64,000 bases of DNA from Geminocystis sp. NIES-3709 (GTDB lineage: Bacteria; Cyanobacteriota; Cyanobacteriia; Cyanobacteriales; Cyanobacteriaceae), in the NCBI RefSeq assembly GCF_001548115.1, contig NZ_AP014821.1, forward strand, positions 3,599,262 through 3,663,261, written 5' to 3'. Position 1 is the first letter of the stretch; every line of letters starts with the position of its first letter. Shown here piece after piece: positions 1 to 64,000 of this stretch. Below the pieces are notes generated by a model. That model was given only the letters and a program-made list of their open reading frames with translations. It was not told the origin of the DNA and made no database searches. Position numbers and translations under genes: made by a program.

Positions 1-1344
1 ACTCAGACTTTAAAAGAAAATGACATACCTTTTATTGATTCTGCTAAAGAATTTTTCTCCTTAGAGATTGTTAATTGTGATGAAAAAACCCCTTATATTC
101 ATCAGCAAGAAGCATTACAAGCATGGAAAAATGCTAATGGTAGAGGAGTAGTGGTGTTACCAACAGCGGCAGGAAAAACCTATTTGGCACAATTAGCTAT
201 AATTGATACCAAGCAAACTACTTTAATTGTTGTACCCACCTTAGATTTAATGCAACAGTGGTATGCACAACTAGAGATGGCTTTTCCCAAGACAAAAATT
301 GGATTACTTGGGGGAGGTTCTCATGATAATACTCCAGTTCTAGTCTCTACCTATCACAGTGCGGCTATTCATGCTACTGCTTTGGGAAATCTTTATGGTT
401 TACTGATTTTTGATGAATGTCATCATTTACCTACGGATTTTTTTCAGGCAATTGCAGAAGAATCTATTGCCCCTTATAGACTCGGTTTAACCGCTACCCC
501 AGAAAGAGGAGATGGTAGTCATCGTCATTTAGATAAGTTAATCGGTAAAGTTGTTTATCGGAAAACCTCGAAGGAGTTATCCGGAGATGCTTTAGCGGAA
601 TATAAGGTTATCCCTATAAAAGTACAACTCACCCCCGAAGAAAAGGAAAAGTATCAAACTGCTATCCAAATTCGTAATGATTTCCTACGTCAAGCCAAAA
701 TTTCTCTTTCTAGTATGGATGGATGGCAACAATTTATTAAAGCCAGCGCTCGATCGAGTCAAGGAAGACGTGCTATGTTAGCTCATAGAGAGTCAAAAGA
801 AATAGCAGGGGGAACATCCGCTAAACTAAGAGTATTAATTCAACTAATAGAAGAACATTATCCAGACAAAATCCTTATTTTTACTAACGACAACGCTACA
901 GTTTATCGCATTTCTCAACAATACCTAATACCGGCTATAACCCATCAAACTCCTGTTAAAGAGCGTCATCAAATCTTAACAAAATATCGTCAAGGGGACT
1001 ATAAAATTTTAGTGGCATCCCATGTTTTAAATGAAGGGGTGGACGTTCCTGATGCTAAAATAGCTATTATCTTATCGGGTACTGGTTCAACTAGGGAATA
1101 TATCCAAAGACTAGGGCGCATTTTGCGTAAAGCCAACCAAAAAGAGAAACTAGCGATTCTTTATGAAGTCATTGCTGAAAACACTACCGATGAAAAAACC
1201 GCCGCTAGACGTAAAGGAGAAGGCTATCAAGTAGATAAAAAACCATCTCAAGGACAAATCTTATTATACCCCCACCACGATCGACAAAACTCCACCTTAA
1301 AAGCGGCTGAATCTAAACCTCCTTATAATCAGAATGACGAATAG
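1..1344 (+). CDS. Superfamily 2 DEAD/DEAH-type helicase, 5' end outside the window
   Basis: The frame is open from base 1, so the gene is cut by the window edge and the first in-window ATG at 151 is internal. Visible motifs in order are Walker A PTAAGKT, the DExH box DECH, motif III LTATP, and the C-terminal lobe motifs NEGVDVPDA and QRLGRILR. This is a complete two-lobe SF2 ATPase of the XPB/ComFA-like DNA/RNA helicase group, expected to unwind or translocate on nucleic acid using ATP. The N-terminal part is missing, so accessory domains and exact subfamily are unknown. It converges on the next gene with only 10 bases between stops. Confidence 0.85.
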   Translation, partial: TQTLKENDIPFIDSAKEFFSLEIVNCDEKTPYIHQQEALQAWKNANGRGVVVLPTAAGKTYLAQLAIIDTKQTTLIVVPTLDLMQQWYAQLEMAFPKTKIGLLGGGSHDNTPVLVSTYHSAAIHATALGNLYGLLIFDECHHLPTDFFQAIAEESIAPYRLGLTATPERGDGSHRHLDKLIGKVVYRKTSKELSGDALAEYKVIPIKVQLTPEEKEKYQTAIQIRNDFLRQAKISLSSMDGWQQFIKASARSSQGRRAMLAHRESKEIAGGTSAKLRVLIQLIEEHYPDKILIFTNDNATVYRISQQYLIPAITHQTPVKERHQILTKYRQGDYKILVASHVLNEGVDVPDAKIAIILSGTGSTREYIQRLGRILRKANQKEKLAILYEVIAENTTDEKTAARRKGEGYQVDKKPSQGQILLYPHHDRQNSTLKAAESKPPYNQNDE

Positions 1345-1354
1345 AGAAGAAAAT

Positions 1355-2215
1355 TTATGAAAACCAACGTTTTTTCCATTGGCTAGTAGGTTCTAATATA
1401 CTAATAGACTGTTCTTTTTCTCTACGAGATATGATCATTTCTGCGGTATCTTGAAAAGTATAATCTCGAAAAGGAATTGCCGCACGAGTTTGTAAATGTT
1501 CCAGTTCCATCTGTGTTAAAGGTGATAATGGTTGAAGTCCTTTTGTTGCAATAGTTCCCGGAGATCTTCTTCCCACAGAAAGATTATTGCCAATGGTGAA
1601 ACCAGCTAGTTGAAAAGCCTTACGCACCCCCGCCGAACAAGAATAAGTAGCAATGATCCCATTTTGATTTAAACTCTTACTCACCAGAGATAGAAATTCT
1701 ACAGTCCATAATTGAGGACATTTAGGAGGAGAAAAAGGATCGAGGAATATAGCATCAGCTTGGAAATTTTCAGCTACTAATGTTTGTATTGTTTGTCTTG
1801 CATCTCCTATCAATAATCGCATTTTTATTAAAGGTAAATTAACTTTTTTTTCTGCTAATAATTGGGTTAAAATTTTAATAATATCTGATGACCAATGATG
1901 TAATAAATTATTTTTTATGGCTTGATAAGGTACAGTTTCGTCTAATTCTAAGGCAATAATTTCGATTGAACATTGAGAATTGAGTTTAATAATATAATCT
2001 AATGCTGCTGCTGTATTATAGCCTAAGCCATAGCAAACATCAAGAATTTTAATACTATTTTTTTGATTAATTTTTTCAGCAATTTGACAACCTTGAATGT
2101 AAGTAATTTCTGCTTCAGTTTTAGCACCATATTTAGTGTGAAATGTCTCCCCAAATTGTGAAGAATAAAAAGTTTCCGAACCATCCGCAGTTATTATTGT
2201 TTCAAAAAATGTCAT
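1355..2215 (-). CDS. mnmD: MnmD-like tRNA U34 methyltransferase (DUF752 family)
   Basis: Class I SAM-dependent methyltransferase matching the N-terminal half of MnmC. The SAM-binding motif ILDVCYGLGYNTA lies near residues 58-70 and the family signature FLDPFSPPKCPQLW near 155-168, followed by YSCSAGVRKAF. Stand-alone proteins of this family (MnmD) methylate 5-aminomethyl(-2-thio)uridine at the wobble position of certain tRNAs. The FAD oxidoreductase half of MnmC is absent, which is usual outside gamma-proteobacteria. Length of 286 residues fits. The substrate is inferred from the family; other DUF752 members are uncharacterised. Confidence 0.75.
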   Translation of the reverse strand: MTFFETIITADGSETFYSSQFGETFHTKYGAKTEAEITYIQGCQIAEKINQKNSIKILDVCYGLGYNTAAALDYIIKLNSQCSIEIIALELDETVPYQAIKNNLLHHWSSDIIKILTQLLAEKKVNLPLIKMRLLIGDARQTIQTLVAENFQADAIFLDPFSPPKCPQLWTVEFLSLVSKSLNQNGIIATYSCSAGVRKAFQLAGFTIGNNLSVGRRSPGTIATKGLQPLSPLTQMELEHLQTRAAIPFRDYTFQDTAEMIISRREKEQSISILEPTSQWKKRWFS

Positions 2216-2315
2216 GTTATCTAAGTTTTTGTCTTACCTAAATTCAATGTGTTAAATATTCTTTAAATTTCCCTAATTTATCACCTTAAATAATTTTAGT
2301 TAAATTCTCTAAAAA

Positions 2316-2873
2316 TTAAATTGTTTTAGTTTTATTAAATATCTCTTGTTCTATTTGCTCGATCGAGTTTTCACCAGATACAGTAATAAGATTATGTTTA
2401 TATTCATAGTATTCTAATATAGGAGTTGTTCGCTGTTTAAATAACTCAATTCTTTTTTGAAGAATATCTAATTTATCGTCAATATTTCCTCGACTTAATG
2501 AGCGTTGAATCATAGTTTCTTCACTCACATTTAAGTAAATAGCATAGTTAATTTTTTGATCTAAATCATCTAATAAAAAATCTAATTCTTCTGCTTGAAA
2601 TGCAGTACGAGGATAACCTTCTAAAACCCAACCTTTAGCCGCATCATCTTGTAAAAGACGCTTTCTCATAAATTCAATCATCATTCTATCAGGAACTAAT
2701 TCCCCTTTTTCTACATATTCTTTTGCTTTTTTTCCTAAATCATCATCAGAAATGATCGCACTACGCAAAATATTTCCAGTAGAAATGATGGTAATATCAA
2801 GATCTTGAGCAATTTTTAAGGCTTGAGTACCCTTTCCTGAACCCGGACCACCTAACATAATCAATCTAACCAT
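2316..2873 (-). CDS. adk: Adenylate kinase
   Basis: Catalyses ATP + AMP to 2 ADP in the cytoplasm. The N-terminus has the P-loop GGPGSGKGT (residues 8-16), then the AMP-binding STGNILR segment, PDRMM, and GYPRT at about 86-90. At 185 residues it is the short form with a minimal LID and no zinc-binding cysteines. Many cyanobacteria have another adk among the ribosomal protein genes, so this stand-alone copy may be one of two; that cannot be judged from the window. Divergent from lpxB across a 163-base gap. Confidence 0.9.
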   Translation of the reverse strand: MVRLIMLGGPGSGKGTQALKIAQDLDITIISTGNILRSAIISDDDLGKKAKEYVEKGELVPDRMMIEFMRKRLLQDDAAKGWVLEGYPRTAFQAEELDFLLDDLDQKINYAIYLNVSEETMIQRSLSRGNIDDKLDILQKRIELFKQRTTPILEYYEYKHNLITVSGENSIEQIEQEIFNKTKTI

Positions 2874-3036
2874 AAATTATTGCTAATGAAAAATAATATC
2901 TGATAAATTGTATCTAAAACCTTTGCATCTTTGTGTCTTTCCAAGAAAATACCCCCTTCAATTGTTAATCTTTATAAGATCAACTATCAACCACAAATTA
3001 AGGTAAAATCAATGATGTTTTACAGTAGAGATCGCT

Positions 3037-4206
3037 ATGCGGATATTTGTTAGTACCGGAGAAGTATCAGGAGACTTACAAGGAGGATTATTAGTTCAAG
3101 CGCTTTATCGAGAAGCCGAAAAACAGCATCTATCCTTACAAGTGGAAGGCTTAGGAGGGGAAAAAATGCGATCGAATGGTGCTAATATTATTGCTGATAC
3201 TACGGCTATCGGTTCTGTTGGATTGTTAGAATCTTTACCTTTCATTATTCCTACATGGCAAATTCAAAAAAAAGCAAAACAATATTTGGAAAATAATTTA
3301 CCTGATGTTATTGTTTTAATTGATTATTTAGGCCCTAATTTGACCATTGCATCTTATCTCAAAAAAAAATATCCAAAAATCCCCATAATTTGGTATATAA
3401 GTCCTCAATTTTGGGTTTGGACACCAAGAAAACAAGATCTTGATCGATTAATAGCTGTTACCGACAAATTACTTGCTATTTTTCCTGAAGAAGCTAAATT
3501 TTATCAAGAAAAAGGATTAAATAGTACTTATGTAGGACATCCTTTAGTCGATCGAATGAAAAATGCACCCAAAAGAGAAATTGCGAGAGAAAAATTAGGT
3601 ATTAAAGAAGAAGAAAAAATGATTCTTTTATTACCCGCATCTCGTCAACAAGAGCTAAAATATTTATTACCAGTAATGTTAGAAACTGCTCAAAAAATTC
3701 AAAAAATAATGCCGTTAGCTAAGTTTTTTTTACCAATTTCTTTACCTAAATATCGAGAAAAAATTGAAAAATTAATTAATCAATATGACGTAAAAATTAA
3801 TCTTTTTGAAGGAGAAACTTTAGATGTTTTAGCCGGAGCAGATTTAGCCATAACCAAATCAGGTACAGTAAATTTAGAATTAGGATTATTAAAAATTCCT
3901 CAAGTTGTAATCTATAAAGTTAATCCTTTCACTATATCGATCGCTCGTAAAATTTTACGTTTTTCAATACCTTTCATGTCTCCAGTTAATCTTGTCCTAA
4001 TGGAAGAAATTGTTCCTGAATTATTGCAAGAAAAGGCAACTTCTCAAAATATTTTTAATCTTTCTCTAGAGTTATTATTTAATCTCGATCAACAGGAAAA
4101 ATTAAAATTAAACTATGAGAAAATGATCCAAACTTTAGACAATGGTGTTGATTCAGTAAGTGATAAAGTTGCCCAAGAAATCCTACAAATTAATAACAGC
4201 TTTTAA
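3037..4206 (+). CDS. lpxB: Lipid-A-disaccharide synthase
   Basis: GT19 family enzyme that joins UDP-2,3-diacylglucosamine and lipid X into the lipid A disaccharide at the inner face of the plasma membrane. The N-terminal FVSTGEVSGDLQGG and the C-terminal TKSGTVNLELGLLKIP (near residue 270) are family signatures, and 389 residues is the usual length. No other lpx gene is in the window. The last 24 bases overlap a small convergent gene on the other strand. Confidence 0.92.
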   Translation: MRIFVSTGEVSGDLQGGLLVQALYREAEKQHLSLQVEGLGGEKMRSNGANIIADTTAIGSVGLLESLPFIIPTWQIQKKAKQYLENNLPDVIVLIDYLGPNLTIASYLKKKYPKIPIIWYISPQFWVWTPRKQDLDRLIAVTDKLLAIFPEEAKFYQEKGLNSTYVGHPLVDRMKNAPKREIAREKLGIKEEEKMILLLPASRQQELKYLLPVMLETAQKIQKIMPLAKFFLPISLPKYREKIEKLINQYDVKINLFEGETLDVLAGADLAITKSGTVNLELGLLKIPQVVIYKVNPFTISIARKILRFSIPFMSPVNLVLMEEIVPELLQEKATSQNIFNLSLELLFNLDQQEKLKLNYEKMIQTLDNGVDSVSDKVAQEILQINNSF

Positions 4207-4365
4207 GGAAAATATTAAAATAATAAAAGGAATTAATAGAAAAATTAATCCTAAAAAAGGATTTCCACTCATACTAAAAGCAAAAGATAAAACACCAAAT
4301 AAATAAATTAAAAATCCAAATAAAACAAAGCACATTAACACTAAAAATAATTTAAGTAATCTCAT
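4183..4365 (-). CDS. Small hydrophobic membrane protein, 60 aa
   Basis: Unrecognised. The sequence is almost entirely hydrophobic, with two likely membrane spans separated by a short SMSGNP turn: residues about 5-27 and 39-57. Its 3' end overlaps the 3' end of lpxB tail-to-tail by 24 bases. No motif suggests a function. Composition is consistent with a genuine two-helix inner-membrane microprotein, but it could be a chance ORF in AT-rich DNA. Confidence 0.45.
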   Translation of the reverse strand: MRLLKLFLVLMCFVLFGFLIYLFGVLSFAFSMSGNPFLGLIFLLIPFIILIFSLKAVINL

Positions 4366-4531
4366 GTTTTTATATTTTTTTTAGAAAATTTTGAGCCGTT
4401 ATAAAAAAAAGATTAATTTTATTTAATACAAAGAAAAAAATGAGTAGATAGGGAAAAATTGTCAATTATTTTTTTCCCCTTAGAAAGGGGACACTTTAAA
4501 CCCTGAATGGATCAATTATCAATTGGGAAAA

Positions 4532-5875
4532 TTAAGATTGTCCAGTAATGGAAAGACTATCTACCCAAATACGAGGACAAACACCACTAGGAGTAATTTC
4601 CGGTTTTTCCTCCACAAAAACGATCGATTTTAAGACTTCCAGAAAATCTCCAGCAACAGTAGCAGCCTCAATACTCACTTTTTCTCCTTTATTGACTAAC
4701 CAACCATCAAAAGGTAGAGAAAATGAACCTTGTAAGGAATTAACTCCAGCGTGTAAGGCTTGAAGATCGTCAATTAAAATAACATTTTCAACACTATCTA
4801 AACTATATTCTGTGGTGGGTTGTTGTCCACGAAAAACATGATAATAGTTTGGACTAATACCAACTTTTGCTCCGATACTAGCATGACCTGTTGGTTTTGC
4901 ATCCATTCTTTTAGCAGTGACACTACTATGTAAAAAATTCACTAAAATTCCGTTTTCGATAATAGGTAAGTTACAAGTAGGTGTACCTTCTCCATCAAAA
5001 GTTTCTGCACTTATATTTCCCTCATGTAAAGCATTATCACTTACTGATAGCAAAGGAGAAGCAATTTGTTGCCCTAGCGATTCGGGAGTAGAAAGGCTTT
5101 GTTTATCAAGAATATTTTGAGCATTGTAAAGGTTACTGAATGCACCGAGAAGACTTAAAAAGGCTTCAGGAGAAAAAACTATTCGATATTTTCCTGATTT
5201 GATAGGTTGGTAATCGAGGTGACTCAGGGTTTTTTCAACAGTTTCCTGAAAACAACCGTTAATGTCTAATTTTTCAAGAGTATTCGCTACCTGATACGCT
5301 CCTCCACTACGGGGTTTACGGTTTTCTTGTTCCGTGGTGGTGTATAAATAAATGGATGCAAACGATCGAGTTTCTTCCCTTAACGCACCTTCACTATTAA
5401 GATAAAATTTTTCGATTTCTTGTTCTGCTAATCCATTATAAGGAACAGAGGCGATCGCTTCATGGGAATTTAATAAATCCTGTTCAATTTTCAATAACTT
5501 CTCAATTAACTCCGAAGCAGGAGAAGGATTACCCAATTCAGTCGTAACCGTAGGTAAAGGAGATTTAGCTTCCGTACTAAAATCAGGAACATGATCTGTA
5601 ACACCAAAATAACTGGCTTCGAGGGCAGTTTTCAAAGCTAATTCAATGCCCACAGGATCAACATCCGTCGTTGAAGTTACTCCAATTTGTTGTTTTTCAT
5701 TCCAAACTCTAACAATAACACTTGATTTTTGAGATGCTTTAACCTGTTTTGGTTCACCTTGAAACACTTGTACGCTAGTTTGGTCAACCCCCGAACCATA
5801 GATGTCAAATTTTATAATTCCTAATTGAGAGGCTTTATCTTTAGCGGTTTGTGCGATCGTCTGAACTTTTGACAT
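4532..5875 (-). CDS. pmbA: TldD/PmbA family metalloprotease subunit (TldE-like)
   Basis: The protein has the TldD/PmbA fold features: the VQVFQGEPKQ region early, central FSPEAFLSLLGAFS, then GEGTPT and SIGAKVGISPNYYH. It lacks the HExxxH zinc motif of TldD, so it is the TldE/PmbA-type partner. In E. coli the TldD-TldE pair degrades or matures small peptides. No tldD lies beside it here. At 447 residues it is the standard length. The stop is followed by 325 bases with no gene on this strand before lpxB's neighbour. Confidence 0.85.
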   Translation of the reverse strand: MSKVQTIAQTAKDKASQLGIIKFDIYGSGVDQTSVQVFQGEPKQVKASQKSSVIVRVWNEKQQIGVTSTTDVDPVGIELALKTALEASYFGVTDHVPDFSTEAKSPLPTVTTELGNPSPASELIEKLLKIEQDLLNSHEAIASVPYNGLAEQEIEKFYLNSEGALREETRSFASIYLYTTTEQENRKPRSGGAYQVANTLEKLDINGCFQETVEKTLSHLDYQPIKSGKYRIVFSPEAFLSLLGAFSNLYNAQNILDKQSLSTPESLGQQIASPLLSVSDNALHEGNISAETFDGEGTPTCNLPIIENGILVNFLHSSVTAKRMDAKPTGHASIGAKVGISPNYYHVFRGQQPTTEYSLDSVENVILIDDLQALHAGVNSLQGSFSLPFDGWLVNKGEKVSIEAATVAGDFLEVLKSIVFVEEKPEITPSGVCPRIWVDSLSITGQS

Positions 5876-6188
5876 GGTAGTAGTTAATTTAGATTAAAGA
5901 ACTTTTGACATAATTATTTTATTGTAAAAGACAAATGCTTCAAAATACGTTGTACTCAAAGCACCTAACAAACCTCTAATGGCATTAGGCTTTATCACAG
6001 AATCAACAAAAATTGAAAGCCAATACCAAACTACACCATTAATAAATAATTAAAACCACAATTAATAATTTAACAAAAGTTGGCTCTTTTATTTTTTCAT
6101 AAAATGCTGGTAATTAAAACGATTACCAATAGTTCTACATAAATAAATTTTTAACACGATGGCAACCTTATACATTTTGCGATCGAGT
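5876..6188. other. Intergenic gap, no gene seen
   Basis: AT-rich spacer between pmbA and a hypothetical gene, both on the minus strand. It holds a short perfect palindrome, CTAATGGCATTAG, within a stretch rich in CCTAA/TTAGG-like words, but no convincing ORF, RNA gene or terminator. The pmbA promoter should lie at the left end, but I cannot pick boxes with confidence. Confidence 0.4.
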
Positions 6189-6680
6189 CTAATTGACTTC
6201 CAAATGTAAAACATAATGACCAAGATTAAGACGATTACTCCACAATTCATATTCAATTCTCAGAGACTCAGGGATTGATTTCCCTTTTAAAGTAAAATTT
6301 CGAGTAAAATTGTGCAAATAAATACTATTACTGGGTTTTTCTCCTTCTTCATTATCGTTGAGCCAATAACGAGTTTTGCCATATATTCCTTTCTCCCAAT
6401 AATGACGATAGTTAACGCCATTTTTGCTTTGTTGAGTCATAATTACCCTAAAAGGTGAAATCTCCAACCAAATTAAGTTTTTTTGGCTTTCTTCTCCTTC
6501 TTCCGTGGGAAAATAAAAATTGGTATCATCGGTAATTTTACTAAATTCTACATTGTTCAATACAATATGAAATCTACCATTATCTCTTTGATATAATGTG
6601 GCGATCGCATCTAAATGGACTAAAATCTCCAAATTAGTCGAAAGATAAGAAAGCGATATGTTACGATGTTCGGTCAACAT
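6189..6680 (-). CDS. Hypothetical protein, 163 aa
   Basis: Not recognised. It is a soluble, acidic-to-neutral protein rich in aromatic residues (WLEISPFRV, YRHYWEKGIYGKTRYWL) with alternating hydrophobic residues suggesting a mostly beta fold. It has no signal peptide, membrane span, cysteine cluster or nucleotide-binding motif. Single gene between pmbA and tRNA-Asn, and codon use resembles its neighbours, so it looks like a resident gene rather than a recent arrival. Likely a cyanobacterial conserved hypothetical. Confidence 0.6.
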   Translation of the reverse strand: MLTEHRNISLSYLSTNLEILVHLDAIATLYQRDNGRFHIVLNNVEFSKITDDTNFYFPTEEGEESQKNLIWLEISPFRVIMTQQSKNGVNYRHYWEKGIYGKTRYWLNDNEEGEKPSNSIYLHNFTRNFTLKGKSIPESLRIEYELWSNRLNLGHYVLHLEVN

Positions 6681-6765
6681 AGATCAACCTCTAAACTTGT
6701 TACCTCTAGCATAGATCGAAATGATAAATATTAATAGTATTGACGGAAAAAAATTAAAACGCCTA

Positions 6766-6794
6766 TTGCTTTTTTTTAAATCCCTTGCTATAAT
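6766..6794 (+). promoter_or_regulatory. Sigma70-type promoter of tRNA-Asn
   Basis: TTGCTT (6766-6771) and TATAAT (6789-6794) separated by exactly 17 bases, with the tRNA starting 16 bases after the -10 box. A textbook housekeeping promoter layout. Confidence 0.7.
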
Positions 6795-6810
6795 AATTAA
6801 ATGTGAGCAA

Positions 6811-6882
6811 TCCTCGATAGCTCAGTGGTAGAGCGGTCGGCTGTTAACCGATTGGTCGTAGGTTCGAATCCTACTCGGGGAG
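6811..6882 (+). tRNA. trnN-GTT: tRNA-Asn (GTT)
   Basis: Full cloverleaf: acceptor TCCTCGA pairs with TCGGGGA (one T-G wobble), D arm GCTC/GAGC, anticodon loop CTGTTAA giving GTT, T arm GTAGG-TTCGAAT-CCTAC, and discriminator G at 6882. CCA is not encoded, as usual in cyanobacteria. It is the first gene upstream of the large polysaccharide cluster's 3' end, on the opposite strand. Confidence 0.96.
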
Positions 6883-7020
6883 TAATAATATAATCTTTTA
6901 ATTGAGCTAAGACTCTTATTTAAAGTTCTCTAAGTAATCTCACCAAGATAACTTATTGTGTTTTAATATCGTTTCTTAAGTCAGTATAGATTGTTTGAGG
7001 TGATTTATACTTGCTTAATT

Positions 7021-8193
7021 TCAATTTTCCGTAACATTAGATAAATAACCATCTAAAGTTTTTTTGAATTTATCGAAACCGTATATTTCAATAACTTTTT
7101 CCCTCAACTTTTGGGGATGGTACATTAAAGGGTGATCATAATTCCCCTGTAAAATGGAAATTAAAGTCGTAGCAATTTCCTCAATATCATCGGGATTAAC
7201 TAATGCTCCCAATTCCCCATGACATAAGGCATCGATCGCTGCATCTTGATTACCACCTAATGTGGGCTTACCACAAGCTAAAGCCTCCAAATAAACAATC
7301 CCAAAACCTTCTCCTTTACTGGGCATTGCAAACATATCACAAAGATTGTAATGATCACACAGTTCCTCATCAGAAACAAATCCAGTTAAAGTTACATAAC
7401 TTTCCAAATTCAAATCCCTAATCAATTTCTTGATACGAGATAAATCATCTCCCTTTCCCACTAATATGTAATGAACATGAGGAATAACTTTGATAATTGT
7501 CGGTAAACATTGAATAATTTTATCAAACCCCTTATATTGCTCACTAGAAGAAAGACGAGCGACGGTTAAAATAATCAGTTGTTGAGGTTTAAGTTGATAA
7601 CGTTCCAGTAAATAATCGGGTTTAATTGCTATTTTAAATTTTTCCGCATCAAAAGTATTCGGAAGAACAACTATTGTGTCGGGATTAAGACTCTGTTCTT
7701 TAATTAATCGCTCTCGTGTATAGTTACTGACAGCTAAAATTAAATTAGCGTTTTTAAGGGCTTTTTGTAATCTAGGATTACTAACGTTCCAAGCCTCAAT
7801 TCCATGAGCAACAATCCAATAAGAAATACCTGTCCATCGTTTTAAATGATATGCGACAGGAGTAAAATTAAGGTGAGTAGAGATAATTAAATTGGGCTTT
7901 TTTAATATTCCCCAGACAAAAAGTTGCAAAGCAAAAACTAAAGTTCTTAGAGAAATTAAAATCTTTCCTGTATAGTGAAACTTTATGTTACTTATGGGAT
8001 TAAAATAAGACGGAGTTTTTTTGTCATGTTTTATAAATAATTCATAATTAGTATTAGGAAGACAATTTTGTATCGCTTCAACAAAAAATATTGAGTAAGT
8101 TTGTATTCCGCCTTTACATTCAAATAGTTTAGGAATCCATATATGTAGAAAAGAAAAATGTTTTTGAACTAACCTTAAAGTTTTGCTGTTCAT
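7021..8193 (-). CDS. Glycosyltransferase family 4
   Basis: GT-B enzyme transferring a sugar from a nucleotide donor with retention of configuration. The N-terminal acceptor domain ends near residue 190; the C-terminal donor domain contains LTVARLSSSEQYKGFD, ILVGKGDD and the E-x7-E motif EGFGIVYLE near residue 291. Last gene of the minus-strand surface-glycan cluster, 25 bases after the Wzy-like gene, so likely co-transcribed. Sugar specificity cannot be read from sequence. Confidence 0.85.
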   Translation of the reverse strand: MNSKTLRLVQKHFSFLHIWIPKLFECKGGIQTYSIFFVEAIQNCLPNTNYELFIKHDKKTPSYFNPISNIKFHYTGKILISLRTLVFALQLFVWGILKKPNLIISTHLNFTPVAYHLKRWTGISYWIVAHGIEAWNVSNPRLQKALKNANLILAVSNYTRERLIKEQSLNPDTIVVLPNTFDAEKFKIAIKPDYLLERYQLKPQQLIILTVARLSSSEQYKGFDKIIQCLPTIIKVIPHVHYILVGKGDDLSRIKKLIRDLNLESYVTLTGFVSDEELCDHYNLCDMFAMPSKGEGFGIVYLEALACGKPTLGGNQDAAIDALCHGELGALVNPDDIEEIATTLISILQGNYDHPLMYHPQKLREKVIEIYGFDKFKKTLDGYLSNVTEN

Positions 8194-8218
8194 TCTGTTT
8201 ATATCGCTATACTGTTTT

Positions 8219-9622
8219 TCAAAAATTTTCTTGCTTACTATTTATTTGTTTATGACTAGAGTCCAAATTATTAAGAACTGTTATATTTTTCTGTGGTTTG
8301 ATGATAAATTTTTTCATTATTACAACTAACACAACAGATGCGGCCGAAGAAGCTGTTATCTCAGTTAATGATCCTCCCGGTTGCAGTAATACCATTCCGG
8401 GTAAAAACCATGAAGTGTATCCAAGCCAATCTCCATTTATTAAATAAGATCCCGCCGCCATATCAATAATTCTAATAACGATTCCCATGACTAAAAAACC
8501 AACAAAAACACCCACAGAGCCGAAGTTAATATAAAATTCTAAAACTTGTCCAACACCTACACTGGTATTATCTGCAAATTTTTGACCTGTAAAAGAAGAA
8601 ACCAGATTCCCACTACCGGCAAAAATAGGTTTATCTGGCCATAGAAGACGGGGAATAGGTGAGATAAATGCTTCCCACAGTGTTTCACCAAAAGCAAATG
8701 TGGCTTGTCCATCGTTTATATATTCTACTGCTTTACCAACTAATCCATTTTGATTAAGTCGAGTATCGATCGCTTCTAAATGTCGTTGATTATAAAAATC
8801 GATAATTTCAAAATTACTGAAGGTATTGACCATTTTTTCATATCTCGATTCAATACTTTGATTTCCCCAAACGATCGCTCTAATTTCTCCTCTATCTCTC
8901 ATATAGGTAACATAAACGGATAAACCAAAAATAAACACCAAAAGGCCAATAAGGACTGTATGCCATTTCGGACGATAAAAACTCGATACAAAAATCAAAA
9001 TAATTAAACTGGCGGAAGCACCATAACCAATAAAGCCTAAAAGATTAATCGTAATAATAGGCAAAATACAACTAACTCCGATCCAAAATAAAAGTTGTTT
9101 TTTATTTCCTAGATACCACGATCGCCAACAAGCTAAACAGAGTGCCACCACACATAAATAAATTCCCGAAGTCGAAAATCCTTGTAATCCTTGAATCTTG
9201 ACAATATTAGGACTTATGAAAAAGAAAAATAATAATCCTATTTTCAATAGTTTTGTGGGTAGTTTTAAATCAGGCTTTTGAGGAATTAGTTTCAGCCATC
9301 TCGGTTTGATAAGTGTTACTAACCAATATGCTAATATTATACTACCTATACCAAAGCCAATGACTCCATATACGCTTTGAATAAATCCTGTGGACACCTG
9401 AGTATAGTTAGCTCCAGATTGAATTAAATATGCACTTTTAGCTTCATACCAAGGCAAAGCATAAATTAATCCTCCCACAAAATGAATCATGGATAAGTTT
9501 AATAAATAAGCAAAGGGTAAACCAACACTGGGAACTTTTTGACTCCACTGGCTAGAAAGAATGGATATACAGATCCCTATCCAAATTACTAACCAGATTA
9601 TTAAGTCGGAGCGATTTTCCAT
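8219..9622 (-). CDS. Wzy-like oligosaccharide repeat-unit polymerase
   Basis: A 467-residue integral membrane protein with about ten to twelve hydrophobic spans and a large periplasmic loop (roughly residues 240-345, containing YMRDRGEIRAIVWG and PRLLWPDKP). This topology and the WPDKP loop motif resemble O-antigen/EPS polymerases, which join lipid-linked repeat units on the periplasmic face. It sits among glycosyltransferase genes as expected. No wzx flippase is in this cluster. The family is highly divergent in sequence, so the call rests on topology and context. Confidence 0.7.
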   Translation of the reverse strand: MENRSDLIIWLVIWIGICISILSSQWSQKVPSVGLPFAYLLNLSMIHFVGGLIYALPWYEAKSAYLIQSGANYTQVSTGFIQSVYGVIGFGIGSIILAYWLVTLIKPRWLKLIPQKPDLKLPTKLLKIGLLFFFFISPNIVKIQGLQGFSTSGIYLCVVALCLACWRSWYLGNKKQLLFWIGVSCILPIITINLLGFIGYGASASLIILIFVSSFYRPKWHTVLIGLLVFIFGLSVYVTYMRDRGEIRAIVWGNQSIESRYEKMVNTFSNFEIIDFYNQRHLEAIDTRLNQNGLVGKAVEYINDGQATFAFGETLWEAFISPIPRLLWPDKPIFAGSGNLVSSFTGQKFADNTSVGVGQVLEFYINFGSVGVFVGFLVMGIVIRIIDMAAGSYLINGDWLGYTSWFLPGMVLLQPGGSLTEITASSAASVVLVVIMKKFIIKPQKNITVLNNLDSSHKQINSKQENF

Positions 9623-9632
9623 TGAATTATGT

Positions 9633-10835
9633 TTATTTTTGAGTTAAATAATTTTCTATTGTTTTACTAAAATCAACAGCTACGTCTGACCAATCTCTTG
9701 GTTGAAAATTTTGATATACTTTTGTTACCATTTCTGATAATTCTTGACGATGGCCATGACACCATTGTAACTTTTCAACAAAAGCAGAAGAATTATGAAT
9801 GGGTAATATCCAACCTGTTTCATTTTCTACGATAATATCTGGTGCACAACAGTTAGTTGTAGCTAAAATTGGTAAACCTCCCGCCTGAGCTTGGGATAAC
9901 ACCACAGCATAACCATCTTCGATCGTTGTAAAAATAAATATATCAGCATTATGATAAAATTCTTTGAGTTCTGACTCTGGTTGTCGATCGATAAAATCAA
10001 TATACTTGTTATTTTGTTGAAATAAACAATATCCGTCGGATGTAATTCCACCTACAAATTGAAATTGGAAATTACTACTAGCATTTTTAGCAATTTTAAC
10101 AAAATCGATAACACCTTTTCGTAATGAAAAAGTACCAACCATTAAAACTTTTAAAGGTTTTCCTGATAAAATTCTTTGACAACGAGCTTCAATAATTTCT
10201 ATATCTGGACGAAAGACACTTAATTGAGCACCGAGGGGAAGAATTTTTAATTTATGGGGTGGAAATCCTTGTTCGATAAAAGATTTATAGGCAAAACTTG
10301 ACAGTACTAATATTCGATCGGCTAACTGATATTCTATTTCTTCTCTTTGAATAATCCAATCATTAGGTTGATCAATTTCGATCGATTGATTTAACAGTTT
10401 ATTAGCTCGGATTTCTTCTTCTACTAACAGTTGTTTTTGTACTTTAATGTGAGAAGAACCTCTGACTAAAAATTTGATAGTAGTATCAGGAATAGCTTTA
10501 AATAACTCTTCCGCAATGCCACTAAAGCAATGAATGGCATCGTAATTTTCTTTTATTATAATTTTGGTAGCCCATCGAGAAAACAAAGGAGAAAAGAAAA
10601 AATCAAAACTATCAATAGGTAAAACTTGAGTTAATTTATGAAAAATACGAGTGAGAATACCATGAAGCAAGAAAGTTTTCACATATTGTGGGGGGATGCC
10701 AAATTTTTCGACGATGTTTTTAGGATAATTGGTAAATAAAGTTATGTCATGGCCTTGTTGAATTAATTCTCTAGCTAAGTCAAAAGCATAAAAACGACCA
10801 TGAACTACGATCGCTATTTTTAGTTTACTTTTCAT
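9633..10835 (-). CDS. Glycosyltransferase family 4, altered E-x7-E
   Basis: GT-B glycosyltransferase, 400 residues, with MVGTFSLRKGVIDFVKIA marking the start of the donor domain. In the usual E-x7-E position it reads EDGYAVVLSQAQAGGLP, so the second glutamate appears replaced by glutamine. That could reduce activity or reflect a subfamily. Start overlaps the stop of the upstream gene by four bases (ATGA type), implying translational coupling. Part of the EPS operon. Confidence 0.8.
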   Translation of the reverse strand: MKSKLKIAIVVHGRFYAFDLARELIQQGHDITLFTNYPKNIVEKFGIPPQYVKTFLLHGILTRIFHKLTQVLPIDSFDFFFSPLFSRWATKIIIKENYDAIHCFSGIAEELFKAIPDTTIKFLVRGSSHIKVQKQLLVEEEIRANKLLNQSIEIDQPNDWIIQREEIEYQLADRILVLSSFAYKSFIEQGFPPHKLKILPLGAQLSVFRPDIEIIEARCQRILSGKPLKVLMVGTFSLRKGVIDFVKIAKNASSNFQFQFVGGITSDGYCLFQQNNKYIDFIDRQPESELKEFYHNADIFIFTTIEDGYAVVLSQAQAGGLPILATTNCCAPDIIVENETGWILPIHNSSAFVEKLQWCHGHRQELSEMVTKVYQNFQPRDWSDVAVDFSKTIENYLTQK

Positions 10836-11833
10836 AATTCCAACATAGTTTTTAAACGATCGCCATAAGTATAATGTCCTTGAGTAATTAGTAAATGAGC
10901 ATTTTTAGCTAATCTTTGACGCTCTTGATCATGATCTAATAACCAACGAGTTTTTTCCAACATTTCCGAAATGGTTTTAAAATAAAGAACTGCATCTCCT
11001 TCCTTGCCAAAGATTTCTCTATGTTCTTGAGTATCTTCTGTTAACATACAACCACCAATAGCGGGAACTTCAAAAGTTCGCATACAGTTACCATCACGAT
11101 TTGCTCTTCTGACTAAGCACAAGGATATTTTAGCACCAACAATCGCAGATCTCAGAGTGGGAATATCTGCATGACCTAAATTATACGCTTTTGTTTCGGG
11201 ATATTTTTCCCAATAACTGCCATACAAAGCTAAATTAATTCCAGATTTTATTAAAGCATTAATATAAGGAACTCGATCGTTATCAGCACCACCAGCAAAA
11301 ACAACATCTGCTTGATATTTTTGTTGCTCAATACTTGTTAATATTTCAGGATAAAATAAATCGGGATCATAACCAAAGGATAAATATCTTACATCTTTAC
11401 ATCCCATTTCCGTTAAATCATTAATATTGCCACGTCTTGGAGTAAAAATAACGTCATAATGGGATAAACATTTAAAAAACCAAGGGGGATAATGAGCCCG
11501 ATTCCAAGGATCATCGGTGAGAAAATTAATACGCTTAATCCCTAAATCCCCTATCTTTTGTAAAACTTGAGCATTTACTGGAGCAATTCCTGTTGTTAAA
11601 ATCCAATAAGGTTGAAAATCAATACATTTTTGTAATACATTTTGACTGAAACTATTTAGTCTTGAAGGATATTTTTCTCGCAGATGCCAATTAATTTGTT
11701 TGATTAATTTGGGTGCTTGATAGGCTAAAGATGAATTAATCAATTTAGATTCGAGGTTTAAATTTTTGGCTACTTTAAAAAAAGCCTCCCCAAGATGTGT
11801 GATATTAGACAAACCAATAATCAGTAATTTCAC
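10832..11833 (-). CDS. CgeB-like glycosyltransferase
   Basis: Has the C-terminal signature of the CgeB/Glyco_trans_1_2 family, RTFEVPAIGGCMLTED, preceded by VFAGGADNDRVPYINAL. N-terminal Rossmann-like start MKLLIIGLSNITHLGEAF. These proteins act as GT-B transferases on surface glycans or spore/exopolysaccharide coats. 333 residues is typical. Coupled by a four-base overlap to the gene downstream and 16 bases from the FkbM gene upstream. Confidence 0.75.
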   Translation of the reverse strand: MKLLIIGLSNITHLGEAFFKVAKNLNLESKLINSSLAYQAPKLIKQINWHLREKYPSRLNSFSQNVLQKCIDFQPYWILTTGIAPVNAQVLQKIGDLGIKRINFLTDDPWNRAHYPPWFFKCLSHYDVIFTPRRGNINDLTEMGCKDVRYLSFGYDPDLFYPEILTSIEQQKYQADVVFAGGADNDRVPYINALIKSGINLALYGSYWEKYPETKAYNLGHADIPTLRSAIVGAKISLCLVRRANRDGNCMRTFEVPAIGGCMLTEDTQEHREIFGKEGDAVLYFKTISEMLEKTRWLLDHDQERQRLAKNAHLLITQGHYTYGDRLKTMLEL

Positions 11834-11849
11834 GAAATTTTTTTCTTTA

Positions 11850-12779
11850 TTAAGGAAGTATTTCTACTAAGAGTTGCTTAAATTTGTTCGGTACTAAAAG
11901 TAATGTTCCCCAAATACCTTCTGGATTAGGAAATGTATCATGTACTTCCGTAACCCATTTTCGATTATTAAGCCTATAAACTTGATAATTATGACGTAAT
12001 ACTAAATCACTAATCGCTTTATCTTCATCTGGAATATGAGATTCTATCAATAAAATTGGTTGACTTTCATTAATGCAACGATCGCAACCTTTCAGAGCAA
12101 ATACCCCCCCACCTTCAATATCCATTTTAATAAAATCGGGTGTTTTATGAGGTTCTTGCCCATAGCAAAAATCATCCAATGTAGTGCATTTAACTACTAT
12201 TTTCTCGGTCATGTTAATGTCTTTATCTGAACCTGCGGCCCATTCTTGATTAAGAGATGAACAATGATGATGAGATGCCATGAAAAATTCAACACTTCCC
12301 ACTTGATCTGAACAGGCAAGTTCAACAACATCAATATTGTTGAAGAGATTTAATTTAATATTAGATTTTAACTTATCCTTGACTTGAGGAGATGGTTCAA
12401 AAGAATAAATCACAGAATCTAGAGAAATATTTTTAGCAAACCAAAGAGAGTAAATCCCGATATTCGCACCAATGTCATACACTGTTATTTCTTTATTCTT
12501 TAAATTTAGTGTTTCAAAAACTTTCGATAAAATCTCAAACGTCTCTGTATCCCATAATCCGAGAATAGCATGATAGTTTATTTGTCTATCATAAATAAGT
12601 TTTAATCCCCGTAATTGACCGAAAATCAGAGGATATGTTTTACCTTCTTGATAATAAAGAGACAAAATATTTCTTAAAAAACTGGAGTTGAATTTTAAAT
12701 GTTTAATATCCCTTATTTTTTGTTTAATATTTAGCATTTTAGACTTCGGTAGAGAAAGATTTTTTTGTAAAGAATTCAT
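11850..12779 (-). CDS. FkbM-family methyltransferase (cluster copy 1)
   Basis: SAM-dependent O-methyltransferase of the FkbM family. Motif I is VYDIGANIGIYSLWFA near residue 105, and the family hallmark is FIKMDIEGGGVFALKG near 215. In polysaccharide clusters such enzymes are thought to methylate sugar hydroxyls. An N-terminal extension of about 40 basic residues precedes the catalytic domain. One of three intact FkbM genes in this cluster. Confidence 0.82.
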   Translation of the reverse strand: MNSLQKNLSLPKSKMLNIKQKIRDIKHLKFNSSFLRNILSLYYQEGKTYPLIFGQLRGLKLIYDRQINYHAILGLWDTETFEILSKVFETLNLKNKEITVYDIGANIGIYSLWFAKNISLDSVIYSFEPSPQVKDKLKSNIKLNLFNNIDVVELACSDQVGSVEFFMASHHHCSSLNQEWAAGSDKDINMTEKIVVKCTTLDDFCYGQEPHKTPDFIKMDIEGGGVFALKGCDRCINESQPILLIESHIPDEDKAISDLVLRHNYQVYRLNNRKWVTEVHDTFPNPEGIWGTLLLVPNKFKQLLVEILP

Positions 12780-12790
12780 TATTAGTTATC

Positions 12791-13966
12791 TCATTTTAAA
12801 ATAAAATCATAGGAGATAGCTATTCCCTCGGCCGCTTTTGCCACAGAATAATGACTAACTTGTTCTTGACATTTTTCTAGTGTATCTACTCGATCGCATA
12901 AGTCCAAACTATTTTTTATCATTTGAGTCAGACTATCAAGGCAATCTGTTTCAAAAGTATAACCCGTTATATCTGATTTAATTAAATCCGAAGCACATCC
13001 TACCGCTCGGGACACAACACAAGGTAATCCATGATGCAACGCTTCATTAACAACTAACCCCCAAGTTTCAGAATAACGACTAGGAAGTATTAATATATCT
13101 GAACAATGATAATACTTACTCAATTGAGTTTGATTCTGAAAACCTAGAAAATGAGTTTTTGTATAGGATGAGCTACGAGCTTGTTTTTCTAACTCTCCTC
13201 TTAATTCACCATCTCCTAAAAATAATATAACTAACTGTTTTTGAATCTCTTGAGGTAATTTTTGAATGGCTGGTAAAATTAAATCCACTCCTTTTCGATA
13301 ACTTAATTTACCTGAAAATAGCAAAACCTTCTGATTTTCTTGAATACCTAAATTATGTCGTGTATTACTTCTTAATAATTGACGATCGATTTTACTAAGT
13401 TTAAATGATCGAGTATCAACACAATAAGGAGAAAAAATCAATTTTTCATCTTCTACCCCTAATCGTTGAAAATGCCTTCGAGAATTGTTACCAATATATA
13501 ATAATTTAGAACAATTACTGTACAGGAAAGATAAAGTTCGGCCGCGCAACCAAGATTTGATCGAATTTCTTTTCATGGCAAAATCCGTTGTCTCTGCCCG
13601 AAATAGAATGGGAATGTTTAATTTCCAACTGTGATAAAAAGCACTTTTATACAAAGCATGATTATAACCCGTAATTAAAACAGCTTTTGGCTTGATTTCC
13701 CGTAACAATTTTGCTAATCCTCTTGAAGAAACATCATCAAAAGATTTAGCACCTCCAGTTTTGACATTAGATAAAAATTGCGATGAATAGCCTGAAAGTA
13801 AGTCTATATCCCAAGCAAATTGTGTGCCAAATTCCTTATCTTTATATCCTGATATACTAAAATCAGAACCGTAAATCACTGTCATAGGAATACCTATATC
13901 AGTACTTAAAGTTTGATATACAGGCGATCGATATTGAATGGGATGAGTTTCTATAATAGCCAACAT
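12791..13966 (-). CDS. Glycosyltransferase family 4
   Basis: GT-B fold transferase of 391 residues. The donor domain begins at VLLFSGKLSYRKGVD and carries ETWGLVVNEALHHGLPCV, an intact E-x7-E motif. Eleven bases separate it from the FkbM gene that follows. Specificity unknown; the N-terminus (AIIETHPIQYRSPVYQ) resembles transferases that act late in repeat-unit assembly, which is only suggestive. Confidence 0.84.
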   Translation of the reverse strand: MLAIIETHPIQYRSPVYQTLSTDIGIPMTVIYGSDFSISGYKDKEFGTQFAWDIDLLSGYSSQFLSNVKTGGAKSFDDVSSRGLAKLLREIKPKAVLITGYNHALYKSAFYHSWKLNIPILFRAETTDFAMKRNSIKSWLRGRTLSFLYSNCSKLLYIGNNSRRHFQRLGVEDEKLIFSPYCVDTRSFKLSKIDRQLLRSNTRHNLGIQENQKVLLFSGKLSYRKGVDLILPAIQKLPQEIQKQLVILFLGDGELRGELEKQARSSSYTKTHFLGFQNQTQLSKYYHCSDILILPSRYSETWGLVVNEALHHGLPCVVSRAVGCASDLIKSDITGYTFETDCLDSLTQMIKNSLDLCDRVDTLEKCQEQVSHYSVAKAAEGIAISYDFILK

Positions 13967-14020
13967 AAACTTATTATTTTTGGTTTTTTTAGCTAATAGC
14001 TTATAGATAATAGCTTATAT

Positions 14021-15148
14021 TCAAAGTTGATTTTTAACTAACTCAAATTGAGTTTCATAGTTCCACTCATCTAAAATTTTTTGTTGTCCTTTTTCTCCCA
14101 TTGTTTTCGTTTCGAGCGGATGTTGTGAATACCATTGTATAGTTTTAACGACACTATCTATATCTTCAGGATTACAGGCTAAACCATAACCAGTTTTAAC
14201 ATACATCTGTTGCCAGTCTGGTAAATCTGAAACTATTAAGGGCAAACCACAGGCTAAGTAATCAAAAGGCTTATTAGAAGCACCTGTCATGGGTTGCATC
14301 GTGGGTTTAATGAATAACGATAAGCCAATATCACATTTACTACACGATTCAAGTAATTCTGAGCGTTGAGAGAATGTTCCGACATACTGAATACGATCGC
14401 CTATACCCATTGTATTTGCCAATGTTTGTAGTTCTTGTACATAACCCTGATGTCCGATTGTTTCATATCCGGCTATTCTGAGCTTGATATTTTTTTGTAA
14501 TTTTGCCATTGCTTTAATCACAGTCATCGGGAGTTGAGAAGGAACTATAGAACCATGATACCAAAGCCATAATTCATTTTTTTGAGTGAATGAATCAGTA
14601 TCAGATACTTCCTGTCGGCGAGGACAATTCCAAACACAAAAGATTTGTTTGTCTGTTGTCGTTTCTAAGGCAAATTTATTAACTCTGTCTTGATTCGGTA
14701 AAATGCAGAATTTAGCTCGATAGGCTAACTTAACTCTTGCTTGTAAACACCAATTTATAAATAAACTGTCGGAGGTTGTAGTTGGAGAATCATGCTCATG
14801 ATAAATAACCTTAACTTGCGGAAAAAAAGTTAACAGATATGCGATCGGACAAATTAAAATATCTGAAGCATATATCCATTGAGGTTGCCAACGTAGCACG
14901 GATATAAAGATCCAAAAACAAAACCTTATATAATGCAACTTTTGCCGCCAACCTGCCTCACAAAAAGGGATTTGATAAATAGTTATATTTGGATGAGCTG
15001 GAAATTTCAAAGCATCTGCACCTGACGCTCCAGTACCTAAAAATAGAATTTTCCAACCTTCTTTTGCTAATATTTGGGAACTATGCTCTAAGGGAGGATA
15101 ACCGGCGGGGTTAGTGTATTGAATATATAAAATGCGATTTTGCTTCAT
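14021..15148 (-). CDS. Glycosyltransferase, GT4-like
   Basis: 375-residue GT-B protein. The donor half includes LWLWYHGSIVPSQLP, KLRIAGYET and NKPFDYLACGLPLIVSDLPDW, a GT4-like signature in which the first glutamate of E-x7-E is not evident. The N-terminal half has ILYIQYTNPAGYPPLEHSS, common in bacterial surface-glycan transferases. Flanked by GT4 and FkbM genes on the same strand. Confidence 0.75.
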   Translation of the reverse strand: MKQNRILYIQYTNPAGYPPLEHSSQILAKEGWKILFLGTGASGADALKFPAHPNITIYQIPFCEAGWRQKLHYIRFCFWIFISVLRWQPQWIYASDILICPIAYLLTFFPQVKVIYHEHDSPTTTSDSLFINWCLQARVKLAYRAKFCILPNQDRVNKFALETTTDKQIFCVWNCPRRQEVSDTDSFTQKNELWLWYHGSIVPSQLPMTVIKAMAKLQKNIKLRIAGYETIGHQGYVQELQTLANTMGIGDRIQYVGTFSQRSELLESCSKCDIGLSLFIKPTMQPMTGASNKPFDYLACGLPLIVSDLPDWQQMYVKTGYGLACNPEDIDSVVKTIQWYSQHPLETKTMGEKGQQKILDEWNYETQFELVKNQL

Positions 15149-15196
15149 TAGAAATCGTTAAATTTATATAGTTTATAATACTATTTTGAGTAGTTT

Positions 15197-16015
15197 TTAA
15201 AAACTAATGATTTTTTTTGCGATAATTTCACCCCACCATGTAATTTGTCTTGGAGACGTGCCATCTAAAGTAAAAACTTCATAATCATATTTTGATAATA
15301 AATTTAATAGTGTATTCCACGATGTACCCACCTTTTCCCAGGCAAAAGGATGAACCTCTATATAAATAAGTCGAGGACTTTGATGCTTATTTGAAAGTAT
15401 CTGATGACAACCTTCAAGCACTTTTTCTTCATAACCTTCAACATCAATTTTCACAATATCTACTTTTGGTTCCTGAAAATACTCGTCTAACGATACACAA
15501 TGAACAGATATAGTTTCTGAGGAGTAAGTTTCTTGAATAGAAGATTGACTATTTCGTCCTGATTGAAAATTAACGATCGATTGTTTATCGGCTACTGCCA
15601 TATTAATAGGCTCGACTATATCTTCAACTAAATTTAAACTAATATGGGACTTCAAACTTTGAAAATTTATGGGATCTGGTTCAAAGGCAAAAACTTTTCC
15701 ATGTGTTCCAACTCGCTTACCTATGGCGATCGCATATAACCCGATATAACTTCCTACATCTACAACTTTGTCACCAACTTTAATATTGTTCATAAGATGA
15801 TGCCAAACATCCGGTTCATAAATTTCTGAAACGCCCCTAAATTCTGGCAACACTAATATTTTATCTCTACCGTTAATGTTACGTTGTAAACCATTTTTTC
15901 CATATACTTCAATAAATCTGTTATATAAAGGACGGACAAAATTCCAAAAACGATAATTATTGTTTAAATATTTACTATGTCTTAAACCAGTGCTAAGTTT
16001 TTCGAGAACGTTCAT
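15197..16015 (-). CDS. FkbM-family methyltransferase (cluster copy 2)
   Basis: Motif I VVDVGSYIGLYAIAIGK near residue 85 and the FkbM hallmark IVKIDVEGYEEKVLEG near 187 define the family. 272 residues. The first 15 residues are nearly repeated in a stray fragment at 17.0 kb, pointing to past duplication of this gene. Probable role is O-methylation of the cluster's glycan. Confidence 0.82.
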   Translation of the reverse strand: MNVLEKLSTGLRHSKYLNNNYRFWNFVRPLYNRFIEVYGKNGLQRNINGRDKILVLPEFRGVSEIYEPDVWHHLMNNIKVGDKVVDVGSYIGLYAIAIGKRVGTHGKVFAFEPDPINFQSLKSHISLNLVEDIVEPINMAVADKQSIVNFQSGRNSQSSIQETYSSETISVHCVSLDEYFQEPKVDIVKIDVEGYEEKVLEGCHQILSNKHQSPRLIYIEVHPFAWEKVGTSWNTLLNLLSKYDYEVFTLDGTSPRQITWWGEIIAKKIISF

Positions 16016-16116
16016 ATCTTTTTTATAGAAAGTATTTTGAATTTAACACATCTAAGGAATAGTGTAGCTATTTTGTTTTGTTCGGAGCTATGAAAATCCA
16101 TTCAGATGTCTCTAGC

Positions 16117-16944
16117 TTATATATCCCAATTACACTTGCTACTTAAATTACCCAGAGATTTTAGTTCTGTTTCTGCTCCTATTAGATGATATATACATTG
16201 ATCATTTACTTTTGTGAGAATATAACCAGAACTATATAGTTGATTATGAATTTCATTACACTTATCTTTTCCACATATCATTGGATGATATTCCAAAGCA
16301 ATAAATTCAATTATCTGTTTTTGAAGGGTTTTTGTTGCTCCTGCAAATACTAAATGCTCGGCACCTTCACAATCTACTTTCATTAACCGAACTCGATCGA
16401 TTAAATTTTTTTCAAAAAACTGATCCAAAGTAATAGTCGGTACAGTTTCTTTAAACGTTCCAAATTTCCAATGACGAAATAAACTACTAGCACCAGTATT
16501 CGTAGAAGGCCTTAAGAATAATTCCACCTCCCCAGCTTGATTAGAAATTGCCACAGGATATAAATTAATATTATTGCTTTTATTAATCTTGATATTTTCT
16601 GAAATAATTTCCTGTAATCTACTCTGAGGTTCAATACAATAAACTTTACCTTTTTGAACTAATGATGAAGCAATTACCGAGAAATATCCTTCATTTCCAC
16701 CAATATCTAAAAAATTATCATTAGGACGTAGAAGCAATTCTAGCAGTTTTGTCATCTGAGATTCATACATCCCCTCAGACAATAATGTGAAGCCAAAAAC
16801 GGAAACTGGATCAGCAAAAAAAATATAACCTGTTGTAGTTGCAATGTTCTTTCGCTTAATTTGTAAAATCTGCTTAACAATATGACCTAATTGAGCTGGA
16901 CGAATGCGAAGTAATACTTGATAGTATTTGATGCTGTAATTCAT
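16117..16944 (-). CDS. FkbM-family methyltransferase (cluster copy 3)
   Basis: Motif I FLDIGGNEGYFSVIASS near residue 80 and RLMKVDCEGAEHLVFAG near 190. 275 residues. It is more divergent from the other two copies than they are in motif spelling, so it probably modifies a different position or sugar. A 174-base gap containing an fkbM gene fragment separates it from the upstream methyltransferase. Confidence 0.8.
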   Translation of the reverse strand: MNYSIKYYQVLLRIRPAQLGHIVKQILQIKRKNIATTTGYIFFADPVSVFGFTLLSEGMYESQMTKLLELLLRPNDNFLDIGGNEGYFSVIASSLVQKGKVYCIEPQSRLQEIISENIKINKSNNINLYPVAISNQAGEVELFLRPSTNTGASSLFRHWKFGTFKETVPTITLDQFFEKNLIDRVRLMKVDCEGAEHLVFAGATKTLQKQIIEFIALEYHPMICGKDKCNEIHNQLYSSGYILTKVNDQCIYHLIGAETELKSLGNLSSKCNWDI

Positions 16945-17008
16945 TTTTTCCTTTCAGAGTTAATCATATGTCAATAATGGAGAATTGAGAATTATCAACT
17001 GTCAACTG

Positions 17009-17068
17009 TACATTGTTCATTGTTGCCAAATTAGTATGCCTTAAAACAGTGTTAAGTTGTTTCATCAT
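17009..17068 (-). pseudogene. 5' fragment of a fourth fkbM-type gene
   Basis: Read on the minus strand from the ATG at 17068, the fragment encodes about MMKQLNTVLRHTNL, which lines up with the start MNVLEKLSTGLRHSKYL of the intact FkbM gene at 15.2-16.0 kb; the nucleotides also match (CTTA.CACTG.TTTAAG.CATA). The reading dissolves into low-complexity DNA after about 15 codons. Most simply a remnant of gene duplication and deletion inside the cluster. Confidence 0.5.
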
Positions 17069-17118
17069 ATTTTCTATCTTTTATTAAACAAAGTTTTGTT
17101 TTCATAAAATATTATTTA

Positions 17119-17847
17119 TTATTTAATGCCTAAAAGAGCGATACTATCTGAATTTTTGTATAAATTGGCTCCTTTTGTATTTGATGTATTCAGAAGATGA
17201 ACAGTTTTACAGTTCCTACGAATATAGTTAAAATCGTTAAAAACAGAATAGGAGTACGCGAGTCCATCTCCTTCAGAAATTGTATAACCTTTACCTTTTG
17301 TCTTAATAAAATCCGCTAAAGGCCATAAACCCAAAAAGTTGAAACTTTGCTTTAAAGTCCTCGACAAAAAAGTACCTTGTCCAAAATTGTTGCCATCAGA
17401 AATAAAAATTGCTTTTTTCGATACTCTCAACATTTCTTCAATGACTAACCTAGGAGTTTTTATATGATGAAGAATTCCAAAACAGCAAACAATATCAAAT
17501 GAATTATCCTCAAAATCAAGTGATAAGCCATTTCCCTCAATTAAATCTTTTTCGGATATACCTTTAGAGTAACCAATTTCTCGTAATTCTTTGACTGGTT
17601 CAACTCCTTTAATCCTAATACTAGGACATCTTTGATTAATATAACTCACCGTTCTTCCGGTTCCTGCACCCACATCAAGAACAGATTGAGCATCTAAAAA
17701 CCCTATTGCCCCTAACATAAAAGTTAATGCAAAGTAATGGACATCTTTTTCGTGTAGATGGAATTGATCATAATTTTGTGCCGTTTGTCGATAATAAGAA
17801 CGTTGGATTTCTTCTTCTGATGCTGAGTTTTGCTCAAATTTAAACAT
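17119..17847 (-). CDS. Class I SAM-dependent methyltransferase
   Basis: Methyltransf_11/25-type fold: SVLDVGAGTGRTVSYI near residue 58, acidic post-motif, FDIVCCFGILHHI near 120, and IEEMLRVSKKAIFISDGN. 242 residues. Related enzymes methylate small molecules or sugars. Its position second in the cluster suggests modification of a nucleotide sugar or glycan, but this is inference from context. Confidence 0.75.
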   Translation of the reverse strand: MFKFEQNSASEEEIQRSYYRQTAQNYDQFHLHEKDVHYFALTFMLGAIGFLDAQSVLDVGAGTGRTVSYINQRCPSIRIKGVEPVKELREIGYSKGISEKDLIEGNGLSLDFEDNSFDIVCCFGILHHIKTPRLVIEEMLRVSKKAIFISDGNNFGQGTFLSRTLKQSFNFLGLWPLADFIKTKGKGYTISEGDGLAYSYSVFNDFNYIRRNCKTVHLLNTSNTKGANLYKNSDSIALLGIK

Positions 17848-17891
17848 CTGTTAGTTTATTGGATTGATTAAATTGTTTTAAATTTAACACA

Positions 17892-19214
17892 TCAGGTAAT
17901 TAGGGTACGATAAATTAATTTCATTCTATCTGCGACTAAACTCATTTGAGGGGGAGGATTGATCCCAGATTTCAAGGTATTTAGTTTATTCCTATTATCA
18001 CAAAGTTCTCCTATTACTGTTGTCCACGATCGAATTGAATTGGCTTCTACGAGTAAACCATTAACATCATGTTTGATTAATTCAGCTATTCCACCTAAAT
18101 TAGAACCAATAACAGGAACTTTTGCGGCAAAGGCTTCTAAAATTACCATAGGCCCAGTTTCTAACCATTGAGAGGGTACCGCCAACAAATCATATTCTTT
18201 CATTGTTTCTACTACCATGTTTGAAGATACGGGATTTTTGAGGGTTATTCGATCGTCTTTTTGGACTAAATCTTCAATATTATTTTCATAAAGACTAGAA
18301 AATTCAGATTGAGAAATTCCGTAAATATCTAAAGTTACATTAAGTTTCGGTTCTGCCATTAATGCCTCAATAAGAATATCAATTCCTTTGGTGGGATCAA
18401 TACGACCAAAAAACACTAACCGTAAGGGTTTATTTTGTTCATTTCCAACGGATTGTCTTAAATCTTCTCGAATTTCTTGACATAATCCTTGTCGAATAAC
18501 AGTAATCTTATCCGAAGGAACTTGGTTAATAATTAAGATATTTTTCACCCAATCACACACGGCAATAATATGATCAACTTCTTTCATCAACGATCGAAAG
18601 GCTTGAGAACGACAATTAACTAATTCTTTCATTTGTAAAGCTGTCCAGATACCACCACTCAAGTTTATTTGAGTTAAAGTTTTACTGACGATAGACGGTA
18701 AATAGGTAATAATGTTGGCAATATTTCGATTCACACCTAATCCTTGTAAAGTACAAGCTGTACATTTAGATAATTGTATTTCACCATCACAGACTTGAGT
18801 ACCCCATTGTAATAAAGTTCCCCGTTGACAACTAACCGTAGGGGTATGATAAGTAAAAATAACAGGGATTTTTCTCGATTTTGCTAGTTTCACCATGCGT
18901 AATGAGACACCACGAGTAAAAGCATGAAAGTGAATTAAATCTGGTTGTTCTTGATCTAATATTTTCCCAAATTCTATTACTCCAAGACGATCGCCTTCTC
19001 CATAAATTTCTTTTAAATACTTAATCTCTGAAGATATAGCAAAACGTCTAATGGATAATTGGTTATAAGTGTAAGATTGATTATTAAAAGAGGGTGCTGC
19101 AATAATATTAGTGATTCCTTGTTTACTTAATTCCCTTGCTAACGCTTCTACATAAACTTCTGTACCACCCATCGCATCTGGGTAAAAGCAGAAAGGAAGA
19201 TGGATGATTTTCAT
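17892..19214 (-). CDS. Glycosyltransferase family 4 with cysteine-rich insert
   Basis: First gene of the cluster, 440 residues. N-terminal FYPDAMGGTEVYVEALA is the classic GT4 start. Around residues 140-175 there is an insert with four cysteines (C...C...CTAC), found in a subgroup of GT4 enzymes; it could bind a metal. Donor domain: RLVFFGRIDPTKGIDILI and ETGPMVILEAFAAKVPVIGS with intact E-x7-E. Likely starts the operon; no clear promoter boxes chosen. Confidence 0.85.
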   Translation of the reverse strand: MKIIHLPFCFYPDAMGGTEVYVEALARELSKQGITNIIAAPSFNNQSYTYNQLSIRRFAISSEIKYLKEIYGEGDRLGVIEFGKILDQEQPDLIHFHAFTRGVSLRMVKLAKSRKIPVIFTYHTPTVSCQRGTLLQWGTQVCDGEIQLSKCTACTLQGLGVNRNIANIITYLPSIVSKTLTQINLSGGIWTALQMKELVNCRSQAFRSLMKEVDHIIAVCDWVKNILIINQVPSDKITVIRQGLCQEIREDLRQSVGNEQNKPLRLVFFGRIDPTKGIDILIEALMAEPKLNVTLDIYGISQSEFSSLYENNIEDLVQKDDRITLKNPVSSNMVVETMKEYDLLAVPSQWLETGPMVILEAFAAKVPVIGSNLGGIAELIKHDVNGLLVEANSIRSWTTVIGELCDNRNKLNTLKSGINPPPQMSLVADRMKLIYRTLIT

Positions 19215-19476
19215 ATCAAATAAATTGAGAGTATTTTGACAAAATAACTTAATTTTAGGTTGTATCTGACATTCTAGGATAAAAGCAACTGCGACTATTA
19301 ATAAAATTCATAAAAACATCCTGAATACAAATCAGAACTTACGTAACTATTGATTCTCAAGGGTTAAGAACAAAAAGCCTCCCCCCATACTGAGAGTTTG
19401 GGAAAGCAAAAAAAACTATTTTTGCAAAAGTTCTACAGTTTAGCTTAGAGGGATTTTACCCACATGAATCGATCGA

Positions 19477-19500
19477 AAAGGGGAATTTAACCCTTTTTTT
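19477..19500 (+). terminator. Terminator-like hairpin just before a plus-strand ORF
   Basis: AAAGGG (19477-19482) pairs with CCCTTT (19491-19496) and runs into a seven-T tract, followed 12 bases later by an ATG. It points in the plus direction, but no plus-strand gene lies upstream for 12 kb. Either a leader attenuator for the next ORF or a chance hairpin. The rest of the 297-base gap (19215-19511) shows no gene. Confidence 0.35.
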
Positions 19501-19511
19501 CTCTTCTAATT

Positions 19512-19955
19512 ATGGTTGATAATATAAACTATGGAAATTCTTTAGGTTTTGATGGGAGTAGAGAGATGGAATATGTGTACTTTTTGCCAAATGCTAGTTT
19601 AACTTTAAGAGTAATTGATTATGTAGAAACAATGGTTTTTCTTAAGAATGCTTCTCTAACAATTATTCATCAACTTAATGGGTGGGTTGTTAGAATTAAA
19701 ACTCCTTATGTTTTATCTAAAAGTGAAGATGTTAATATTAAGGCTTTTTTGTCAGAATTGGGTATGAGTTTTAATTTAGGTGTCCGTTTAGAGATGGTTT
19801 TTTGGAGTTTGGATATAGGTGATTCCCCTATCGAGGTAATGCGTAATTATAGAGTTGCGATCATATCTCATGGAAGACCAAACTGTTCTATTATTGAAAG
19901 TTTTCGCCAAGAATTTATCAAAGGTTTAGGGTACAGACCAGAAACTTTAGCTTAA
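19512..19955 (+). CDS. Hypothetical protein, 147 aa
   Basis: Not recognised. Soluble, with alternating hydrophobic residues (LTLRVIDYVETMVFLKNASLT; WVVRIKTPY) suggesting a small alpha/beta fold. No cysteine cluster, membrane span or known motif. Ends 51 bases before dnaG on the same strand and could be co-transcribed with it. The preceding terminator-like hairpin hints at leader control. Confidence 0.55.
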   Translation: MVDNINYGNSLGFDGSREMEYVYFLPNASLTLRVIDYVETMVFLKNASLTIIHQLNGWVVRIKTPYVLSKSEDVNIKAFLSELGMSFNLGVRLEMVFWSLDIGDSPIEVMRNYRVAIISHGRPNCSIIESFRQEFIKGLGYRPETLA

Positions 19956-20006
19956 GAAAATGATAAGATCCAATGTGAAGTTGTTAATTTTGGTCATGTC
20001 ATTGTA

Positions 20007-21917
20007 GTGGAAAATATTAGTCTGCATCCTGATACGATCGCGGAAGTAAAGGATAGAGTTAATTTAGTTGAGGTAGTATCAGATTATGTAGTGATGCAAA
20101 AAAAAGGACGAGATTTTGTCGGTTTATGTCCTTTTCATGACGAAAAAACCCCTAGTTTCACCGTAAATCAGAGTAAACAATTATATTATTGTTTTGGCTG
20201 TGGTGCTGGGGGTGGTGCGATTAAATTTTTGATGGAAATAGGAAAACAGTCTTTTCGAGAGGTAATTTTTAATTTAGCCCAAAGGTATCAAATTCCTGTT
20301 AAAACATTAGCCCTTCAAGATCAACAAGAAATTCAACAACAAATATCTTTAAGAGATCAACTTTATGAAATTTTAGCCGTCGCTAATAATTTTTATCAAC
20401 ATAGTTTACAACAAAAAGAAGGAGAAAAAGCCTTAAATTATCTCCTGCTCGATCGACATTTATCTTTAGAAAATATCCAAAAATTCCAGCTTGGTTATGC
20501 ACCTAATGGTTGGCAAACATTATATAATTATTTAGTCGAAATTAAGCATTATCCTGTGATATTAGTAGAACAAGCAGGATTGATTAAAAAAAAGTCAAAA
20601 GGAGAGGGTTATATTGATTATTTTCGCGATCGATTAATGATTCCGATACAAGATTCTCAAGGAAGAATTATTGCTTTTGGTGCGAGAAGTTTAGACGGTA
20701 GTGAGCCTAAATATTTGAACTCTCCTGAAACTAATTTATTCTCTAAAAGTAAGACTTTATTTGCTCTTAATTTTGCTCAAAAAAATATTATCAAACAAGA
20801 TCAAGTAATCGTTGTTGAGGGTTATTTTGATGCGATCGCTCTTCATATTTATGGTGTAGAAAATGTAGTTGCAGTATTAGGAACAGCTTTAACAGAACAA
20901 CACATAAAACAACTGTCTCGTTATACAGAGTCAAAAGAAATTATCCTTAATTTTGATGCTGATAAAGCAGGTTTAAAAGCCACAGAACGAGCTATAAAAG
21001 AAGTCGAAAATTTAGTTTATAGTGGTCAATTAAAGTTAAAAATATTAACTATTCCCAACGGAAAAGATGCTGATGAATTTATACGATCAAATGTAGAATC
21101 TTGTGAAAAATATCAAGAATTAATCAAACAAGCTCCTTTATGGTTAGATTGGCAAATTCAACAATTATTAAATACGAAAGATTTACATAATAGTGGAGAT
21201 TATGAATTAGCTTTTCAAAGTATTGTCAAATTAATTAATAAAATTAGTAATAATGCTACTAAAGATTATTATTTAACCTATTGTGCAGAAATATTAACAA
21301 ACAAAAAAAGTCAATATGCGAACTTTAATAGTGAAGATTTAAAAAAAGTATATCAAAGTTTAAGATTAGCCACCAAATATAAAAATCAAGAACATAAAAA
21401 ATCTTTCTCAAAACTTGGTAAATCTTCCCAAAATAATCAAGTAGAACAAGCAGAATTTTTATTACTTCTAATTTATCTTCATTGTCCAGATTATCGAGAA
21501 ATAATTATGGATGAGTTAGATAATAAAGATTTAGTATTTACTTTAAAATCTTATCGTTTTTTATGGCAACAAATTCATCAAATTTTTTCTAATATAAACG
21601 ACAATAACGATCCTAATTCTTTATTGGTAACGGTACAAGAAAATATGATAAATTATCCTGATTTTTCTAAACAACTAACTCATCTATTTAACCTTAGTGA
21701 AAATTATCAACAAGTTTTATTCCAACCAGAACATATTATTCGAGGCTCGATCGCTTGTTTAGAAACGGTAAAACTAGATAAATATAAACAGTATTGTCAA
21801 CAACAATTATCTAAATTAAATCAAGAAACAGACTTGACAAAAATGACTTTTTACTATCAAGAAATAATTAGCACTGAAAATCAACTTAAACAACTTAAAT
21901 CCCTTAGATTTGAATAA
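20007..21917 (+). CDS. dnaG: DNA primase
   Basis: Makes RNA primers for chromosomal replication. Zinc-binding CPFHDEKTPSF with downstream CFGCG (residues about 41-67), the RNA-polymerase core with DRLMIPIQD and YLNSPET, and a TOPRIM segment VVVEGYFDAIAL near 268 with NFDADKAG. C-terminal helicase-binding region follows. 636 residues is normal. The start is GTG at 20007, placing the conserved LHPDTIAEVKDRV near the N-terminus as expected. Confidence 0.95.
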   Translation: MENISLHPDTIAEVKDRVNLVEVVSDYVVMQKKGRDFVGLCPFHDEKTPSFTVNQSKQLYYCFGCGAGGGAIKFLMEIGKQSFREVIFNLAQRYQIPVKTLALQDQQEIQQQISLRDQLYEILAVANNFYQHSLQQKEGEKALNYLLLDRHLSLENIQKFQLGYAPNGWQTLYNYLVEIKHYPVILVEQAGLIKKKSKGEGYIDYFRDRLMIPIQDSQGRIIAFGARSLDGSEPKYLNSPETNLFSKSKTLFALNFAQKNIIKQDQVIVVEGYFDAIALHIYGVENVVAVLGTALTEQHIKQLSRYTESKEIILNFDADKAGLKATERAIKEVENLVYSGQLKLKILTIPNGKDADEFIRSNVESCEKYQELIKQAPLWLDWQIQQLLNTKDLHNSGDYELAFQSIVKLINKISNNATKDYYLTYCAEILTNKKSQYANFNSEDLKKVYQSLRLATKYKNQEHKKSFSKLGKSSQNNQVEQAEFLLLLIYLHCPDYREIIMDELDNKDLVFTLKSYRFLWQQIHQIFSNINDNNDPNSLLVTVQENMINYPDFSKQLTHLFNLSENYQQVLFQPEHIIRGSIACLETVKLDKYKQYCQQQLSKLNQETDLTKMTFYYQEIISTENQLKQLKSLRFE

Positions 21918-22201
21918 ACTAAATAAAAAAATTATTAGATTGATTATAAATATTTTTATCACTATAATATTCTTATATGATTTGTAAAAAAATAAAAATT
22001 TAATTCTTCTCTCTTGAAAATAGTTAGGATGATAAAAATTCTGATAAATAATTTAGGATTGCAATATATTTTTAACCTGAGTTTGATGTAAAAAAATCTT
22101 GAAAAATAAAGCTTTAATAGTAGTAACTAAACAAATTTTCTTCCTAACAAATCATTAAATTTAGTAAATACTTATCGAAAATCAATTTAAATAATGTGTA
22201 A

Positions 22202-23716
22202 CAATACCTTCGCCAAAAAAAGACCATAAAAAGTTGTCCGTGTCAAATTTTTTTGTCACAGAAATTAATTTTTTTATTTTTTTTGGTAACAAGAGAGAGT
22301 GTTACCCAAAAGAAATAGGATGGATTGCCCCAATGTTTCCCAGTCGATTCACAATGCGAGACATTAAAATTGGTTCTGGTTTTTGGGGAAGCAATTTTAT
22401 CAACTCATCAACGTATCTAAAGCCACGGTAAAAGGCTTTGAGATCTAAAAGACTAAAATCATTCACACAATCACGACGAAAACGTTGCAATATTTTTTGG
22501 GAAAAATTAACCATGAAAAAAGCCAAATTCACCATATTTGTAACGGCAATTTGAGACACATTCATAAAATCTTCCAAACCCCAAAATTGTTTTGCATCCC
22601 GAAAATTGAACTCAATTTGAAATCTTAATGAATAAAGTTCTACCAGTTTTTTGGCGTTGAGAGTGAGGTCTGTAGAGAATAAAATTACATGACCTTGTTC
22701 ACGGGTTTTCTGATGAGTTTTCAAAATAATGACCACATTAATAGGCACAGAAAACTCTTTATGTAGTACCCGTAATTGATAACATTGTAAATTCCAATCT
22801 CCTTGCATACTACGAAACTGTAGAAACGTGTCCGACAGTTTACGGGGACTGATTTTTAGACCATACTTACATTTAGTATTTCCCCCTTGGGAAGGTAAAT
22901 ACAAAGCACTATCATGACGTAACTTACTGACTAAATGTAGTCCCATCTGCAATGCCATTTGTGCCGCATTATGATGCCCAAACTTGCCATCAAGGAGTAA
23001 ATATTTCAGAGCAATAGTATCACCAATCATAGATAGTAATGCGGATAACATACCTTTAATACGAAATAGCTCACTTGAAAGTGTATATTGACTTTTATCT
23101 TTGTTTTTTGAGCCTTTTGGGCGACCTCGTTTTCTTTTCCCCACCATTGGAGGTAAAGTTGAATTAACATTACTTTCAACGGACGGTTTAATTATTTGTT
23201 CTATTCGTAAGGGATAAGATTCCCTTTTTTCTAGTCCCACTAAAGATAAAACAAAAAATGACAATCCTTTGACAGGAGCGTTTGTTAAGCTCGAAAAGAA
23301 CCAATCAACACCGTATGTATGTTTTCCTGATTTAGTTGTCACGACTTCATCTCCTGCGATAGCATAACTTTCGTCACGGTTAAAACAATGGCTATGAAAA
23401 AATACCCACATTAGGGTTGGCCAATTCTTTGGACTATGACAAAACCGTTGAATCGTTCGGTAACTTCCTCCCTTTCCCGTCCATCTTGAGATACCTAACA
23501 TGGTAACTCTACCCGTCATAGCGAACATTCCCTGAATTATGCAACCTAGTTGCTTCAAACTTGTGTTGTCTATGTGCAGTGTGAGACAAGTTAATAATGC
23601 TAAAATATTTATCACGATGCTGTTGTAGAAATTGATCTTTGATTTTACCTAGTTTCTTACAAAAGCTCTGTTGACATCAAGTTTTATTTTCCTCTTTCAT
23701 TTTGGCGAAGGTATTG
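22202..23716 (-). mobile_element. Complete IS4-superfamily insertion sequence with target duplication
   Basis: 1515 bp bounded by perfect 17-bp inverted repeats CAATACCTTCGCCAAAA (22202-22218 and 23700-23716). The flanks carry a direct duplication GTGTAA (22196-22201 and 23717-23722). Intact ends plus target duplication mean a single clean transposition, probably recent. From memory the terminal C and 5-6-bp duplication suit the IS1634 branch, but that assignment is tentative. It sits between dnaG and a small Cys-rich gene without breaking either. Confidence 0.9.
22302..23615 (-). CDS. DDE transposase, IS4 superfamily
   Basis: 437 residues with a catalytic first aspartate in AIAGDEVVTTKSGKHTYG, a second in LLLDGKFGHHNAAQ, and the YREK signature YSLRFQIEFNFRDAK (Y-2-R-3-E-6-K) typical of IS4-type transposases. 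A basic RGRPKGSKNK segment near residue 160 probably contacts DNA. Start given as GTG at 23615; there is no in-frame ATG before the upstream stop. Apparently intact and possibly active. Confidence 0.88.
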   Translation of the reverse strand: MINILALLTCLTLHIDNTSLKQLGCIIQGMFAMTGRVTMLGISRWTGKGGSYRTIQRFCHSPKNWPTLMWVFFHSHCFNRDESYAIAGDEVVTTKSGKHTYGVDWFFSSLTNAPVKGLSFFVLSLVGLEKRESYPLRIEQIIKPSVESNVNSTLPPMVGKRKRGRPKGSKNKDKSQYTLSSELFRIKGMLSALLSMIGDTIALKYLLLDGKFGHHNAAQMALQMGLHLVSKLRHDSALYLPSQGGNTKCKYGLKISPRKLSDTFLQFRSMQGDWNLQCYQLRVLHKEFSVPINVVIILKTHQKTREQGHVILFSTDLTLNAKKLVELYSLRFQIEFNFRDAKQFWGLEDFMNVSQIAVTNMVNLAFFMVNFSQKILQRFRRDCVNDFSLLDLKAFYRGFRYVDELIKLLPQKPEPILMSRIVNRLGNIGAIHPISFG

Positions 23717-23852
23717 GTGTAAGTCAATTCTTATAACTGTCTCCTATTTCCTCCCTTCACCGACATTCTCTATCGAACTCAGGTATTTTTAAGATTAATG
23801 AAATCAAGTTAAAATATATATTAAGAATTTAATCTTTATTTGGGAGGGAATT

Positions 23853-24050
23853 ATGTTAGTAATTCTCCAAAAAGAACAAGTATTATCAACTAAAGGTGTC
23901 TGTAGTAATTGCTTATGGGCAAATCAAAATGGTCATCCCCGTTGGCACAAAGGTAAATTAGATTGTATTGACTGTTTAATTACAGATGAATCCAATCAAC
24001 AAAAATTATATCAGTGTCGCATGGGCTTTCGTCTTGTTAATATCGAATAG
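23853..24050 (+). CDS. Small cysteine-rich protein, 65 aa
   Basis: Preceded by a good ribosome-binding site (GGGAGG, seven bases before ATG). Contains CxxC at residues 17-20, a second CxxC near 39-42 and one further cysteine, the pattern of a small zinc ribbon or Fe-S binding fold. Also contains WANQNGHPRWHKG. Not recognised as a named protein. It is 28 bases upstream of a Tic20-like gene on the same strand and may be co-transcribed. Confidence 0.65.
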   Translation: MLVILQKEQVLSTKGVCSNCLWANQNGHPRWHKGKLDCIDCLITDESNQQKLYQCRMGFRLVNIE

Positions 24051-24078
24051 TTAAAACTTTTATTAGTAAATAAATTTT

Positions 24079-24555
24079 ATGAATTGGCGTAATACCAGTG
24101 ATTGGAAAGACAAACTTTTTGGGGCTTTAGTTTATCTATTTCCCCTTTCTTCTGCCTTAACATTTGGCGTTTTTCTGTTTAGACAATTTCCTTTTTTCCA
24201 AATATTAGCTATTCCCCTTACTCCTTTAATCATTATCAATCAAATTCCTTTCGCCGGTTTGATCTTATTTTTTGCACTATATGCTGGTGTTGTCAGAAAT
24301 TCCAACATTAGTCACTTTATCCGTTTTAATACTATGCAGGCGATACTTATCGATATATTGTTGATTTTAGTTAGTTTAGTGGTGAATATTGTTTTGAAAG
24401 GGATTGGAATAGAGTTATTAACTGAAACTATTTACAACACTGTGTTTTTCGCAACTTTAATTGCCTGTATTTATGGGATAGTACAATCAGTAAGAGGTAA
24501 ATATCCAGAAATTCCTCTTATATCTGAGGCTGCTTCTGGGCAAGTTCCTTGGTAA
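24079..24555 (+). CDS. Tic20-like membrane protein (Ycf60 family)
   Basis: 158 residues with four predicted spans. It carries the family pattern: an N-terminal LFGALVYLFPLSSALTFG, then IRFNTMQAILIDILL and a C-terminal IYGIVQSVRGKYPEIPLISEAA. The plastid homologue Tic20 is part of the inner-envelope protein import channel; the cyanobacterial role is not established. Follows the small Cys-rich gene closely. Confidence 0.75.
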   Translation: MNWRNTSDWKDKLFGALVYLFPLSSALTFGVFLFRQFPFFQILAIPLTPLIIINQIPFAGLILFFALYAGVVRNSNISHFIRFNTMQAILIDILLILVSLVVNIVLKGIGIELLTETIYNTVFFATLIACIYGIVQSVRGKYPEIPLISEAASGQVPW

Positions 24556-24674
24556 CAAATAATGGATAATTGAGAATTGATTTTATCATTTTGTGTAAAT
24601 ATTTTTTCTTGTACACTTGTTTGCCTGTTCTCCGTCTCAATTTCTCGCCTTGTCATAGAATAATCAACAGTATA

Positions 24675-25463
24675 TTAGGGGGTAGCATCGATTTGATTAG
24701 TTAATTTGCCAATACTTTCAATCTCAATGGTAACGGTATCCCCAACTTTTAGAGGAGCAATACCTTCAGGAGTGCCGGTTAAAATAACATCCCCAGGTAA
24801 TAAAGTCATAATTTGAGAGATGTAAGCCACTAATTCTTCTGGGCAAAACACCATACTCAATAATAAAGTTGATTGTTTTGGATTCTCTTCATCCTCATTT
24901 ACAAATGTCTGTAATTTAGCACCTGAGGTTAATTCTTTAACAATCCAAGGGCCTAAAGGACAGAATGTATCAAATCCTTTTGCTCTTGTCCATTGTCCGT
25001 CTTTTTTCTGCAAATCTCTCGCTGTTACATCGTTTGCGATCGTGTAACCCCAAATTTTATTTTTTGCTTCTTCCACAGTACAATTTTTAGTACGCTCACC
25101 GATAATTAAAGCCAACTCCCCTTCAAAATCGACTCTTTGGGACTGTTTTGGATAAATGATTTTTTGCTCATGAGCAATTATTGCCGAAGGAGGCTTAAGA
25201 AAAATTAATGGCTCTTGGGGTACTTCTCCTCCCATTTCTTGAGCATGAGCCGCATAATTTTTTCCCACCGCCACAATTTTAGAAGGGGCACAAGGTGCTA
25301 ATAATTGATACTCCGATTGTTCTAATACTTGATCTGTTGCTTTTCCATTAAGCCAAGGAGGAGCATCTAAGACTTCCACCGTTCTATTTAATTGCAATTT
25401 ACCATAATAAATTTGACCTGTGGTAGTTTTTACCCTCACATAACGTTGTGCCATAATAACCAA
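24675..25463 (-). CDS. Fumarylacetoacetate hydrolase (FAH) family protein
   Basis: C-terminal FAH fold of the acylpyruvase/2-hydroxy-diene hydrolase group. Visible: VGKNYAAHAQEMG, VDFEGELALIIG (metal-ligand E-x-E), ANDVTARDLQKKDGQW, and LLPGDVILTGTPEGI. These enzymes hydrolyse or decarboxylate 1,3-diketo acids with Mg2+ or Mn2+. 262 residues. Could be an acylpyruvase or oxaloacetate decarboxylase; sequence alone does not decide. MVIMAQRYV leaves a second start, ATG at codon 4. Confidence 0.85.
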   Translation of the reverse strand: MVIMAQRYVRVKTTTGQIYYGKLQLNRTVEVLDAPPWLNGKATDQVLEQSEYQLLAPCAPSKIVAVGKNYAAHAQEMGGEVPQEPLIFLKPPSAIIAHEQKIIYPKQSQRVDFEGELALIIGERTKNCTVEEAKNKIWGYTIANDVTARDLQKKDGQWTRAKGFDTFCPLGPWIVKELTSGAKLQTFVNEDEENPKQSTLLLSMVFCPEELVAYISQIMTLLPGDVILTGTPEGIAPLKVGDTVTIEIESIGKLTNQIDATP

Positions 25464-25588
25464 TTTTTATTTTAAAAACTTTAAATAATTTTGCAATAAT
25501 TTCTTTTTCTGTTATAAATATATAAGCACTATTATCAAAAAGTATCAATCAGTTTCACTGAAAGATAGTGTAGAGCAAAAAAAACCTT

Positions 25589-25611
25589 GCTTCTCAGGTT
25601 AATGGGGAAGC
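25589..25611 (+). promoter_or_regulatory. Leader hairpin upstream of rpsF
   Basis: GCTTCTC (25589-25595) pairs with GGGAAGC (25605-25611) with one wobble and a nine-base loop, 29 bases before the rpsF start and just ahead of the AAAGGAGAA ribosome-binding site. In many bacteria rpsF leaders form a structure bound by the S6:S18 pair for feedback control; whether this hairpin does so is inference. Confidence 0.4.
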
Positions 25612-25640
25612 CATTTTAGTCCAAAAGGAGAAAAGTACAG

Positions 25641-26093
25641 ATGATCAACACTTACGAAATGATGTTTATTTTGCGTCCTGATTTAAGTCACGACCAAGTA
25701 AACAAACAGTTACATAAATATCGTGATTTACTCAAACAAAATGGAGCAGAAAAAGTATCTATGGATGTTTGGGGTAAACGCCGTTTAGCATATCAAATTA
25801 AAAAATTTAATGATGGTATATACATTTTAACTCACTATACCGGTGACGGCTCTCAAGTCGCTCTCATTGAAAGAGATATGCGTTTAAGTGAAGAAGTAAT
25901 TCGTTATCTTACGATCAAACTTAACAAGGGTTTTGAATTTGAAGAAAAAGATATTCCCGAATTACAATCAACTCCTGTCATTACTCCTGTAGAACAACCT
26001 CAGGTTTCTACTCCAGAGATAGAAGAATCTGTGGCAGAAATTTCTACGGATAAAGTAACCGATGTAGAAGAAATGGTGGCTGTTGAAGTCTAA
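25641..26093 (+). CDS. rpsF: 30S ribosomal protein S6
   Basis: Binds 16S rRNA together with S18 in the platform of the small subunit. N-terminal NTYEMMFILRPDLSHDQV and WGKRRLAYQIKKFNDGIYIL are diagnostic. The S6 domain ends near residue 105; the remaining ~45 residues are an acidic, Pro/Val/Glu-rich tail typical of cyanobacterial S6. Good ribosome-binding site AAAGGAG. Followed by a DUF1818 gene likely in the same transcript. Confidence 0.94.
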   Translation: MINTYEMMFILRPDLSHDQVNKQLHKYRDLLKQNGAEKVSMDVWGKRRLAYQIKKFNDGIYILTHYTGDGSQVALIERDMRLSEEVIRYLTIKLNKGFEFEEKDIPELQSTPVITPVEQPQVSTPEIEESVAEISTDKVTDVEEMVAVEV

Positions 26094-26101
26094 TTTTTGA
26101 A

Positions 26102-26144
26102 GGGCGAGGTTTTCTCGCTCTAACCGAAGTATCAATTCGGAGGA
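26102..26144 (+). promoter_or_regulatory. Twin hairpins and SD before a TTG start
   Basis: Directly after rpsF come two hairpins: GGGCGAG/CTCGCTC (26102-26120, loop GTTTT) and CCGAA/TTCGG (26124-26140). The 3' arm of the second overlaps the first two bases of the Shine-Dalgarno GGAGGA (26139-26144), which is eight bases before the TTG start. Folding could tune expression of the downstream gene relative to rpsF. Confidence 0.4.
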
Positions 26145-26152
26145 TTCATTGT

Positions 26153-26509
26153 TTGATTAAAAAAGGTAAAGGATGGCGTATTGGTTGGAGAAAAGATGTT
26201 CCAATCTATAAGGGTTTGATTGGTGCGGAAGATTGGGCGATCGAACTTACTAGCCAAGAAATGCAAGATTTTCGCAGTCTTCTTTTACAAATTCATCAAT
26301 CAATGCTTGATATAAGTAATCATCTCATGGAAGAAGAAACGATCGTCTGTGAGGTAGAAAGTGAATTAATGTGGTTAGGTGCACAAGGATATTCTCATCT
26401 TTATTCTGTGCGTATTATTATTTTTCAAAGTCGCAAGTGTGAAGGTACTTGGTCTGAAAATATAATTCAAGATTTGATCCAAGCTACCCAATCTTTAGAA
26501 GTTTTTTGA
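26153..26509 (+). CDS. DUF1818 family protein
   Basis: 118-residue cyanobacterial protein of unknown function, recognised by GKGWRIGWRKD at the N-terminus, WAIELTSQE and WSENIIQDLIQATQSLE at the C-terminus. It starts with TTG, chosen because a strong GGAGGA sits eight bases upstream and there is no in-frame ATG before the conserved region. Lies 59 bases after rpsF. Soluble, no membrane span. Confidence 0.8.
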   Translation: MIKKGKGWRIGWRKDVPIYKGLIGAEDWAIELTSQEMQDFRSLLLQIHQSMLDISNHLMEEETIVCEVESELMWLGAQGYSHLYSVRIIIFQSRKCEGTWSENIIQDLIQATQSLEVF

Positions 26510-26510
26510 C

Positions 26511-26539
26511 TTGACAAAAGTTAATATTTGAGTTATGAT
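26511..26539 (+). promoter_or_regulatory. Promoter of tRNA-Pro
   Basis: Consensus TTGACA (26511-26516), 17-base spacer, TATGAT (26534-26539), then tRNA 20 bases on. It begins one base after the stop of the DUF1818 gene. An alternative TATAAT at 26541-26546 lacks a matching -35 box. Confidence 0.65.
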
Positions 26540-26559
26540 ATATAATCGTGAATAATAAA

Positions 26560-26633
26560 CGGGGCGTAGCGCAGCTTGGTAGCGCACCACTTTGGGGTAG
26601 TGGGGGTCGTGGGTTCAAATCCCGCCGCTCCGA
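26560..26633 (+). tRNA. trnP-GGG: tRNA-Pro (GGG)
   Basis: Acceptor CGGGGCG pairs with CGCTCCG, D arm GCGC/GCGC, anticodon stem CCACT/AGTGG with loop TTGGGGT giving anticodon GGG, T arm GTGGG-TTCAAAT-CCCGC (one mismatch pair tolerated by G-C/G-C neighbours), discriminator A. The loop is clearly GGG, not the TGG isoacceptor. Confidence 0.93.
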
Positions 26634-26698
26634 TTTTTTCTGATGGTTGTTTTTGAAGAGTTTTATAGAATCTTATCCCTAGAAACAAACAATATTTA

Positions 26699-27571
26699 CT
26701 AAAATCTTTTAGAGAAATTACCTGTATCTATTTTTATACCTGAAGGAGAAGGAAATACTAATTTTTAATATTTTGTCTGTGTATCTCTTATTAAAGTTGA
26801 TAAATTTTTTACTATCAATGTCTATTATGTCATCCCAAGTAAGAGGGGTTACTTCAGAAGGTCTAGCCTAGCACCCGTGAGAAATCTGAACTCGATAAAA
26901 GCACCGTAAATATAGTTATCAAAAAACTTGTAAGAGGAATCAATAATACACCTGATTTCCTCTTTGCTGTAGATTTTAATTTCTTTTTGTTTGTTAGTTT
27001 TTAGTAAATTGATTAAGTCAGAAATATTTGTTTTATTTTTAATCTTGCCTAATTTGAAACTTAAGTTGATGGCACTTCTAAGAATAGCTAAGTGGGATGC
27101 AAGGAATTTGTTACTATACCCCTTCTTATTAGAGTCTAAATGGGGGATACCTGACTTCAAATAAAAAACAAATTGACTAATGTTAGTGAGTAACTAGTAC
27201 TCCGAAGGCGATCGAGAGAGCCAACTTCTTAGTATCCTTAAACTCTCGACAGTAGAAGAATCAATGTTTTTATGGAAGGCACTGTAAAATTCCAAAGTTT
27301 CTTCGATCGTGGTAAAATAATTATTCTGAGGAGGTTTTTCTTTCTTTTTCTCTAACCCATACTTACTAGGTTCAAAATTATTAAAAATAATATCTTGGCT
27401 TATCTGGTGGCATTTCTTTTCTGCAATTCTTAAATTTTTCTCAGTGGTAGTTATACCCAGACACGAGTTGTAAGTTTTATTTTTATGGTTAAATCAAAGC
27501 ATTATGTGTCCGTTGTTGTCATAAATAGTCACGGGGGTGTCTGTGGGGCGATATAACTTTTTTTGGCTCAT
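26699..27571 (-). pseudogene. Decayed tyrosine recombinase (integrase remnant)
   Basis: Reads from ATG at 27571 leftward: start MSQKKLYRPTDTPVTIYDNN matches the start of the intact integrase nearby (TYRPDNINVAIRNNN). It has an in-frame TGA after codon 25, a TAG near 27196, a frameshift just before RPSEVTPLTWDDIID (box I arginine), a deletion of about 40 codons, then PSGIKIDTGNFSK and a stop. The catalytic Y and C-terminal RH box are gone. A 103-codon open stretch (26849-27160) is only part of this corpse. It marks an older element beside tRNA-Pro. Confidence 0.85.
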
Positions 27572-27595
27572 TTTTTAAAGCAAATTCCGAGGTTG

Positions 27596-27616
27596 TTTGT
27601 GCAAGATTTGTGCAAG
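27596..27616 (+). repeat. Paired TTTGTGCAAG repeats near the integrase remnant
   Basis: Two exact copies (27596-27605, 27607-27616) spaced 11 bp, one helical turn, lying between the remnant integrase start and the 45-bp att core. Placement mirrors the AGGGTAAA pair on the other side of the core, so these may be arm-type integrase sites of the older element. Confidence 0.45.
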
Positions 27617-27676
27617 GTTATGATAAAAATTATAACAAATTTAGTTGAGGTTTCAAGCCAAAACCTAATAAATTAA

Positions 27677-27721
27677 AAGCCATCTATCGGACTCGAACCG
27701 ATGACCTACTGATTACAAATC
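27677..27721 (-). other. attL: partial tRNA-Thr copy
   Basis: 45 bases identical to the 3' part of tRNA-Thr; identity stops at C27721, after which the element's own DNA begins. Lacks the 5' half, so not a functional tRNA. Confidence 0.9.
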
Positions 27722-27761
27722 CTTAATTTAGTCCATTAATCAAGGCTTTTAACGTTTTCAG

Positions 27762-27803
27762 AATAATCATTGATTATTTTAATTAGGGTAAATTTAGGGT
27801 AAA
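27762..27803 (+). promoter_or_regulatory. Palindrome and AGGGTAAA pair at the left end of the element
   Basis: The perfect palindrome AATAATCATTGATTATT (27762-27778) is followed by two AGGGTAAA repeats (27785-27792, 27796-27803) 11 bp apart. The same module occurs at the right end. Between att core and integrase start, this is where arm-type recombinase sites and an excisionase/repressor operator would be expected. Confidence 0.55.
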
Positions 27804-27838
27804 TCATAACATAATTGTTTACTCATTATTTATGATTT

Positions 27839-29002
27839 ATGATACCAAGTAAAACCTATAGACCCGATAATATCAACGTAGCAATTCGTAACAATAACGG
27901 AGTAATTTGTCTCAGATATAGTTATCGCTGTAAACAACTTGATTTAAGTTTAGGAATAGCATGGAATAATAAAGCTAACCACAGTATTGCACAATCGATC
28001 GCCTTACAGATTCATAATGATATTTTTCTTTATGGTAACTATGACGAGAGTAAAGAAAAGTATAGGATTAAAAAATCTAAAATTACTATTCAAAGAGAAG
28101 AAAAGGAGAGGATACCTAGTTTAAAAGAAATTTGGGAATATTACAAAGAGTTTAAAAAAGATAATTATGATTATAATTGTCCAAATAACCGATTTATTGA
28201 TCGTACAATTAACAACTACTCTATTAATCATCTTGATCGGTATTTTAATTCAATTTCCCATTATTCTAATTCCTATCTTAGAGCTAGTTTAGCAATGTTA
28301 TCAAGTGCAATAAATATTTATTGTAAACACAAAAAAAATAAGTTTGATAATCCTATACCTGATATTTTAGAAACTCTTAAAACATCAAAAATAAAGACTC
28401 CTAAGTCTTACACTCAAGATGAAATTACAGCGATTTTAGACGCTTTTAAAAATGATACTTACAATAACCCTAATTCATCGTTTAAACATAGTTATTACTA
28501 TCATTTAATAGCATTCCGTTTTATGACGGGTTGCAGACCATCGGAAGCGATCGCTTTAACATGGAATGACATTATTGAGAAAAACGGTAAAACATGGGTA
28601 AGATTCAATAAAAGGTATATTAAAACTAAAATAAAAATCGGTACAAAAAACGGTGTTGATATTCGTTTATTTCCAGTTAATAAGCAACTTAAAGAATTAA
28701 TTGATAGTATTTCAAAACAGAATAATAATTTAATTTTTCCTAGTGTTAACGGTGGTTATATTAACAGTGGCAATTTTAGTCAAGATGTATTTAAAATCGT
28801 AATTCAAGGATTAATTAAAGATGGATTTGTCAAAGAATACTTGCCATTTTATGATCAGCGACATACCCTTATTACTCATTTAGTACGATCGGGTAAAGTT
28901 GACATAAAAACAATATCATCACTTGTTGGTAATAGTGTACCAACATTAATTAAAAATTACTTAGCAGTAGATGAAAGTTTAGAATTACCAGAGTTGTTTT
29001 AA
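27839..29002 (+). CDS. Tyrosine recombinase (integrase)
   Basis: 387 residues. N-terminal arm-binding region (TYRPDNINVAIRNNNGV), SAM-like core-binding domain about residues 90-180, catalytic domain from about 190. Box I arginine in TGCRPSEAIALTW, a beta-hairpin lysine region, box II YDQRHTLITHLV, and VGNSVPTLIKNYLA with the nucleophile tyrosine. The H of H-x-x-R is Y and the late H/W is N, as in other cyanobacterial integrases of this kind. It begins 118 bases inside attL and should catalyse integration and excision at tRNA-Thr. Followed by a strong terminator. Confidence 0.92.
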   Translation: MIPSKTYRPDNINVAIRNNNGVICLRYSYRCKQLDLSLGIAWNNKANHSIAQSIALQIHNDIFLYGNYDESKEKYRIKKSKITIQREEKERIPSLKEIWEYYKEFKKDNYDYNCPNNRFIDRTINNYSINHLDRYFNSISHYSNSYLRASLAMLSSAINIYCKHKKNKFDNPIPDILETLKTSKIKTPKSYTQDEITAILDAFKNDTYNNPNSSFKHSYYYHLIAFRFMTGCRPSEAIALTWNDIIEKNGKTWVRFNKRYIKTKIKIGTKNGVDIRLFPVNKQLKELIDSISKQNNNLIFPSVNGGYINSGNFSQDVFKIVIQGLIKDGFVKEYLPFYDQRHTLITHLVRSGKVDIKTISSLVGNSVPTLIKNYLAVDESLELPELF

Positions 29003-29013
29003 CCCATTCCTAA

Positions 29014-29030
29014 AATAATCATTGATTATT
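29014..29030 (+). repeat. AATAATCATTGATTATT palindrome, second copy
   Basis: Identical to the left-end copy, positioned 11 bases after the integrase stop codon and immediately before its terminator hairpin. Confidence 0.6.
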
Positions 29031-29033
29031 TTT

Positions 29034-29071
29034 AATATCCCTATTCCGTAATGGTTTAGGGATATTTTTTT
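29034..29071 (+). terminator. Rho-independent terminator of the integrase gene
   Basis: AATATCCCTA (29034-29043) pairs perfectly with TAGGGATATT (29057-29066) over a 13-base loop and runs into a T tract. Clear plus-strand terminator. Confidence 0.8.
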
Positions 29072-29222
29072 ATTAGGACTCTCACTATGTACACCTTAAC
29101 GAGCAAAGAGAAAGGACACTTGATGATGATTGATAATCCCTCTAAAATGTACTCTAATTGAGGTTTAAATTGAATCAAGGTACATTACTCAGGAAATAAG
29201 ATTAAAAGCTAAATAACAACGG

Positions 29223-31430
29223 TTAACTAGCGATACGATAATCTAATTTTAAATAATCAAACATTCTGTCAATATCACTATCAGTTAATTGATTAAAAGA
29301 TTTATATTTTGTACCTAATAGAGTATTGATAAATTGAAGTTGAACTTTTTTGATTTTAGTGCAATGGTTAACTGATAATTCATCCCTGATTAACATAATC
29401 GCTTCATTACAGTCTTTTTGATTTTTTTCTTTATTAGTATCATCATTAAAATTATTAAGACAAACATAATACTCTTTTTCACACACACTGTCTTGATCCG
29501 TTTTTTCCTCACACACACCCTGATCCATTTCTTGATCCATTTGATCCGTTTTATTTAACGAATTTTCAATACTTTCAGGTACATGATCCGTTTTTTGTCT
29601 GAATGGATCAATGGGGTGATCCATTATTGATCCATTATCTGATCCATTATTTGATCCATTATTGATCCATTCTTGATCCGTTTTTATAACGTAGTATGGT
29701 TTCTGTTTTCCGCCTAATCTTTCAATTTTGCCATTAGTGATTAATGTTCTAATTGCTCTTTCAAGAGTTTTTATATTAGCTTGAGTTTTAATTAGTAAAT
29801 CTTTCTTAGTATTGATACCTGATTTAATCAATTCTGGTATTAATTTCTCTAATGTTTTACTCACTGGTAAATCATTTTCAATGACAGTATTTTGTATTTC
29901 TGGATCATCATTAATTAGATTAAAACTATGAAATTGATCATCAAACTCTAATAGAAATTTCTTAGGAGAGCATCTACCAGTGATACTTAATTTGACTCTT
30001 TCACTGCCGTTAATGTCGTTAACATTATCTAATACCCAAGTTGAATGACATAGTGCTGGTATCGCAGTAGAACCCCTAGACTTAGCAGTTGCTTTATTCT
30101 CTTTATTCTTAGTAGCATGATGAATTAATATAATTGTTGCGTCATTATCCATCGCTATTTTTTTCATCTTTAATAATGGTTCTGCAATAGATGAATCATT
30201 CTCATTATAAGTACCATTATTAATACTTTTAAGTGAATCAATCAGAATCAAACTAGGTTTAGTTTCATCTACCCAGATTTCAAAATCTTTGATATTTTCA
30301 TCATCTAAATTAAAATCATTGATTATGTTAACTCTTTCATCAAAACGTCCTAATCTAACCGCTATTCTAGGATCACTTTCTGCTTGTGTTTCATCACACT
30401 GAATCAACAATACATTTTTATTTTTTTGATTAATTTTATAGCCTAAAAATTCTTCCTCATTGATTAAACTACCAATTAAATCATAAGCTAATAAAGACTT
30501 ACCAACTTTAGGTAAAGCTATAATCTGAATCATATTACCTTTAGGTAAAATATCAGGAATAATAAAATAATCGTCAGTGAATTTAGGATCAATTGTCTTA
30601 GGATTAAGTTTTCTTAATTTACTCAATGCTGATTGTTTTCTAGTATCTTCTTGTAATTGTGCTACATCCTTGCAATTAATACTTGTAATCGTGCTACATT
30701 GTTTAACTTTAGGAGTAAAATCAATCATTTTTAAGTCATTATAATTATCATTAATATAAGACTCAAAATTATCTTTTAAAGTCTCATTATCTGTTAATGG
30801 TAGTGATTTAGAATAATCAGCAAAATCATCACCTTTATTAGCTTTAGGATAGATATTTTCAATAGGTACAATTAAGCATTCAATACCATGTTTAGTACAT
30901 AATTCTCTAAATTTGATAGCCTTATCTTTTCCTGTTTTATCATTATCAGCAATATAAATAATACCTTTAGCTTTTGATGATTTGAATGTTTGTACAAGTG
31001 TATCAAATACTCTGATATTTTTCTCTAAATTACCACTAGCTGATCCTAAAATAGCAGTGCTAATAATTCCTCTTGACAATCCATATTCACAAGCCTTTTC
31101 ACCTTCATGAACTAAAATATATTTACCGTTACAACATTCACTAGAAAGCAAAAATGATTTATATGGATAAATAGATATTTTTTCATTTTCTAATAACCCT
31201 TTATTATGCCAATTACCATAATCATCTTGATATTTTAGATAAAAGTTCTTTTCCCCATTTTTATCTAAAACTCGATCAACTTTGATATTGCCAGAATAAT
31301 CAATGATTATTTTATGAGGTTCTCCTTTAGCCTTAGCTTGATCCTCACTCTCATATTGAGCGATCGTCTTTTTAGCCAATAAGGCGTAATCATTGCAAAA
31401 AGCTATCTCAATGCGGTTATTTTCTGTCAT
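29223..31430 (-). CDS. TOPRIM plus RecA-like ATPase replication protein
   Basis: 735 residues. Residues about 105-215 are a TOPRIM domain (LVHEGEKACEYG and IADNDKTGKDKA). Residues about 285-470 form a RepA/AAA_25-type RecA-like ATPase: Walker A ALPKVGKSLLA, LLIQCDET, Walker B SLILIDSLKS, and sensor IILIHHA. A winged helix follows (about 520-580, KTLERAIRTLITNGKIERLGG region), then a linker rich in TDQ/MDQ/NGS and a C-terminal helical tip. There is no obvious zinc finger or primase polymerase core. Most likely the element's replication initiator/helicase. The linker DNA encodes an iteron array. Confidence 0.8.
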   Translation of the reverse strand: MTENNRIEIAFCNDYALLAKKTIAQYESEDQAKAKGEPHKIIIDYSGNIKVDRVLDKNGEKNFYLKYQDDYGNWHNKGLLENEKISIYPYKSFLLSSECCNGKYILVHEGEKACEYGLSRGIISTAILGSASGNLEKNIRVFDTLVQTFKSSKAKGIIYIADNDKTGKDKAIKFRELCTKHGIECLIVPIENIYPKANKGDDFADYSKSLPLTDNETLKDNFESYINDNYNDLKMIDFTPKVKQCSTITSINCKDVAQLQEDTRKQSALSKLRKLNPKTIDPKFTDDYFIIPDILPKGNMIQIIALPKVGKSLLAYDLIGSLINEEEFLGYKINQKNKNVLLIQCDETQAESDPRIAVRLGRFDERVNIINDFNLDDENIKDFEIWVDETKPSLILIDSLKSINNGTYNENDSSIAEPLLKMKKIAMDNDATIILIHHATKNKENKATAKSRGSTAIPALCHSTWVLDNVNDINGSERVKLSITGRCSPKKFLLEFDDQFHSFNLINDDPEIQNTVIENDLPVSKTLEKLIPELIKSGINTKKDLLIKTQANIKTLERAIRTLITNGKIERLGGKQKPYYVIKTDQEWINNGSNNGSDNGSIMDHPIDPFRQKTDHVPESIENSLNKTDQMDQEMDQGVCEEKTDQDSVCEKEYYVCLNNFNDDTNKEKNQKDCNEAIMLIRDELSVNHCTKIKKVQLQFINTLLGTKYKSFNQLTDSDIDRMFDYLKLDYRIAS
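29494..29682 (+). repeat. TGATCC(A/G)TT iteron array inside the replication gene
   Basis: Eleven direct copies of TGATCC(A/G)TT start at 29494, 29521, 29533, 29542, 29584, 29617, 29628, 29640, 29652, 29663 and 29674, and one inverted copy lies at 29602. The last six are spaced 11-12 bp, one DNA turn apart. Codons in the array give the low-complexity TDQ/NGS linker (residues about 583-646). By analogy with lambda O and other initiators whose binding sites sit within the gene, this is a candidate replication origin. Confidence 0.7.
31295..31311 (+). repeat. AATAATCAATGATTATT palindrome, third copy
   Basis: Perfect 8+1+8 palindrome within the 5' end of the replication gene, about 40 codons after its start. 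Same family as the copies at 27762, 29014 and 32550. Confidence 0.6.
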
Positions 31431-31460
31431 AATAGTAATTAACTAATTGTTTTGTCGGAA

Positions 31461-32374
31461 TCTACTGTTACAAGTATTTCCCGTACGTTTTGGGGTAACG
31501 TAAACCCTATTTTTCGTAATTCAAATTATAGCCTAAATTGGCTATTTTTTATTATAAATTAAATTTGATTTTATTGCTATAATCTATACAAGTAAAGCTA
31601 GATAAAATAAAATTTAAAGATGACTGAAAACAATCCTAATGTATCGGTATCATTCAGAATTGACCGAAAAATGTATGAAAATTTTAAGGATAGATGTAAA
31701 GCAAATAAGCAAACTGCTACACAAGTGCTAGAATCATTGATTTTTGATTATCTACAATTCCCTGATAAGGATAAACAAGATTTAATAAAACAACTAAGAA
31801 AAGACTTTTTGGCGATCGCTAAAGAAAGTAACAAAATCTTAACTGAAAATCTTGAAGTATATTTAGATAAGATTAAAACACTTGAAAAGGAAAATATGAT
31901 GCAAAAAGGTGAAATTGAAGTATTGAGAAGAATGCTTAAGGAAAATTAAATATTCATTTTAAGCTATCTAAAAGCCCTCTTATTTGATAGTTTTTAACTT
32001 AAAGTACGTTTTCCAGTGAAAGCCTGTAAACAACGCAAATAAGCGTCAATATCCTAAGAGTTAATCTTATCAATTTTTCCATCATTGAAAGTTAGAGAGT
32101 AAACAGAATACTAACTAATCAACTGTTACAGTAGAAAAGAGAGTAAATGTATTTATTGATGACGATATAATATAAATTGCTCACTAATCTACTGTTACAC
32201 ATGAAAGGACATAACTTAAATAGCTTAAAAGCATTAATACCTAATAAATCAAAATGGAATAATTCAGAGACAGTAATAATTAGAGTACCTAAAATACTCA
32301 AAAACGAGATATTAAATTATGCTAAAAAGTTAGATAATAACCATGTTAATAATGATTATAACTCTACTGTTACA
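31461..32374 (+). repeat. Dispersed TCTACTGTTACA repeats (four sites)
   Basis: Exact copies at 31461-31472, 32188-32199 and 32363-32374, plus a one-mismatch copy TCAACTGTTACA at 32120-32131. The first lies in the divergent region between the replication gene and the first small gene, the third abuts the start of the second small gene, and the last is inside it. Distribution suggests operator sites for an element-encoded DNA-binding protein. Confidence 0.5.
31620..31949 (+). CDS. Small ribbon-helix-helix-like protein, 109 aa
   Basis: N-terminal VSVSFRIDRKMYENFKDRCKANKQTATQVL resembles a MetJ/Arc/CopG-type ribbon-helix-helix (one strand then two helices), followed by a coiled-coil region (KTLEKENMMQKGEIEVLRRM). 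Such proteins usually bind short inverted or direct repeats as dimers and control copy number or transcription. A TATAAT box (31578-31583) lies 36 bases upstream. Divergent from the replication gene, so a likely regulator of it. Confidence 0.65.
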   Translation: MTENNPNVSVSFRIDRKMYENFKDRCKANKQTATQVLESLIFDYLQFPDKDKQDLIKQLRKDFLAIAKESNKILTENLEVYLDKIKTLEKENMMQKGEIEVLRRMLKEN

Positions 32375-32482
32375 TTAGAATTGAAGAAAATATTAGCTAA
32401 GATTAACGCTAAAGAAAAAGGTTATAAAAGTAATGGAAGCGGTCAACTAATTGCTGATTTAAGAGAATTAATATCAATGTAA
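32201..32482 (+). CDS. Small DNA-binding-like protein, 93 aa
   Basis: Start taken as ATG at 32201 rather than the upstream TTG at 32177, because a TCTACTGTTACA repeat and a promoter-like TATAAT (32166-32171) occupy the upstream stretch. SETVIIRVPKILKNEILNYAKKLDN resembles a strand-helix-helix (RHH) DNA-binding unit; the C-terminus is helical. Not recognised as a named family. May act with the other small protein in control of replication or excision. Confidence 0.55.
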   Translation: MKGHNLNSLKALIPNKSKWNNSETVIIRVPKILKNEILNYAKKLDNNHVNNDYNSTVTLELKKILAKINAKEKGYKSNGSGQLIADLRELISM

Positions 32483-32549
32483 GCGTTGCGAATTGTTGTT
32501 GTAGATGTTAACTTTCAAGAAAGATCTATTTTGGCAATGAGCATTTGAA

Positions 32550-32584
32550 AATAATCAATGATCATAGGGTAAAATCAGGGTAAA
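32550..32584 (+). promoter_or_regulatory. Palindrome and AGGGTAAA pair at the right end of the element
   Basis: AATAATCAATGATCAT (32550-32565; one base off the palindrome) runs directly into AGGGTAAA (32566-32573), with a second copy at 32577-32584, again 11 bp apart. Same order and orientation as at the left end, 82 bases before the att core. Confidence 0.55.
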
Positions 32585-32665
32585 TCTGATTTATCCTTTA
32601 ACATAACCTAAATTAAAAATCTTAATAATTGGCTAGAGCCATTGATTTTTAAGAGGTAGGGCATT

Positions 32666-32710
32666 AAGCCATCTATCGGACTCGAACCGATGACCTACTG
32701 ATTACAAATC
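32666..32710 (-). other. attR: 3' part of tRNA-Thr
   Basis: Right copy of the 45-bp direct repeat, embedded in the intact tRNA. Integration regenerates a full tRNA, so the insertion is neutral to the host. Confidence 0.9.
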
Positions 32711-32739
32711 AGTTGCTCTACCAACTGAGCTAAGATGGC
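32667..32739 (-). tRNA. trnT-TGT: tRNA-Thr (TGT)
   Basis: Minus-strand cloverleaf: acceptor GCCATCT/AGATGGC, D arm GCTC/GAGC, anticodon stem ACTGA/TCAGT with loop TTTGTAA (anticodon TGT), T arm ATCGG-TTCGAGT-CCGAT, discriminator T. Its 3' part is the attachment site of the neighbouring element. Confidence 0.96.
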
Positions 32740-32843
32740 ATTTTTGCAGTGTTATTCTACTGCCTTGACTATTATAACTAATTCTATTGGGAGTTTGTCA
32801 AGGTTATAATAGGTAAAATTTCAGCGATAAAATTAAATAACTC

Positions 32844-33584
32844 TTGACTACTCTACCCGAAGACTTTAACGATGATAACTGGATTGATGAAGAAGACGAT
32901 TCTTTATCTCCAGAAAATAAGGAACAAAAATATTATTCCTCTCCGAAACTGCAATCATATCAGTTCAAGCCAGCAACGATCGCGTTGGTAGAAAGTGCCT
33001 TTTTAGCTAGTACAGCTAGTCTAATTTGGTTAATTGATTATTATTTTCGTTTAGGCCCTTTTTTGAAAATGCTTTTTCCTTTACCTATTGCTTTAATTTA
33101 CCTACGTCGTGGTCAACGAGCATCTATAATTACTACGATTGTCTGTGGTTTATTACTAGGTATTTTAATGGGGCCACCTCGTAGTATTATTTATGTTATA
33201 CCTTATGGCTTAATGGGTATTCAACTAGGCGCACTATGGCGCAACGGAGTGAATTGGTATCTCTCGATTTTTATAGGCAGTTTTATTGGTTGCTTTGGGT
33301 TTTTCTTTCGTTTTTGGTTATTTTCTATACTGCTAGGAGAAGACTTATGGGCTTATGTTATCAGTCAGGTAACAAGTTTAGCAGATTGGATTTTCTTGAA
33401 ATTAGGCATTATCGCCGAGCCTAATATTATCACAATTCAAATTTTAGCGGTGGTTGTAGTATTAGTTAATAATTTGATTTACACTTTAACTGTTCATTTG
33501 GTAGGATTATTGATGTTCGATCGACTAAATAACCCTATTCCTCGTCCTCCCCAATGGTTAAAAGTTATTTTAGATTATGAATAA
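32844..33584 (+). CDS. DUF2232 family membrane protein
   Basis: 246 residues with an acidic, soluble N-terminus (about 50 residues: EDFNDDNWIDEEDDSL) and then six or so spans. The pattern KMLFPLPIALIYLRRGQRASIIT and MGPPRSIIYVIPYGLMGIQLGALWR fits the DUF2232/YybS family, whose function is not established. Start is TTG at 32844. Located 104 bases after tRNA-Thr and 101 before the antiporter, same strand. Confidence 0.7.
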   Translation: MTTLPEDFNDDNWIDEEDDSLSPENKEQKYYSSPKLQSYQFKPATIALVESAFLASTASLIWLIDYYFRLGPFLKMLFPLPIALIYLRRGQRASIITTIVCGLLLGILMGPPRSIIYVIPYGLMGIQLGALWRNGVNWYLSIFIGSFIGCFGFFFRFWLFSILLGEDLWAYVISQVTSLADWIFLKLGIIAEPNIITIQILAVVVVLVNNLIYTLTVHLVGLLMFDRLNNPIPRPPQWLKVILDYE

Positions 33585-33685
33585 GAATAAGATAATAAAG
33601 GGTAAACCATCATTAATTATCAATCACTCACCCTAAAGGTTAAACTAACAAAAGAAAACGTAAACTTAGACGGTAATTAAAATTT

Positions 33686-35038
33686 ATGCCTTGGTTTCAT
33701 CCAGTTTTAGCAATGGCTTCAGAAGAACAAACAGCAGATGCTTCTTTGATTTTAGCCGGTGTTTTATTAAGTCTCGTCGTAATCTATTTTGCCAGTAAGC
33801 TAGGAGGAGAATTATGTTCTCGAATTAATCTTCCAGCTGTGTTAGGAGAATTAGTTGGAGGTGTGGTAATTGGAGTATCTGCTTTCAAGTTATTGGTATT
33901 TCCTGAAGGGGGTTTAGGCGCTGAGGATTCTCTTATTATTCAATTATTACAAACTACCGCTAACCTCGCTCCGGGTACAGAAGAAGTAACTTTTCATACC
34001 ATGAGTGAAGTAATTGAAATTCTCTCAGAGTTGGGAGTAATTATCTTACTTTTCGAGATTGGTTTAGAATCTGATTTGAAAGAATTAATTAGAGTAGGCC
34101 CTTCGGCGGCGATCGTTGCTACCGTTGGAGTAGTTGTACCCTTTCTATTAGGTGCACTAGGATTAATTTATATTTTTCATCTTCCCACCGTACCAGCCGT
34201 GTTTGCAGGTGCCGCCCTAACAGCTACAAGTATTGGCATCACAGCAAAAGTATTAGCCGAATTAGGCAAATTAAGTTCTACCGAAGGACAAATTATCATT
34301 GGTGCGGCCGTATTAGATGATATTTTAGGAATTATTGTTTTAGCCGTCGTTGCCAGTCTTGCCAAAACCGGTGAAATTCAAGTTAGTCAAATTATTTATT
34401 TGGTAATAGCCGCCGCCACTTTCTTAATTGGAACTATTTTAATTGGCCGTTTGATTAGTCCTTGGTTAATCGGTATGGTTAATGAAATGAAAACTAGGGG
34501 CAGTATTTTAATTGTGGGCTTAATTTTTGCCTTCATTTTAGCTTATATCGCTAATGTAATTCAATTAGAAGCAATTTTAGGAGCTTTTGCGGCGGGTTTA
34601 GTATTAGCGGAAACCGAGAAACGTAAAGAATTAGAGAAACAAATTATTCCTGTTGCTGATGTCTTTGTACCCATTTTCTTTGTCTGTGTGGGGGCGAAAA
34701 CTGATTTAAGTGTCTTAAATCCTGCAATTCCTAGTAACCGAGAAGGATTAATTATTGCTTCGTTTTTAATAGTTGTGGCGATCGTAGGTAAAGTAGTTAC
34801 AGGCTTTACTGTTTGGGGACAAGAAAAAGTTAACAAATTAGCGATCGGGGTTGGTATGATACCTAGAGGAGAAGTTGGTTTAGTATTTGCCGGAGTAGGC
34901 TCTGCTAGTGGTGCATTATCTCCAGCAACGGATGCGGCCATTATCGTGATGGTAATTACCACTACCTTTATCGCACCTCCTTTACTTAAGGCTGTATTTA
35001 AAGACGAGCCTTTGGAGACGGAAACAAAGACTACTTAG
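33686..35038 (+). CDS. Na+/H+ antiporter, CPA2 family (NhaS3-like)
   Basis: 450 residues, about 12 spans. Family signs are LPAVLGELVGGVVIG, TATSIGITAKVLAELG and GAAVLDDILGIIVLAVV, where the DD in helix 5 is the ion-binding site of CPA2 carriers, and a late IPRGEVGLVFAG. It exchanges Na+ or K+ for H+. The Synechocystis relative NhaS3 is essential; orthology is likely but not tested. Followed by a heptamer array. Confidence 0.85.
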   Translation: MPWFHPVLAMASEEQTADASLILAGVLLSLVVIYFASKLGGELCSRINLPAVLGELVGGVVIGVSAFKLLVFPEGGLGAEDSLIIQLLQTTANLAPGTEEVTFHTMSEVIEILSELGVIILLFEIGLESDLKELIRVGPSAAIVATVGVVVPFLLGALGLIYIFHLPTVPAVFAGAALTATSIGITAKVLAELGKLSSTEGQIIIGAAVLDDILGIIVLAVVASLAKTGEIQVSQIIYLVIAAATFLIGTILIGRLISPWLIGMVNEMKTRGSILIVGLIFAFILAYIANVIQLEAILGAFAAGLVLAETEKRKELEKQIIPVADVFVPIFFVCVGAKTDLSVLNPAIPSNREGLIIASFLIVVAIVGKVVTGFTVWGQEKVNKLAIGVGMIPRGEVGLVFAGVGSASGALSPATDAAIIVMVITTTFIAPPLLKAVFKDEPLETETKTT

Positions 35039-35046
35039 GGATTAAA

Positions 35047-35137
35047 AGTTAGGAGTTAGGAGTTAGGAGTTAGGAGTTAGGAGTTAGGAGTTAGGAGTTA
35101 GGAGTTAGGAGTTAGGAGTTAGGAGTTAGGAGTTAGG
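35047..35137 (+). repeat. Heptanucleotide tandem array, (AGTTAGG) x13
   Basis: Ninety-one bases made of exactly 13 perfect copies, starting 8 bases after the antiporter stop codon. This is the cyanobacterial STRR type of short tandem repeat. It could also form G-rich or slipped structures. Copy number probably varies between isolates. Confidence 0.97.
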
Positions 35138-35211
35138 ACAAGTATAATACAAATTAATATATTTAACTAAGTTTTATGTTTGAATAACTACAAACTTGTT
35201 GTAACTATTTA

Positions 35212-35883
35212 CTATTTTGTTACATCTGTGAATTTTTTTGCTAATAAATCAATTCCTGTAATCGCTGTTCCCACGACTACGGAAAAACAGCCTAAATCAA
35301 GGGCTTTTCTCACTTCTTGGGGTGTTTTGACTCCCCCCTCACAAATAATTGGTTTATCGATGGTTTTAATCAGTTTATCAATAAATTCAAAGTTAGGTGG
35401 GATCAAATCTTGTGTTGCTTCTGTATAACCGTAAAGAGTCGTACCAATAAAATCCGCTCCTGCTTTCTGGGCTTCGATCGCATTTTCGAGGGTGTCAATA
35501 TCTGCCATAACGGGCTTACCTAAATTCTCTTTAATGTTGGCGATAATTTCAGCCATATTTTCCCCATTAGGACGATTTCTCAGAGTAGCATCAATAGCAA
35601 TAATATCTGCACCTGCCTCACTTACTGCGATCGCATCTTCAAAACGAGGAGTAATATAAACAGAAGAATTAAGCCCCATTTGCTTCCATAAACCGATAAC
35701 AGGAATATCCGGTAATAATTTTTTTACGGCTTTGATGTGGCTTGGACTATCAATTCTTAAACCTTTTGCGCCTTGATTAACACAGGCTTTGGCGATCGCT
35801 GCTATGATATTTGGATTATGCAAAGGTGAGTCGCTGGGTGCTTGACAGGAAATAATCAGATTCGATTTTAATGTTTCGATCAT
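35212..35883 (-). CDS. nanE: N-acylglucosamine-6-phosphate 2-epimerase (NanE)
   Basis: TIM-barrel epimerase converting ManNAc-6-P to GlcNAc-6-P. Recognised by LIISCQAPSDSPLHNP, GAKGLRIDSP, the catalytic-lysine region VIGLWKQ, IIAIDATLRNRP, VMADIDTLENA and ICEGGVKTP. 223 residues. No other nan gene is nearby; with surrounding glycan genes it may serve amino-sugar recycling. Fills the space between the antiporter and the second glycan cluster. Confidence 0.87.
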   Translation of the reverse strand: MIETLKSNLIISCQAPSDSPLHNPNIIAAIAKACVNQGAKGLRIDSPSHIKAVKKLLPDIPVIGLWKQMGLNSSVYITPRFEDAIAVSEAGADIIAIDATLRNRPNGENMAEIIANIKENLGKPVMADIDTLENAIEAQKAGADFIGTTLYGYTEATQDLIPPNFEFIDKLIKTIDKPIICEGGVKTPQEVRKALDLGCFSVVVGTAITGIDLLAKKFTDVTK

Positions 35884-35999
35884 AAAAAATTAGCTAAAAG
35901 TTTTTGATAAGAATAGAAAATTTAATGTAAGTTTTTCCACAATAGCTATTATAAATTAATGAAAATAATAACTAAAATGTTTATGCAACAGTATATTAA

Positions 36000-36998
36000 G
36001 TGAATTATCAGAAATTTATTTATACTTTATCCATTATCATCCCTGTTTATAATGGTGGTGAATCTTTTTATCATTGTCTATTAAGTGTTAAAAAATTTGC
36101 CCCTCCAGATACAGAAATTATTATAGTAGCTGACGGGGATACTGACGGTTCAAGAAAATTAGCTCAAGAATTTACCTCTAAAATAATTATAAACGATCGT
36201 CCTTTAGGCCCAGCAAATGCGAGAAATTTAGGTGCTAAAATTGCCAAAGGAGATCTACTTTTTTTCTTGGATGCTGATGTTTCCATTAATGAACAAACTA
36301 TCCCAAATATTCAACAATTTTTTGCTACAAATCCGAACAAAATAGCTTTAATTGGTTCTTATGATGATCAACCCGGGGCGAATAATTTTTTGTCCCAATA
36401 TAAGAATTTATTTCATCATTATACCCATCAACAAGGAAAAGAAAACGCATCAACTTTTTGGGGGGCTTGTGGTGTTATTAAACGAGATATTTTTGAAAAA
36501 ATAGGAGGTTTTAACGAAAGTTATAAATTACCTTCAGTAGAAGATATTGAGTTAGGTTATAGATTAATAAATGCTGGATATAAAATTAATTTAGTTAAAG
36601 ATATTCAGGTTAAACATTTGAAAAAATGGGGAGTAATTACTCTCTTAAAAGCTGATATTTTTCAACGGGCTATTCCTTGGACTATTTTATTATTAAAATA
36701 TGGTAATGTGGTTAATGATCTTAATCTAAATTGGACGAACAGAGTAAGTATTTTACTTCTTTATAGTTTTCTAATTTTAACTTTATTCTTATTAAAACTT
36801 AAATTTATTTATCTGATTCTGTTAATAATAATTATTATTTTATTAATAGTTAATAGAAAATTTTATGATTTTTTGTACACAAAGAAAGGGTTATTTTTTA
36901 CTTTAAAAGCTATTTTTTGGCATTGGTTTTACTATTTATACGGTGGTTTTGGTTTTGGTTTAGGAGTAATTTTATTTAGATTCAAAAATGTTAATTAA
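36000..36998 (+). CDS. Glycosyltransferase family 2 with C-terminal membrane segments
   Basis: Inverting GT-A transferase: SIIIPVYNGG, IIVADGDTDGS, the DXD-like FLDADVS, and GGFNESYKLPSVEDIELGYRL with the catalytic ED. The last ~100 residues have two or three spans. Start is GTG at 36000. Ends 11 bases inside the next gene, so the two are coupled and probably modify the same lipid-linked glycan. Confidence 0.82.
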   Translation: MNYQKFIYTLSIIIPVYNGGESFYHCLLSVKKFAPPDTEIIIVADGDTDGSRKLAQEFTSKIIINDRPLGPANARNLGAKIAKGDLLFFLDADVSINEQTIPNIQQFFATNPNKIALIGSYDDQPGANNFLSQYKNLFHHYTHQQGKENASTFWGACGVIKRDIFEKIGGFNESYKLPSVEDIELGYRLINAGYKINLVKDIQVKHLKKWGVITLLKADIFQRAIPWTILLLKYGNVVNDLNLNWTNRVSILLLYSFLILTLFLLKLKFIYLILLIIIIILLIVNRKFYDFLYTKKGLFFTLKAIFWHWFYYLYGGFGFGLGVILFRFKNVN

Positions 36999-38139
36999 AT
37001 TTTTTAAAATAATAAATTTTACACAAAAGTTGAATATTTTATCTGTTATTTTATCATTAATAAGTATAGTTTATCTTATTAAGGGTTTTTATTCTTTATT
37101 TCCCACTAATAAAGAACACATTGATTTATTTTTTCGTTGGCAAGAACAACAATATATTTATCACGGATATTATCCTTATTTTGCAAGAAAAGGTAGTAAT
37201 TTAGTAATCGAAAATATAGGAGCGATCGATTCTGGTGGTTATCTTCCTTGGTCATTTTTTAGCGGATTTTTATTTTTTCCCCCTATTTCTTATCCTTTAA
37301 CTCGTATATATCATATTGTTCTTAATCTTATTTGTTTAAGTATTTTAGGTTTATTTGCTTATAATTTAGGTAAAAATTATCATCAATCCTATAGTTTATT
37401 TGCCCTAGCATCTGTTTTGGCAATTAGCAGTAATTCTACAACTATTTCTCATGGTCAATATGGTTTAATTATTAATGCTTTTCTGATTATTTTTTATATA
37501 ATGCTTCAAAGAAATAAAAATATTTGGGCAGGTTTATTTTTAGGAATAGCTATGACAAAACCTAATATTTCAGCTTTTTATTTTTTGATTCCTCTCAGTC
37601 AAAAGAGATTTAAAACTATCTTCGTTTTCTTAATTTATATTATTTTTGGAACTCTTTATATTTTAAAGAAAACTAATACTCATTTATGGTTAATATTAAC
37701 AGATATTTTTAAACAATCTAATTTTTTTACAGCACAAGGTAACTCCTTAGTTAATCTATTTTTACCCTTGGGAATCTCCCCTAATAATGCTACGATTATT
37801 TTAGGAATGTTGGGGATAATAATTTGTTTGACTGTTTTTTATTTCTACCGTAATTATTCTTTATTAACTCTATTTGCGATCGCATCTATCATGGGGAGAG
37901 TTTGTTTTTATCATTTAATTTACGATAATGTGATGATGGTTTTTTTGTTATTAGCATTATTAGAATTAACTTTTAAAAATCCTCATAAATTAAATATTAT
38001 AGTGTTATCAATAGTAGGAATAACGTTATGGATTCCTGCGAAAGCAGTTAATTTATTTCCTTTTTATGAGTATAAGATACAGTTTATTATTTGGATTTTA
38101 GCGGGTGTTTATTTATTAATAGCTCAAAAAAAATCATAA
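36988..38139 (+). CDS. GT87/DUF2029-like membrane glycosyltransferase
   Basis: 383-residue polytopic protein. The loop SHGQYGLIINAFLIIFYI followed by WAGLFLGIAMTKPN matches the GQ...AG...KP pattern of the GT87 (DUF2029) polyprenyl-phosphate mannosyltransferase-like family, GT-C fold. Likely uses a lipid-linked sugar donor on the outer face of the membrane. Overlaps the GT2 gene by 11 bases. Family assignment is by pattern only. Confidence 0.65.
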   Translation: MLIKFFKIINFTQKLNILSVILSLISIVYLIKGFYSLFPTNKEHIDLFFRWQEQQYIYHGYYPYFARKGSNLVIENIGAIDSGGYLPWSFFSGFLFFPPISYPLTRIYHIVLNLICLSILGLFAYNLGKNYHQSYSLFALASVLAISSNSTTISHGQYGLIINAFLIIFYIMLQRNKNIWAGLFLGIAMTKPNISAFYFLIPLSQKRFKTIFVFLIYIIFGTLYILKKTNTHLWLILTDIFKQSNFFTAQGNSLVNLFLPLGISPNNATIILGMLGIIICLTVFYFYRNYSLLTLFAIASIMGRVCFYHLIYDNVMMVFLLLALLELTFKNPHKLNIIVLSIVGITLWIPAKAVNLFPFYEYKIQFIIWILAGVYLLIAQKKS

Positions 38140-38222
38140 AAATTATGAACTCAAAGTAGCCAAGCCAAAATTATTTACTGATCAGGTTTTAATTCTCTAA
38201 GAAATTAAGAATATTGCTCTCT

Positions 38223-38466
38223 TTGAACAGAATAAAACTCTACAATTTTTTGCTTTTAATAATTTTGCTCTTTATCGTCTTCACTTTTTACATTTTTGAA
38301 AGATTAGCTGAACTTGGCTATGAAAGTAATAATTTAACGGGGCTTCTTTGAATAAAGTTAAAGATTTTAAAAATCAAATAGGGGGTGAACTAATTACAAA
38401 TTGGACAGTAATAAAACCGCTCCATTCTAGTTATCGTATATATCGAAAATTGACTTTAAAAGATTA
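38223..38466 (+). pseudogene. Frameshifted small membrane protein gene
   Basis: One frame from TTG at 38223 gives a single-span peptide (NRIKLYNFLLLIILLFIVF then ERLAELGYESNNLTGLL, stop at 38351); shifting frame continues NKVKDFKNQIGGELITNW to a stop near 38466. Together they read as one ~80-residue protein broken by an indel. Not recognised. Lies between the GT87-like gene and the phosphodiesterase. Confidence 0.45.
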
Positions 38467-38569
38467 AAATAAGAAAGAAAAATATCAAGACTAAACACAA
38501 ATGGTTAAACTAATTAACAATTTATTTATCCCTAAAAAATTATCACGAAATTTTCCTGAGAAAAAAATT

Positions 38570-38838
38570 AGAATCCGAACATTTAGATACAGCTTTTTGC
38601 ACTCAAATAATAATAGGAGTATTATTAACTTTAATTAGTTTTTTTCTAGCTGATTCGATCGTAAATATATCCTTATCAAGGTTATAATAAATTCTATTTA
38701 ACAAGTATGATTTATGGTGGAATTGGAGATGTTAATATTAGCGATATTCGTAAACTAATAACTTATCTTACTATTAAAAATGATGTCTTAACAACTATTT
38801 CCTATGATCAAGAAAAAATTATCAAATATTTGGGGTAA
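38570..38838 (+). pseudogene. Decayed glycan-cluster genes, possibly a flippase remnant
   Basis: Around 38570-38688 one frame reads SEHLDTAFCTQIIIGVLL followed by LISFFLADSIVNI, resembling a membrane helix pair of Wzx-type flippases. From about 38699 another frame reads YGGIGDVNISDIRKLITYLT to a stop at 38838, origin unknown. No intact ORF exists. With the fragment to the left this makes 700 bases of gene debris between two glycan-cluster genes. Confidence 0.4.
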
Positions 38839-38843
38839 AAATA

Positions 38844-40463
38844 ATGATTATTGTAGTTTGTTTAGATTCTGCTGATCCTGATTTAATTTCTACTTGGTTA
38901 GATGAGGGAAAACTCCCTTTTTTACAATCGTTAAAAGACAAAGGAATTTGGAGTAAAGTTAACTCTTTAGCTAGTCTTCTTTCTGATGCACCTTGGTCAT
39001 CTTTTCATACTGGAGTTTCTCCGGGTAAACATGGTTATTATAATTTTCAAAGGTTAGAAAAGGGAACTACTAATATTATTAGAGTAAATGCTCGATCGCA
39101 TTGTAAATACTTGCCTTTTTGGCATAAATTTCATCAAAATAATCAAAAAATAGCAAGTTTTGATTTCCCAAAAACTTTTCCTTTAGAGAATATTAATGGT
39201 GTTCAAATAACAGGATGGGGTGAAGAATATCCTATGATTCCTGCTTATTCAATTCCTGAAGATAAAGTAAAAGAAATTACTCGTCTTTTCGGTAAATATC
39301 GCCACCCAAAAGAAATAATTAATCCTAAATTTATTAGTCAAGAAAAACGTCGTTATAATTTATTACTTTCTAATTTAAAACAAAAAACTAAAGCTGTAAA
39401 ATGGCTACTTGAACAAGATAATTATGATTTATTTTTAGCTTCTTTTGGGGAAATTCATTATGGCAATCATTTCTTTTATCATGATTATAATACTCAACAT
39501 TGGGCTTATAATGCTCAAAGAGCTAAACATTTTCAATCGGCTTTACCTAATCTTTATAGTCAATTAGATCGAGGTTGTGAGGAAATTCTCAAAGATGTGG
39601 ATGAAGATGCAACTATTTTTGTGGTTTCAGTTCATGGCATTAGTCCTTATTATGGTGGTAATCACCTTATATCTGAAATTATGGAGAAATTTGGTTGGCA
39701 GGTTAAACCAGATTCTCAAATTAAAGAAACAAATATAACCGGTTGGGAAAAATTATTAGAAACTCCATGGAGTCAAAAACTGAGAAATATAATTCCCCAA
39801 GATATTAGAAGTTTTATTAACGATCGCCTTATACCCACTACAATACACGATCGATTACAAAATTACCAGTTTAATAAAAGTATTAATTGGCAAGAAACGA
39901 GAGCTTTTTTCTTAGACATTCATTTTCAAGGTTTTATTCGTATTAATCTCAAAAATAGAGAACCAAATGGTATTGTTGAACGAGGAGAGGAGTATAATTC
40001 CCTTTGTGAAGAAATCATCACTGAACTTAAATTATTAGTTAATCTTGATACTAATAAACCTGCTATAGAAGAAATTTATCATGTTTCTCAATTGGTGCAA
40101 GGAGAGAGTATTGAAGAATTACCAGATATTGTGTTTAAGTGGGTAGAAGATCAAGAAATTAAGCAACTTTATCATCCCAAATTAGGTTTAATTTCGGCTC
40201 CTGCACCTCCTCGACGTAAAACGAACCATCGGGGAAAAGGATTTTTGTTAGCTGTAGGTAAACATATTAATCCCTATGCCCAAATATCAGAAATTAATGT
40301 CCTTGATTTTGCTCCAACTTTACTGTATTTATTAGGACAAAGTATTCCTGAATATATGGAAGGAAGAATTTTAGAAGAAATGATCGATCGTCAATTTAAA
40401 GAGAATAATCCGATTAAATATGAAAGTTTTAGTGACGGGTGCAACAGGTTTTGTCGGTGGTAA
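38844..40463 (+). CDS. Type I phosphodiesterase / alkaline phosphatase-fold protein
   Basis: 539 residues of the alkaline phosphatase superfamily. N-terminal VVCLDSADPDLI supplies a metal-binding aspartate, APWSSFHTGVSPGKHG contains the nucleophile serine region, and GEIHYGNHFFYHD, VSVHGISP and KTNHRGKGFLLAVG add histidine/aspartate ligands. Such enzymes cleave phosphodiesters or transfer phospho-groups to glycans. The substrate is unknown. Its 3' end overlaps the epimerase gene by 44 bases. Confidence 0.78.
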   Translation: MIIVVCLDSADPDLISTWLDEGKLPFLQSLKDKGIWSKVNSLASLLSDAPWSSFHTGVSPGKHGYYNFQRLEKGTTNIIRVNARSHCKYLPFWHKFHQNNQKIASFDFPKTFPLENINGVQITGWGEEYPMIPAYSIPEDKVKEITRLFGKYRHPKEIINPKFISQEKRRYNLLLSNLKQKTKAVKWLLEQDNYDLFLASFGEIHYGNHFFYHDYNTQHWAYNAQRAKHFQSALPNLYSQLDRGCEEILKDVDEDATIFVVSVHGISPYYGGNHLISEIMEKFGWQVKPDSQIKETNITGWEKLLETPWSQKLRNIIPQDIRSFINDRLIPTTIHDRLQNYQFNKSINWQETRAFFLDIHFQGFIRINLKNREPNGIVERGEEYNSLCEEIITELKLLVNLDTNKPAIEEIYHVSQLVQGESIEELPDIVFKWVEDQEIKQLYHPKLGLISAPAPPRRKTNHRGKGFLLAVGKHINPYAQISEINVLDFAPTLLYLLGQSIPEYMEGRILEEMIDRQFKENNPIKYESFSDGCNRFCRW

Positions 40464-41409
40464 TTTAACAGAACAACTTTTAAAAAGTGGCTACCAAGTT
40501 AAAGTTATTGCCCGAAAACCTGAACTGATCAAAAATGAACAAATAGAAGTGGTAACAGGAGATATTACCGATCAAAAAATAATTGATCAAGCTGTTGATG
40601 GTTGTCAACAAATTTATCATTTAGCGGGTAAAACCAGTCGCTCTCAATCTTCCCGTCAAGATTTTTGGCAAACAAATGTAGAAGCAACTCGTAATTTAGC
40701 TGAAAAAGCGATGGAAGCTAAAGTCGAAAAGTTTATTTATGCCAGTAGTGCTGGAGTTTATGGTATTAATTCTTGCAACATGGTTAATGAAAAAAGTCCT
40801 ACTGATCCTAATACTATTTATCGTCGCACGAAATTAGCCGGAGAAAAAATCTTACTTTCTTATTATCAAGAAAAAGGATTACCTGTAGTTATCGCTCGTC
40901 TTAGTAGCATGGTAGGAAAAAATGCTTTAAATTGGTTAGGATTAACCAAAGCGATGTCAAAGACACGCGGAGCGCACGCAACTCAAAATTTTCAATTATT
41001 AGGATCAGGTAATAACGAATTTAATCTAATTCACATTAAAGATGCCGTGAGAGCATTGCAACTTTGTGGAGAAATATCTCAAAGTACAGGAAATTGTTAC
41101 TTAATTGGCTCAAAAAATGCCATAACTTTACGAGAATTTATTACCTTGATTGCCAAAAATTTAGGCGTTAAATTTCCTCAAGAAAACAAGTTTACTTTAC
41201 CTTTTGAAATATTATTAACTATATCACAAATTTTACATCAAACTTTCAGAATTGAAATGCCTTTAGCTCATCGTTATGAATTGTTTTTAAGTTCTCGAAT
41301 TTTGGACATTACTAAAGCTGAAACTGAATTAGGATTTGTACCGCAATTTTCCTTAGAAGAAGGTGTAATGGAAATGATCCAAAGCTTTAAAAATAATGGT
41401 TATCTATGA
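40420..41409 (+). CDS. NAD-dependent epimerase/dehydratase (extended SDR)
   Basis: Rossmann start MKVLVTGATGFVGGNLTEQL, YASSAGVYG, and the YRRTKLAGEK segment supplying catalytic Y-x3-K. 329 residues. Acts on a nucleotide sugar or related substrate; specificity unclear. The start is certain because the glycine motif is at the N-terminus, so the 44-base overlap with the preceding gene is real. Overlaps the next GT gene by four bases. Confidence 0.85.
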   Translation: MKVLVTGATGFVGGNLTEQLLKSGYQVKVIARKPELIKNEQIEVVTGDITDQKIIDQAVDGCQQIYHLAGKTSRSQSSRQDFWQTNVEATRNLAEKAMEAKVEKFIYASSAGVYGINSCNMVNEKSPTDPNTIYRRTKLAGEKILLSYYQEKGLPVVIARLSSMVGKNALNWLGLTKAMSKTRGAHATQNFQLLGSGNNEFNLIHIKDAVRALQLCGEISQSTGNCYLIGSKNAITLREFITLIAKNLGVKFPQENKFTLPFEILLTISQILHQTFRIEMPLAHRYELFLSSRILDITKAETELGFVPQFSLEEGVMEMIQSFKNNGYL

Positions 41410-42587
41410 AAATTTTATTAATTAATGATTATGCTACCCCCACAGGAGGAGCTGAAATAAGTACCTTAACTTTAAGAGATTTATTATGTCAAAAAGGTCA
41501 TGATGTACGTTTATTTTCAAGTTCAGTGCAAATTTCGGGACAAAAACCCTTAGCTGATTATTATTGTTTTGGTACAACTTCAAGGTTTAGAACTCTACTT
41601 CAGACAGTTAATATTTTCGCATGGTTTCGTTTGCGCCAAGTTTTAAAGGAATTTAAACCCGATGTAGTTCATGTTATTTTGTTTTTAACTCAACTTTCGC
41701 CCTTAATTTTGCCTTTACTGAAAAATATTCCTTGTTTACTACAAGTCGTTTGGTATCGTTCAATTTGTCCATTAGGTACAAAAAGATTACCCAACAATTC
41801 CATTTGTCAGGTTAAAGTTGGTAAACCTTGTTATGTTAATCACTGTTTACCTTTAAAAGATTTTTTACCTTTAATGTTACAGATGAAACTGTTAGAATCA
41901 TGGCATTTTGTTTTTGATTTAATTGTTGCTAATAGTGATTATGTGAAAACAGTTTTTGAAAAGGAAAATATTAAGGTTTCAGATGTAATTTATCACGGAG
42001 TTCCAAAACGGGAAATTCGATCGAATTTATCATCAATACCTCTAGTTGGTTTTGCCGGGCGTTTAGTACCAGAAAAGGGTGTAGATTTATTAATTAGAGC
42101 CTTTAATCAAGCAATTAAAGTTGTTCCTAACGCTCAATTACTAATTGCTGGTAGTGGTTCAGAGGATAAGAATTTAAAGAATTTAATCAAAGAATTAAAC
42201 TTAAATTCATCCGTGCAAATGTTAGGTTATATTCCTCAAAAAAAATTAGCTTCTACATTTAATCAAGTTTGGTTACAAGTTGTACCTTCCTTGTGGGCAG
42301 AACCTTTTGGCATGGCGGCAGTAGAAGCCATCATCTCTGGTATTCCTGTCATTGCAAGTAAAACTGGTGGTTTACAAGAAATTATCGAAGATGGTATTAC
42401 TGGAATACTAATTTCTCCTGGAGATGAACAGGCTTTATCTTCTGCTTTAATTAAACTACTAACTAATGATGATTTAACAAAAAAAATGGGAAAAGCGGCT
42501 CAAAAAGTTGCTTTAACTAAATTTACAGAAGAAATAATGATCGATAAATTTTTTACAATTTACAATAAATTACTCAATAACAATTAG
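41406..42587 (+). CDS. Glycosyltransferase family 4
   Basis: 393 residues. N-terminal INDYATPTGGAEISTL, donor domain from VGFAGRLVPEKGVDLL, and the E-x7-E motif AEPFGMAAVEAIISGIP. Translationally coupled to the epimerase (ATGA overlap). Last gene of the plus-strand glycan cluster; converges on rplA. Confidence 0.86.
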   Translation: MKILLINDYATPTGGAEISTLTLRDLLCQKGHDVRLFSSSVQISGQKPLADYYCFGTTSRFRTLLQTVNIFAWFRLRQVLKEFKPDVVHVILFLTQLSPLILPLLKNIPCLLQVVWYRSICPLGTKRLPNNSICQVKVGKPCYVNHCLPLKDFLPLMLQMKLLESWHFVFDLIVANSDYVKTVFEKENIKVSDVIYHGVPKREIRSNLSSIPLVGFAGRLVPEKGVDLLIRAFNQAIKVVPNAQLLIAGSGSEDKNLKNLIKELNLNSSVQMLGYIPQKKLASTFNQVWLQVVPSLWAEPFGMAAVEAIISGIPVIASKTGGLQEIIEDGITGILISPGDEQALSSALIKLLTNDDLTKKMGKAAQKVALTKFTEEIMIDKFFTIYNKLLNNN

Positions 42588-42675
42588 GGTGTGCTGAAAA
42601 AGTATGAGTGATGAGGAGTAGGTATTAGATTCATTTTTGACTATTCCAATTAATTGATTTAATCAATTTTTTTTA

Positions 42676-42696
42676 CCTAATTCCTAATTCCTAATT
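42676..42696 (+). repeat. CCTAATT x3 heptamer repeat
   Basis: Three perfect copies of CCTAATT, reverse complement of the AATTAGG repeat at 63.3 kb, in the gap between a GT4 gene and rplA. A 15-base word TATCGAACTCAGGTA at 42727-42741 also occurs at 23771-23785. Confidence 0.7.
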
Positions 42697-42746
42697 TCTA
42701 ATACCTTATCTTATACAATAATTTTATATCGAACTCAGGTAATTAT

Positions 42747-43457
42747 TTAATCGTTTAATTTAAGATCTCTTAAAGAGTTAATATCAATTTCGATCGAAGG
42801 CCCCATAGAAGAAGAAACATAAACACTACGCCAATAACGACCTTTCGCTCCCGAAGGACGCTGACGATCGACGGTTTCTTGTATTGCTTTTAAATTAGAT
42901 AATAAATCCTCCGCAGAAAAAGAAGATTTACCAAATAAGACATGAACAATACCAGTTCGATCGGCACGAAATTCTAATTTTCCAGCTTTAAACTCATTAA
43001 TCGCACCAGCTAAATCAGTGGTAACAGTACCACCTTTAGGAGAAGGCATTAAACCTTTAGGACCTAAAGCACGTCCTAATTTAGCAATTTTGGGCATCAT
43101 ATCAGGGGTAGCAATTAACACATCGAAATCCATCATTCCTTTTTGAATTTCATCGATTAAATCTTCCTCACCAACTATATCCGCACCAGCAGACTTAGCT
43201 TCTTTTACTTGCTCACCTCTGGTAATTACCGCCACTCTGACAGTTTGCCCCGTTCCTTTAGGTAAACTAACAGTAGTTCTTAATTGCTGATCGGTATATT
43301 TAGGATCAATACCTAAGCGGATATGAACTTCTGCCGTTTCATCAAATTTAGCTGTTGCAGTTTCCTTTAACAATTCCAACGCTTCCAAAGGCTGATAGGC
43401 TTTGGTTTCCACCTTAGCTAAAGCCTCTTTAAATCTACGACTTACTTTTTTACTCAT
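42747..43457 (-). CDS. rplA: 50S ribosomal protein L1
   Basis: Binds 23S rRNA at the L1 stalk and in many bacteria represses its own operon. [21 protein letters not shown] and [17 protein letters not shown] are diagnostic. 236 residues. Last gene of the run; rplJ and rplL do not follow, since the next gene on the left is a convergent glycosyltransferase. Confidence 0.96.
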
Positions 43458-43568
43458 TTTAAGTTATGTATCTCCTTGGGTAAACTAACGAAGTAAATAC
43501 CTCTCCCCAGAATAAAATTACTTTTATATTCAGCGATAAGGATTCGTGGGTAATAATTTAGTTGATAA

Positions 43569-43994
43569 TTAATCAACTACGGTAACACCCATATTACGGG
43601 CAGTTCCAGCAATAATCTTCATGGCCGCTTCAATGTCATTAGCATTTAAGTCTGGCATTTTTGTTTGAGCAATTTCTTGTAATTGAGCTTTAGTAATTTT
43701 CGCTACTTTATTACGATTAGGTTCTTTTGAACCACTTTTAATACCTACAGCAGTTTTGATTAACTCAGAAGCTGGAGGAGTTTTAAGAATAAAGGTAAAA
43801 CTACGATCTTCAAAAACAGAAATTTCTACAGGAATAATCATCCCTACTTGATTGGCGGTTTTGGCGTTATATTCTTTACAGAATGCCATAATATTCACAC
43901 CGTGTTGCCCTAAAGCAGGACCAACCGGAGGCGCGGGGTTTGCCTTGCCCGCAGTTAAAGCTAATTTGATTAATGCAACGACTTTTTTTGCCAT
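43569..43994 (-). CDS. rplK: 50S ribosomal protein L11
   Basis: Forms the GTPase-associated centre with 23S r[23 protein letters not shown] and the C-terminal [12 protein letters not shown] are diagnostic; 141 residues is exact for the family. It lies 15 bases after nusG and 111 before rplA. Confidence 0.97.
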
Positions 43995-44009
43995 TGTTAA
44001 AGTTTCCTT

Positions 44010-44627
44010 TTATCCTTGTTTTTCTACTTGATTAAATTCCAATTCTACGGGAGTGTCACGCCCAAAAATTGATAATAAAGCCTTGAGTTTGCTTCTTTCG
44101 GTACTAACCTCAATTACTTCTCCGGCAAAATCTTTAAAGGGCCCAGACAGTACGAGAATTTGATCTCCCACCTGCATATCAATTTTGACCACAGGTTCGG
44201 CATCTTCCATTTGTTTGAAAATGCGATCGACTTCAGAAGGGGATAATGGCATGGGTTTAACATGACCTCGTCCTCTACCAACTGCCCGTCTTTGTTCTGC
44301 TCCTACAAAATTAATTACGTTAGGAGTACCTTTAACCATCTGCCAAGCATCATCATCTAAGATCATTTCTACTAGCACATAGCCGGGTAAGACTTTTTCT
44401 TCGCCACTATAGCGACTACCATCTTTGCGAACTTTGACCGTTGGACTTTGAGGGATTCTTACTTGTAAGACTCGATCGCCTAAATCAAAACTATTAACTC
44501 GTTGTTCGATGTCAGTTTTGACTTTTTTTTCGCATCCAGCACCTACCTGTACTACATACCAACGAGGTTTTCCCACCGCCCTTTTCGGGGTTGATTCCGA
44601 CTCATTTTCTGGAGTAAAAGTCATCAA
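44010..44627 (-). CDS. nusG: Transcription antitermination factor NusG
   Basis: Binds RNA polymerase and links it to Rho and the ribosome. NGN domain starts at PRWYVVQVGAGCEKKV; the KOW domain is VGDQILVLSGPFKDFAGEV near residue 148. 205 residues with a ~20-residue N-terminal extension. Overlaps secE by four bases. Confidence 0.96.
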   Translation of the reverse strand: MMTFTPENESESTPKRAVGKPRWYVVQVGAGCEKKVKTDIEQRVNSFDLGDRVLQVRIPQSPTVKVRKDGSRYSGEEKVLPGYVLVEMILDDDAWQMVKGTPNVINFVGAEQRRAVGRGRGHVKPMPLSPSEVDRIFKQMEDAEPVVKIDMQVGDQILVLSGPFKDFAGEVIEVSTERSKLKALLSIFGRDTPVELEFNQVEKQG

Positions 44628-44863
44628 AACACCTTCCCAGCCGCCCAGCCAAACACTTTATCTACTAGATAAATTAGAGTAGCAACTAATGTTACCATAA
44701 GTATTACTGCTACGGACTCACTGAGTAACTGTTGACGGGAAGGCCAAACCACTTTGGCTAATTCTTGCTTTGTTTCCTCGACAAAATTAGCATTATTGGC
44801 ATTGTTATTCTCAGTATCGGACTGACTAACATTTTTAGCCTTGACAGTTTCTTTATTTGTCAC
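44624..44863 (-). CDS. secE: Preprotein translocase subunit SecE
   Basis: Small tail of the SecYEG channel. FVEETKQELAKVVWPSRQQLLSE precedes one C-terminal span (AVILMVTLVATLIYLVDKVF). 79 residues, single-span form typical of cyanobacteria. First protein gene after tRNA-Trp, coupled to nusG. Confidence 0.93.
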   Translation of the reverse strand: MTNKETVKAKNVSQSDTENNNANNANFVEETKQELAKVVWPSRQQLLSESVAVILMVTLVATLIYLVDKVFGWAAGKVF

Positions 44864-44972
44864 GATAATTTCCTCATTAATAGACGTTTTTTCTGGGTCG
44901 ATAAATCAGACACCACTATAATTCTCTATTATAGAGTTTGTTAACCATCTATTTTTCTTGTGGTCAGACCAA

Positions 44973-45045
44973 CACGCCCTAGAGGACTTGAACCCCTGAC
45001 ATTCGGTTTTGGAGACCGACGTTCTACCAACTGAACTAAGGACGT
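44973..45045 (-). tRNA. trnW-CCA: tRNA-Trp (CCA)
   Basis: Minus strand: acceptor ACGTCCT/AGGGCGT with a wobble, D arm GTTC/GAAC, anticodon stem TCGGT/ACCGA, loop CTCCAAA (CCA), T arm AGGGG-TTCAAGT-CCTCT, discriminator G. Its place directly upstream of secE is conserved in many bacteria. Confidence 0.95.
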
Positions 45046-45160
45046 ATATTTTAATACTATAACGAGTTGGGTTAAATTTTGTCAAGTTTGTTACTTGATT
45101 TAACTTTTTTATAGCTAGTTGGAACTTCACGGCAAGAAATTGGGTAACACCCTAGAGAAA

Positions 45161-45559
45161 CTATTTTTTTGTGGTGGTTTTTCCTTCCACAGGACGATCG
45201 AAACGTTGTTTAATGCGGGTAGCTTTACCAACTCTATCTCTGAGATAGTAAAGTTTTGCTCGTCTGACTTTACCACGACGGATTACTTGAATGTTAGCTA
45301 CTACGGGAGAATGAATCATGAAGACTCTTTCCACACCAACACCTTGAAAAACTCGTCTCACGGTAATCGTTTCGTTAATACCGCCATTACGCATAGCGAT
45401 AATTGTACCCTCGAAGGGTTGTACTCTTTCTTTACCACCCTCTTGAATGCGGACACCGACTTTAATGGTGTCACCAACATTTATGGAGGGTAATGAACTT
45501 TTGTCTTTCAGATATTCAGCCTCGATCGACCGAATTATCGCATTTGCATTTATAGACAT
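45161..45559 (-). CDS. rplS: 50S ribosomal protein L19
   Basis: Sits at the 30S-50S interface. [40 protein letters not shown], and [20 protein letters not shown]. 132 residues with a short lysine/threonine tail. Its location upstream of trnW-secE is the usual cyanobacterial arrangement. Confidence 0.96.
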
Positions 45560-45741
45560 GGAGATTTATTGCTTGAAAACTCACAATTCTCTATCATAAC
45601 TTTTATCTGATTTCCTTGTCAATAGAAAATAGTTAAGAATCAAACAGTTTAACTATTTCACCTCAGTTCGAGATCAAATTATCGGCGAACAATAGGGAAA
45701 AGGGAACTATCATAACTTTATTGATACTAAAGGTAATCTAG

Positions 45742-46719
45742 TTAGCGTAGCGTAAAAACAGTAATTTCTGGTCGGCAATTAAATCGAATATAGGGATAAG
45801 CCATACCAACCCCTCTATTGGTGTATTGAATCATGTCTCTAACTTTATATAAACCTTGTGTATATATGCGGCCATGAGGAGGTAATAAAGGAGCTCCGAA
45901 AAAAGGAATACGAACTTGTCCACCGTGGGAATGGCCTGATAATTGTAACTGAAAGCGATGAGTAAAAGAACTTCTTTTTGCATAATCTGGTTCATGAACT
46001 AAGAGAATATTCACTCCTTTATCGGGCAATTTTTTTAATATTGGTTTTAATTTATCTTTGCTAAAAGAGACACTATCAACTCCTGCAATATTAAGAATAC
46101 CAGTATTTTTTTTAAAGGTATAAATTTCATTTTTTAAATTAATAATATTACTATCTTTTAAGGCTTGTTCAACTAAAGTTACGTCGGTGGCATAATCATG
46201 ATTACCTAATACTGAAAAACTTTTATATTTAGGAGTTAGTTTTTTTAGGGTTCTAGTTAATATTTCTTGATCTTTGACAAAAGAATGAGTTGTTACTTCA
46301 GAATCAATAAAACCTAATTTATGTAATAATTTTTTAGATAAAGATAACGGTTTTCTTTTTTCTAAAGAGACAAAACTTCCATCTATTCTTTCTACATAAG
46401 TGGTATTTTGAGAGAAAAAATCTCCAGTAAGAAAAACGATGTCAGGAGATTGTTTATTAACTAATTCTATGATATTTTTTAGTCTTTTTTCTGTCATCCA
46501 ATCGTTGATATGAATATCAGTAATTTGTACTATTTTCCAACCTACAAATTCTTGATCTAAATTAGGTAAACTAAGTTCAATATTTTTAATTTCTATCCAC
46601 TGAGGTTCTATTTGATAAATGTAAATCAAAAAACCTAATACACTTAAAGTGAGCATTAGAAAAAATATTATCAATAATTTAAAAAGTTTTAAAAGAATTT
46701 TAATTAAATATCTCACCAT
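45742..46719 (-). CDS. Membrane-anchored metallophosphoesterase
   Basis: One N-terminal span (residues about 10-30) then a calcineurin-like phosphoesterase: QITDIHINDW, FLTGDFFSQN, VLGNHDYA, LLVHEPDYA and LSGHSHGGQVRIPFFG, covering all metal-binding motifs. Closest in style to YkuE/LpxH-type phosphatases with an N-terminal anchor. 325 residues. Substrate unknown. Confidence 0.85.
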   Translation of the reverse strand: MVRYLIKILLKLFKLLIIFFLMLTLSVLGFLIYIYQIEPQWIEIKNIELSLPNLDQEFVGWKIVQITDIHINDWMTEKRLKNIIELVNKQSPDIVFLTGDFFSQNTTYVERIDGSFVSLEKRKPLSLSKKLLHKLGFIDSEVTTHSFVKDQEILTRTLKKLTPKYKSFSVLGNHDYATDVTLVEQALKDSNIINLKNEIYTFKKNTGILNIAGVDSVSFSKDKLKPILKKLPDKGVNILLVHEPDYAKRSSFTHRFQLQLSGHSHGGQVRIPFFGAPLLPPHGRIYTQGLYKVRDMIQYTNRGVGMAYPYIRFNCRPEITVFTLR

Positions 46720-46914
46720 AGAATTAGATAGGACGAAAGCTACAATTATTTATACAATCTTGTTGGTTTGTTCGTCCTTCCAGTGTAACCTAAATCAAAT
46801 TTGATCAAAAAAATACATTTGTGCATAATTTTATTTACATTCAGAATATCGTAGTATGCTACAATACAGGATCAAAATTTATCTTCAAAATATTTTAATT
46901 CATGAACGCCATAA

Positions 46915-47224
46915 TCAGTTTTTATTAATAGTTTTTGCCGTTGATTTTACTTTAATTACTTCCACATAACGAAGGATTTTTTCTTTTATTTTAAACCCTT
47001 GACGGACAATTTTTGTTACGGTTCGATTCGATCGGGTATATCCTCTCTTTCCTCTCGATCGACTACCTGACAGATGCTAAAATTAGGTATATCCCCATTA
47101 AACTCGATTTTTTCTACACCCCGACGAGACAAAATAGTTAGTAATTTTCCTGCATACTAGCGGTAAATTTGGGCAATCTCTTAAAGGCTTTTAGGTTTAA
47201 ATTTTCGGCATTGCTGAATTAAGG
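46915..47224 (-). pseudogene. GrpE-like gene remnant
   Basis: On the minus strand, scraps read EIAQIYR, stop, YAGKLLTILSRRGVEKIEFNG, then after a frameshift TKIVRQGFKIKEKILRYVEV and a stop at 46915. The spacing and the final RQGF...ILR..EV resemble the C-terminal beta domain of GrpE nucleotide-exchange factors. The 5' part is cut off by the IS630-type element. Together with the spacer to the metallophosphoesterase, this 507-base gap holds no intact gene. Confidence 0.5.
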
Positions 47225-47239
47225 TAAGCTAAGACGCAT

Positions 47240-48401
47240 TTAACTTACATTGATTAATTCACCCTTATTCTTAAATTTTTTACTCCAATTAATTACTAAA
47301 CCTCCTTCATTTAATAAGTAATTTACTGTTTTTTCTAGCTGTTCTTTATTTTCAAAGTTTCTATAAGCTATATATTCCTTTGCCGAATGCCACACTAATT
47401 CTATTAAGTTATAATCTGGACTATATACCGGTAAATATTCTAGTCTTATATTCGGTAGATTTTTTTCTATTTTTTCTACTATTTCCTTTTTTTTATGGAA
47501 ACTTGCGTTGTCTAATATTATGATTATTTTCGGACCACATTCTTTAAAATCTTTTTCATCATTTCCCTTACTTACCCATTCATTTTTTATTTCTTCCCAT
47601 AACTTTTTTAATTGTTCACAAAACGTTTCTGAATCACCTTTTTTTATTACAAAACATCTTCTTTTTTTATCCGAATATCTTATTCCTCCCATGATATTTA
47701 CTCTTCCTCTTCTTCTTTCTCCCTTCACCTTTTTTCTTTTTCCTTTTTTCGTCCATGTTTTTCTTCTTATCACCCTTAAACTAAAACCACATTCATGAGG
47801 GGCTGTGTGGCGAATTTAGTTCGCCACTTTAAACGCCCCATCCCAAAACCATACTTGAACTAACTCAGGATTCTCTTTACCTATTTCTATGTAATGTTCT
47901 AATTTTTCTTTAAATGCTTTTCTTTGTTCTTGATTTTGTTTGTCTTCTAAACTATATTTTCCCCAAATATAACTATACTTTTTTCTTTTTAATATCCTCA
48001 CTACTTGTGATTTGCTTAATTTAATTCCTGTTTCTTTTTCCAAATGTTCTGATAATCTTTGCCCCGTCCATCGACCAAAATCATATCCAAAATCTTCAGG
48101 ATTTTTATCAACTACTTCTAATAATCTTTCAATATATTTATCCGTTGCTTTTGTTTGGTTTCCTTTTCTTCTTTTATCTTGCAATGAATCTACATTATTA
48201 GGATTACCATGAACTGCCCAGTAAGCCACCGTTTTGGGGGAACAACCCAAAAAAACTGCTATTTCTTGATAATTTTTACCATCATTCTCTAATAAAAATA
48301 TTAAAATTCTTTCCCTGACTTCCGATCTCTTTTCTATTTTTAAAGCATCTTGTAGATACTTTCTTTCTTCCTTCCTCTGACAAAAAATTTTTAGAAGGCA
48401 T
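47240..48401 (-). pseudogene. IS630-family transposase, broken
   Basis: N-terminal HTH part EVRERILIFLLENDGKNYQE with GCSPKTVAYW; C-terminal DDE part with IIIILDNASFHKK and VYSPDYNLIELVWHS. ATG at 48401 (MPSKNFLSEE) is one frame off the HTH part, so there is an early indel. A 45-bp in-frame palindromic insert between WFWD and ECGFSLRV brings a TAA stop. Open stretches 47816-48250 and 47240-47773 are its two halves. Confidence 0.85.
47795..47839. repeat. 45-bp nested palindromic insert in a transposase gene
   Basis: Inner hairpin GTGGCGAA/TTCGCCAC (47806-47827 region, 5-base loop TTTAG) inside an outer GGGGC/GCCCC pair (47799-47803 and 47835-47839). Removing exactly 45 bases restores the transposase reading WFWDECGFSLRV. 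So it arrived as a discrete mobile palindrome (REP/MITE-like). Confidence 0.75.
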
Positions 48402-48569
48402 AAATCACACCTAAGTTTTATCTTTTCTGACTTAAATTATATACCAAATCAATGCGTCTTAGCTTATGATTGTTAGATAAAGCGATCGCCTTTGGCGGCA
48501 CTGCACGATCGCACCTCACCTCGATAAGGTATGGGAATATCTTGGAATTTAAAATAATGAATCAAAAAG

Positions 48570-50057
48570 GTAACTACCTACGTCAAGTAAATTAATTAAG
48601 GCAGAGAGAACATAAAATGATAAAATAATTTTTATGAAAGTCGAAACCCAGATACTGCAAATAATTAGCTTACAAAAAGAAAATCAACGACTGCGTGAAG
48701 AGAATCAGGGGTTGAAAGAACTTATAGCAGAACTAAAGAAGGGTTTGGAAAGGAATAGTCAAAATAGTTCCAAACCTCCATCTAGTGATGGATTGAAAAA
48801 ACCGCCTCGAACAAGAAGTCTAAGAGGGAAAAGTGATAAAAAAAACGGTGGGCAAGTGGGACACCTTGGTAAGACTTTGGAGAAGGTATCAAAACCAGAT
48901 CATGTGATTAAACATCCAACTCTCTCTTGTTGTGATAATTGTGGTTGTTCCACCCACTCAGCTAAATTAGTTTCAACCATTATTCGACAAGTATTTGAGC
49001 TACCAAAACCGAAAATAGAAGTCATCGAACATCAAGTAGAAGTCAAACAATGTGGTCAATGTGGGAAGAAAATATAAGGAAGTTTTCCCATGGGGGTAAA
49101 TGCACCGCAACAATATGGCATGAGAATAAAAGCCATGGCCTCATATTTATCAAATCAACATTTTATTCCCGAACAGCGACGGAGTGAATTATTATCAGAT
49201 TTGTTTGATTGTTCGATGAGTGAAAAAACCCTCGCCAATATCAATGAATCTGTCGCAAAATTATCAGTGCCAGTAGTAACACAAATAAAAGAGAAGATAG
49301 GAAGTGCCACAGTTAAACATCTTGATGAGACGGGGATGAGAATCAAAGGCAAAAATAATTGGTTGCACGTAGTATCAACAGAAGAAGAAACATGGTATAG
49401 AGTATCACAGAAGAGAAAAAATATAGATGAGTTAGACACCCCCTCAGGAGTAGTAATCAATGAACATTTTGCCTCCTATTATCAGTTAGAAGGAGTGGAA
49501 CATGGTTTGTGTAACGCTCACCACTTAAGAGAATTAAAAGCCCTAATGGAAATAGAAAAAGAATCATGGGCAAACTCGATGAGTAAATTGTTATTAGTAG
49601 CGAACAAATATAAGCATAGCTACGAAGGAAAAATACCAGAGGGAATTATTGAGAGATTAGAAACAGTATATGATTCCATTGTGGAGAGAGGGTTAAAATA
49701 TCACGAATCATTACCAACAGTAATCTCCTCAAGTAATCGAGGGAGGAAAAAAAGGCGAACAGGACATAACCTGTTAATCAGATTAAGTAAATATCGGCAA
49801 GATGTATTACGATTTCTGAGAGAAGAAAAAGTACCATTTACAAATAACCAAGCCGAAAGAGATGTAAGAATGATGAAATGTAAGCAAAAAGTCTCAGGAA
49901 GTTTTCGGACGATGTCCGGTGCACAAAATTTTGCCTTAATTCGTTCAGTAATATCAACAGCGAGAAAACAGGGAAGAAATATTTTAGAAATTCTGACTCA
50001 AGTGTTGAATGGGGAAAATGTTGTTTTTGTTTAAATTTTCCTGACGTAGGTAGTTAC
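48570..50057 (+). mobile_element. IS66-type insertion sequence
   Basis: 1488 bp between perfect 16-bp inverted repeats GTAACTACCTACGTCA (48570-48585 and 50042-50057); the GTAA start is typical for IS66. The 8-bp flanks (TCAAAAAG, GTTTAATG) do not match, so no target duplication remains, pointing to deletion or recombination after insertion. Only a TnpC-type gene is present. Confidence 0.82.
48634..50034 (+). pseudogene. IS66-family transposase with an in-frame stop
   Basis: N-terminal coiled coil, SQNSSKPPSSDG linker, zinc-finger CDNCGC...CGQCGKK, then DDE core with HLDETGMRIKGKNNWLHV, YYQLEGVEHGLCNAHHLREL and the late NNQAERDVRMMK. A single TAA at 49075-49077 interrupts one continuous frame (the second part resumes 12 bases on at GVNAPQQYG). 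Otherwise complete; either a recent null or read-through. Confidence 0.88.
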
Positions 50058-50292
50058 GTTTAATGAGACATTTTATATTGGTATTTTGCGCCTATACTTT
50101 TATTCAATGGCATCGTTTGACAGGGGGATTGAGAAGGCAATGGGGAAATAAACCCTTAAATACTTTTGCAGAGTCATTGGAAGCGTTTCGGACGGCAGGA
50201 CGGCAGTGTCTTTCCGCTTTTTTCAATGGTTAAAAGACAATGTGGAAGTGTTTAGCTCATATAAAGCTAGTTTGGGCTTAATTTGGGCTTAA
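50058..50292 (+). pseudogene. IS701-like transposase 3' remnant
   Basis: Reads FCAYTFIQWHRLTGGLRRQW and FAESLEAFRTA, then an 8-bp tandem duplication GGACGGCA (50190-50205) shifts the frame before VSFRFFQWLKDNVEVFSSYK and a stop at 50290-50292. Matches the C-terminal tail of IS701-type transposases. The IS66-type element abuts its left end. Confidence 0.65.
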
Positions 50293-50371
50293 TTTTTGTC
50301 TAAGTACCGCTAAAACCTAACACCTTTTTTAAGAAATAATTTATCTTACTCAAAGTAAAAGAGCCATAATT

Positions 50372-51211
50372 TTAAGTTAAAGATAAAGTGACAACTCCTG
50401 CTAGAATCCAACAAATACCAGTAAATCTTCCTCTACTAATTTTTTCGTGAAGAATATATTTAGCACAGATTAATGTTATTAAATAACTAATTGAACTTGC
50501 AGGACGTACTAAACTTAAATCATCCCAGCTAAGAAGGGAAATAAAGAGTAACAATGCAATTAATTGACAGAAAATACCAATTAAAACAGGGATATTAGTA
50601 AAAATTTTACTAAGCCATTGAATAATTCCTGTTAAAGAAAAAGATGTCATTTGTCCAATTTGTTTCATTCCTTTAGCATTTAATAAATCACCTAAACTGT
50701 CTGCTATAACCATAAGAATAACTCCTAACCACATAATTGGTAAAACAGTAGCAAAGGGGAGAGAAATAATAATTTTACTTGCTTCCTGATTAGGAATATT
50801 AATAGTTTTAGATAACTTTTTAGCTTGTTTTTCTGTTTGATATTGACTATAACCAACAATAAAAACTCCTACAGAAATAATCCCAGTGGCAAACCACCGC
50901 ACGGGAGTAACGGTTTCGTTAAGCATTAACCAAGCTAATAACGCATTGCAAATATAACTGGAGGCATGAATAGGTAAAACATAACTTAAATCCATCTTGG
51001 AAACGGAAAACATATATAAAAACCAAGAAATGGTTAAGCCACCTAAAGCAAGATAAAACCAAGAAGAAGTAATTAAATAGTCGAGGATATTGAGAATAGA
51101 GGCGGGGGAAAAAGAGGTAATTTCTCCATAAATTTTCATGGCTTGGCTTAAACAAACATCTCCTAACACCTGAGAGATAACCAAGATAAACAAGATTAAA
51201 CTATTTAACAC
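50372..51211 (-). CDS. EamA/DMT-family transporter
   Basis: 279 residues with about nine to ten spans in two tandem repeats; each repeat has an SQAMKIYGEITSFSPAS- or KGMKQIGQMTSFS-like segment and a PVRWFATGIISVGVFIV-type helix. Drug/metabolite transporter superfamily, possibly a lipid or sugar-lipid flippase (SMR-like). Its start overlaps the preceding HpnK-type gene by seven bases, so the pair likely act together. Confidence 0.75.
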   Translation of the reverse strand: MLNSLILFILVISQVLGDVCLSQAMKIYGEITSFSPASILNILDYLITSSWFYLALGGLTISWFLYMFSVSKMDLSYVLPIHASSYICNALLAWLMLNETVTPVRWFATGIISVGVFIVGYSQYQTEKQAKKLSKTINIPNQEASKIIISLPFATVLPIMWLGVILMVIADSLGDLLNAKGMKQIGQMTSFSLTGIIQWLSKIFTNIPVLIGIFCQLIALLLFISLLSWDDLSLVRPASSISYLITLICAKYILHEKISRGRFTGICWILAGVVTLSLT

Positions 51212-52044
51212 CTCGATAATTTCTCCTCTAGTTGATGATAGTTAATTAATTTGAAACCTTTTGAGCTTAACAGATCTTTTACTTCTTGACTACATAACGC
51301 CTGTAACTCTATATCGGAGGAAATAGATTGAGGATGAGAGTAAATTTCAATAATATTATCTTGAATTTGTGGAATTAAGCCTAATAAATAAGACTCATTT
51401 ATTTTGCCAGTTTGTAATAATCCATAGATTTTTTCAGTATATTTAATTCCATAATTATTTAATAAATTTTCCCCATATTTTCTTAAAAGTGTAAAAATGA
51501 AGGAATAAACTCTTTTTAAAAGTACATTACTAGAATCAATATTTAAGGTAAATTCTAATTCTTCATAGGGAAGACGTATAAATTTTATGTTATATTCTGA
51601 GGCTAATTCTGCTAATATTTGTAAAACGATCGGATGGGTATGTAAGTGTAAATGACCATCAACATGAGACAGTGGTAAATTAGTCGCTTTAAACAAGTCT
51701 AATTGGGCTTTAATTTCTTGTTTTAATTCTTCTTTGGCTTGAGGAATAAATTGATATTTTAAACCTGCGATCGCTGCGCTAGGATTAAAGTAACCGTGTT
51801 TATCTACTAAATGTGGTATTTGAGAAAAGGGTAAAGCAGATTTTCCTAAACATAGCACTAGATGTAGTCCAACGGCTAAAGAAGGGTTTTGTTTCGCTAA
51901 ATCAACAGCAAACTGTGCTTTTTTTCCTGTCACCATTAAACTTGTACTGGTTAAAATACCCTGATGATGAGCAGTGATAATTGCTTCATTTACCGAATCT
52001 GAATAACCGAAATCATCGGCATTAATTACTACATATCTTGACAT
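51205..52044 (-). CDS. ChbG/HpnK-type carbohydrate deacetylase
   Basis: YdjC-fold deacetylase: VINADDFGYSDSVNEAII (metal-binding DD), LAVGLHLVL, SHVDGHLHLHTHPIVL with the catalytic histidines, and SHPQS near the end. HpnK acts in hopanoid tailoring in some bacteria; others deacetylate chito-oligosaccharides. Start taken at the ATG giving MSRYVVINADDFG, where family members begin; an in-frame ATG at 52077 would add 11 residues. Confidence 0.8.
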   Translation of the reverse strand: MSRYVVINADDFGYSDSVNEAIITAHHQGILTSTSLMVTGKKAQFAVDLAKQNPSLAVGLHLVLCLGKSALPFSQIPHLVDKHGYFNPSAAIAGLKYQFIPQAKEELKQEIKAQLDLFKATNLPLSHVDGHLHLHTHPIVLQILAELASEYNIKFIRLPYEELEFTLNIDSSNVLLKRVYSFIFTLLRKYGENLLNNYGIKYTEKIYGLLQTGKINESYLLGLIPQIQDNIIEIYSHPQSISSDIELQALCSQEVKDLLSSKGFKLINYHQLEEKLSRC

Positions 52045-52127
52045 TTTTGAGAAAATTTTTAATAAAACATTCTGCAATTCATCTTACTTGTTCAAGGAAT
52101 TCTATAATTTATTTTTATGGCTCTCCT

Positions 52128-52315
52128 ACAGTAGTTATGACAAATTAATAGAAAATAATTAATATAAACTTTGATAGCTATAGCTTTGACTCTTTTAAAA
52201 ATGCAATTATTATAAATTAACAGTTTGAATTTAACCTAATAGCTGCTACCTGACACCTGACACCTTTTTTTAGACATAATTTATCATATTCAAAGTAGAA
52301 GAGCCATTTTTATTT
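52128..52315 (+). repeat. Dispersed noncoding repeat, copy R2
   Basis: Starts CAGTAGTTATGACAAATTA and ends ACACCTTTTTTTAGACATAAT...GTAGAAGAGCCAT. A matching unit lies at 63384-63520 (5' part and CTACCTAATACCTTTTT), and the tail alone recurs at 50316-50371 (CCTAACACCTTTTTTAAG...AGAGCCAT). It makes up most of the 303-base gap here; no gene seen. Confidence 0.6.
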
Positions 52316-52380
52316 TTATTATTCAACCTCAAAACAATATTCTAAAATGATAATTGATTAATAACTAATATTGTGGAATT

Positions 52381-52476
52381 ATGACTACTGATCAATTTTT
52401 AATGCTAATTGTTTTATTAGTACCTGGATTATTACTTTCTTTCTTAGTGATGATTTCTTTTGCTAAAGGAGGTTAA
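52381..52476 (+). CDS. 31-aa single-span membrane microprotein
   Basis: ATG ... TAA encodes one hydrophobic helix (LMLIVLLVPGLLLSFLVMIS) with a short polar start and a KGG end. The size and shape recall low-molecular-mass photosystem or cytochrome b6f subunits (PsaM, PsbM, PetM types), but I could not match it to one. Candidate only. Confidence 0.45.
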   Translation: MTTDQFLMLIVLLVPGLLLSFLVMISFAKGG

Positions 52477-52477
52477 T

Positions 52478-52498
52478 AATTGACAATTGACAATTGAC
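52478..52498 (+). repeat. AATTGAC x3 heptamer repeat
   Basis: Three perfect copies directly after the microprotein stop. The TTGACA words inside should not be read as -35 boxes. Confidence 0.7.
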
Positions 52499-52542
52499 AA
52501 TAAAAAATTATTTACTATTTATCAACTATTCATTATTAACTC

Positions 52543-52866
52543 TTAAAGACATTCAGTATCGGCAATATTTTCGTCTAATTCTTTTCTTTTTTCCATCTGA
52601 CAAAGAAAATAACCAGTCATCATGGCGGATGCTAATAAATTGCCCAGATTTTGTCTATCTGTAACTATTTGAACATTAAACGCATCAGAAGGCAAAATTC
52701 CCAATAAACCTTCTACGTTGTGGGTGATAATTTCTCTGACTTCAGGGGTGGCGGATTGGGCGATTCTTTCTAAGGTGTCAGGATGTTGTTTTTGCAAATA
52801 TTCTACTAATGTATTTTTTATTGTTGCTTCTGATTCTCGCTGAAAAAAATTTGAATCAAATACCAT
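52543..52866 (-). CDS. DUF760 family protein
   Basis: 107 residues, helical and soluble. Typical pattern: LVEYLQKQHPDTLERIAQSA, EIITHNVEGLLGILPSDAFNV, NLGNLLASAMMTGYFL. Found in cyanobacteria and plants; function unknown. It is 29 bases downstream of scpB on the same strand, so co-transcription is likely. Confidence 0.8.
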   Translation of the reverse strand: MVFDSNFFQRESEATIKNTLVEYLQKQHPDTLERIAQSATPEVREIITHNVEGLLGILPSDAFNVQIVTDRQNLGNLLASAMMTGYFLCQMEKRKELDENIADTECL

Positions 52867-52895
52867 TATTTCTTCCCTCTGTTAGAATTTTGCCT

Positions 52896-53420
52896 TTACT
52901 TTTTGTTTTCTCTTACAATATCATAATCTGTTTTTTCTTGTGGTAGTTGATTAATTTCAAAATATTGATGAAACTTATCTGTCACTTCTAGCCAATACGA
53001 TCGACCTTCTTCTTGACGACGTTTACGAATAAATCCTTCTTCAACTAATTCATTGACGTGTTGATAAGCACTGCTACCCCTTAGAATTATTAAATCACTC
53101 TGAAGAATAGGATGTTTGAGAGCGATCGCTGCTAAAGTTTTAAGAGTGCTAGGATTTAACTCTGCGGGAATAAGATGTTCTAGTAAAGATTGATAACAAT
53201 TCCTTAATTGTAAACTATATCCTTGAGGAGTTTCAATAATTTCTAATGCACTGTCACGGTAAGCATAATCAGACATTAACTGAATTAAAGCCTCTTGCAC
53301 TTCATCAATGGATGTTTGACTTAAGGTTACGAGTTCATCAAGAGATGTTGGTTGTGCTTTAAGATATAGAATTGCTTCAATTTTATTGGTGAGGTTAGGG
53401 ATAAATGTTTCTAGTTCCAT
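52896..53420 (-). CDS. scpB: Segregation and condensation protein B
   Basis: Two winged-helix domains: NKIEAILYLKAQPTSLDEL and LKTLAAIALKHPILQSDLI, then RGSSAYQHVNELVEEGFIRK. ScpB dimers bind ScpA and SMC in chromosome condensation. 174 residues. No scpA in the window. Confidence 0.9.
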   Translation of the reverse strand: MELETFIPNLTNKIEAILYLKAQPTSLDELVTLSQTSIDEVQEALIQLMSDYAYRDSALEIIETPQGYSLQLRNCYQSLLEHLIPAELNPSTLKTLAAIALKHPILQSDLIILRGSSAYQHVNELVEEGFIRKRRQEEGRSYWLEVTDKFHQYFEINQLPQEKTDYDIVRENKK

Positions 53421-53524
53421 TCAAAAATATTGAGATTAAACTGTTCATTAAATCAGTTATTAAGATTCAGAATCATATCATGAACATATAATTATTTTCC
53501 TTAAAAATTGTCAGGTAATTATCC

Positions 53525-55678
53525 ATGAAAGAAAATTTTTCTAGTTATTCTCATATCTTATTAAACCATGAAGATAATAATTTTTCTTCTGAGAATTTGA
53601 TTAATCACTTTCTAATTTTAGAAGAAAATACTTCTATTCAGCGACTTATTAAAACTATTTTATTAGACAAAAAAGAAACTTCGATCGGGCGTAGTGAAGA
53701 TAATGATATTATTTTATCATCTTTACAAGTATCCCGAAGTCACTGTTATTTAATTCAAGAACGAAACGAAGACACTAAGGGAATTTACTATATCATAATT
53801 GACGGAGACAAGCAAGGAAATATTAGTAATAATGGTTTAATTATTAATCAAAAAAAAGTATCAGAATCCTATCTTAAACATGGAGACATTATTGAGATTG
53901 GTTCAGAAGTAATCATGACATATTTTATTGATTATGAAGGAAAATTTCAAGAACAAAAAATTAAAATTATTGAGGAAACAAAGTTTAAAAAGTTAATGGT
54001 AGATACGTTATCTCACGATAATAAAGATAATGATGAAATCTTTGCTATTAAATCTCATAGTAATTATGATTATAGAGTAGATGAGCTTTTAAAATTTGCT
54101 TCGATCGTTAATCTTTCTCCACACCCCATTATTGAAATAGATATTATGGGAAATATTTTATTTGCTAATGCTTGTGCTAAGATAAATTTTCCTAATTTAT
54201 TAAAAGATAAATTAAATCATCCTCTCTTACAAAGTATTATTCCTTATCCAGAAACTATCAAAACTAATTTGTTTAAAAGAGAAGTAAAAGTAAATGACTT
54301 TTATTTTGAAGAGTATATTCATTATTTAAAAGATTTGAACTTAGTAAGATTATATATTTTTGACGTCACTGCAAGAAATAAACAAAAGGAAAACTTAAAA
54401 CAAATTTTAGATTATGATTTAAAAACTAAATTACCTAACTATCGTTTTTTTATTAAAACTCTACAAAAAACTTTAGCTAGTTATAAAAGAACAGAACAAA
54501 AATTAGCAGTTATGCTAGTAGAAATTGATCAAATATATTTAGCAAAAGATACCCTTACAGAAAATACAGAAAATCATCTTTTAAAATATTGTTCAGAAAA
54601 ATTAACAAAAATATTTAGATTAGAAGATACTGTGGCTTATTGGCGAGAAAATCAATTTATCATATTATTATCCGAAATTAATGATATAAGCCAAATAGGC
54701 ACGATCGCAAAAAGAGTAATTAAATATCTAAACGAACCTTTTATAAGTAATAATAAAAAACTAAAACTTAACATAAATATTGGTATTTCTATTTATCCTC
54801 ATGATGATGAAAATGATACTAATTTAATCAGAAAAGCAGATCAAGCCTTAGCGATGAGTAAAAAATATGGAGAAAATCAATATTCTTTTTATAGTCCAAA
54901 AATTAATTATGAAAATCAAGAATTTATTAAAATCAAAAATGAACTTAATCATGCTCTAACTAATGAACAACTTACTATTTATTATCAACCAATTATTAAT
55001 CGTAATAATAGTATTGTTGCATTAGAAAGTCTCATTTATTGGCATCATCAATATAAAGGTTTAATTAGTTCTGAGTATTTTATGGATATTGCAGAAAATA
55101 TTGATTTAATTAATGAGATAACTTTATGGGTATTAGAGCGTATAATTTATGAAAAGTTAATAAATATTCATACTAAATTTTATGAAATGCCAATAGCTAT
55201 TAACGTTTCTCATAAACTATTTAAAGATAAAAAAGCCTTAAATAAATTCATTAAAGTTTTAGAACAAAGTCCAGAAATTGCTAAAAATATTATTATTGAA
55301 ATTCAAGAAATATCTTTGGTTGAAGATGAAGAATCTCGCAAATTTCTCAAAAAATTATTAAGTTTAGGAATTAAAATAACTCTCGATGATTTTGGTGTAC
55401 ATAATTCATCTTTTAATAATCTCAAAAAATTTCCATTTCACTATGTTAAGATAGCTCAAGATTTTGTGAAAAATATTAAAGATAATTCTCAAGATAAAGC
55501 GATCGTATCTGCAATTATTACTATGGCGAAGGGTTTTAATATGGAAGTAATTGCGGAAGGAATAGAAAATAATTTACAATGGATTATCACCCAAGAATTA
55601 GACTGTGAATATGGCCAAGGATATTTATTCTGTAAACCACTACCTTTTGATGAAATTAATCAACTATTAAATACTTAA
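53525..55678 (+). CDS. FHA-PAS-GGDEF-EAL protein with degenerate GGDEF
   Basis: 717 residues. FHA domain about 25-130 (TSIGRSEDNDIILSS, VSRSHCYL). PAS about 187-300 (LSPHPIIEIDIMGNILFANA). GGDEF domain about 305-460, but the signature reads YWRENQFIILL near residue 368 instead of GGDEF, so it should not make c-di-GMP. EAL domain about 470-715: ALESLIYWHH, INVSHKLF, IIIEIQEIS, LDDFG, VKIAQDFV, AEGIE and GQGYLF; mostly kept, with K-I-A where K-I-D is usual. Possible c-di-GMP phosphodiesterase or sensor steered by a phospho-threonine partner. Confidence 0.85.
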   Translation: MKENFSSYSHILLNHEDNNFSSENLINHFLILEENTSIQRLIKTILLDKKETSIGRSEDNDIILSSLQVSRSHCYLIQERNEDTKGIYYIIIDGDKQGNISNNGLIINQKKVSESYLKHGDIIEIGSEVIMTYFIDYEGKFQEQKIKIIEETKFKKLMVDTLSHDNKDNDEIFAIKSHSNYDYRVDELLKFASIVNLSPHPIIEIDIMGNILFANACAKINFPNLLKDKLNHPLLQSIIPYPETIKTNLFKREVKVNDFYFEEYIHYLKDLNLVRLYIFDVTARNKQKENLKQILDYDLKTKLPNYRFFIKTLQKTLASYKRTEQKLAVMLVEIDQIYLAKDTLTENTENHLLKYCSEKLTKIFRLEDTVAYWRENQFIILLSEINDISQIGTIAKRVIKYLNEPFISNNKKLKLNINIGISIYPHDDENDTNLIRKADQALAMSKKYGENQYSFYSPKINYENQEFIKIKNELNHALTNEQLTIYYQPIINRNNSIVALESLIYWHHQYKGLISSEYFMDIAENIDLINEITLWVLERIIYEKLINIHTKFYEMPIAINVSHKLFKDKKALNKFIKVLEQSPEIAKNIIIEIQEISLVEDEESRKFLKKLLSLGIKITLDDFGVHNSSFNNLKKFPFHYVKIAQDFVKNIKDNSQDKAIVSAIITMAKGFNMEVIAEGIENNLQWIITQELDCEYGQGYLFCKPLPFDEINQLLNT

Positions 55679-55679
55679 A

Positions 55680-56291
55680 ATGACTAAAAAATATGCTCCA
55701 GCTACCACAAGAAATTCTCTCCCTATTTTAAATGTACTAAAAAAAATCATTTCTCCAAGTGGCAACATACTAGAAATAGCTAGTGGGACAGGAGAACATA
55801 GTGTATTTTTTGCACCGCACTTTCCTCAACAACAATGGATTTCTTCTGATAAACAACAGGAATGTTTAAGTAGTATTGAGGCTTGGAAGGCAGATTGTGT
55901 TACTAATAACTTACGATCGCCATTAAAAATAGACGTAATGAAATCAAACTGGCATCAAGAGTTAACACAAGAAAATATCAACACAATTATCTGTATCAAT
56001 ATGATTCATATTTCACCTTGGGAGGCTTATTTAGGATTGATGGAAGGTGCAAACAAAATTTTGTCGATCGATGGCATAGTATATTTATATGGTGCTTATA
56101 AAATCAATAATCAACACACAAGTTTAAGTAATCAAGAATTTGATTTTTATTTAAGAAGTCAAAACTCCTCTTGGGGAGTGCGAAATTTAGAAGATGTGGT
56201 GAAAGTAGCAGAAAATAATGGATTTTGTTTAGAGGAAAAAATAGCGATGCCGAGTAATAACTTTTCTCTAATTCTTCGCAAACATAAGTAG
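55680..56291 (+). CDS. DUF938-type SAM-dependent methyltransferase
   Basis: 203 residues. RNSLPILNVLKKIISPSGN followed by the SAM motif ILEIASGTGEHSVFFAPHFP and WISSDKQ, then ICINMIHISPWEA. Starts one base after the stop of the EAL gene, so the two are tightly coupled. Substrate unknown. Confidence 0.82.
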   Translation: MTKKYAPATTRNSLPILNVLKKIISPSGNILEIASGTGEHSVFFAPHFPQQQWISSDKQQECLSSIEAWKADCVTNNLRSPLKIDVMKSNWHQELTQENINTIICINMIHISPWEAYLGLMEGANKILSIDGIVYLYGAYKINNQHTSLSNQEFDFYLRSQNSSWGVRNLEDVVKVAENNGFCLEEKIAMPSNNFSLILRKHK

Positions 56292-56361
56292 GAAACTTTT
56301 GTCAACTAAAAGCGTCATTGGTATAGAATTACTCAAATTTAGTAACCCATTCTTAAATACT

Positions 56362-57276
56362 ATGAAAAATCAATCTTTACTTATTTCGATCGCATTATTA
56401 ACCACATTATCCTTAAGCACTTATATTAAACCTTCTCAGGCAGATATGACAATGGACTCCACCCAAATGGAGGTAATAGAAACTATAGGTGATACCAGTG
56501 CAAACTCTTTAGATTGGAATGGAGTTTATCAAGGTATTGTTCCCTGTGCTAGTTGTGAAGGAATAAAAACTACTTTAACACTTAATGAAGATCTTTCTTT
56601 TGTAATGTCAAGACAATATTTAGGCAAAAGCGAAGAAGTATTTGAGATAAAAGGTACTTTCAAATGGAATGAAGCAGGAAATACGATCTCTTTAGACGGT
56701 ATTAAAGACGCACCAAATCAGTTTCTCGTAGGAGAAAATATATTATTTCAACTAGATATGGAAGGTAATAGAATTACAGGAGATTTAGCCGAAAAATATA
56801 TGTTAACAAAGGTTGAAGAAGCCCAAAGTGGCGAAACAACAGAAACTATGGATAAATCTGAAAATAGTGAAGATGAAGAAAAAACCGAAAATATGGAAAA
56901 TTCAGAAAGTCAAGAAGTTAGTTTAATCAATACTCGTTGGGAATTGGTGGAAATTATGGGTAAACCAGTAACAAAAACCGAAAATCAAAGACAAGCTATC
57001 TTTATGATGTTTAGTAATACTGATGACAATAACCGAGTCAATGGTTTTGGAGGCTGTAATAATTTTATGGGGGGCTTTGAAATGAAAGAAGGTAATAGAA
57101 TTAATTTTGAGCAAATGGCTTCTACCATGATGGCTTGTGAAAATATAGAAATGGAAACGACTTTTATGGAGACTTTACAACAAATTGATAATTATACCAT
57201 GAAAGACAATGTTTTAAGTCTTAATCGTGCTAAAATGGCTCCCCTGTTAAAATTTACTGCCATTGCAGATAAATAA
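56362..57276 (+). CDS. Exported NlpE-N plus META domain protein
   Basis: The ATG at 56362 is chosen because it gives a signal peptide (MKNQSLLISIALLTTLSLS... cut after PSQA); a TTG at 56299 would add 21 residues. An NlpE N-terminal domain follows (WNGVYQGIVPCASCEGI, with C-x-x-C), then an acidic Glu/Ser linker, then a META/HslJ domain (TRWELVEIMGKPV; NGFGGCNNFMGGF). Similar proteins serve in envelope stress or copper handling. No lipobox cysteine seen, so likely soluble periplasmic. Confidence 0.8.
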   Translation: MKNQSLLISIALLTTLSLSTYIKPSQADMTMDSTQMEVIETIGDTSANSLDWNGVYQGIVPCASCEGIKTTLTLNEDLSFVMSRQYLGKSEEVFEIKGTFKWNEAGNTISLDGIKDAPNQFLVGENILFQLDMEGNRITGDLAEKYMLTKVEEAQSGETTETMDKSENSEDEEKTENMENSESQEVSLINTRWELVEIMGKPVTKTENQRQAIFMMFSNTDDNNRVNGFGGCNNFMGGFEMKEGNRINFEQMASTMMACENIEMETTFMETLQQIDNYTMKDNVLSLNRAKMAPLLKFTAIADK

Positions 57277-57353
57277 AATTAATTAACTTTAATCCCTTCT
57301 CTATGAGGAGGGGAATAATCAAAAAATTATAACTTACTTGTGCGAATACCCAA

Positions 57354-57938
57354 ATGTCAAATCGATCGAATATTCCTTCAGATTTTCTCCGTGAGATTCC
57401 CCACAATCTCCCCATTCCCGTCGATGATAATGCTTGTTTTCACTTAATAGGCTTATTATTACCTAATATAAATCTAACTTCGACTTCTGGAAACGCTGTT
57501 AATCTTTCTAAAATTAATGGCTTAGTCGTCATTTATTGTTACCCCATGACAGGTAAACCCAATCAAACTCTTCCTCAAGGATGGATTTTAATACCGGGTG
57601 CGGCAGGTTGTACACCTCAATCGTGTTCATTTCGAGATCATTATCAAGAATTGATAGACTTAAATGTTAAAATATTTGGAATTAGCACTCAATCTAGAGA
57701 TGATCAATTAGAAGCAGTTAATCGTCTCCATTTACCATTTGAACTTTTAAGCGATGTTTCTTTGAATTTTGCAAATGCTCTCAAATTACCTACATTTGAA
57801 GTAGAAGGAAGACAACTTCTTAAGCGTGTAACTATCATCGCTAAAAATGGTCAAATTCTCAAATATTTTTATCCAGTATTTCCTCCCGACAAAAATATAG
57901 ACGATGTTTTACTTTGGTTAAGAGAAGAAAAATTTTAA
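57354..57938 (+). CDS. BCP/PrxQ-type peroxiredoxin
   Basis: Thioredoxin-fold peroxidase. VVIYCYPMTGKPNQT then GAAGCTPQSCSFRDHY, where the first Cys is peroxidatic and the second, five residues on, resolving, as in BCP/PrxQ. FGISTQSRDDQLEAVNRL and LPFELLSDVSLNFA continue the family pattern. 194 residues, longer than minimal BCP. Detoxifies peroxides; reductant unknown. Confidence 0.8.
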   Translation: MSNRSNIPSDFLREIPHNLPIPVDDNACFHLIGLLLPNINLTSTSGNAVNLSKINGLVVIYCYPMTGKPNQTLPQGWILIPGAAGCTPQSCSFRDHYQELIDLNVKIFGISTQSRDDQLEAVNRLHLPFELLSDVSLNFANALKLPTFEVEGRQLLKRVTIIAKNGQILKYFYPVFPPDKNIDDVLLWLREEKF

Positions 57939-57943
57939 TTTAA

Positions 57944-58108
57944 TAGGACTTACGGATTGACAAAAAAGGAAAAATATGTTCATCTAATTTTAATCTGATT
58001 AGAAACCAAGTAATTTTTTAATAAATTATGCAGGTAAATGATTCATAATAAAAGAACAAATTATTTCATTAAACATATTTTTCCTTTTTTGTCAATGCGT
58101 AAGTCCTA
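57944..58108. repeat. MITE with 37-bp inverted repeats
   Basis: 165 bp. The left end TAGGACTTACGGATTGACAA continues through AAAAGGAAAAATATGTT; the right end is its inverse with one mismatch over 37 bases. TA at each outer edge fits a Tc1/IS630-type target. Interior is AT-rich without an ORF. Probably mobilised in trans by a related IS not present here. Confidence 0.85.
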
Positions 58109-58148
58109 AATTATTGGTAAACGTAAAGTATGTTAAATTAACTTTTTT

Positions 58149-59576
58149 TTAACTTGCCCATTCTTTCGCCCAAGCTAAATTTTCTTGCACTATTTTTAAA
58201 TGGGGGGCTTCTGAGTATAGACGCAATAGAGGCTCAGTACCACTAAAACGAATTAATAACCAGCTTTCATCTTCAAGACGATATTTATAACCATCAATAG
58301 CGAGACAATCTACCACTTTTTTCCCGGCAATTTGTTTTAGGGGAGTTGTTTCCAGCTTTTGTTGTAGTTGATTTTTGTGATCAAGATTTGCTAGGGTTAT
58401 ATCAATACGATCGTAACCAGAATTAAAGTTAACTTGTTGTTGTAAATTTGTATAGAGTTCTGTTATGTCTTTCCCTGACTCCACTACTGCTTCTAATACA
58501 TACAAAGCAGAAAGCAAAGCATCTCGCTCTGGGATATGACTACTATAGCCTACTCCTCCTGATTCTTCTCCTCCGACTAACACCTGATGGGTTAACATTC
58601 TCTCGGCAATATATTTATAACCGATGGGAGTTTCAAACAACGGCACGTTGAACAATTGAGCAATTTTGGGAATTAAATCTGAACCGCTTACGGTTTTCAC
58701 AATCTCTCCTTGTAGCTTTCTTCTTGTGGCTAAATGTTCAATTAAAATGGGGATTAAAATTTGAGTACTACAAAAATTTCCTTGACTGTCCACTGAAGCG
58801 ATTCGGTCGCAGTCTCCATCAAATACTAAACCGATTCTAAGACTATCGGGATGACTTTTTGAGATTTCTTTGATTTTACGAAATAAATCGGCTATATAAC
58901 GTGGTAAAGGCTCAGGAGCACCATCTCCAAAAAGAGGATCTCTATCGGCATTAATTTCTTGTATATCACAATTCAATAAACGGCTTAACCCTGTAGAAGC
59001 GGCACCGTGCATAACATCAGCAATAATTTTTAGCTTACCAGACTCGATCGCACCTTTAATTAAGTCAATATTAACAAGCGATCGTAATTGATTACAATAG
59101 CTTTCCCAAGGATCAAATAATACTAAATTACCTTTTTTCTCAGAGATAGCAATATCCAAATTTAACCGTGATTCAATTTTAGCCGTAACATCTTCCGATA
59201 CTGAACCACCAAAACCCCCTTTCACCTTTAAACCCAAGTATTTCGCAGGATTATGACTAGCAGTTAGTACCAATGCACCAAGTGCATTATTTATTTTTGC
59301 AGCCCAACTAAAAGCGGGAGTAGGAGCAAAACTTTCCGATAATAGTACATCAAAACCTGATTCTTGTAAAGCCTGTGCCACTATCAACCCGAAATCTTCT
59401 GCCATAAAACGTCGATCGAAACCCACAATCATTAAATTAGAATTAGGGTTATATTCTCGTAAAACCTCAGCACAAATAGGTGCCAGTTTAGCAACACGCT
59501 CAAACGTAAAATCAGCAGCAATTACACCGCGCCAACCATCCGTACCAAATTTAATCGGATTAACTTGAAAAGACAT
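58149..59576 (-). CDS. Phosphoglucomutase/phosphomannomutase family protein
   Basis: 475 residues with all alpha-D-phosphohexomutase motifs: KFGTDGWRGVIAADF, the phosphoserine loop TASHNPAKYLGLK, metal-binding DGDCDRIA, sugar-binding GGEESGG and phosphate-binding RFSGTEPLLRL. Interconverts hexose-1-P and hexose-6-P and so feeds nucleotide-sugar and glycogen synthesis. Whether glucose or mannose is preferred cannot be told. Confidence 0.9.
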   Translation of the reverse strand: MSFQVNPIKFGTDGWRGVIAADFTFERVAKLAPICAEVLREYNPNSNLMIVGFDRRFMAEDFGLIVAQALQESGFDVLLSESFAPTPAFSWAAKINNALGALVLTASHNPAKYLGLKVKGGFGGSVSEDVTAKIESRLNLDIAISEKKGNLVLFDPWESYCNQLRSLVNIDLIKGAIESGKLKIIADVMHGAASTGLSRLLNCDIQEINADRDPLFGDGAPEPLPRYIADLFRKIKEISKSHPDSLRIGLVFDGDCDRIASVDSQGNFCSTQILIPILIEHLATRRKLQGEIVKTVSGSDLIPKIAQLFNVPLFETPIGYKYIAERMLTHQVLVGGEESGGVGYSSHIPERDALLSALYVLEAVVESGKDITELYTNLQQQVNFNSGYDRIDITLANLDHKNQLQQKLETTPLKQIAGKKVVDCLAIDGYKYRLEDESWLLIRFSGTEPLLRLYSEAPHLKIVQENLAWAKEWAS

Positions 59577-59749
59577 AAATAATAATTAGGAATTAAGGTG
59601 ATTTCTGACAATAAATATATCATTTTGCCCCCCTAACTCCAGTAAAAAATGCACAGTAGTTTGATTCTATTTGTTGATGTAGTAGATATTATTCTTTGAT
59701 TTTTATAGCTTTCTGCTTTATTCAGCCAACTCTAATAACTTCTTATTTT

Positions 59750-60682
59750 TTACTCAAATTCTTCTTTTAATTCTCTTGCCATAAGATTTTTGACAGCTTC
59801 TTGAGGAGAAATTTTTTCCCTTAATAATAAATAAATTTGATAGGTTATGGGTACAGAAATATTTTGTTGTTGCGCTAATTTTATCAATACATTGGTTGTA
59901 TTTACCCCTTCTGCGGTACCTTCTAATTGTGCTAAAATTTCCTCAAGATTTTTTCCTTTTCCTAACCCAAAACCCACTTGATAATTGCGGGATAATGGAC
60001 TATCACAGGTAGCTAATAAGTCTCCTAATCCTGATAAACCGAAAAACGTGTCTATCTGTGCTCCTAATTTAACTCCTACTCTTATCATTTCAGGCAATGC
60101 TCTTGTTAGTAAAGCCGCTTTCGCATTTGTACCCAATTCTAACCCATCACATACCCCAGATGCGATCGCCATAACGTTTTTAAGTGTACCACCTAATTCT
60201 GTACCAATGGGATCATCATTAACATATACTCGAAAAATATCAGAAGCAAAAACACTTTGTACTAACTCTGCCGCTTTATTATTCTGACTAGATACCACTG
60301 TTGCCGCCGGTAAACCTTTTTGAATTTCTTTTGCTAAATTAGGGCCAGATAATACTACGATAGAATGATTAGGGAAAGCAGTTTGCCAAATTTGGGAAGG
60401 AGTATGAGTGGTTTCTAAATCTAATCCTTTCGTAGCCGTAACGATTATTGTCTCTGATTTTAATTCTAGCGTTTGTAATTGTTGAAGAATATCTCTAACT
60501 CCCTTCATCGACACTGCCGAGATAAGAATATCCGTATTTTCTGTCATGGTAGCTAAAGATTTTGTTACAGTACGACTCCATAATTGATAGTCATAATTCG
60601 ATCGAGTTAATAAGTAACCAATAGTGTTACCCCATGCACCGCCACCAATGATAGTAATTTTTGGATTATTTGTCATCGTCAA
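59750..60682 (-). CDS. gpsA: Glycerol-3-phosphate dehydrogenase [NAD(P)+]
   Basis: Makes sn-glycerol-3-phosphate for membrane lipids. IIGGGAWGNTIGYLL (nucleotide binding), VLSGPNLAKEIQKGLPAA, LKNVMAIASGVCDGLELGTN with catalytic lysine, and FFGLSGLGDLLATCDSPLSRN. 310 residues. Expected ATG region MTMTNNPKITIIGGG leaves a second start two codons in. Confidence 0.95.
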   Translation of the reverse strand: MTMTNNPKITIIGGGAWGNTIGYLLTRSNYDYQLWSRTVTKSLATMTENTDILISAVSMKGVRDILQQLQTLELKSETIIVTATKGLDLETTHTPSQIWQTAFPNHSIVVLSGPNLAKEIQKGLPAATVVSSQNNKAAELVQSVFASDIFRVYVNDDPIGTELGGTLKNVMAIASGVCDGLELGTNAKAALLTRALPEMIRVGVKLGAQIDTFFGLSGLGDLLATCDSPLSRNYQVGFGLGKGKNLEEILAQLEGTAEGVNTTNVLIKLAQQQNISVPITYQIYLLLREKISPQEAVKNLMARELKEEFE

Positions 60683-60748
60683 TAATTAATGTTTTTTATT
60701 CCTAGTGATTTTAGGCGAATATCATTCCCCCTACAAATTCCCGATTTC

Positions 60749-61087
60749 TCATTCTTCTTCTTGCACTTGTTGAAAAATTTTAGCCGCAAACTCAGGATTT
60801 TCTCGCATTCGTCGAAATAATAAGGGCATATTCTGATAATGTTGCTTCATTAACTGTTCATCTTCTGAAGGAATCCTCCCCGCCAAAAAAATTAACTCAT
60901 CCTCATCCAATTCTAAATAACGTGCTAACTGTCGAATTAACTCCTCTTTGGGGGCACCTCGATTATTTTCCCACTTAGAAAGATAAGTGTAATCAACCTC
61001 TAGGGCTTGTGCTAACTTTCTTTGACTATAACCTCTTTTTTTCCTTGCCTCTTTAATTAACTTGCCAAAATCAACGGTTTCTTGCAT
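60749..61087 (-). CDS. XRE-family HTH regulator
   Basis: 112 residues from the chosen ATG (MQETVDFGKL), which has a GGGA ribosome-binding site six bases upstream; the ATG at 61117 lies inside a promoter palindrome and has none. HTH: GYSQRKLAQALEVDYTYLSKWENNRG (residues about 18-45), then a helical C-terminus. Divergent from two coiled-coil genes and probably controls them. Confidence 0.82.
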   Translation of the reverse strand: MQETVDFGKLIKEARKKRGYSQRKLAQALEVDYTYLSKWENNRGAPKEELIRQLARYLELDEDELIFLAGRIPSEDEQLMKQHYQNMPLLFRRMRENPEFAAKIFQQVQEEE

Positions 61088-61110
61088 TTTTTCCCGACTT
61101 GAATAAAAAA

Positions 61111-61150
61111 TCAACATTTTGTTGACGAAAAAATCAACCTTAGTTATGAT
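61111..61150 (+). promoter_or_regulatory. Promoter and operator between the XRE gene and coiled-coil genes
   Basis: TTGACG (61122-61127) and TATGAT (61145-61150) with a 17-base spacer face the coiled-coil genes. The palindrome TCAACATTTTGTTGA (61111-61125) overlaps the -35 box; AATCAACC (61132-61139) and TTGAATAAAAAGTCAA nearby look like half sites. Likely XRE operator controlling both directions. Confidence 0.55.
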
Positions 61151-61188
61151 GATAATATCATGTTGAATAAAAAGTCAAGTTTACTATC

Positions 61189-62169
61189 ATGAGTCAAGCA
61201 CAGATACGAGAAACCAAAGAGCAAATAATGACGGCATTCGGAAAGTTATTTGTAGAATATCAACAAAAAGAGTCAAAAATTGAGACGAAAGAAGAAGCTG
61301 TTGAGAAAGAAAAGAATAAGGCTTTATTAGCGAAAGTTGCTGATTATACTGTTAATAATATTGTTAATAGTATGGCAACATTGCAGTTAGATTTTAGCAA
61401 TTTAACCAAAGAAATAGCTAATCGATTAGAGAATGAATCTAATGTTTTAACAGAACTAAAAAAAGCAATTATTGTTGAACAAGAAAAATTAACTCAATTG
61501 CAAAAAGTTCGCTTAGTTGCTGATGCTTTATATATCTTAAGACAAGAACATCAAGAAAGAATTAAAATTCTTGAAAATTCAACTCAAAATACTTTAGATA
61601 ATATTACTCAACAACAAGAAAAATATCATAAAAATTGGGAAAAAGAACAAACAGAATTTGATTTAAAAATTGCTGAAGAATCCGCTTTATTAATTCAACA
61701 AAGAGAACAACAAGAAGCTGATTTTACCTATCAATTACAGATAGAAAGAAAAATCCAAATGGACGAGTATGAAGAAGCGAAAAGACTCCAAGAAAGAGAG
61801 TTAGCTTTAGCCAATCAAGATAAAAATAAATCATGGGAAGAAAGAGAAACTATTTTGGCTAATCAAGAAGAAGAATTTACCCTAAATCAAGAGAAAATAA
61901 CTGGTTTTGAAGAACAGATTAAAACAGAGGTAAATAAAGCTCGTAGTGAAGCTATTAAAGAAGCCGATCGAGAAGCACAAATTAAAGCTAATTTAATTGA
62001 AAAAGAATGGGAATCGACTAAACAAGGTTATGACTTTAAGATACAGTCTTTGGACGCAAAAATTCAACAACAAAATCACCAAATAGAAGAAATTATTACT
62101 CAGTTAAAAGAAGTGACAAATCAAGCTCAAAACTTAGCTTTAAGAGCTTTTCAACCTAATAATAACTAA
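61189..62169 (+). CDS. Coiled-coil protein, 326 aa
   Basis: Almost wholly helical, Glu/Lys/Gln rich, heptad-like, no cysteine or signal peptide. Residues about 50-100 (YTVNNIVNSMATLQLDFSNL; LTELKKAI) align with residues about 75-125 of the next protein; both also share a C-terminal end (QAQNLALRAF versus QVQDLAIKAI). So the pair are paralogs. Resembles cytoskeletal or structural coiled-coil proteins of cyanobacteria, but no family was recognised. Confidence 0.75.
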   Translation: MSQAQIRETKEQIMTAFGKLFVEYQQKESKIETKEEAVEKEKNKALLAKVADYTVNNIVNSMATLQLDFSNLTKEIANRLENESNVLTELKKAIIVEQEKLTQLQKVRLVADALYILRQEHQERIKILENSTQNTLDNITQQQEKYHKNWEKEQTEFDLKIAEESALLIQQREQQEADFTYQLQIERKIQMDEYEEAKRLQERELALANQDKNKSWEERETILANQEEEFTLNQEKITGFEEQIKTEVNKARSEAIKEADREAQIKANLIEKEWESTKQGYDFKIQSLDAKIQQQNHQIEEIITQLKEVTNQAQNLALRAFQPNNN

Positions 62170-62209
62170 GGGTAATTTTCACTAAATATTAATAATTTTG
62201 AGGTAAAAT

Positions 62210-63331
62210 ATGACCAGAGTTAATTCAAAAAGTACCAAAGCAGAAATTTTAGCGGCTTATCAAGAATTAGAGCAAGAAAAAACTAATTTAGAAAAGCAAG
62301 TAAATTTAGCTCAAAAACAAGCTCAAGTTCAACAAAAAGCTCTTGAAAATGCTCAAACTATAGTAGCTAATTCATCAGTACAACCACCAGTAAAAGCACC
62401 GGTAAAACCTCCTGAAAATTCTCCTGTTAAATCTATGAATAATATTGAGCAAATCATCCACAGTTTAGAACAATTACAAATTGGTTTTGGTAGTGCAGTT
62501 AGTCAACTTTCAGAACAATTAATTACAGAGGCTTCTAGCTTAGAAAAATTGGAAGGTGATATTCAAGGAGAAATAAATCAACTTGAAGAATTACACAGTT
62601 TAGACACTATTGAAGAAGATACTTTAGTTAATTTATTAGCTACCTATGAAGAAAGTCAAAAAACTTTTTTTGATGAGTATAATCAAAGACATGAGACTTT
62701 AGGAGAAGAATTAGAAAATTTAAAAAAAGATTGGTTAAAAGAGCAGGAAAATAAACAACGAGAAATTAAACAACGGAATGAAGTTTATGGAAAAAATAAA
62801 CAACGAGAAAATGAAGAATATCAATATAATTTACAACTAACTAGACAACTCGATCGAGAAAATTATGAGCAAGAATTAAATCAATTATACAAAGACTTAG
62901 AAGAAGGGAAAAAACAACAAGAAAAAATCTGGGAAGAAAGAGAAAAAACTATTAGTGAGAAAGAAAAAGAATATGCAGAAGCGAAACAAAAAGTAGCAGA
63001 ATTTGAAACAAAACTTGAAAACGAAATCAAAAAAGCTAAAGAAGAAGGTAAGGGAATTGGTAATTATCAAGCAAAAATAAAAGCAGATTTAAGACAGAAA
63101 GAAATTAATGGAGAAAGTCAAAATTATCAGTTAAGAATACAGGCTTTAGAATCAACTATTCTTAGTAATGAAAATCGGATTAATTCCCTTTCTCAACAAC
63201 TAGATTCTGCCTTAAAACAAGTTCAGGATTTAGCCATAAAAGCCATTGAAGGAACCTCAAATCGTAACTCTTTTGAAGCGATGAAAGAAGTAGCTTTAGA
63301 ACAAGCTAAAAATCAACAAAAAGGGAAATAA
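62210..63331 (+). CDS. Coiled-coil protein, 373 aa, paralog of the preceding one
   Basis: N-terminal coil, then a proline-rich hinge (PPVKAPVKPPENSPVK, residues about 60-76), then a long coil and a charged tail ending NQQKGK. Starts 41 bases after the first coiled-coil gene, same strand. Two paralogs in tandem suggest a heteromeric rod or filament. Function unknown. Confidence 0.75.
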   Translation: MTRVNSKSTKAEILAAYQELEQEKTNLEKQVNLAQKQAQVQQKALENAQTIVANSSVQPPVKAPVKPPENSPVKSMNNIEQIIHSLEQLQIGFGSAVSQLSEQLITEASSLEKLEGDIQGEINQLEELHSLDTIEEDTLVNLLATYEESQKTFFDEYNQRHETLGEELENLKKDWLKEQENKQREIKQRNEVYGKNKQRENEEYQYNLQLTRQLDRENYEQELNQLYKDLEEGKKQQEKIWEEREKTISEKEKEYAEAKQKVAEFETKLENEIKKAKEEGKGIGNYQAKIKADLRQKEINGESQNYQLRIQALESTILSNENRINSLSQQLDSALKQVQDLAIKAIEGTSNRNSFEAMKEVALEQAKNQQKGK

Positions 63332-63332
63332 T

Positions 63333-63353
63333 AATTAGGAATTAGGAATTAGG
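63333..63353 (+). repeat. AATTAGG x3 heptamer repeat
   Basis: Three perfect copies right after the second coiled-coil gene; same unit as at 42.7 kb on the other strand. Confidence 0.7.
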
Positions 63354-63383
63354 AATTGGAAATTAAGAATAAATTTGACTCTT

Positions 63384-63520
63384 ATACAGTAATTATGACA
63401 AATTGTTAATAAATAATTAATAAAACTATTTATATATAATGATTATAGAATTATAAAAATACAATTGTTTTAATTTAACCTAACATCTACTACCTAATAC
63501 CTTTTTCACGGAATAATTTT
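63384..63520 (+). repeat. Dispersed noncoding repeat, copy R3
   Basis: Begins ACAGTAATTATGACAAATT and ends CTACCTAATACCTTTTT, parallel to the copy at 52.1 kb. It fills the gap between the coiled-coil genes and the SDR gene. Confidence 0.55.
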
Positions 63521-63524
63521 TATC

Positions 63525-64000
63525 ATGAAAACAGCACTAATTACAGGGGCATCATCAGGAATCGGAAAGGCTTTTGCACAAGAATTAGCCCAAAGAAATT
63601 ATAATTTAATAATGGTTGCTCGATCGAAATCTTTATTATTAGAACTTCAAGAAAAATTGCAATCTGAATATTCGATAAAAGTTAAAGTTATTTGTCAAGA
63701 CTTAAGTATTTCTCATGCAGGAGAAGCCATTTTTAAAGAAGTCAAACAAGATAATATTTTTGTAGATTTATTAATTAATAATGCTGGTTTTGGTGATTAT
63801 GGTAGGTTTATCGATCGAGATTTACAAAAGCAGTTAAATATGATACAGGTTAACATTAGTGCGTTAGTAGAATTAACTCATTTGTTTCTGACGGAAATGA
63901 AACAAGAAGGTAAAGGAGAAATCATTAATGTCAGTTCGATCGCAGGTTATCAGCCACTACCCTATTTATCTGTATATGCCGCTACTAAAGCCTTTGTGTT
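63525..64000 (+). CDS. Short-chain dehydrogenase/reductase, 3' end outside the window
   Basis: Classical SDR: ALITGASSGIGKAFAQEL at the start (Rossmann G-x3-G-x-G), LLINNAGFGDYGRF, INVSSIAGYQPLPYLSVY and the active-site YAATKAF at the window edge. About 158 residues visible. Likely of the DltE/YohF-like group of uncertain substrate. Confidence 0.85.
   Translation, partial: MKTALITGASSGIGKAFAQELAQRNYNLIMVARSKSLLLELQEKLQSEYSIKVKVICQDLSISHAGEAIFKEVKQDNIFVDLLINNAGFGDYGRFIDRDLQKQLNMIQVNISALVELTHLFLTEMKQEGKGEIINVSSIAGYQPLPYLSVYAATKAFV

Follow-up and report, generated by a model that had tools for sequence, protein, structure and literature searches.

A predicted DNA-damage-responsive operon for a pair of cyanobacterial coiled-coil proteins, probably pared down to repressor and effectors in Geminocystis sp. 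NIES-3709

Introduction

The described systems that come closest to the locus discussed here are the repressor and protease switches CapH/CapP of CBASS, ImmR/ImmA and DdrO/IrrE (PprI); the accessible part of the source has PprI and CapP activated by single-stranded DNA (PMC10904395). The present locus resembles them in its XRE repressor with a divergent target operon, in the M78 metalloprotease gene that adjoins the repressor gene in its relatives, and in the palindromic sites of the divergent promoter, of which the window holds three. It departs from them in its target, a pair of coiled-coil proteins that is neither CBASS nor an ICE, and in the genome of the window, which is devoid of the protease; cleavage and ssDNA sensing are predicted for the relatives by analogy. 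The second point of reference is the cyanobacterial LexA regulon, whose box is given as RGTACNNNDGTWCB and AGTACWNWTGTACT in the accessible part of PMC3091678, where no member of the pair could be identified among the genes of the regulon. Promoters of the pair carry this box in other lineages, and part of these genomes have it at the promoter of lexA as well, whereas the promoter of the window does not. The third is the set of coiled-coil-rich proteins ZicK/ZacK, Slr7083 and Syc2039, one case being a strictly interdependent pair (PMC7766704, accessible part); the likeness is one of description, and polymerisation of our two proteins would be a hypothesis.

In the open literature covered (titles and the starts of abstracts, subscription papers falling mostly outside this scope), the matches listed held no description of the pair, nor of a cyanobacterial XRE-ImmA switch of this kind: the regulation is of a known kind acting on a new target, and the effector family is undescribed within the literature searched. 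A damage-induced rod with two subunits would be a class of SOS effector not known to us from other systems. The reading that we favour, and consider reasonably probable, is that of a DNA-damage-responsive operon encoding an obligate coiled-coil hetero-pair, of which the genome of the window would keep the repressor and the effectors only.

The locus and its genes

By the window we mean the whole stretch of 64,000 nucleotides that was analysed, C1:3599262-3663261 of the 4.4-Mb genome of Geminocystis sp. NIES-3709 (genome label G000). A first-pass annotation of its letters had seen a helix-turn-helix regulator facing a tandem pair of long coiled-coil proteins, and these three open reading frames stand (Table 1), with a correction to the start of the regulator. 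The regulator belongs to the XRE family (HTH_3, PF01381, 6.5e-16 in a Pfam profile search) and has SinR and the Xre regulator of ICEBs1 among its relatives in the PDB. Its translation probably starts at the ATG at 61087 rather than at 61117, because the latter would enclose the operator at 61099-61114 and the shorter start is found in most relatives.

Table 1. Features of the locus, in positions of the window
Feature	Position	Strand	Remarks
XRE/Cro-CI-type repressor, CapH/ImmR-like	60749..61087	-	112 aa; HTH_3, PADLOC, alignment of 25 relatives
Longer XRE ORF (alternative)	60749-61117	-	ORF list
Operator 1, TTGA-N8-TCAA (putative)	61099..61114	.	XRE side
Operator 2, TTGA-N8-TCAA (putative)	61122..61137	.	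overlaps -35 of the pair's promoter
Promoter-like TTGACG-N17-TATGAT	61122..61150	+	-10 = 61145-61150
Operator 3, TTGA-N8-TCAA (putative)	61163..61178	.	downstream of -10
CCA, coiled-coil paralogue A	61189..62169	+	326 aa
CCB, coiled-coil paralogue B	62210..63331	+	373 aa; conserved C-terminal QVQDLA-KAIEG motif

A conserved pair of paralogues

CCA and CCB are paralogues, as had been proposed at first sight (26% identity over 277 columns, E 5e-24, BLASTP), yet the two aligned segments then reported proved to be a single colinear stretch. In a tree of 98 CCA and 98 CCB proteins, length-filtered and de-duplicated, they fall into separate clades with support 1.0 and a clean A|B split. In the corresponding alignment the rod, measured between fixed anchors, hardly varies in length: 268 residues in 95 CCA and 267 in 3 (with the gap at the last column), 269 in 71 CCB and 268 in 27, with a single internal gap position across all 196 full-length proteins.

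Among 291 genomes drawn across the cyanobacterial phylum, full-length CCA and full-length CCB are present, and adjacent, in an identical set of 38, and every genome with one full-length member has both (38/38); the raw numbers of matching genomes, from one search per member, were 46 and 39, short remnants and two weak hits included. Related genomes matched CCA at E 0.001 in 38 cases of 60, which leaves 35 once three fragment-only genomes are subtracted (G007 and G010, with internal stops, and G029, with a single short piece). Relatives of CCB are encoded in 287 stretches of named genomes; the named-locus set retains the best 80 of these and is biased by this choice towards the window's kind. 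All but one of these 80 bear cyanobacterial titles, the exception being a metagenome-assembled genome (MAG) labelled Gracilibacteria, and the named genomes closest to that of the window in this contig scan are the MAG Cyanobacteria bacterium CG_2015-22_32_23 and Geminocystis sp. GBBB08. Four congeners have CCA in an open frame, at 75 to 90% identity. As far as its sequences and its distribution tell, the pair is ancient and inseparable. A single plasmid record, a 1.2-Mb Kovacikia replicon, carries a relative at 41%. Two members of the window's family, both devoid of an XRE match, have the pair only as remnants interrupted by stops (L037 and L038).

Neither protein had been recognised in the first-pass annotation, and none of the well-known families claims them: Pfam and NCBIfam gave no family above its cut-off for CCA or CCB, and PADLOC-DB had no match at E 0.1 for these two or for c3-c5, the additional genes of longer operons described below. 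A profile of phage proteins of unassigned function, PHROG 29668, does match both, colinearly and over almost their full length (1.2e-18 for CCB and 1.3e-6 for CCA of the window, 9e-22 to 1e-8 for seven other members), and the reversed CCB sequence, taken as a control, gave no match.

The AlphaFold2 model of CCB is mostly helical (mean pLDDT 79, pTM 0.30), with predicted helices at 10-52, 80-129, 138-278, 282-348 and 353-367. Hydropathy periodicity peaks at 3.52 and 3.54 in the first helix and at 3.64 and 3.62 in the rod, any helix peaking at about 3.6. Long helices in such a model do not entail polymerisation. A fold search with CCB returned no PDB or BFVD match at E 0.001, a negative that counts for little with a long helix, and the PDB sequence matches of the CCB profile (best 9.6e-6) were discarded as coiled-coil look-alikes, spike stalks for example. 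From the sequences we infer that CCA and CCB make an obligate coiled-coil hetero-pair, which may assemble into a rod.

The alternative that survives best, though we hold it to be unlikely, is that of an intermediate-filament-like cytoskeletal heteropolymer involved in cell shape or division, as ZicK/ZacK, with its damage wiring incidental; a two-subunit rod or filament had already been suggested in the first-pass annotation. Two paralogous helical proteins, always together and with a rod of fixed length, would suit such a role, and heteropolymer-forming coiled-coil proteins are known in Anabaena (PMC7766704, accessible part). The patchy spread of the pair (38 of 291 genomes), the existence of decayed copies and, to a slight extent, the lack of a PDB or BFVD match at E 0.001 speak against it, while a control of LexA type or XRE-ImmA type, to which we now turn, would be odd for a constitutive skeleton.

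Predicted operators of the XRE repressor

When the intergenic stretches divergent from XRE were set side by side, a palindrome could be read, TTGA-N8-TCAA, which occurs at 95 sites across 43 such stretches, at least once in 39 of them and at least twice in 31; shuffling leads one to expect 0.27, and other spacings from 4 to 13 yield 0-3 sites, the count of 95 being descriptive only since the motif was derived from these very sequences. We take it as the predicted operator, to which the XRE repressor would bind; the three sites of the window bracket the promoter of the pair. The idea of a dedicated switch, put forward in the first-pass annotation, is reinforced by these sites, which are common to XRE-divergent promoters and also occur at pairs distant from XRE. 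Nor are the coiled-coil genes strangers to the regulator: among 98 distinct loci, 51 have an XRE-family gene at ~5 kb or less from the pair.

Where no XRE was detected within 4 kb, a site lies upstream of CCA in 14 of 53 loci, often as a doublet; one of the 14, L036, holds a CCA fragment and in fact has an adjoining XRE. Among named genomes of this sort (30 searchable of 31), 8 of the 9 with a site were found to encode XRE elsewhere (185-205 bits), as did 1 of the 21 that lack it (170 bits); Fisher's test gives p 1.3e-5, uncorrected for relatedness. The related-genome set likewise offers four loci (L030, L032, L049 and L059) with a site at the pair and XRE encoded elsewhere. There are counter-cases. 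G052, G045, G034 and G028 have XRE relatives elsewhere (62, 52, 49 and 44% identity) and a pair devoid of the site, L072 has a site and no XRE match, and G020 and G037 (L046, L052) have XRE beside the pair and no exact site. An Argonaute operon adjoins the XRE gene in both G052 and G045; next to the G052 gene the sites have an altered right half, TTGA-N8-ACAA.

At the scale of genomes, the core pattern of the operator is found at 34 sites in 20 genomes, when its backward version gives 11. Of the 34 sites, 12 are at a pair or XRE locus. A looser pattern, scanned in the window's own genome, gave 234 sites versus 167 for the backward pattern and was rejected as too loose; a doublet at C1:1581463 of that genome adjoins no clear gene and was also left aside. 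In G041, every unit of the repeats spaced by 117 bp on C151 and C5 (L209 and L195) contains TTGACGAAAAAATCAA, seen four times and twice respectively, which could be operator decoys or a chance feature of the repeat.

LexA boxes at other promoters of the pair

A LexA box, scored as AGTAC-N4-GTWCT with no more than one of the ten positions mismatched, lies at 21 of the 40 loci that have no operator, versus 1 of the 58 that have one (Fisher 1.7e-9, relatedness not corrected). This makes 22 of the 98 distinct loci, with none among the 51 XRE-adjacent ones and none in the promoter of the window, when shuffling predicts about 1.1 of 35. By eye, 20 of the 21 boxes follow a -10-like TAnnnT at a distance of 3 to 11 bases (L113 is the exception), usually with a TTGACA-like -35 upstream. 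NtcA, whose site is GTA-N8-TAC in the accessible part of PMC3898017, was rejected as the source of these boxes, the GTA-TAC spacing being 6 here.

LexA itself is present in all 21 genomes with such boxes and in 6 of 7 other pair-bearing genomes, and a convincing match is missing in 10 of 26 genomes of the XRE type (G020 and G037 included), one of which, G046, shows a weak match in a 1073-aa frame. Among 30 lexA loci, the gene is preceded by a box with no more than one mismatch in 8 of 16 from LexA-box genomes, 3 of 10 from the XRE type and 1 of 4 others. On the tree of the pair, LexA versus other control requires at least four changes; regulator types follow clades, with about four changes, so that the locus counts are not independent and reflect a few events inherited by clades. 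Two different switches of a predicted DNA-damage type thus converge, by clade, on one pair.

Nineteen of the 98 loci have neither operator nor box. In four of them (L094, L106, L131, L136) sites do occur in a longer intergenic stretch; in L100, L127 and L138, where the contig ends at c3, and in L123, where a 607-aa ORF precedes c3, the promoter is out of reach. L050, L060 and L132 have a different XRE with an M78-like gene (PF06114 confirmed for L050), L046 and L052 are the two loci mentioned above where XRE adjoins the pair and an exact site is missing, and four Moorena loci, L039 and L040 have neither a site nor a nearby XRE.

An operator-like site, single and at a varying distance, lies within 550 bp of recA in 7 of 24 XRE-bearing genomes and in none of 6 LexA-box genomes (0.6 of 30 expected by shuffle). 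With so few, XRE is not clearly a general substitute for LexA, and we did not retain it as a general SOS regulator, leaving these sites as suggestive. They were seen at L198/L238, L204/L243, L220, L233 and L224, in some cases in genomes with no LexA match.

A protease in relatives and its absence here

In PADLOC, the XRE protein of the window matches HTH_VI best (6.3e-14), then capH (1.4e-10). In its relatives a small M78 metalloprotease gene follows XRE, often overlapping it, at 19 loci, some of them devoid of the pair; its best PADLOC match is capP (6.7e-16), and PF06114 was confirmed (3.2e-8) for the protein of L045, a member of the matching protease cluster. A protease gene adjoins XRE in 40 of the 80 named loci (best 80 of 287). 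Many Oscillatoriales display the order protease-XRE and, divergently, c5, c3, c4, CCA, CCB; c3 occurs in 28, c4 in 26 and c5 in 21 of the same best 80 of 287. The model of c3 (233 aa) has a mean AlphaFold2 pLDDT of 36, too low for a fold search. The picture of a self-contained trio drawn in the first-pass annotation does not hold on two counts, since the switch of the relatives has a second part, the ImmA-like protease absent here, and the pair is also found under LexA-type boxes with no such XRE.

The same XRE-ImmA type also stands divergent from an operon for a PIWI-domain Argonaute (L025:4165-8972 and L029:6462-11410), the sites of L025 reading TTGA-N8-ACAA and the partners, from Pfam on the proteins of L029, including a PD-(D/E)XK nuclease and an MMADHC-matching protein. 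The gene c3 is found with no pair in 10 viral loci, L143 to L152 (IMG/VR contigs), near genes for a UvrD-type helicase (L150), a RusA-like resolvase (L145) or a C5 methylase (L143).

An anti-phage or mobile-element module, which we deem still less likely than a cytoskeleton, could account for such associations: XRE-ImmA-type switches guard defence genes, as beside Argonaute in two genomes, the repressor and the protease match capH and capP, PHROG 29668 places both proteins of the pair (and not reversed CCB) in a family with phage proteins, and c3 is carried by the 10 viral contigs, some with replication or recombination genes close by. Against this, PADLOC is silent at E 0.1 on CCA, CCB and c3-c5, other lineages have LexA-type boxes, and neither IMG/VR contigs nor phage records contain a relative of CCA or CCB, for which reason a phage-borne pair was rejected.

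The window's genome has no PF06114 match, so that the route predicted for the relatives is closed to its switch. In its family 4 of 15 genomes have such matches, five in total, and G001 and G003 among these are congeners; the open frames concerned, of 347 to 388 aa, all exceed the small protease in length. No small protease gene adjoins XRE in the six mapped pair-bearing genomes of this family, and the seventh, G011, has none by PF06114. These observations, and the remnants with stops in two others of the family, would suit a locus in decay and silenced by the want of its protease. This is the least likely of the alternatives, as the three genes of the window are intact, the promoter and three operators retained, and CCA is kept in open frames in four congeners.

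A promoter proposed to be under two kinds of control

We can then understand the locus as a damage-responsive operon in the following way. CCA and CCB would be two subunits of one assembly, and in many cyanobacteria their operon would form part of the response to DNA damage. In the lineage of the window XRE would repress it through the TTGA-N8-TCAA sites that bracket the promoter; in relatives an ImmA/IrrE (CapP-like) protease would cut the repressor in the presence of ssDNA, and the operon would be released; in other lineages LexA would hold the equivalent promoter, and its autocleavage on DNA damage would relieve it. The genome of the window presumably retains repression and either releases it by another route or leaves the operon nearly silent. 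What the rod would do is a guess: scaffolding damaged nucleoids or stalled forks, for instance, or delaying division. A more detailed picture, in which a damage-induced rod of two subunits, with relatives in phages, assembles on or close around a damaged nucleoid or stalled replication forks, its promoter having passed a few times between LexA and an ssDNA-sensing XRE-ImmA switch, is one that we put forward very tentatively.

If this damage-responsive operon is what it seems, a conserved and unnamed cyanobacterial pair gains a first testable role, namely induction by, and survival of, DNA damage. It would also provide a natural case of one operon apparently under LexA in some lineages and under an XRE-ImmA-type repressor in others, some of the latter with no LexA detectable by profile search, and with one lineage in which the protease was lost while repressor and operators were kept.

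A further arrangement, of the Nostocales type, was seen at L117, L119, L121, L124, L129, L135 and L140, where the pair is divergent from genes for a response regulator, a histidine kinase and a PhoU-like protein, named by eye from L119.
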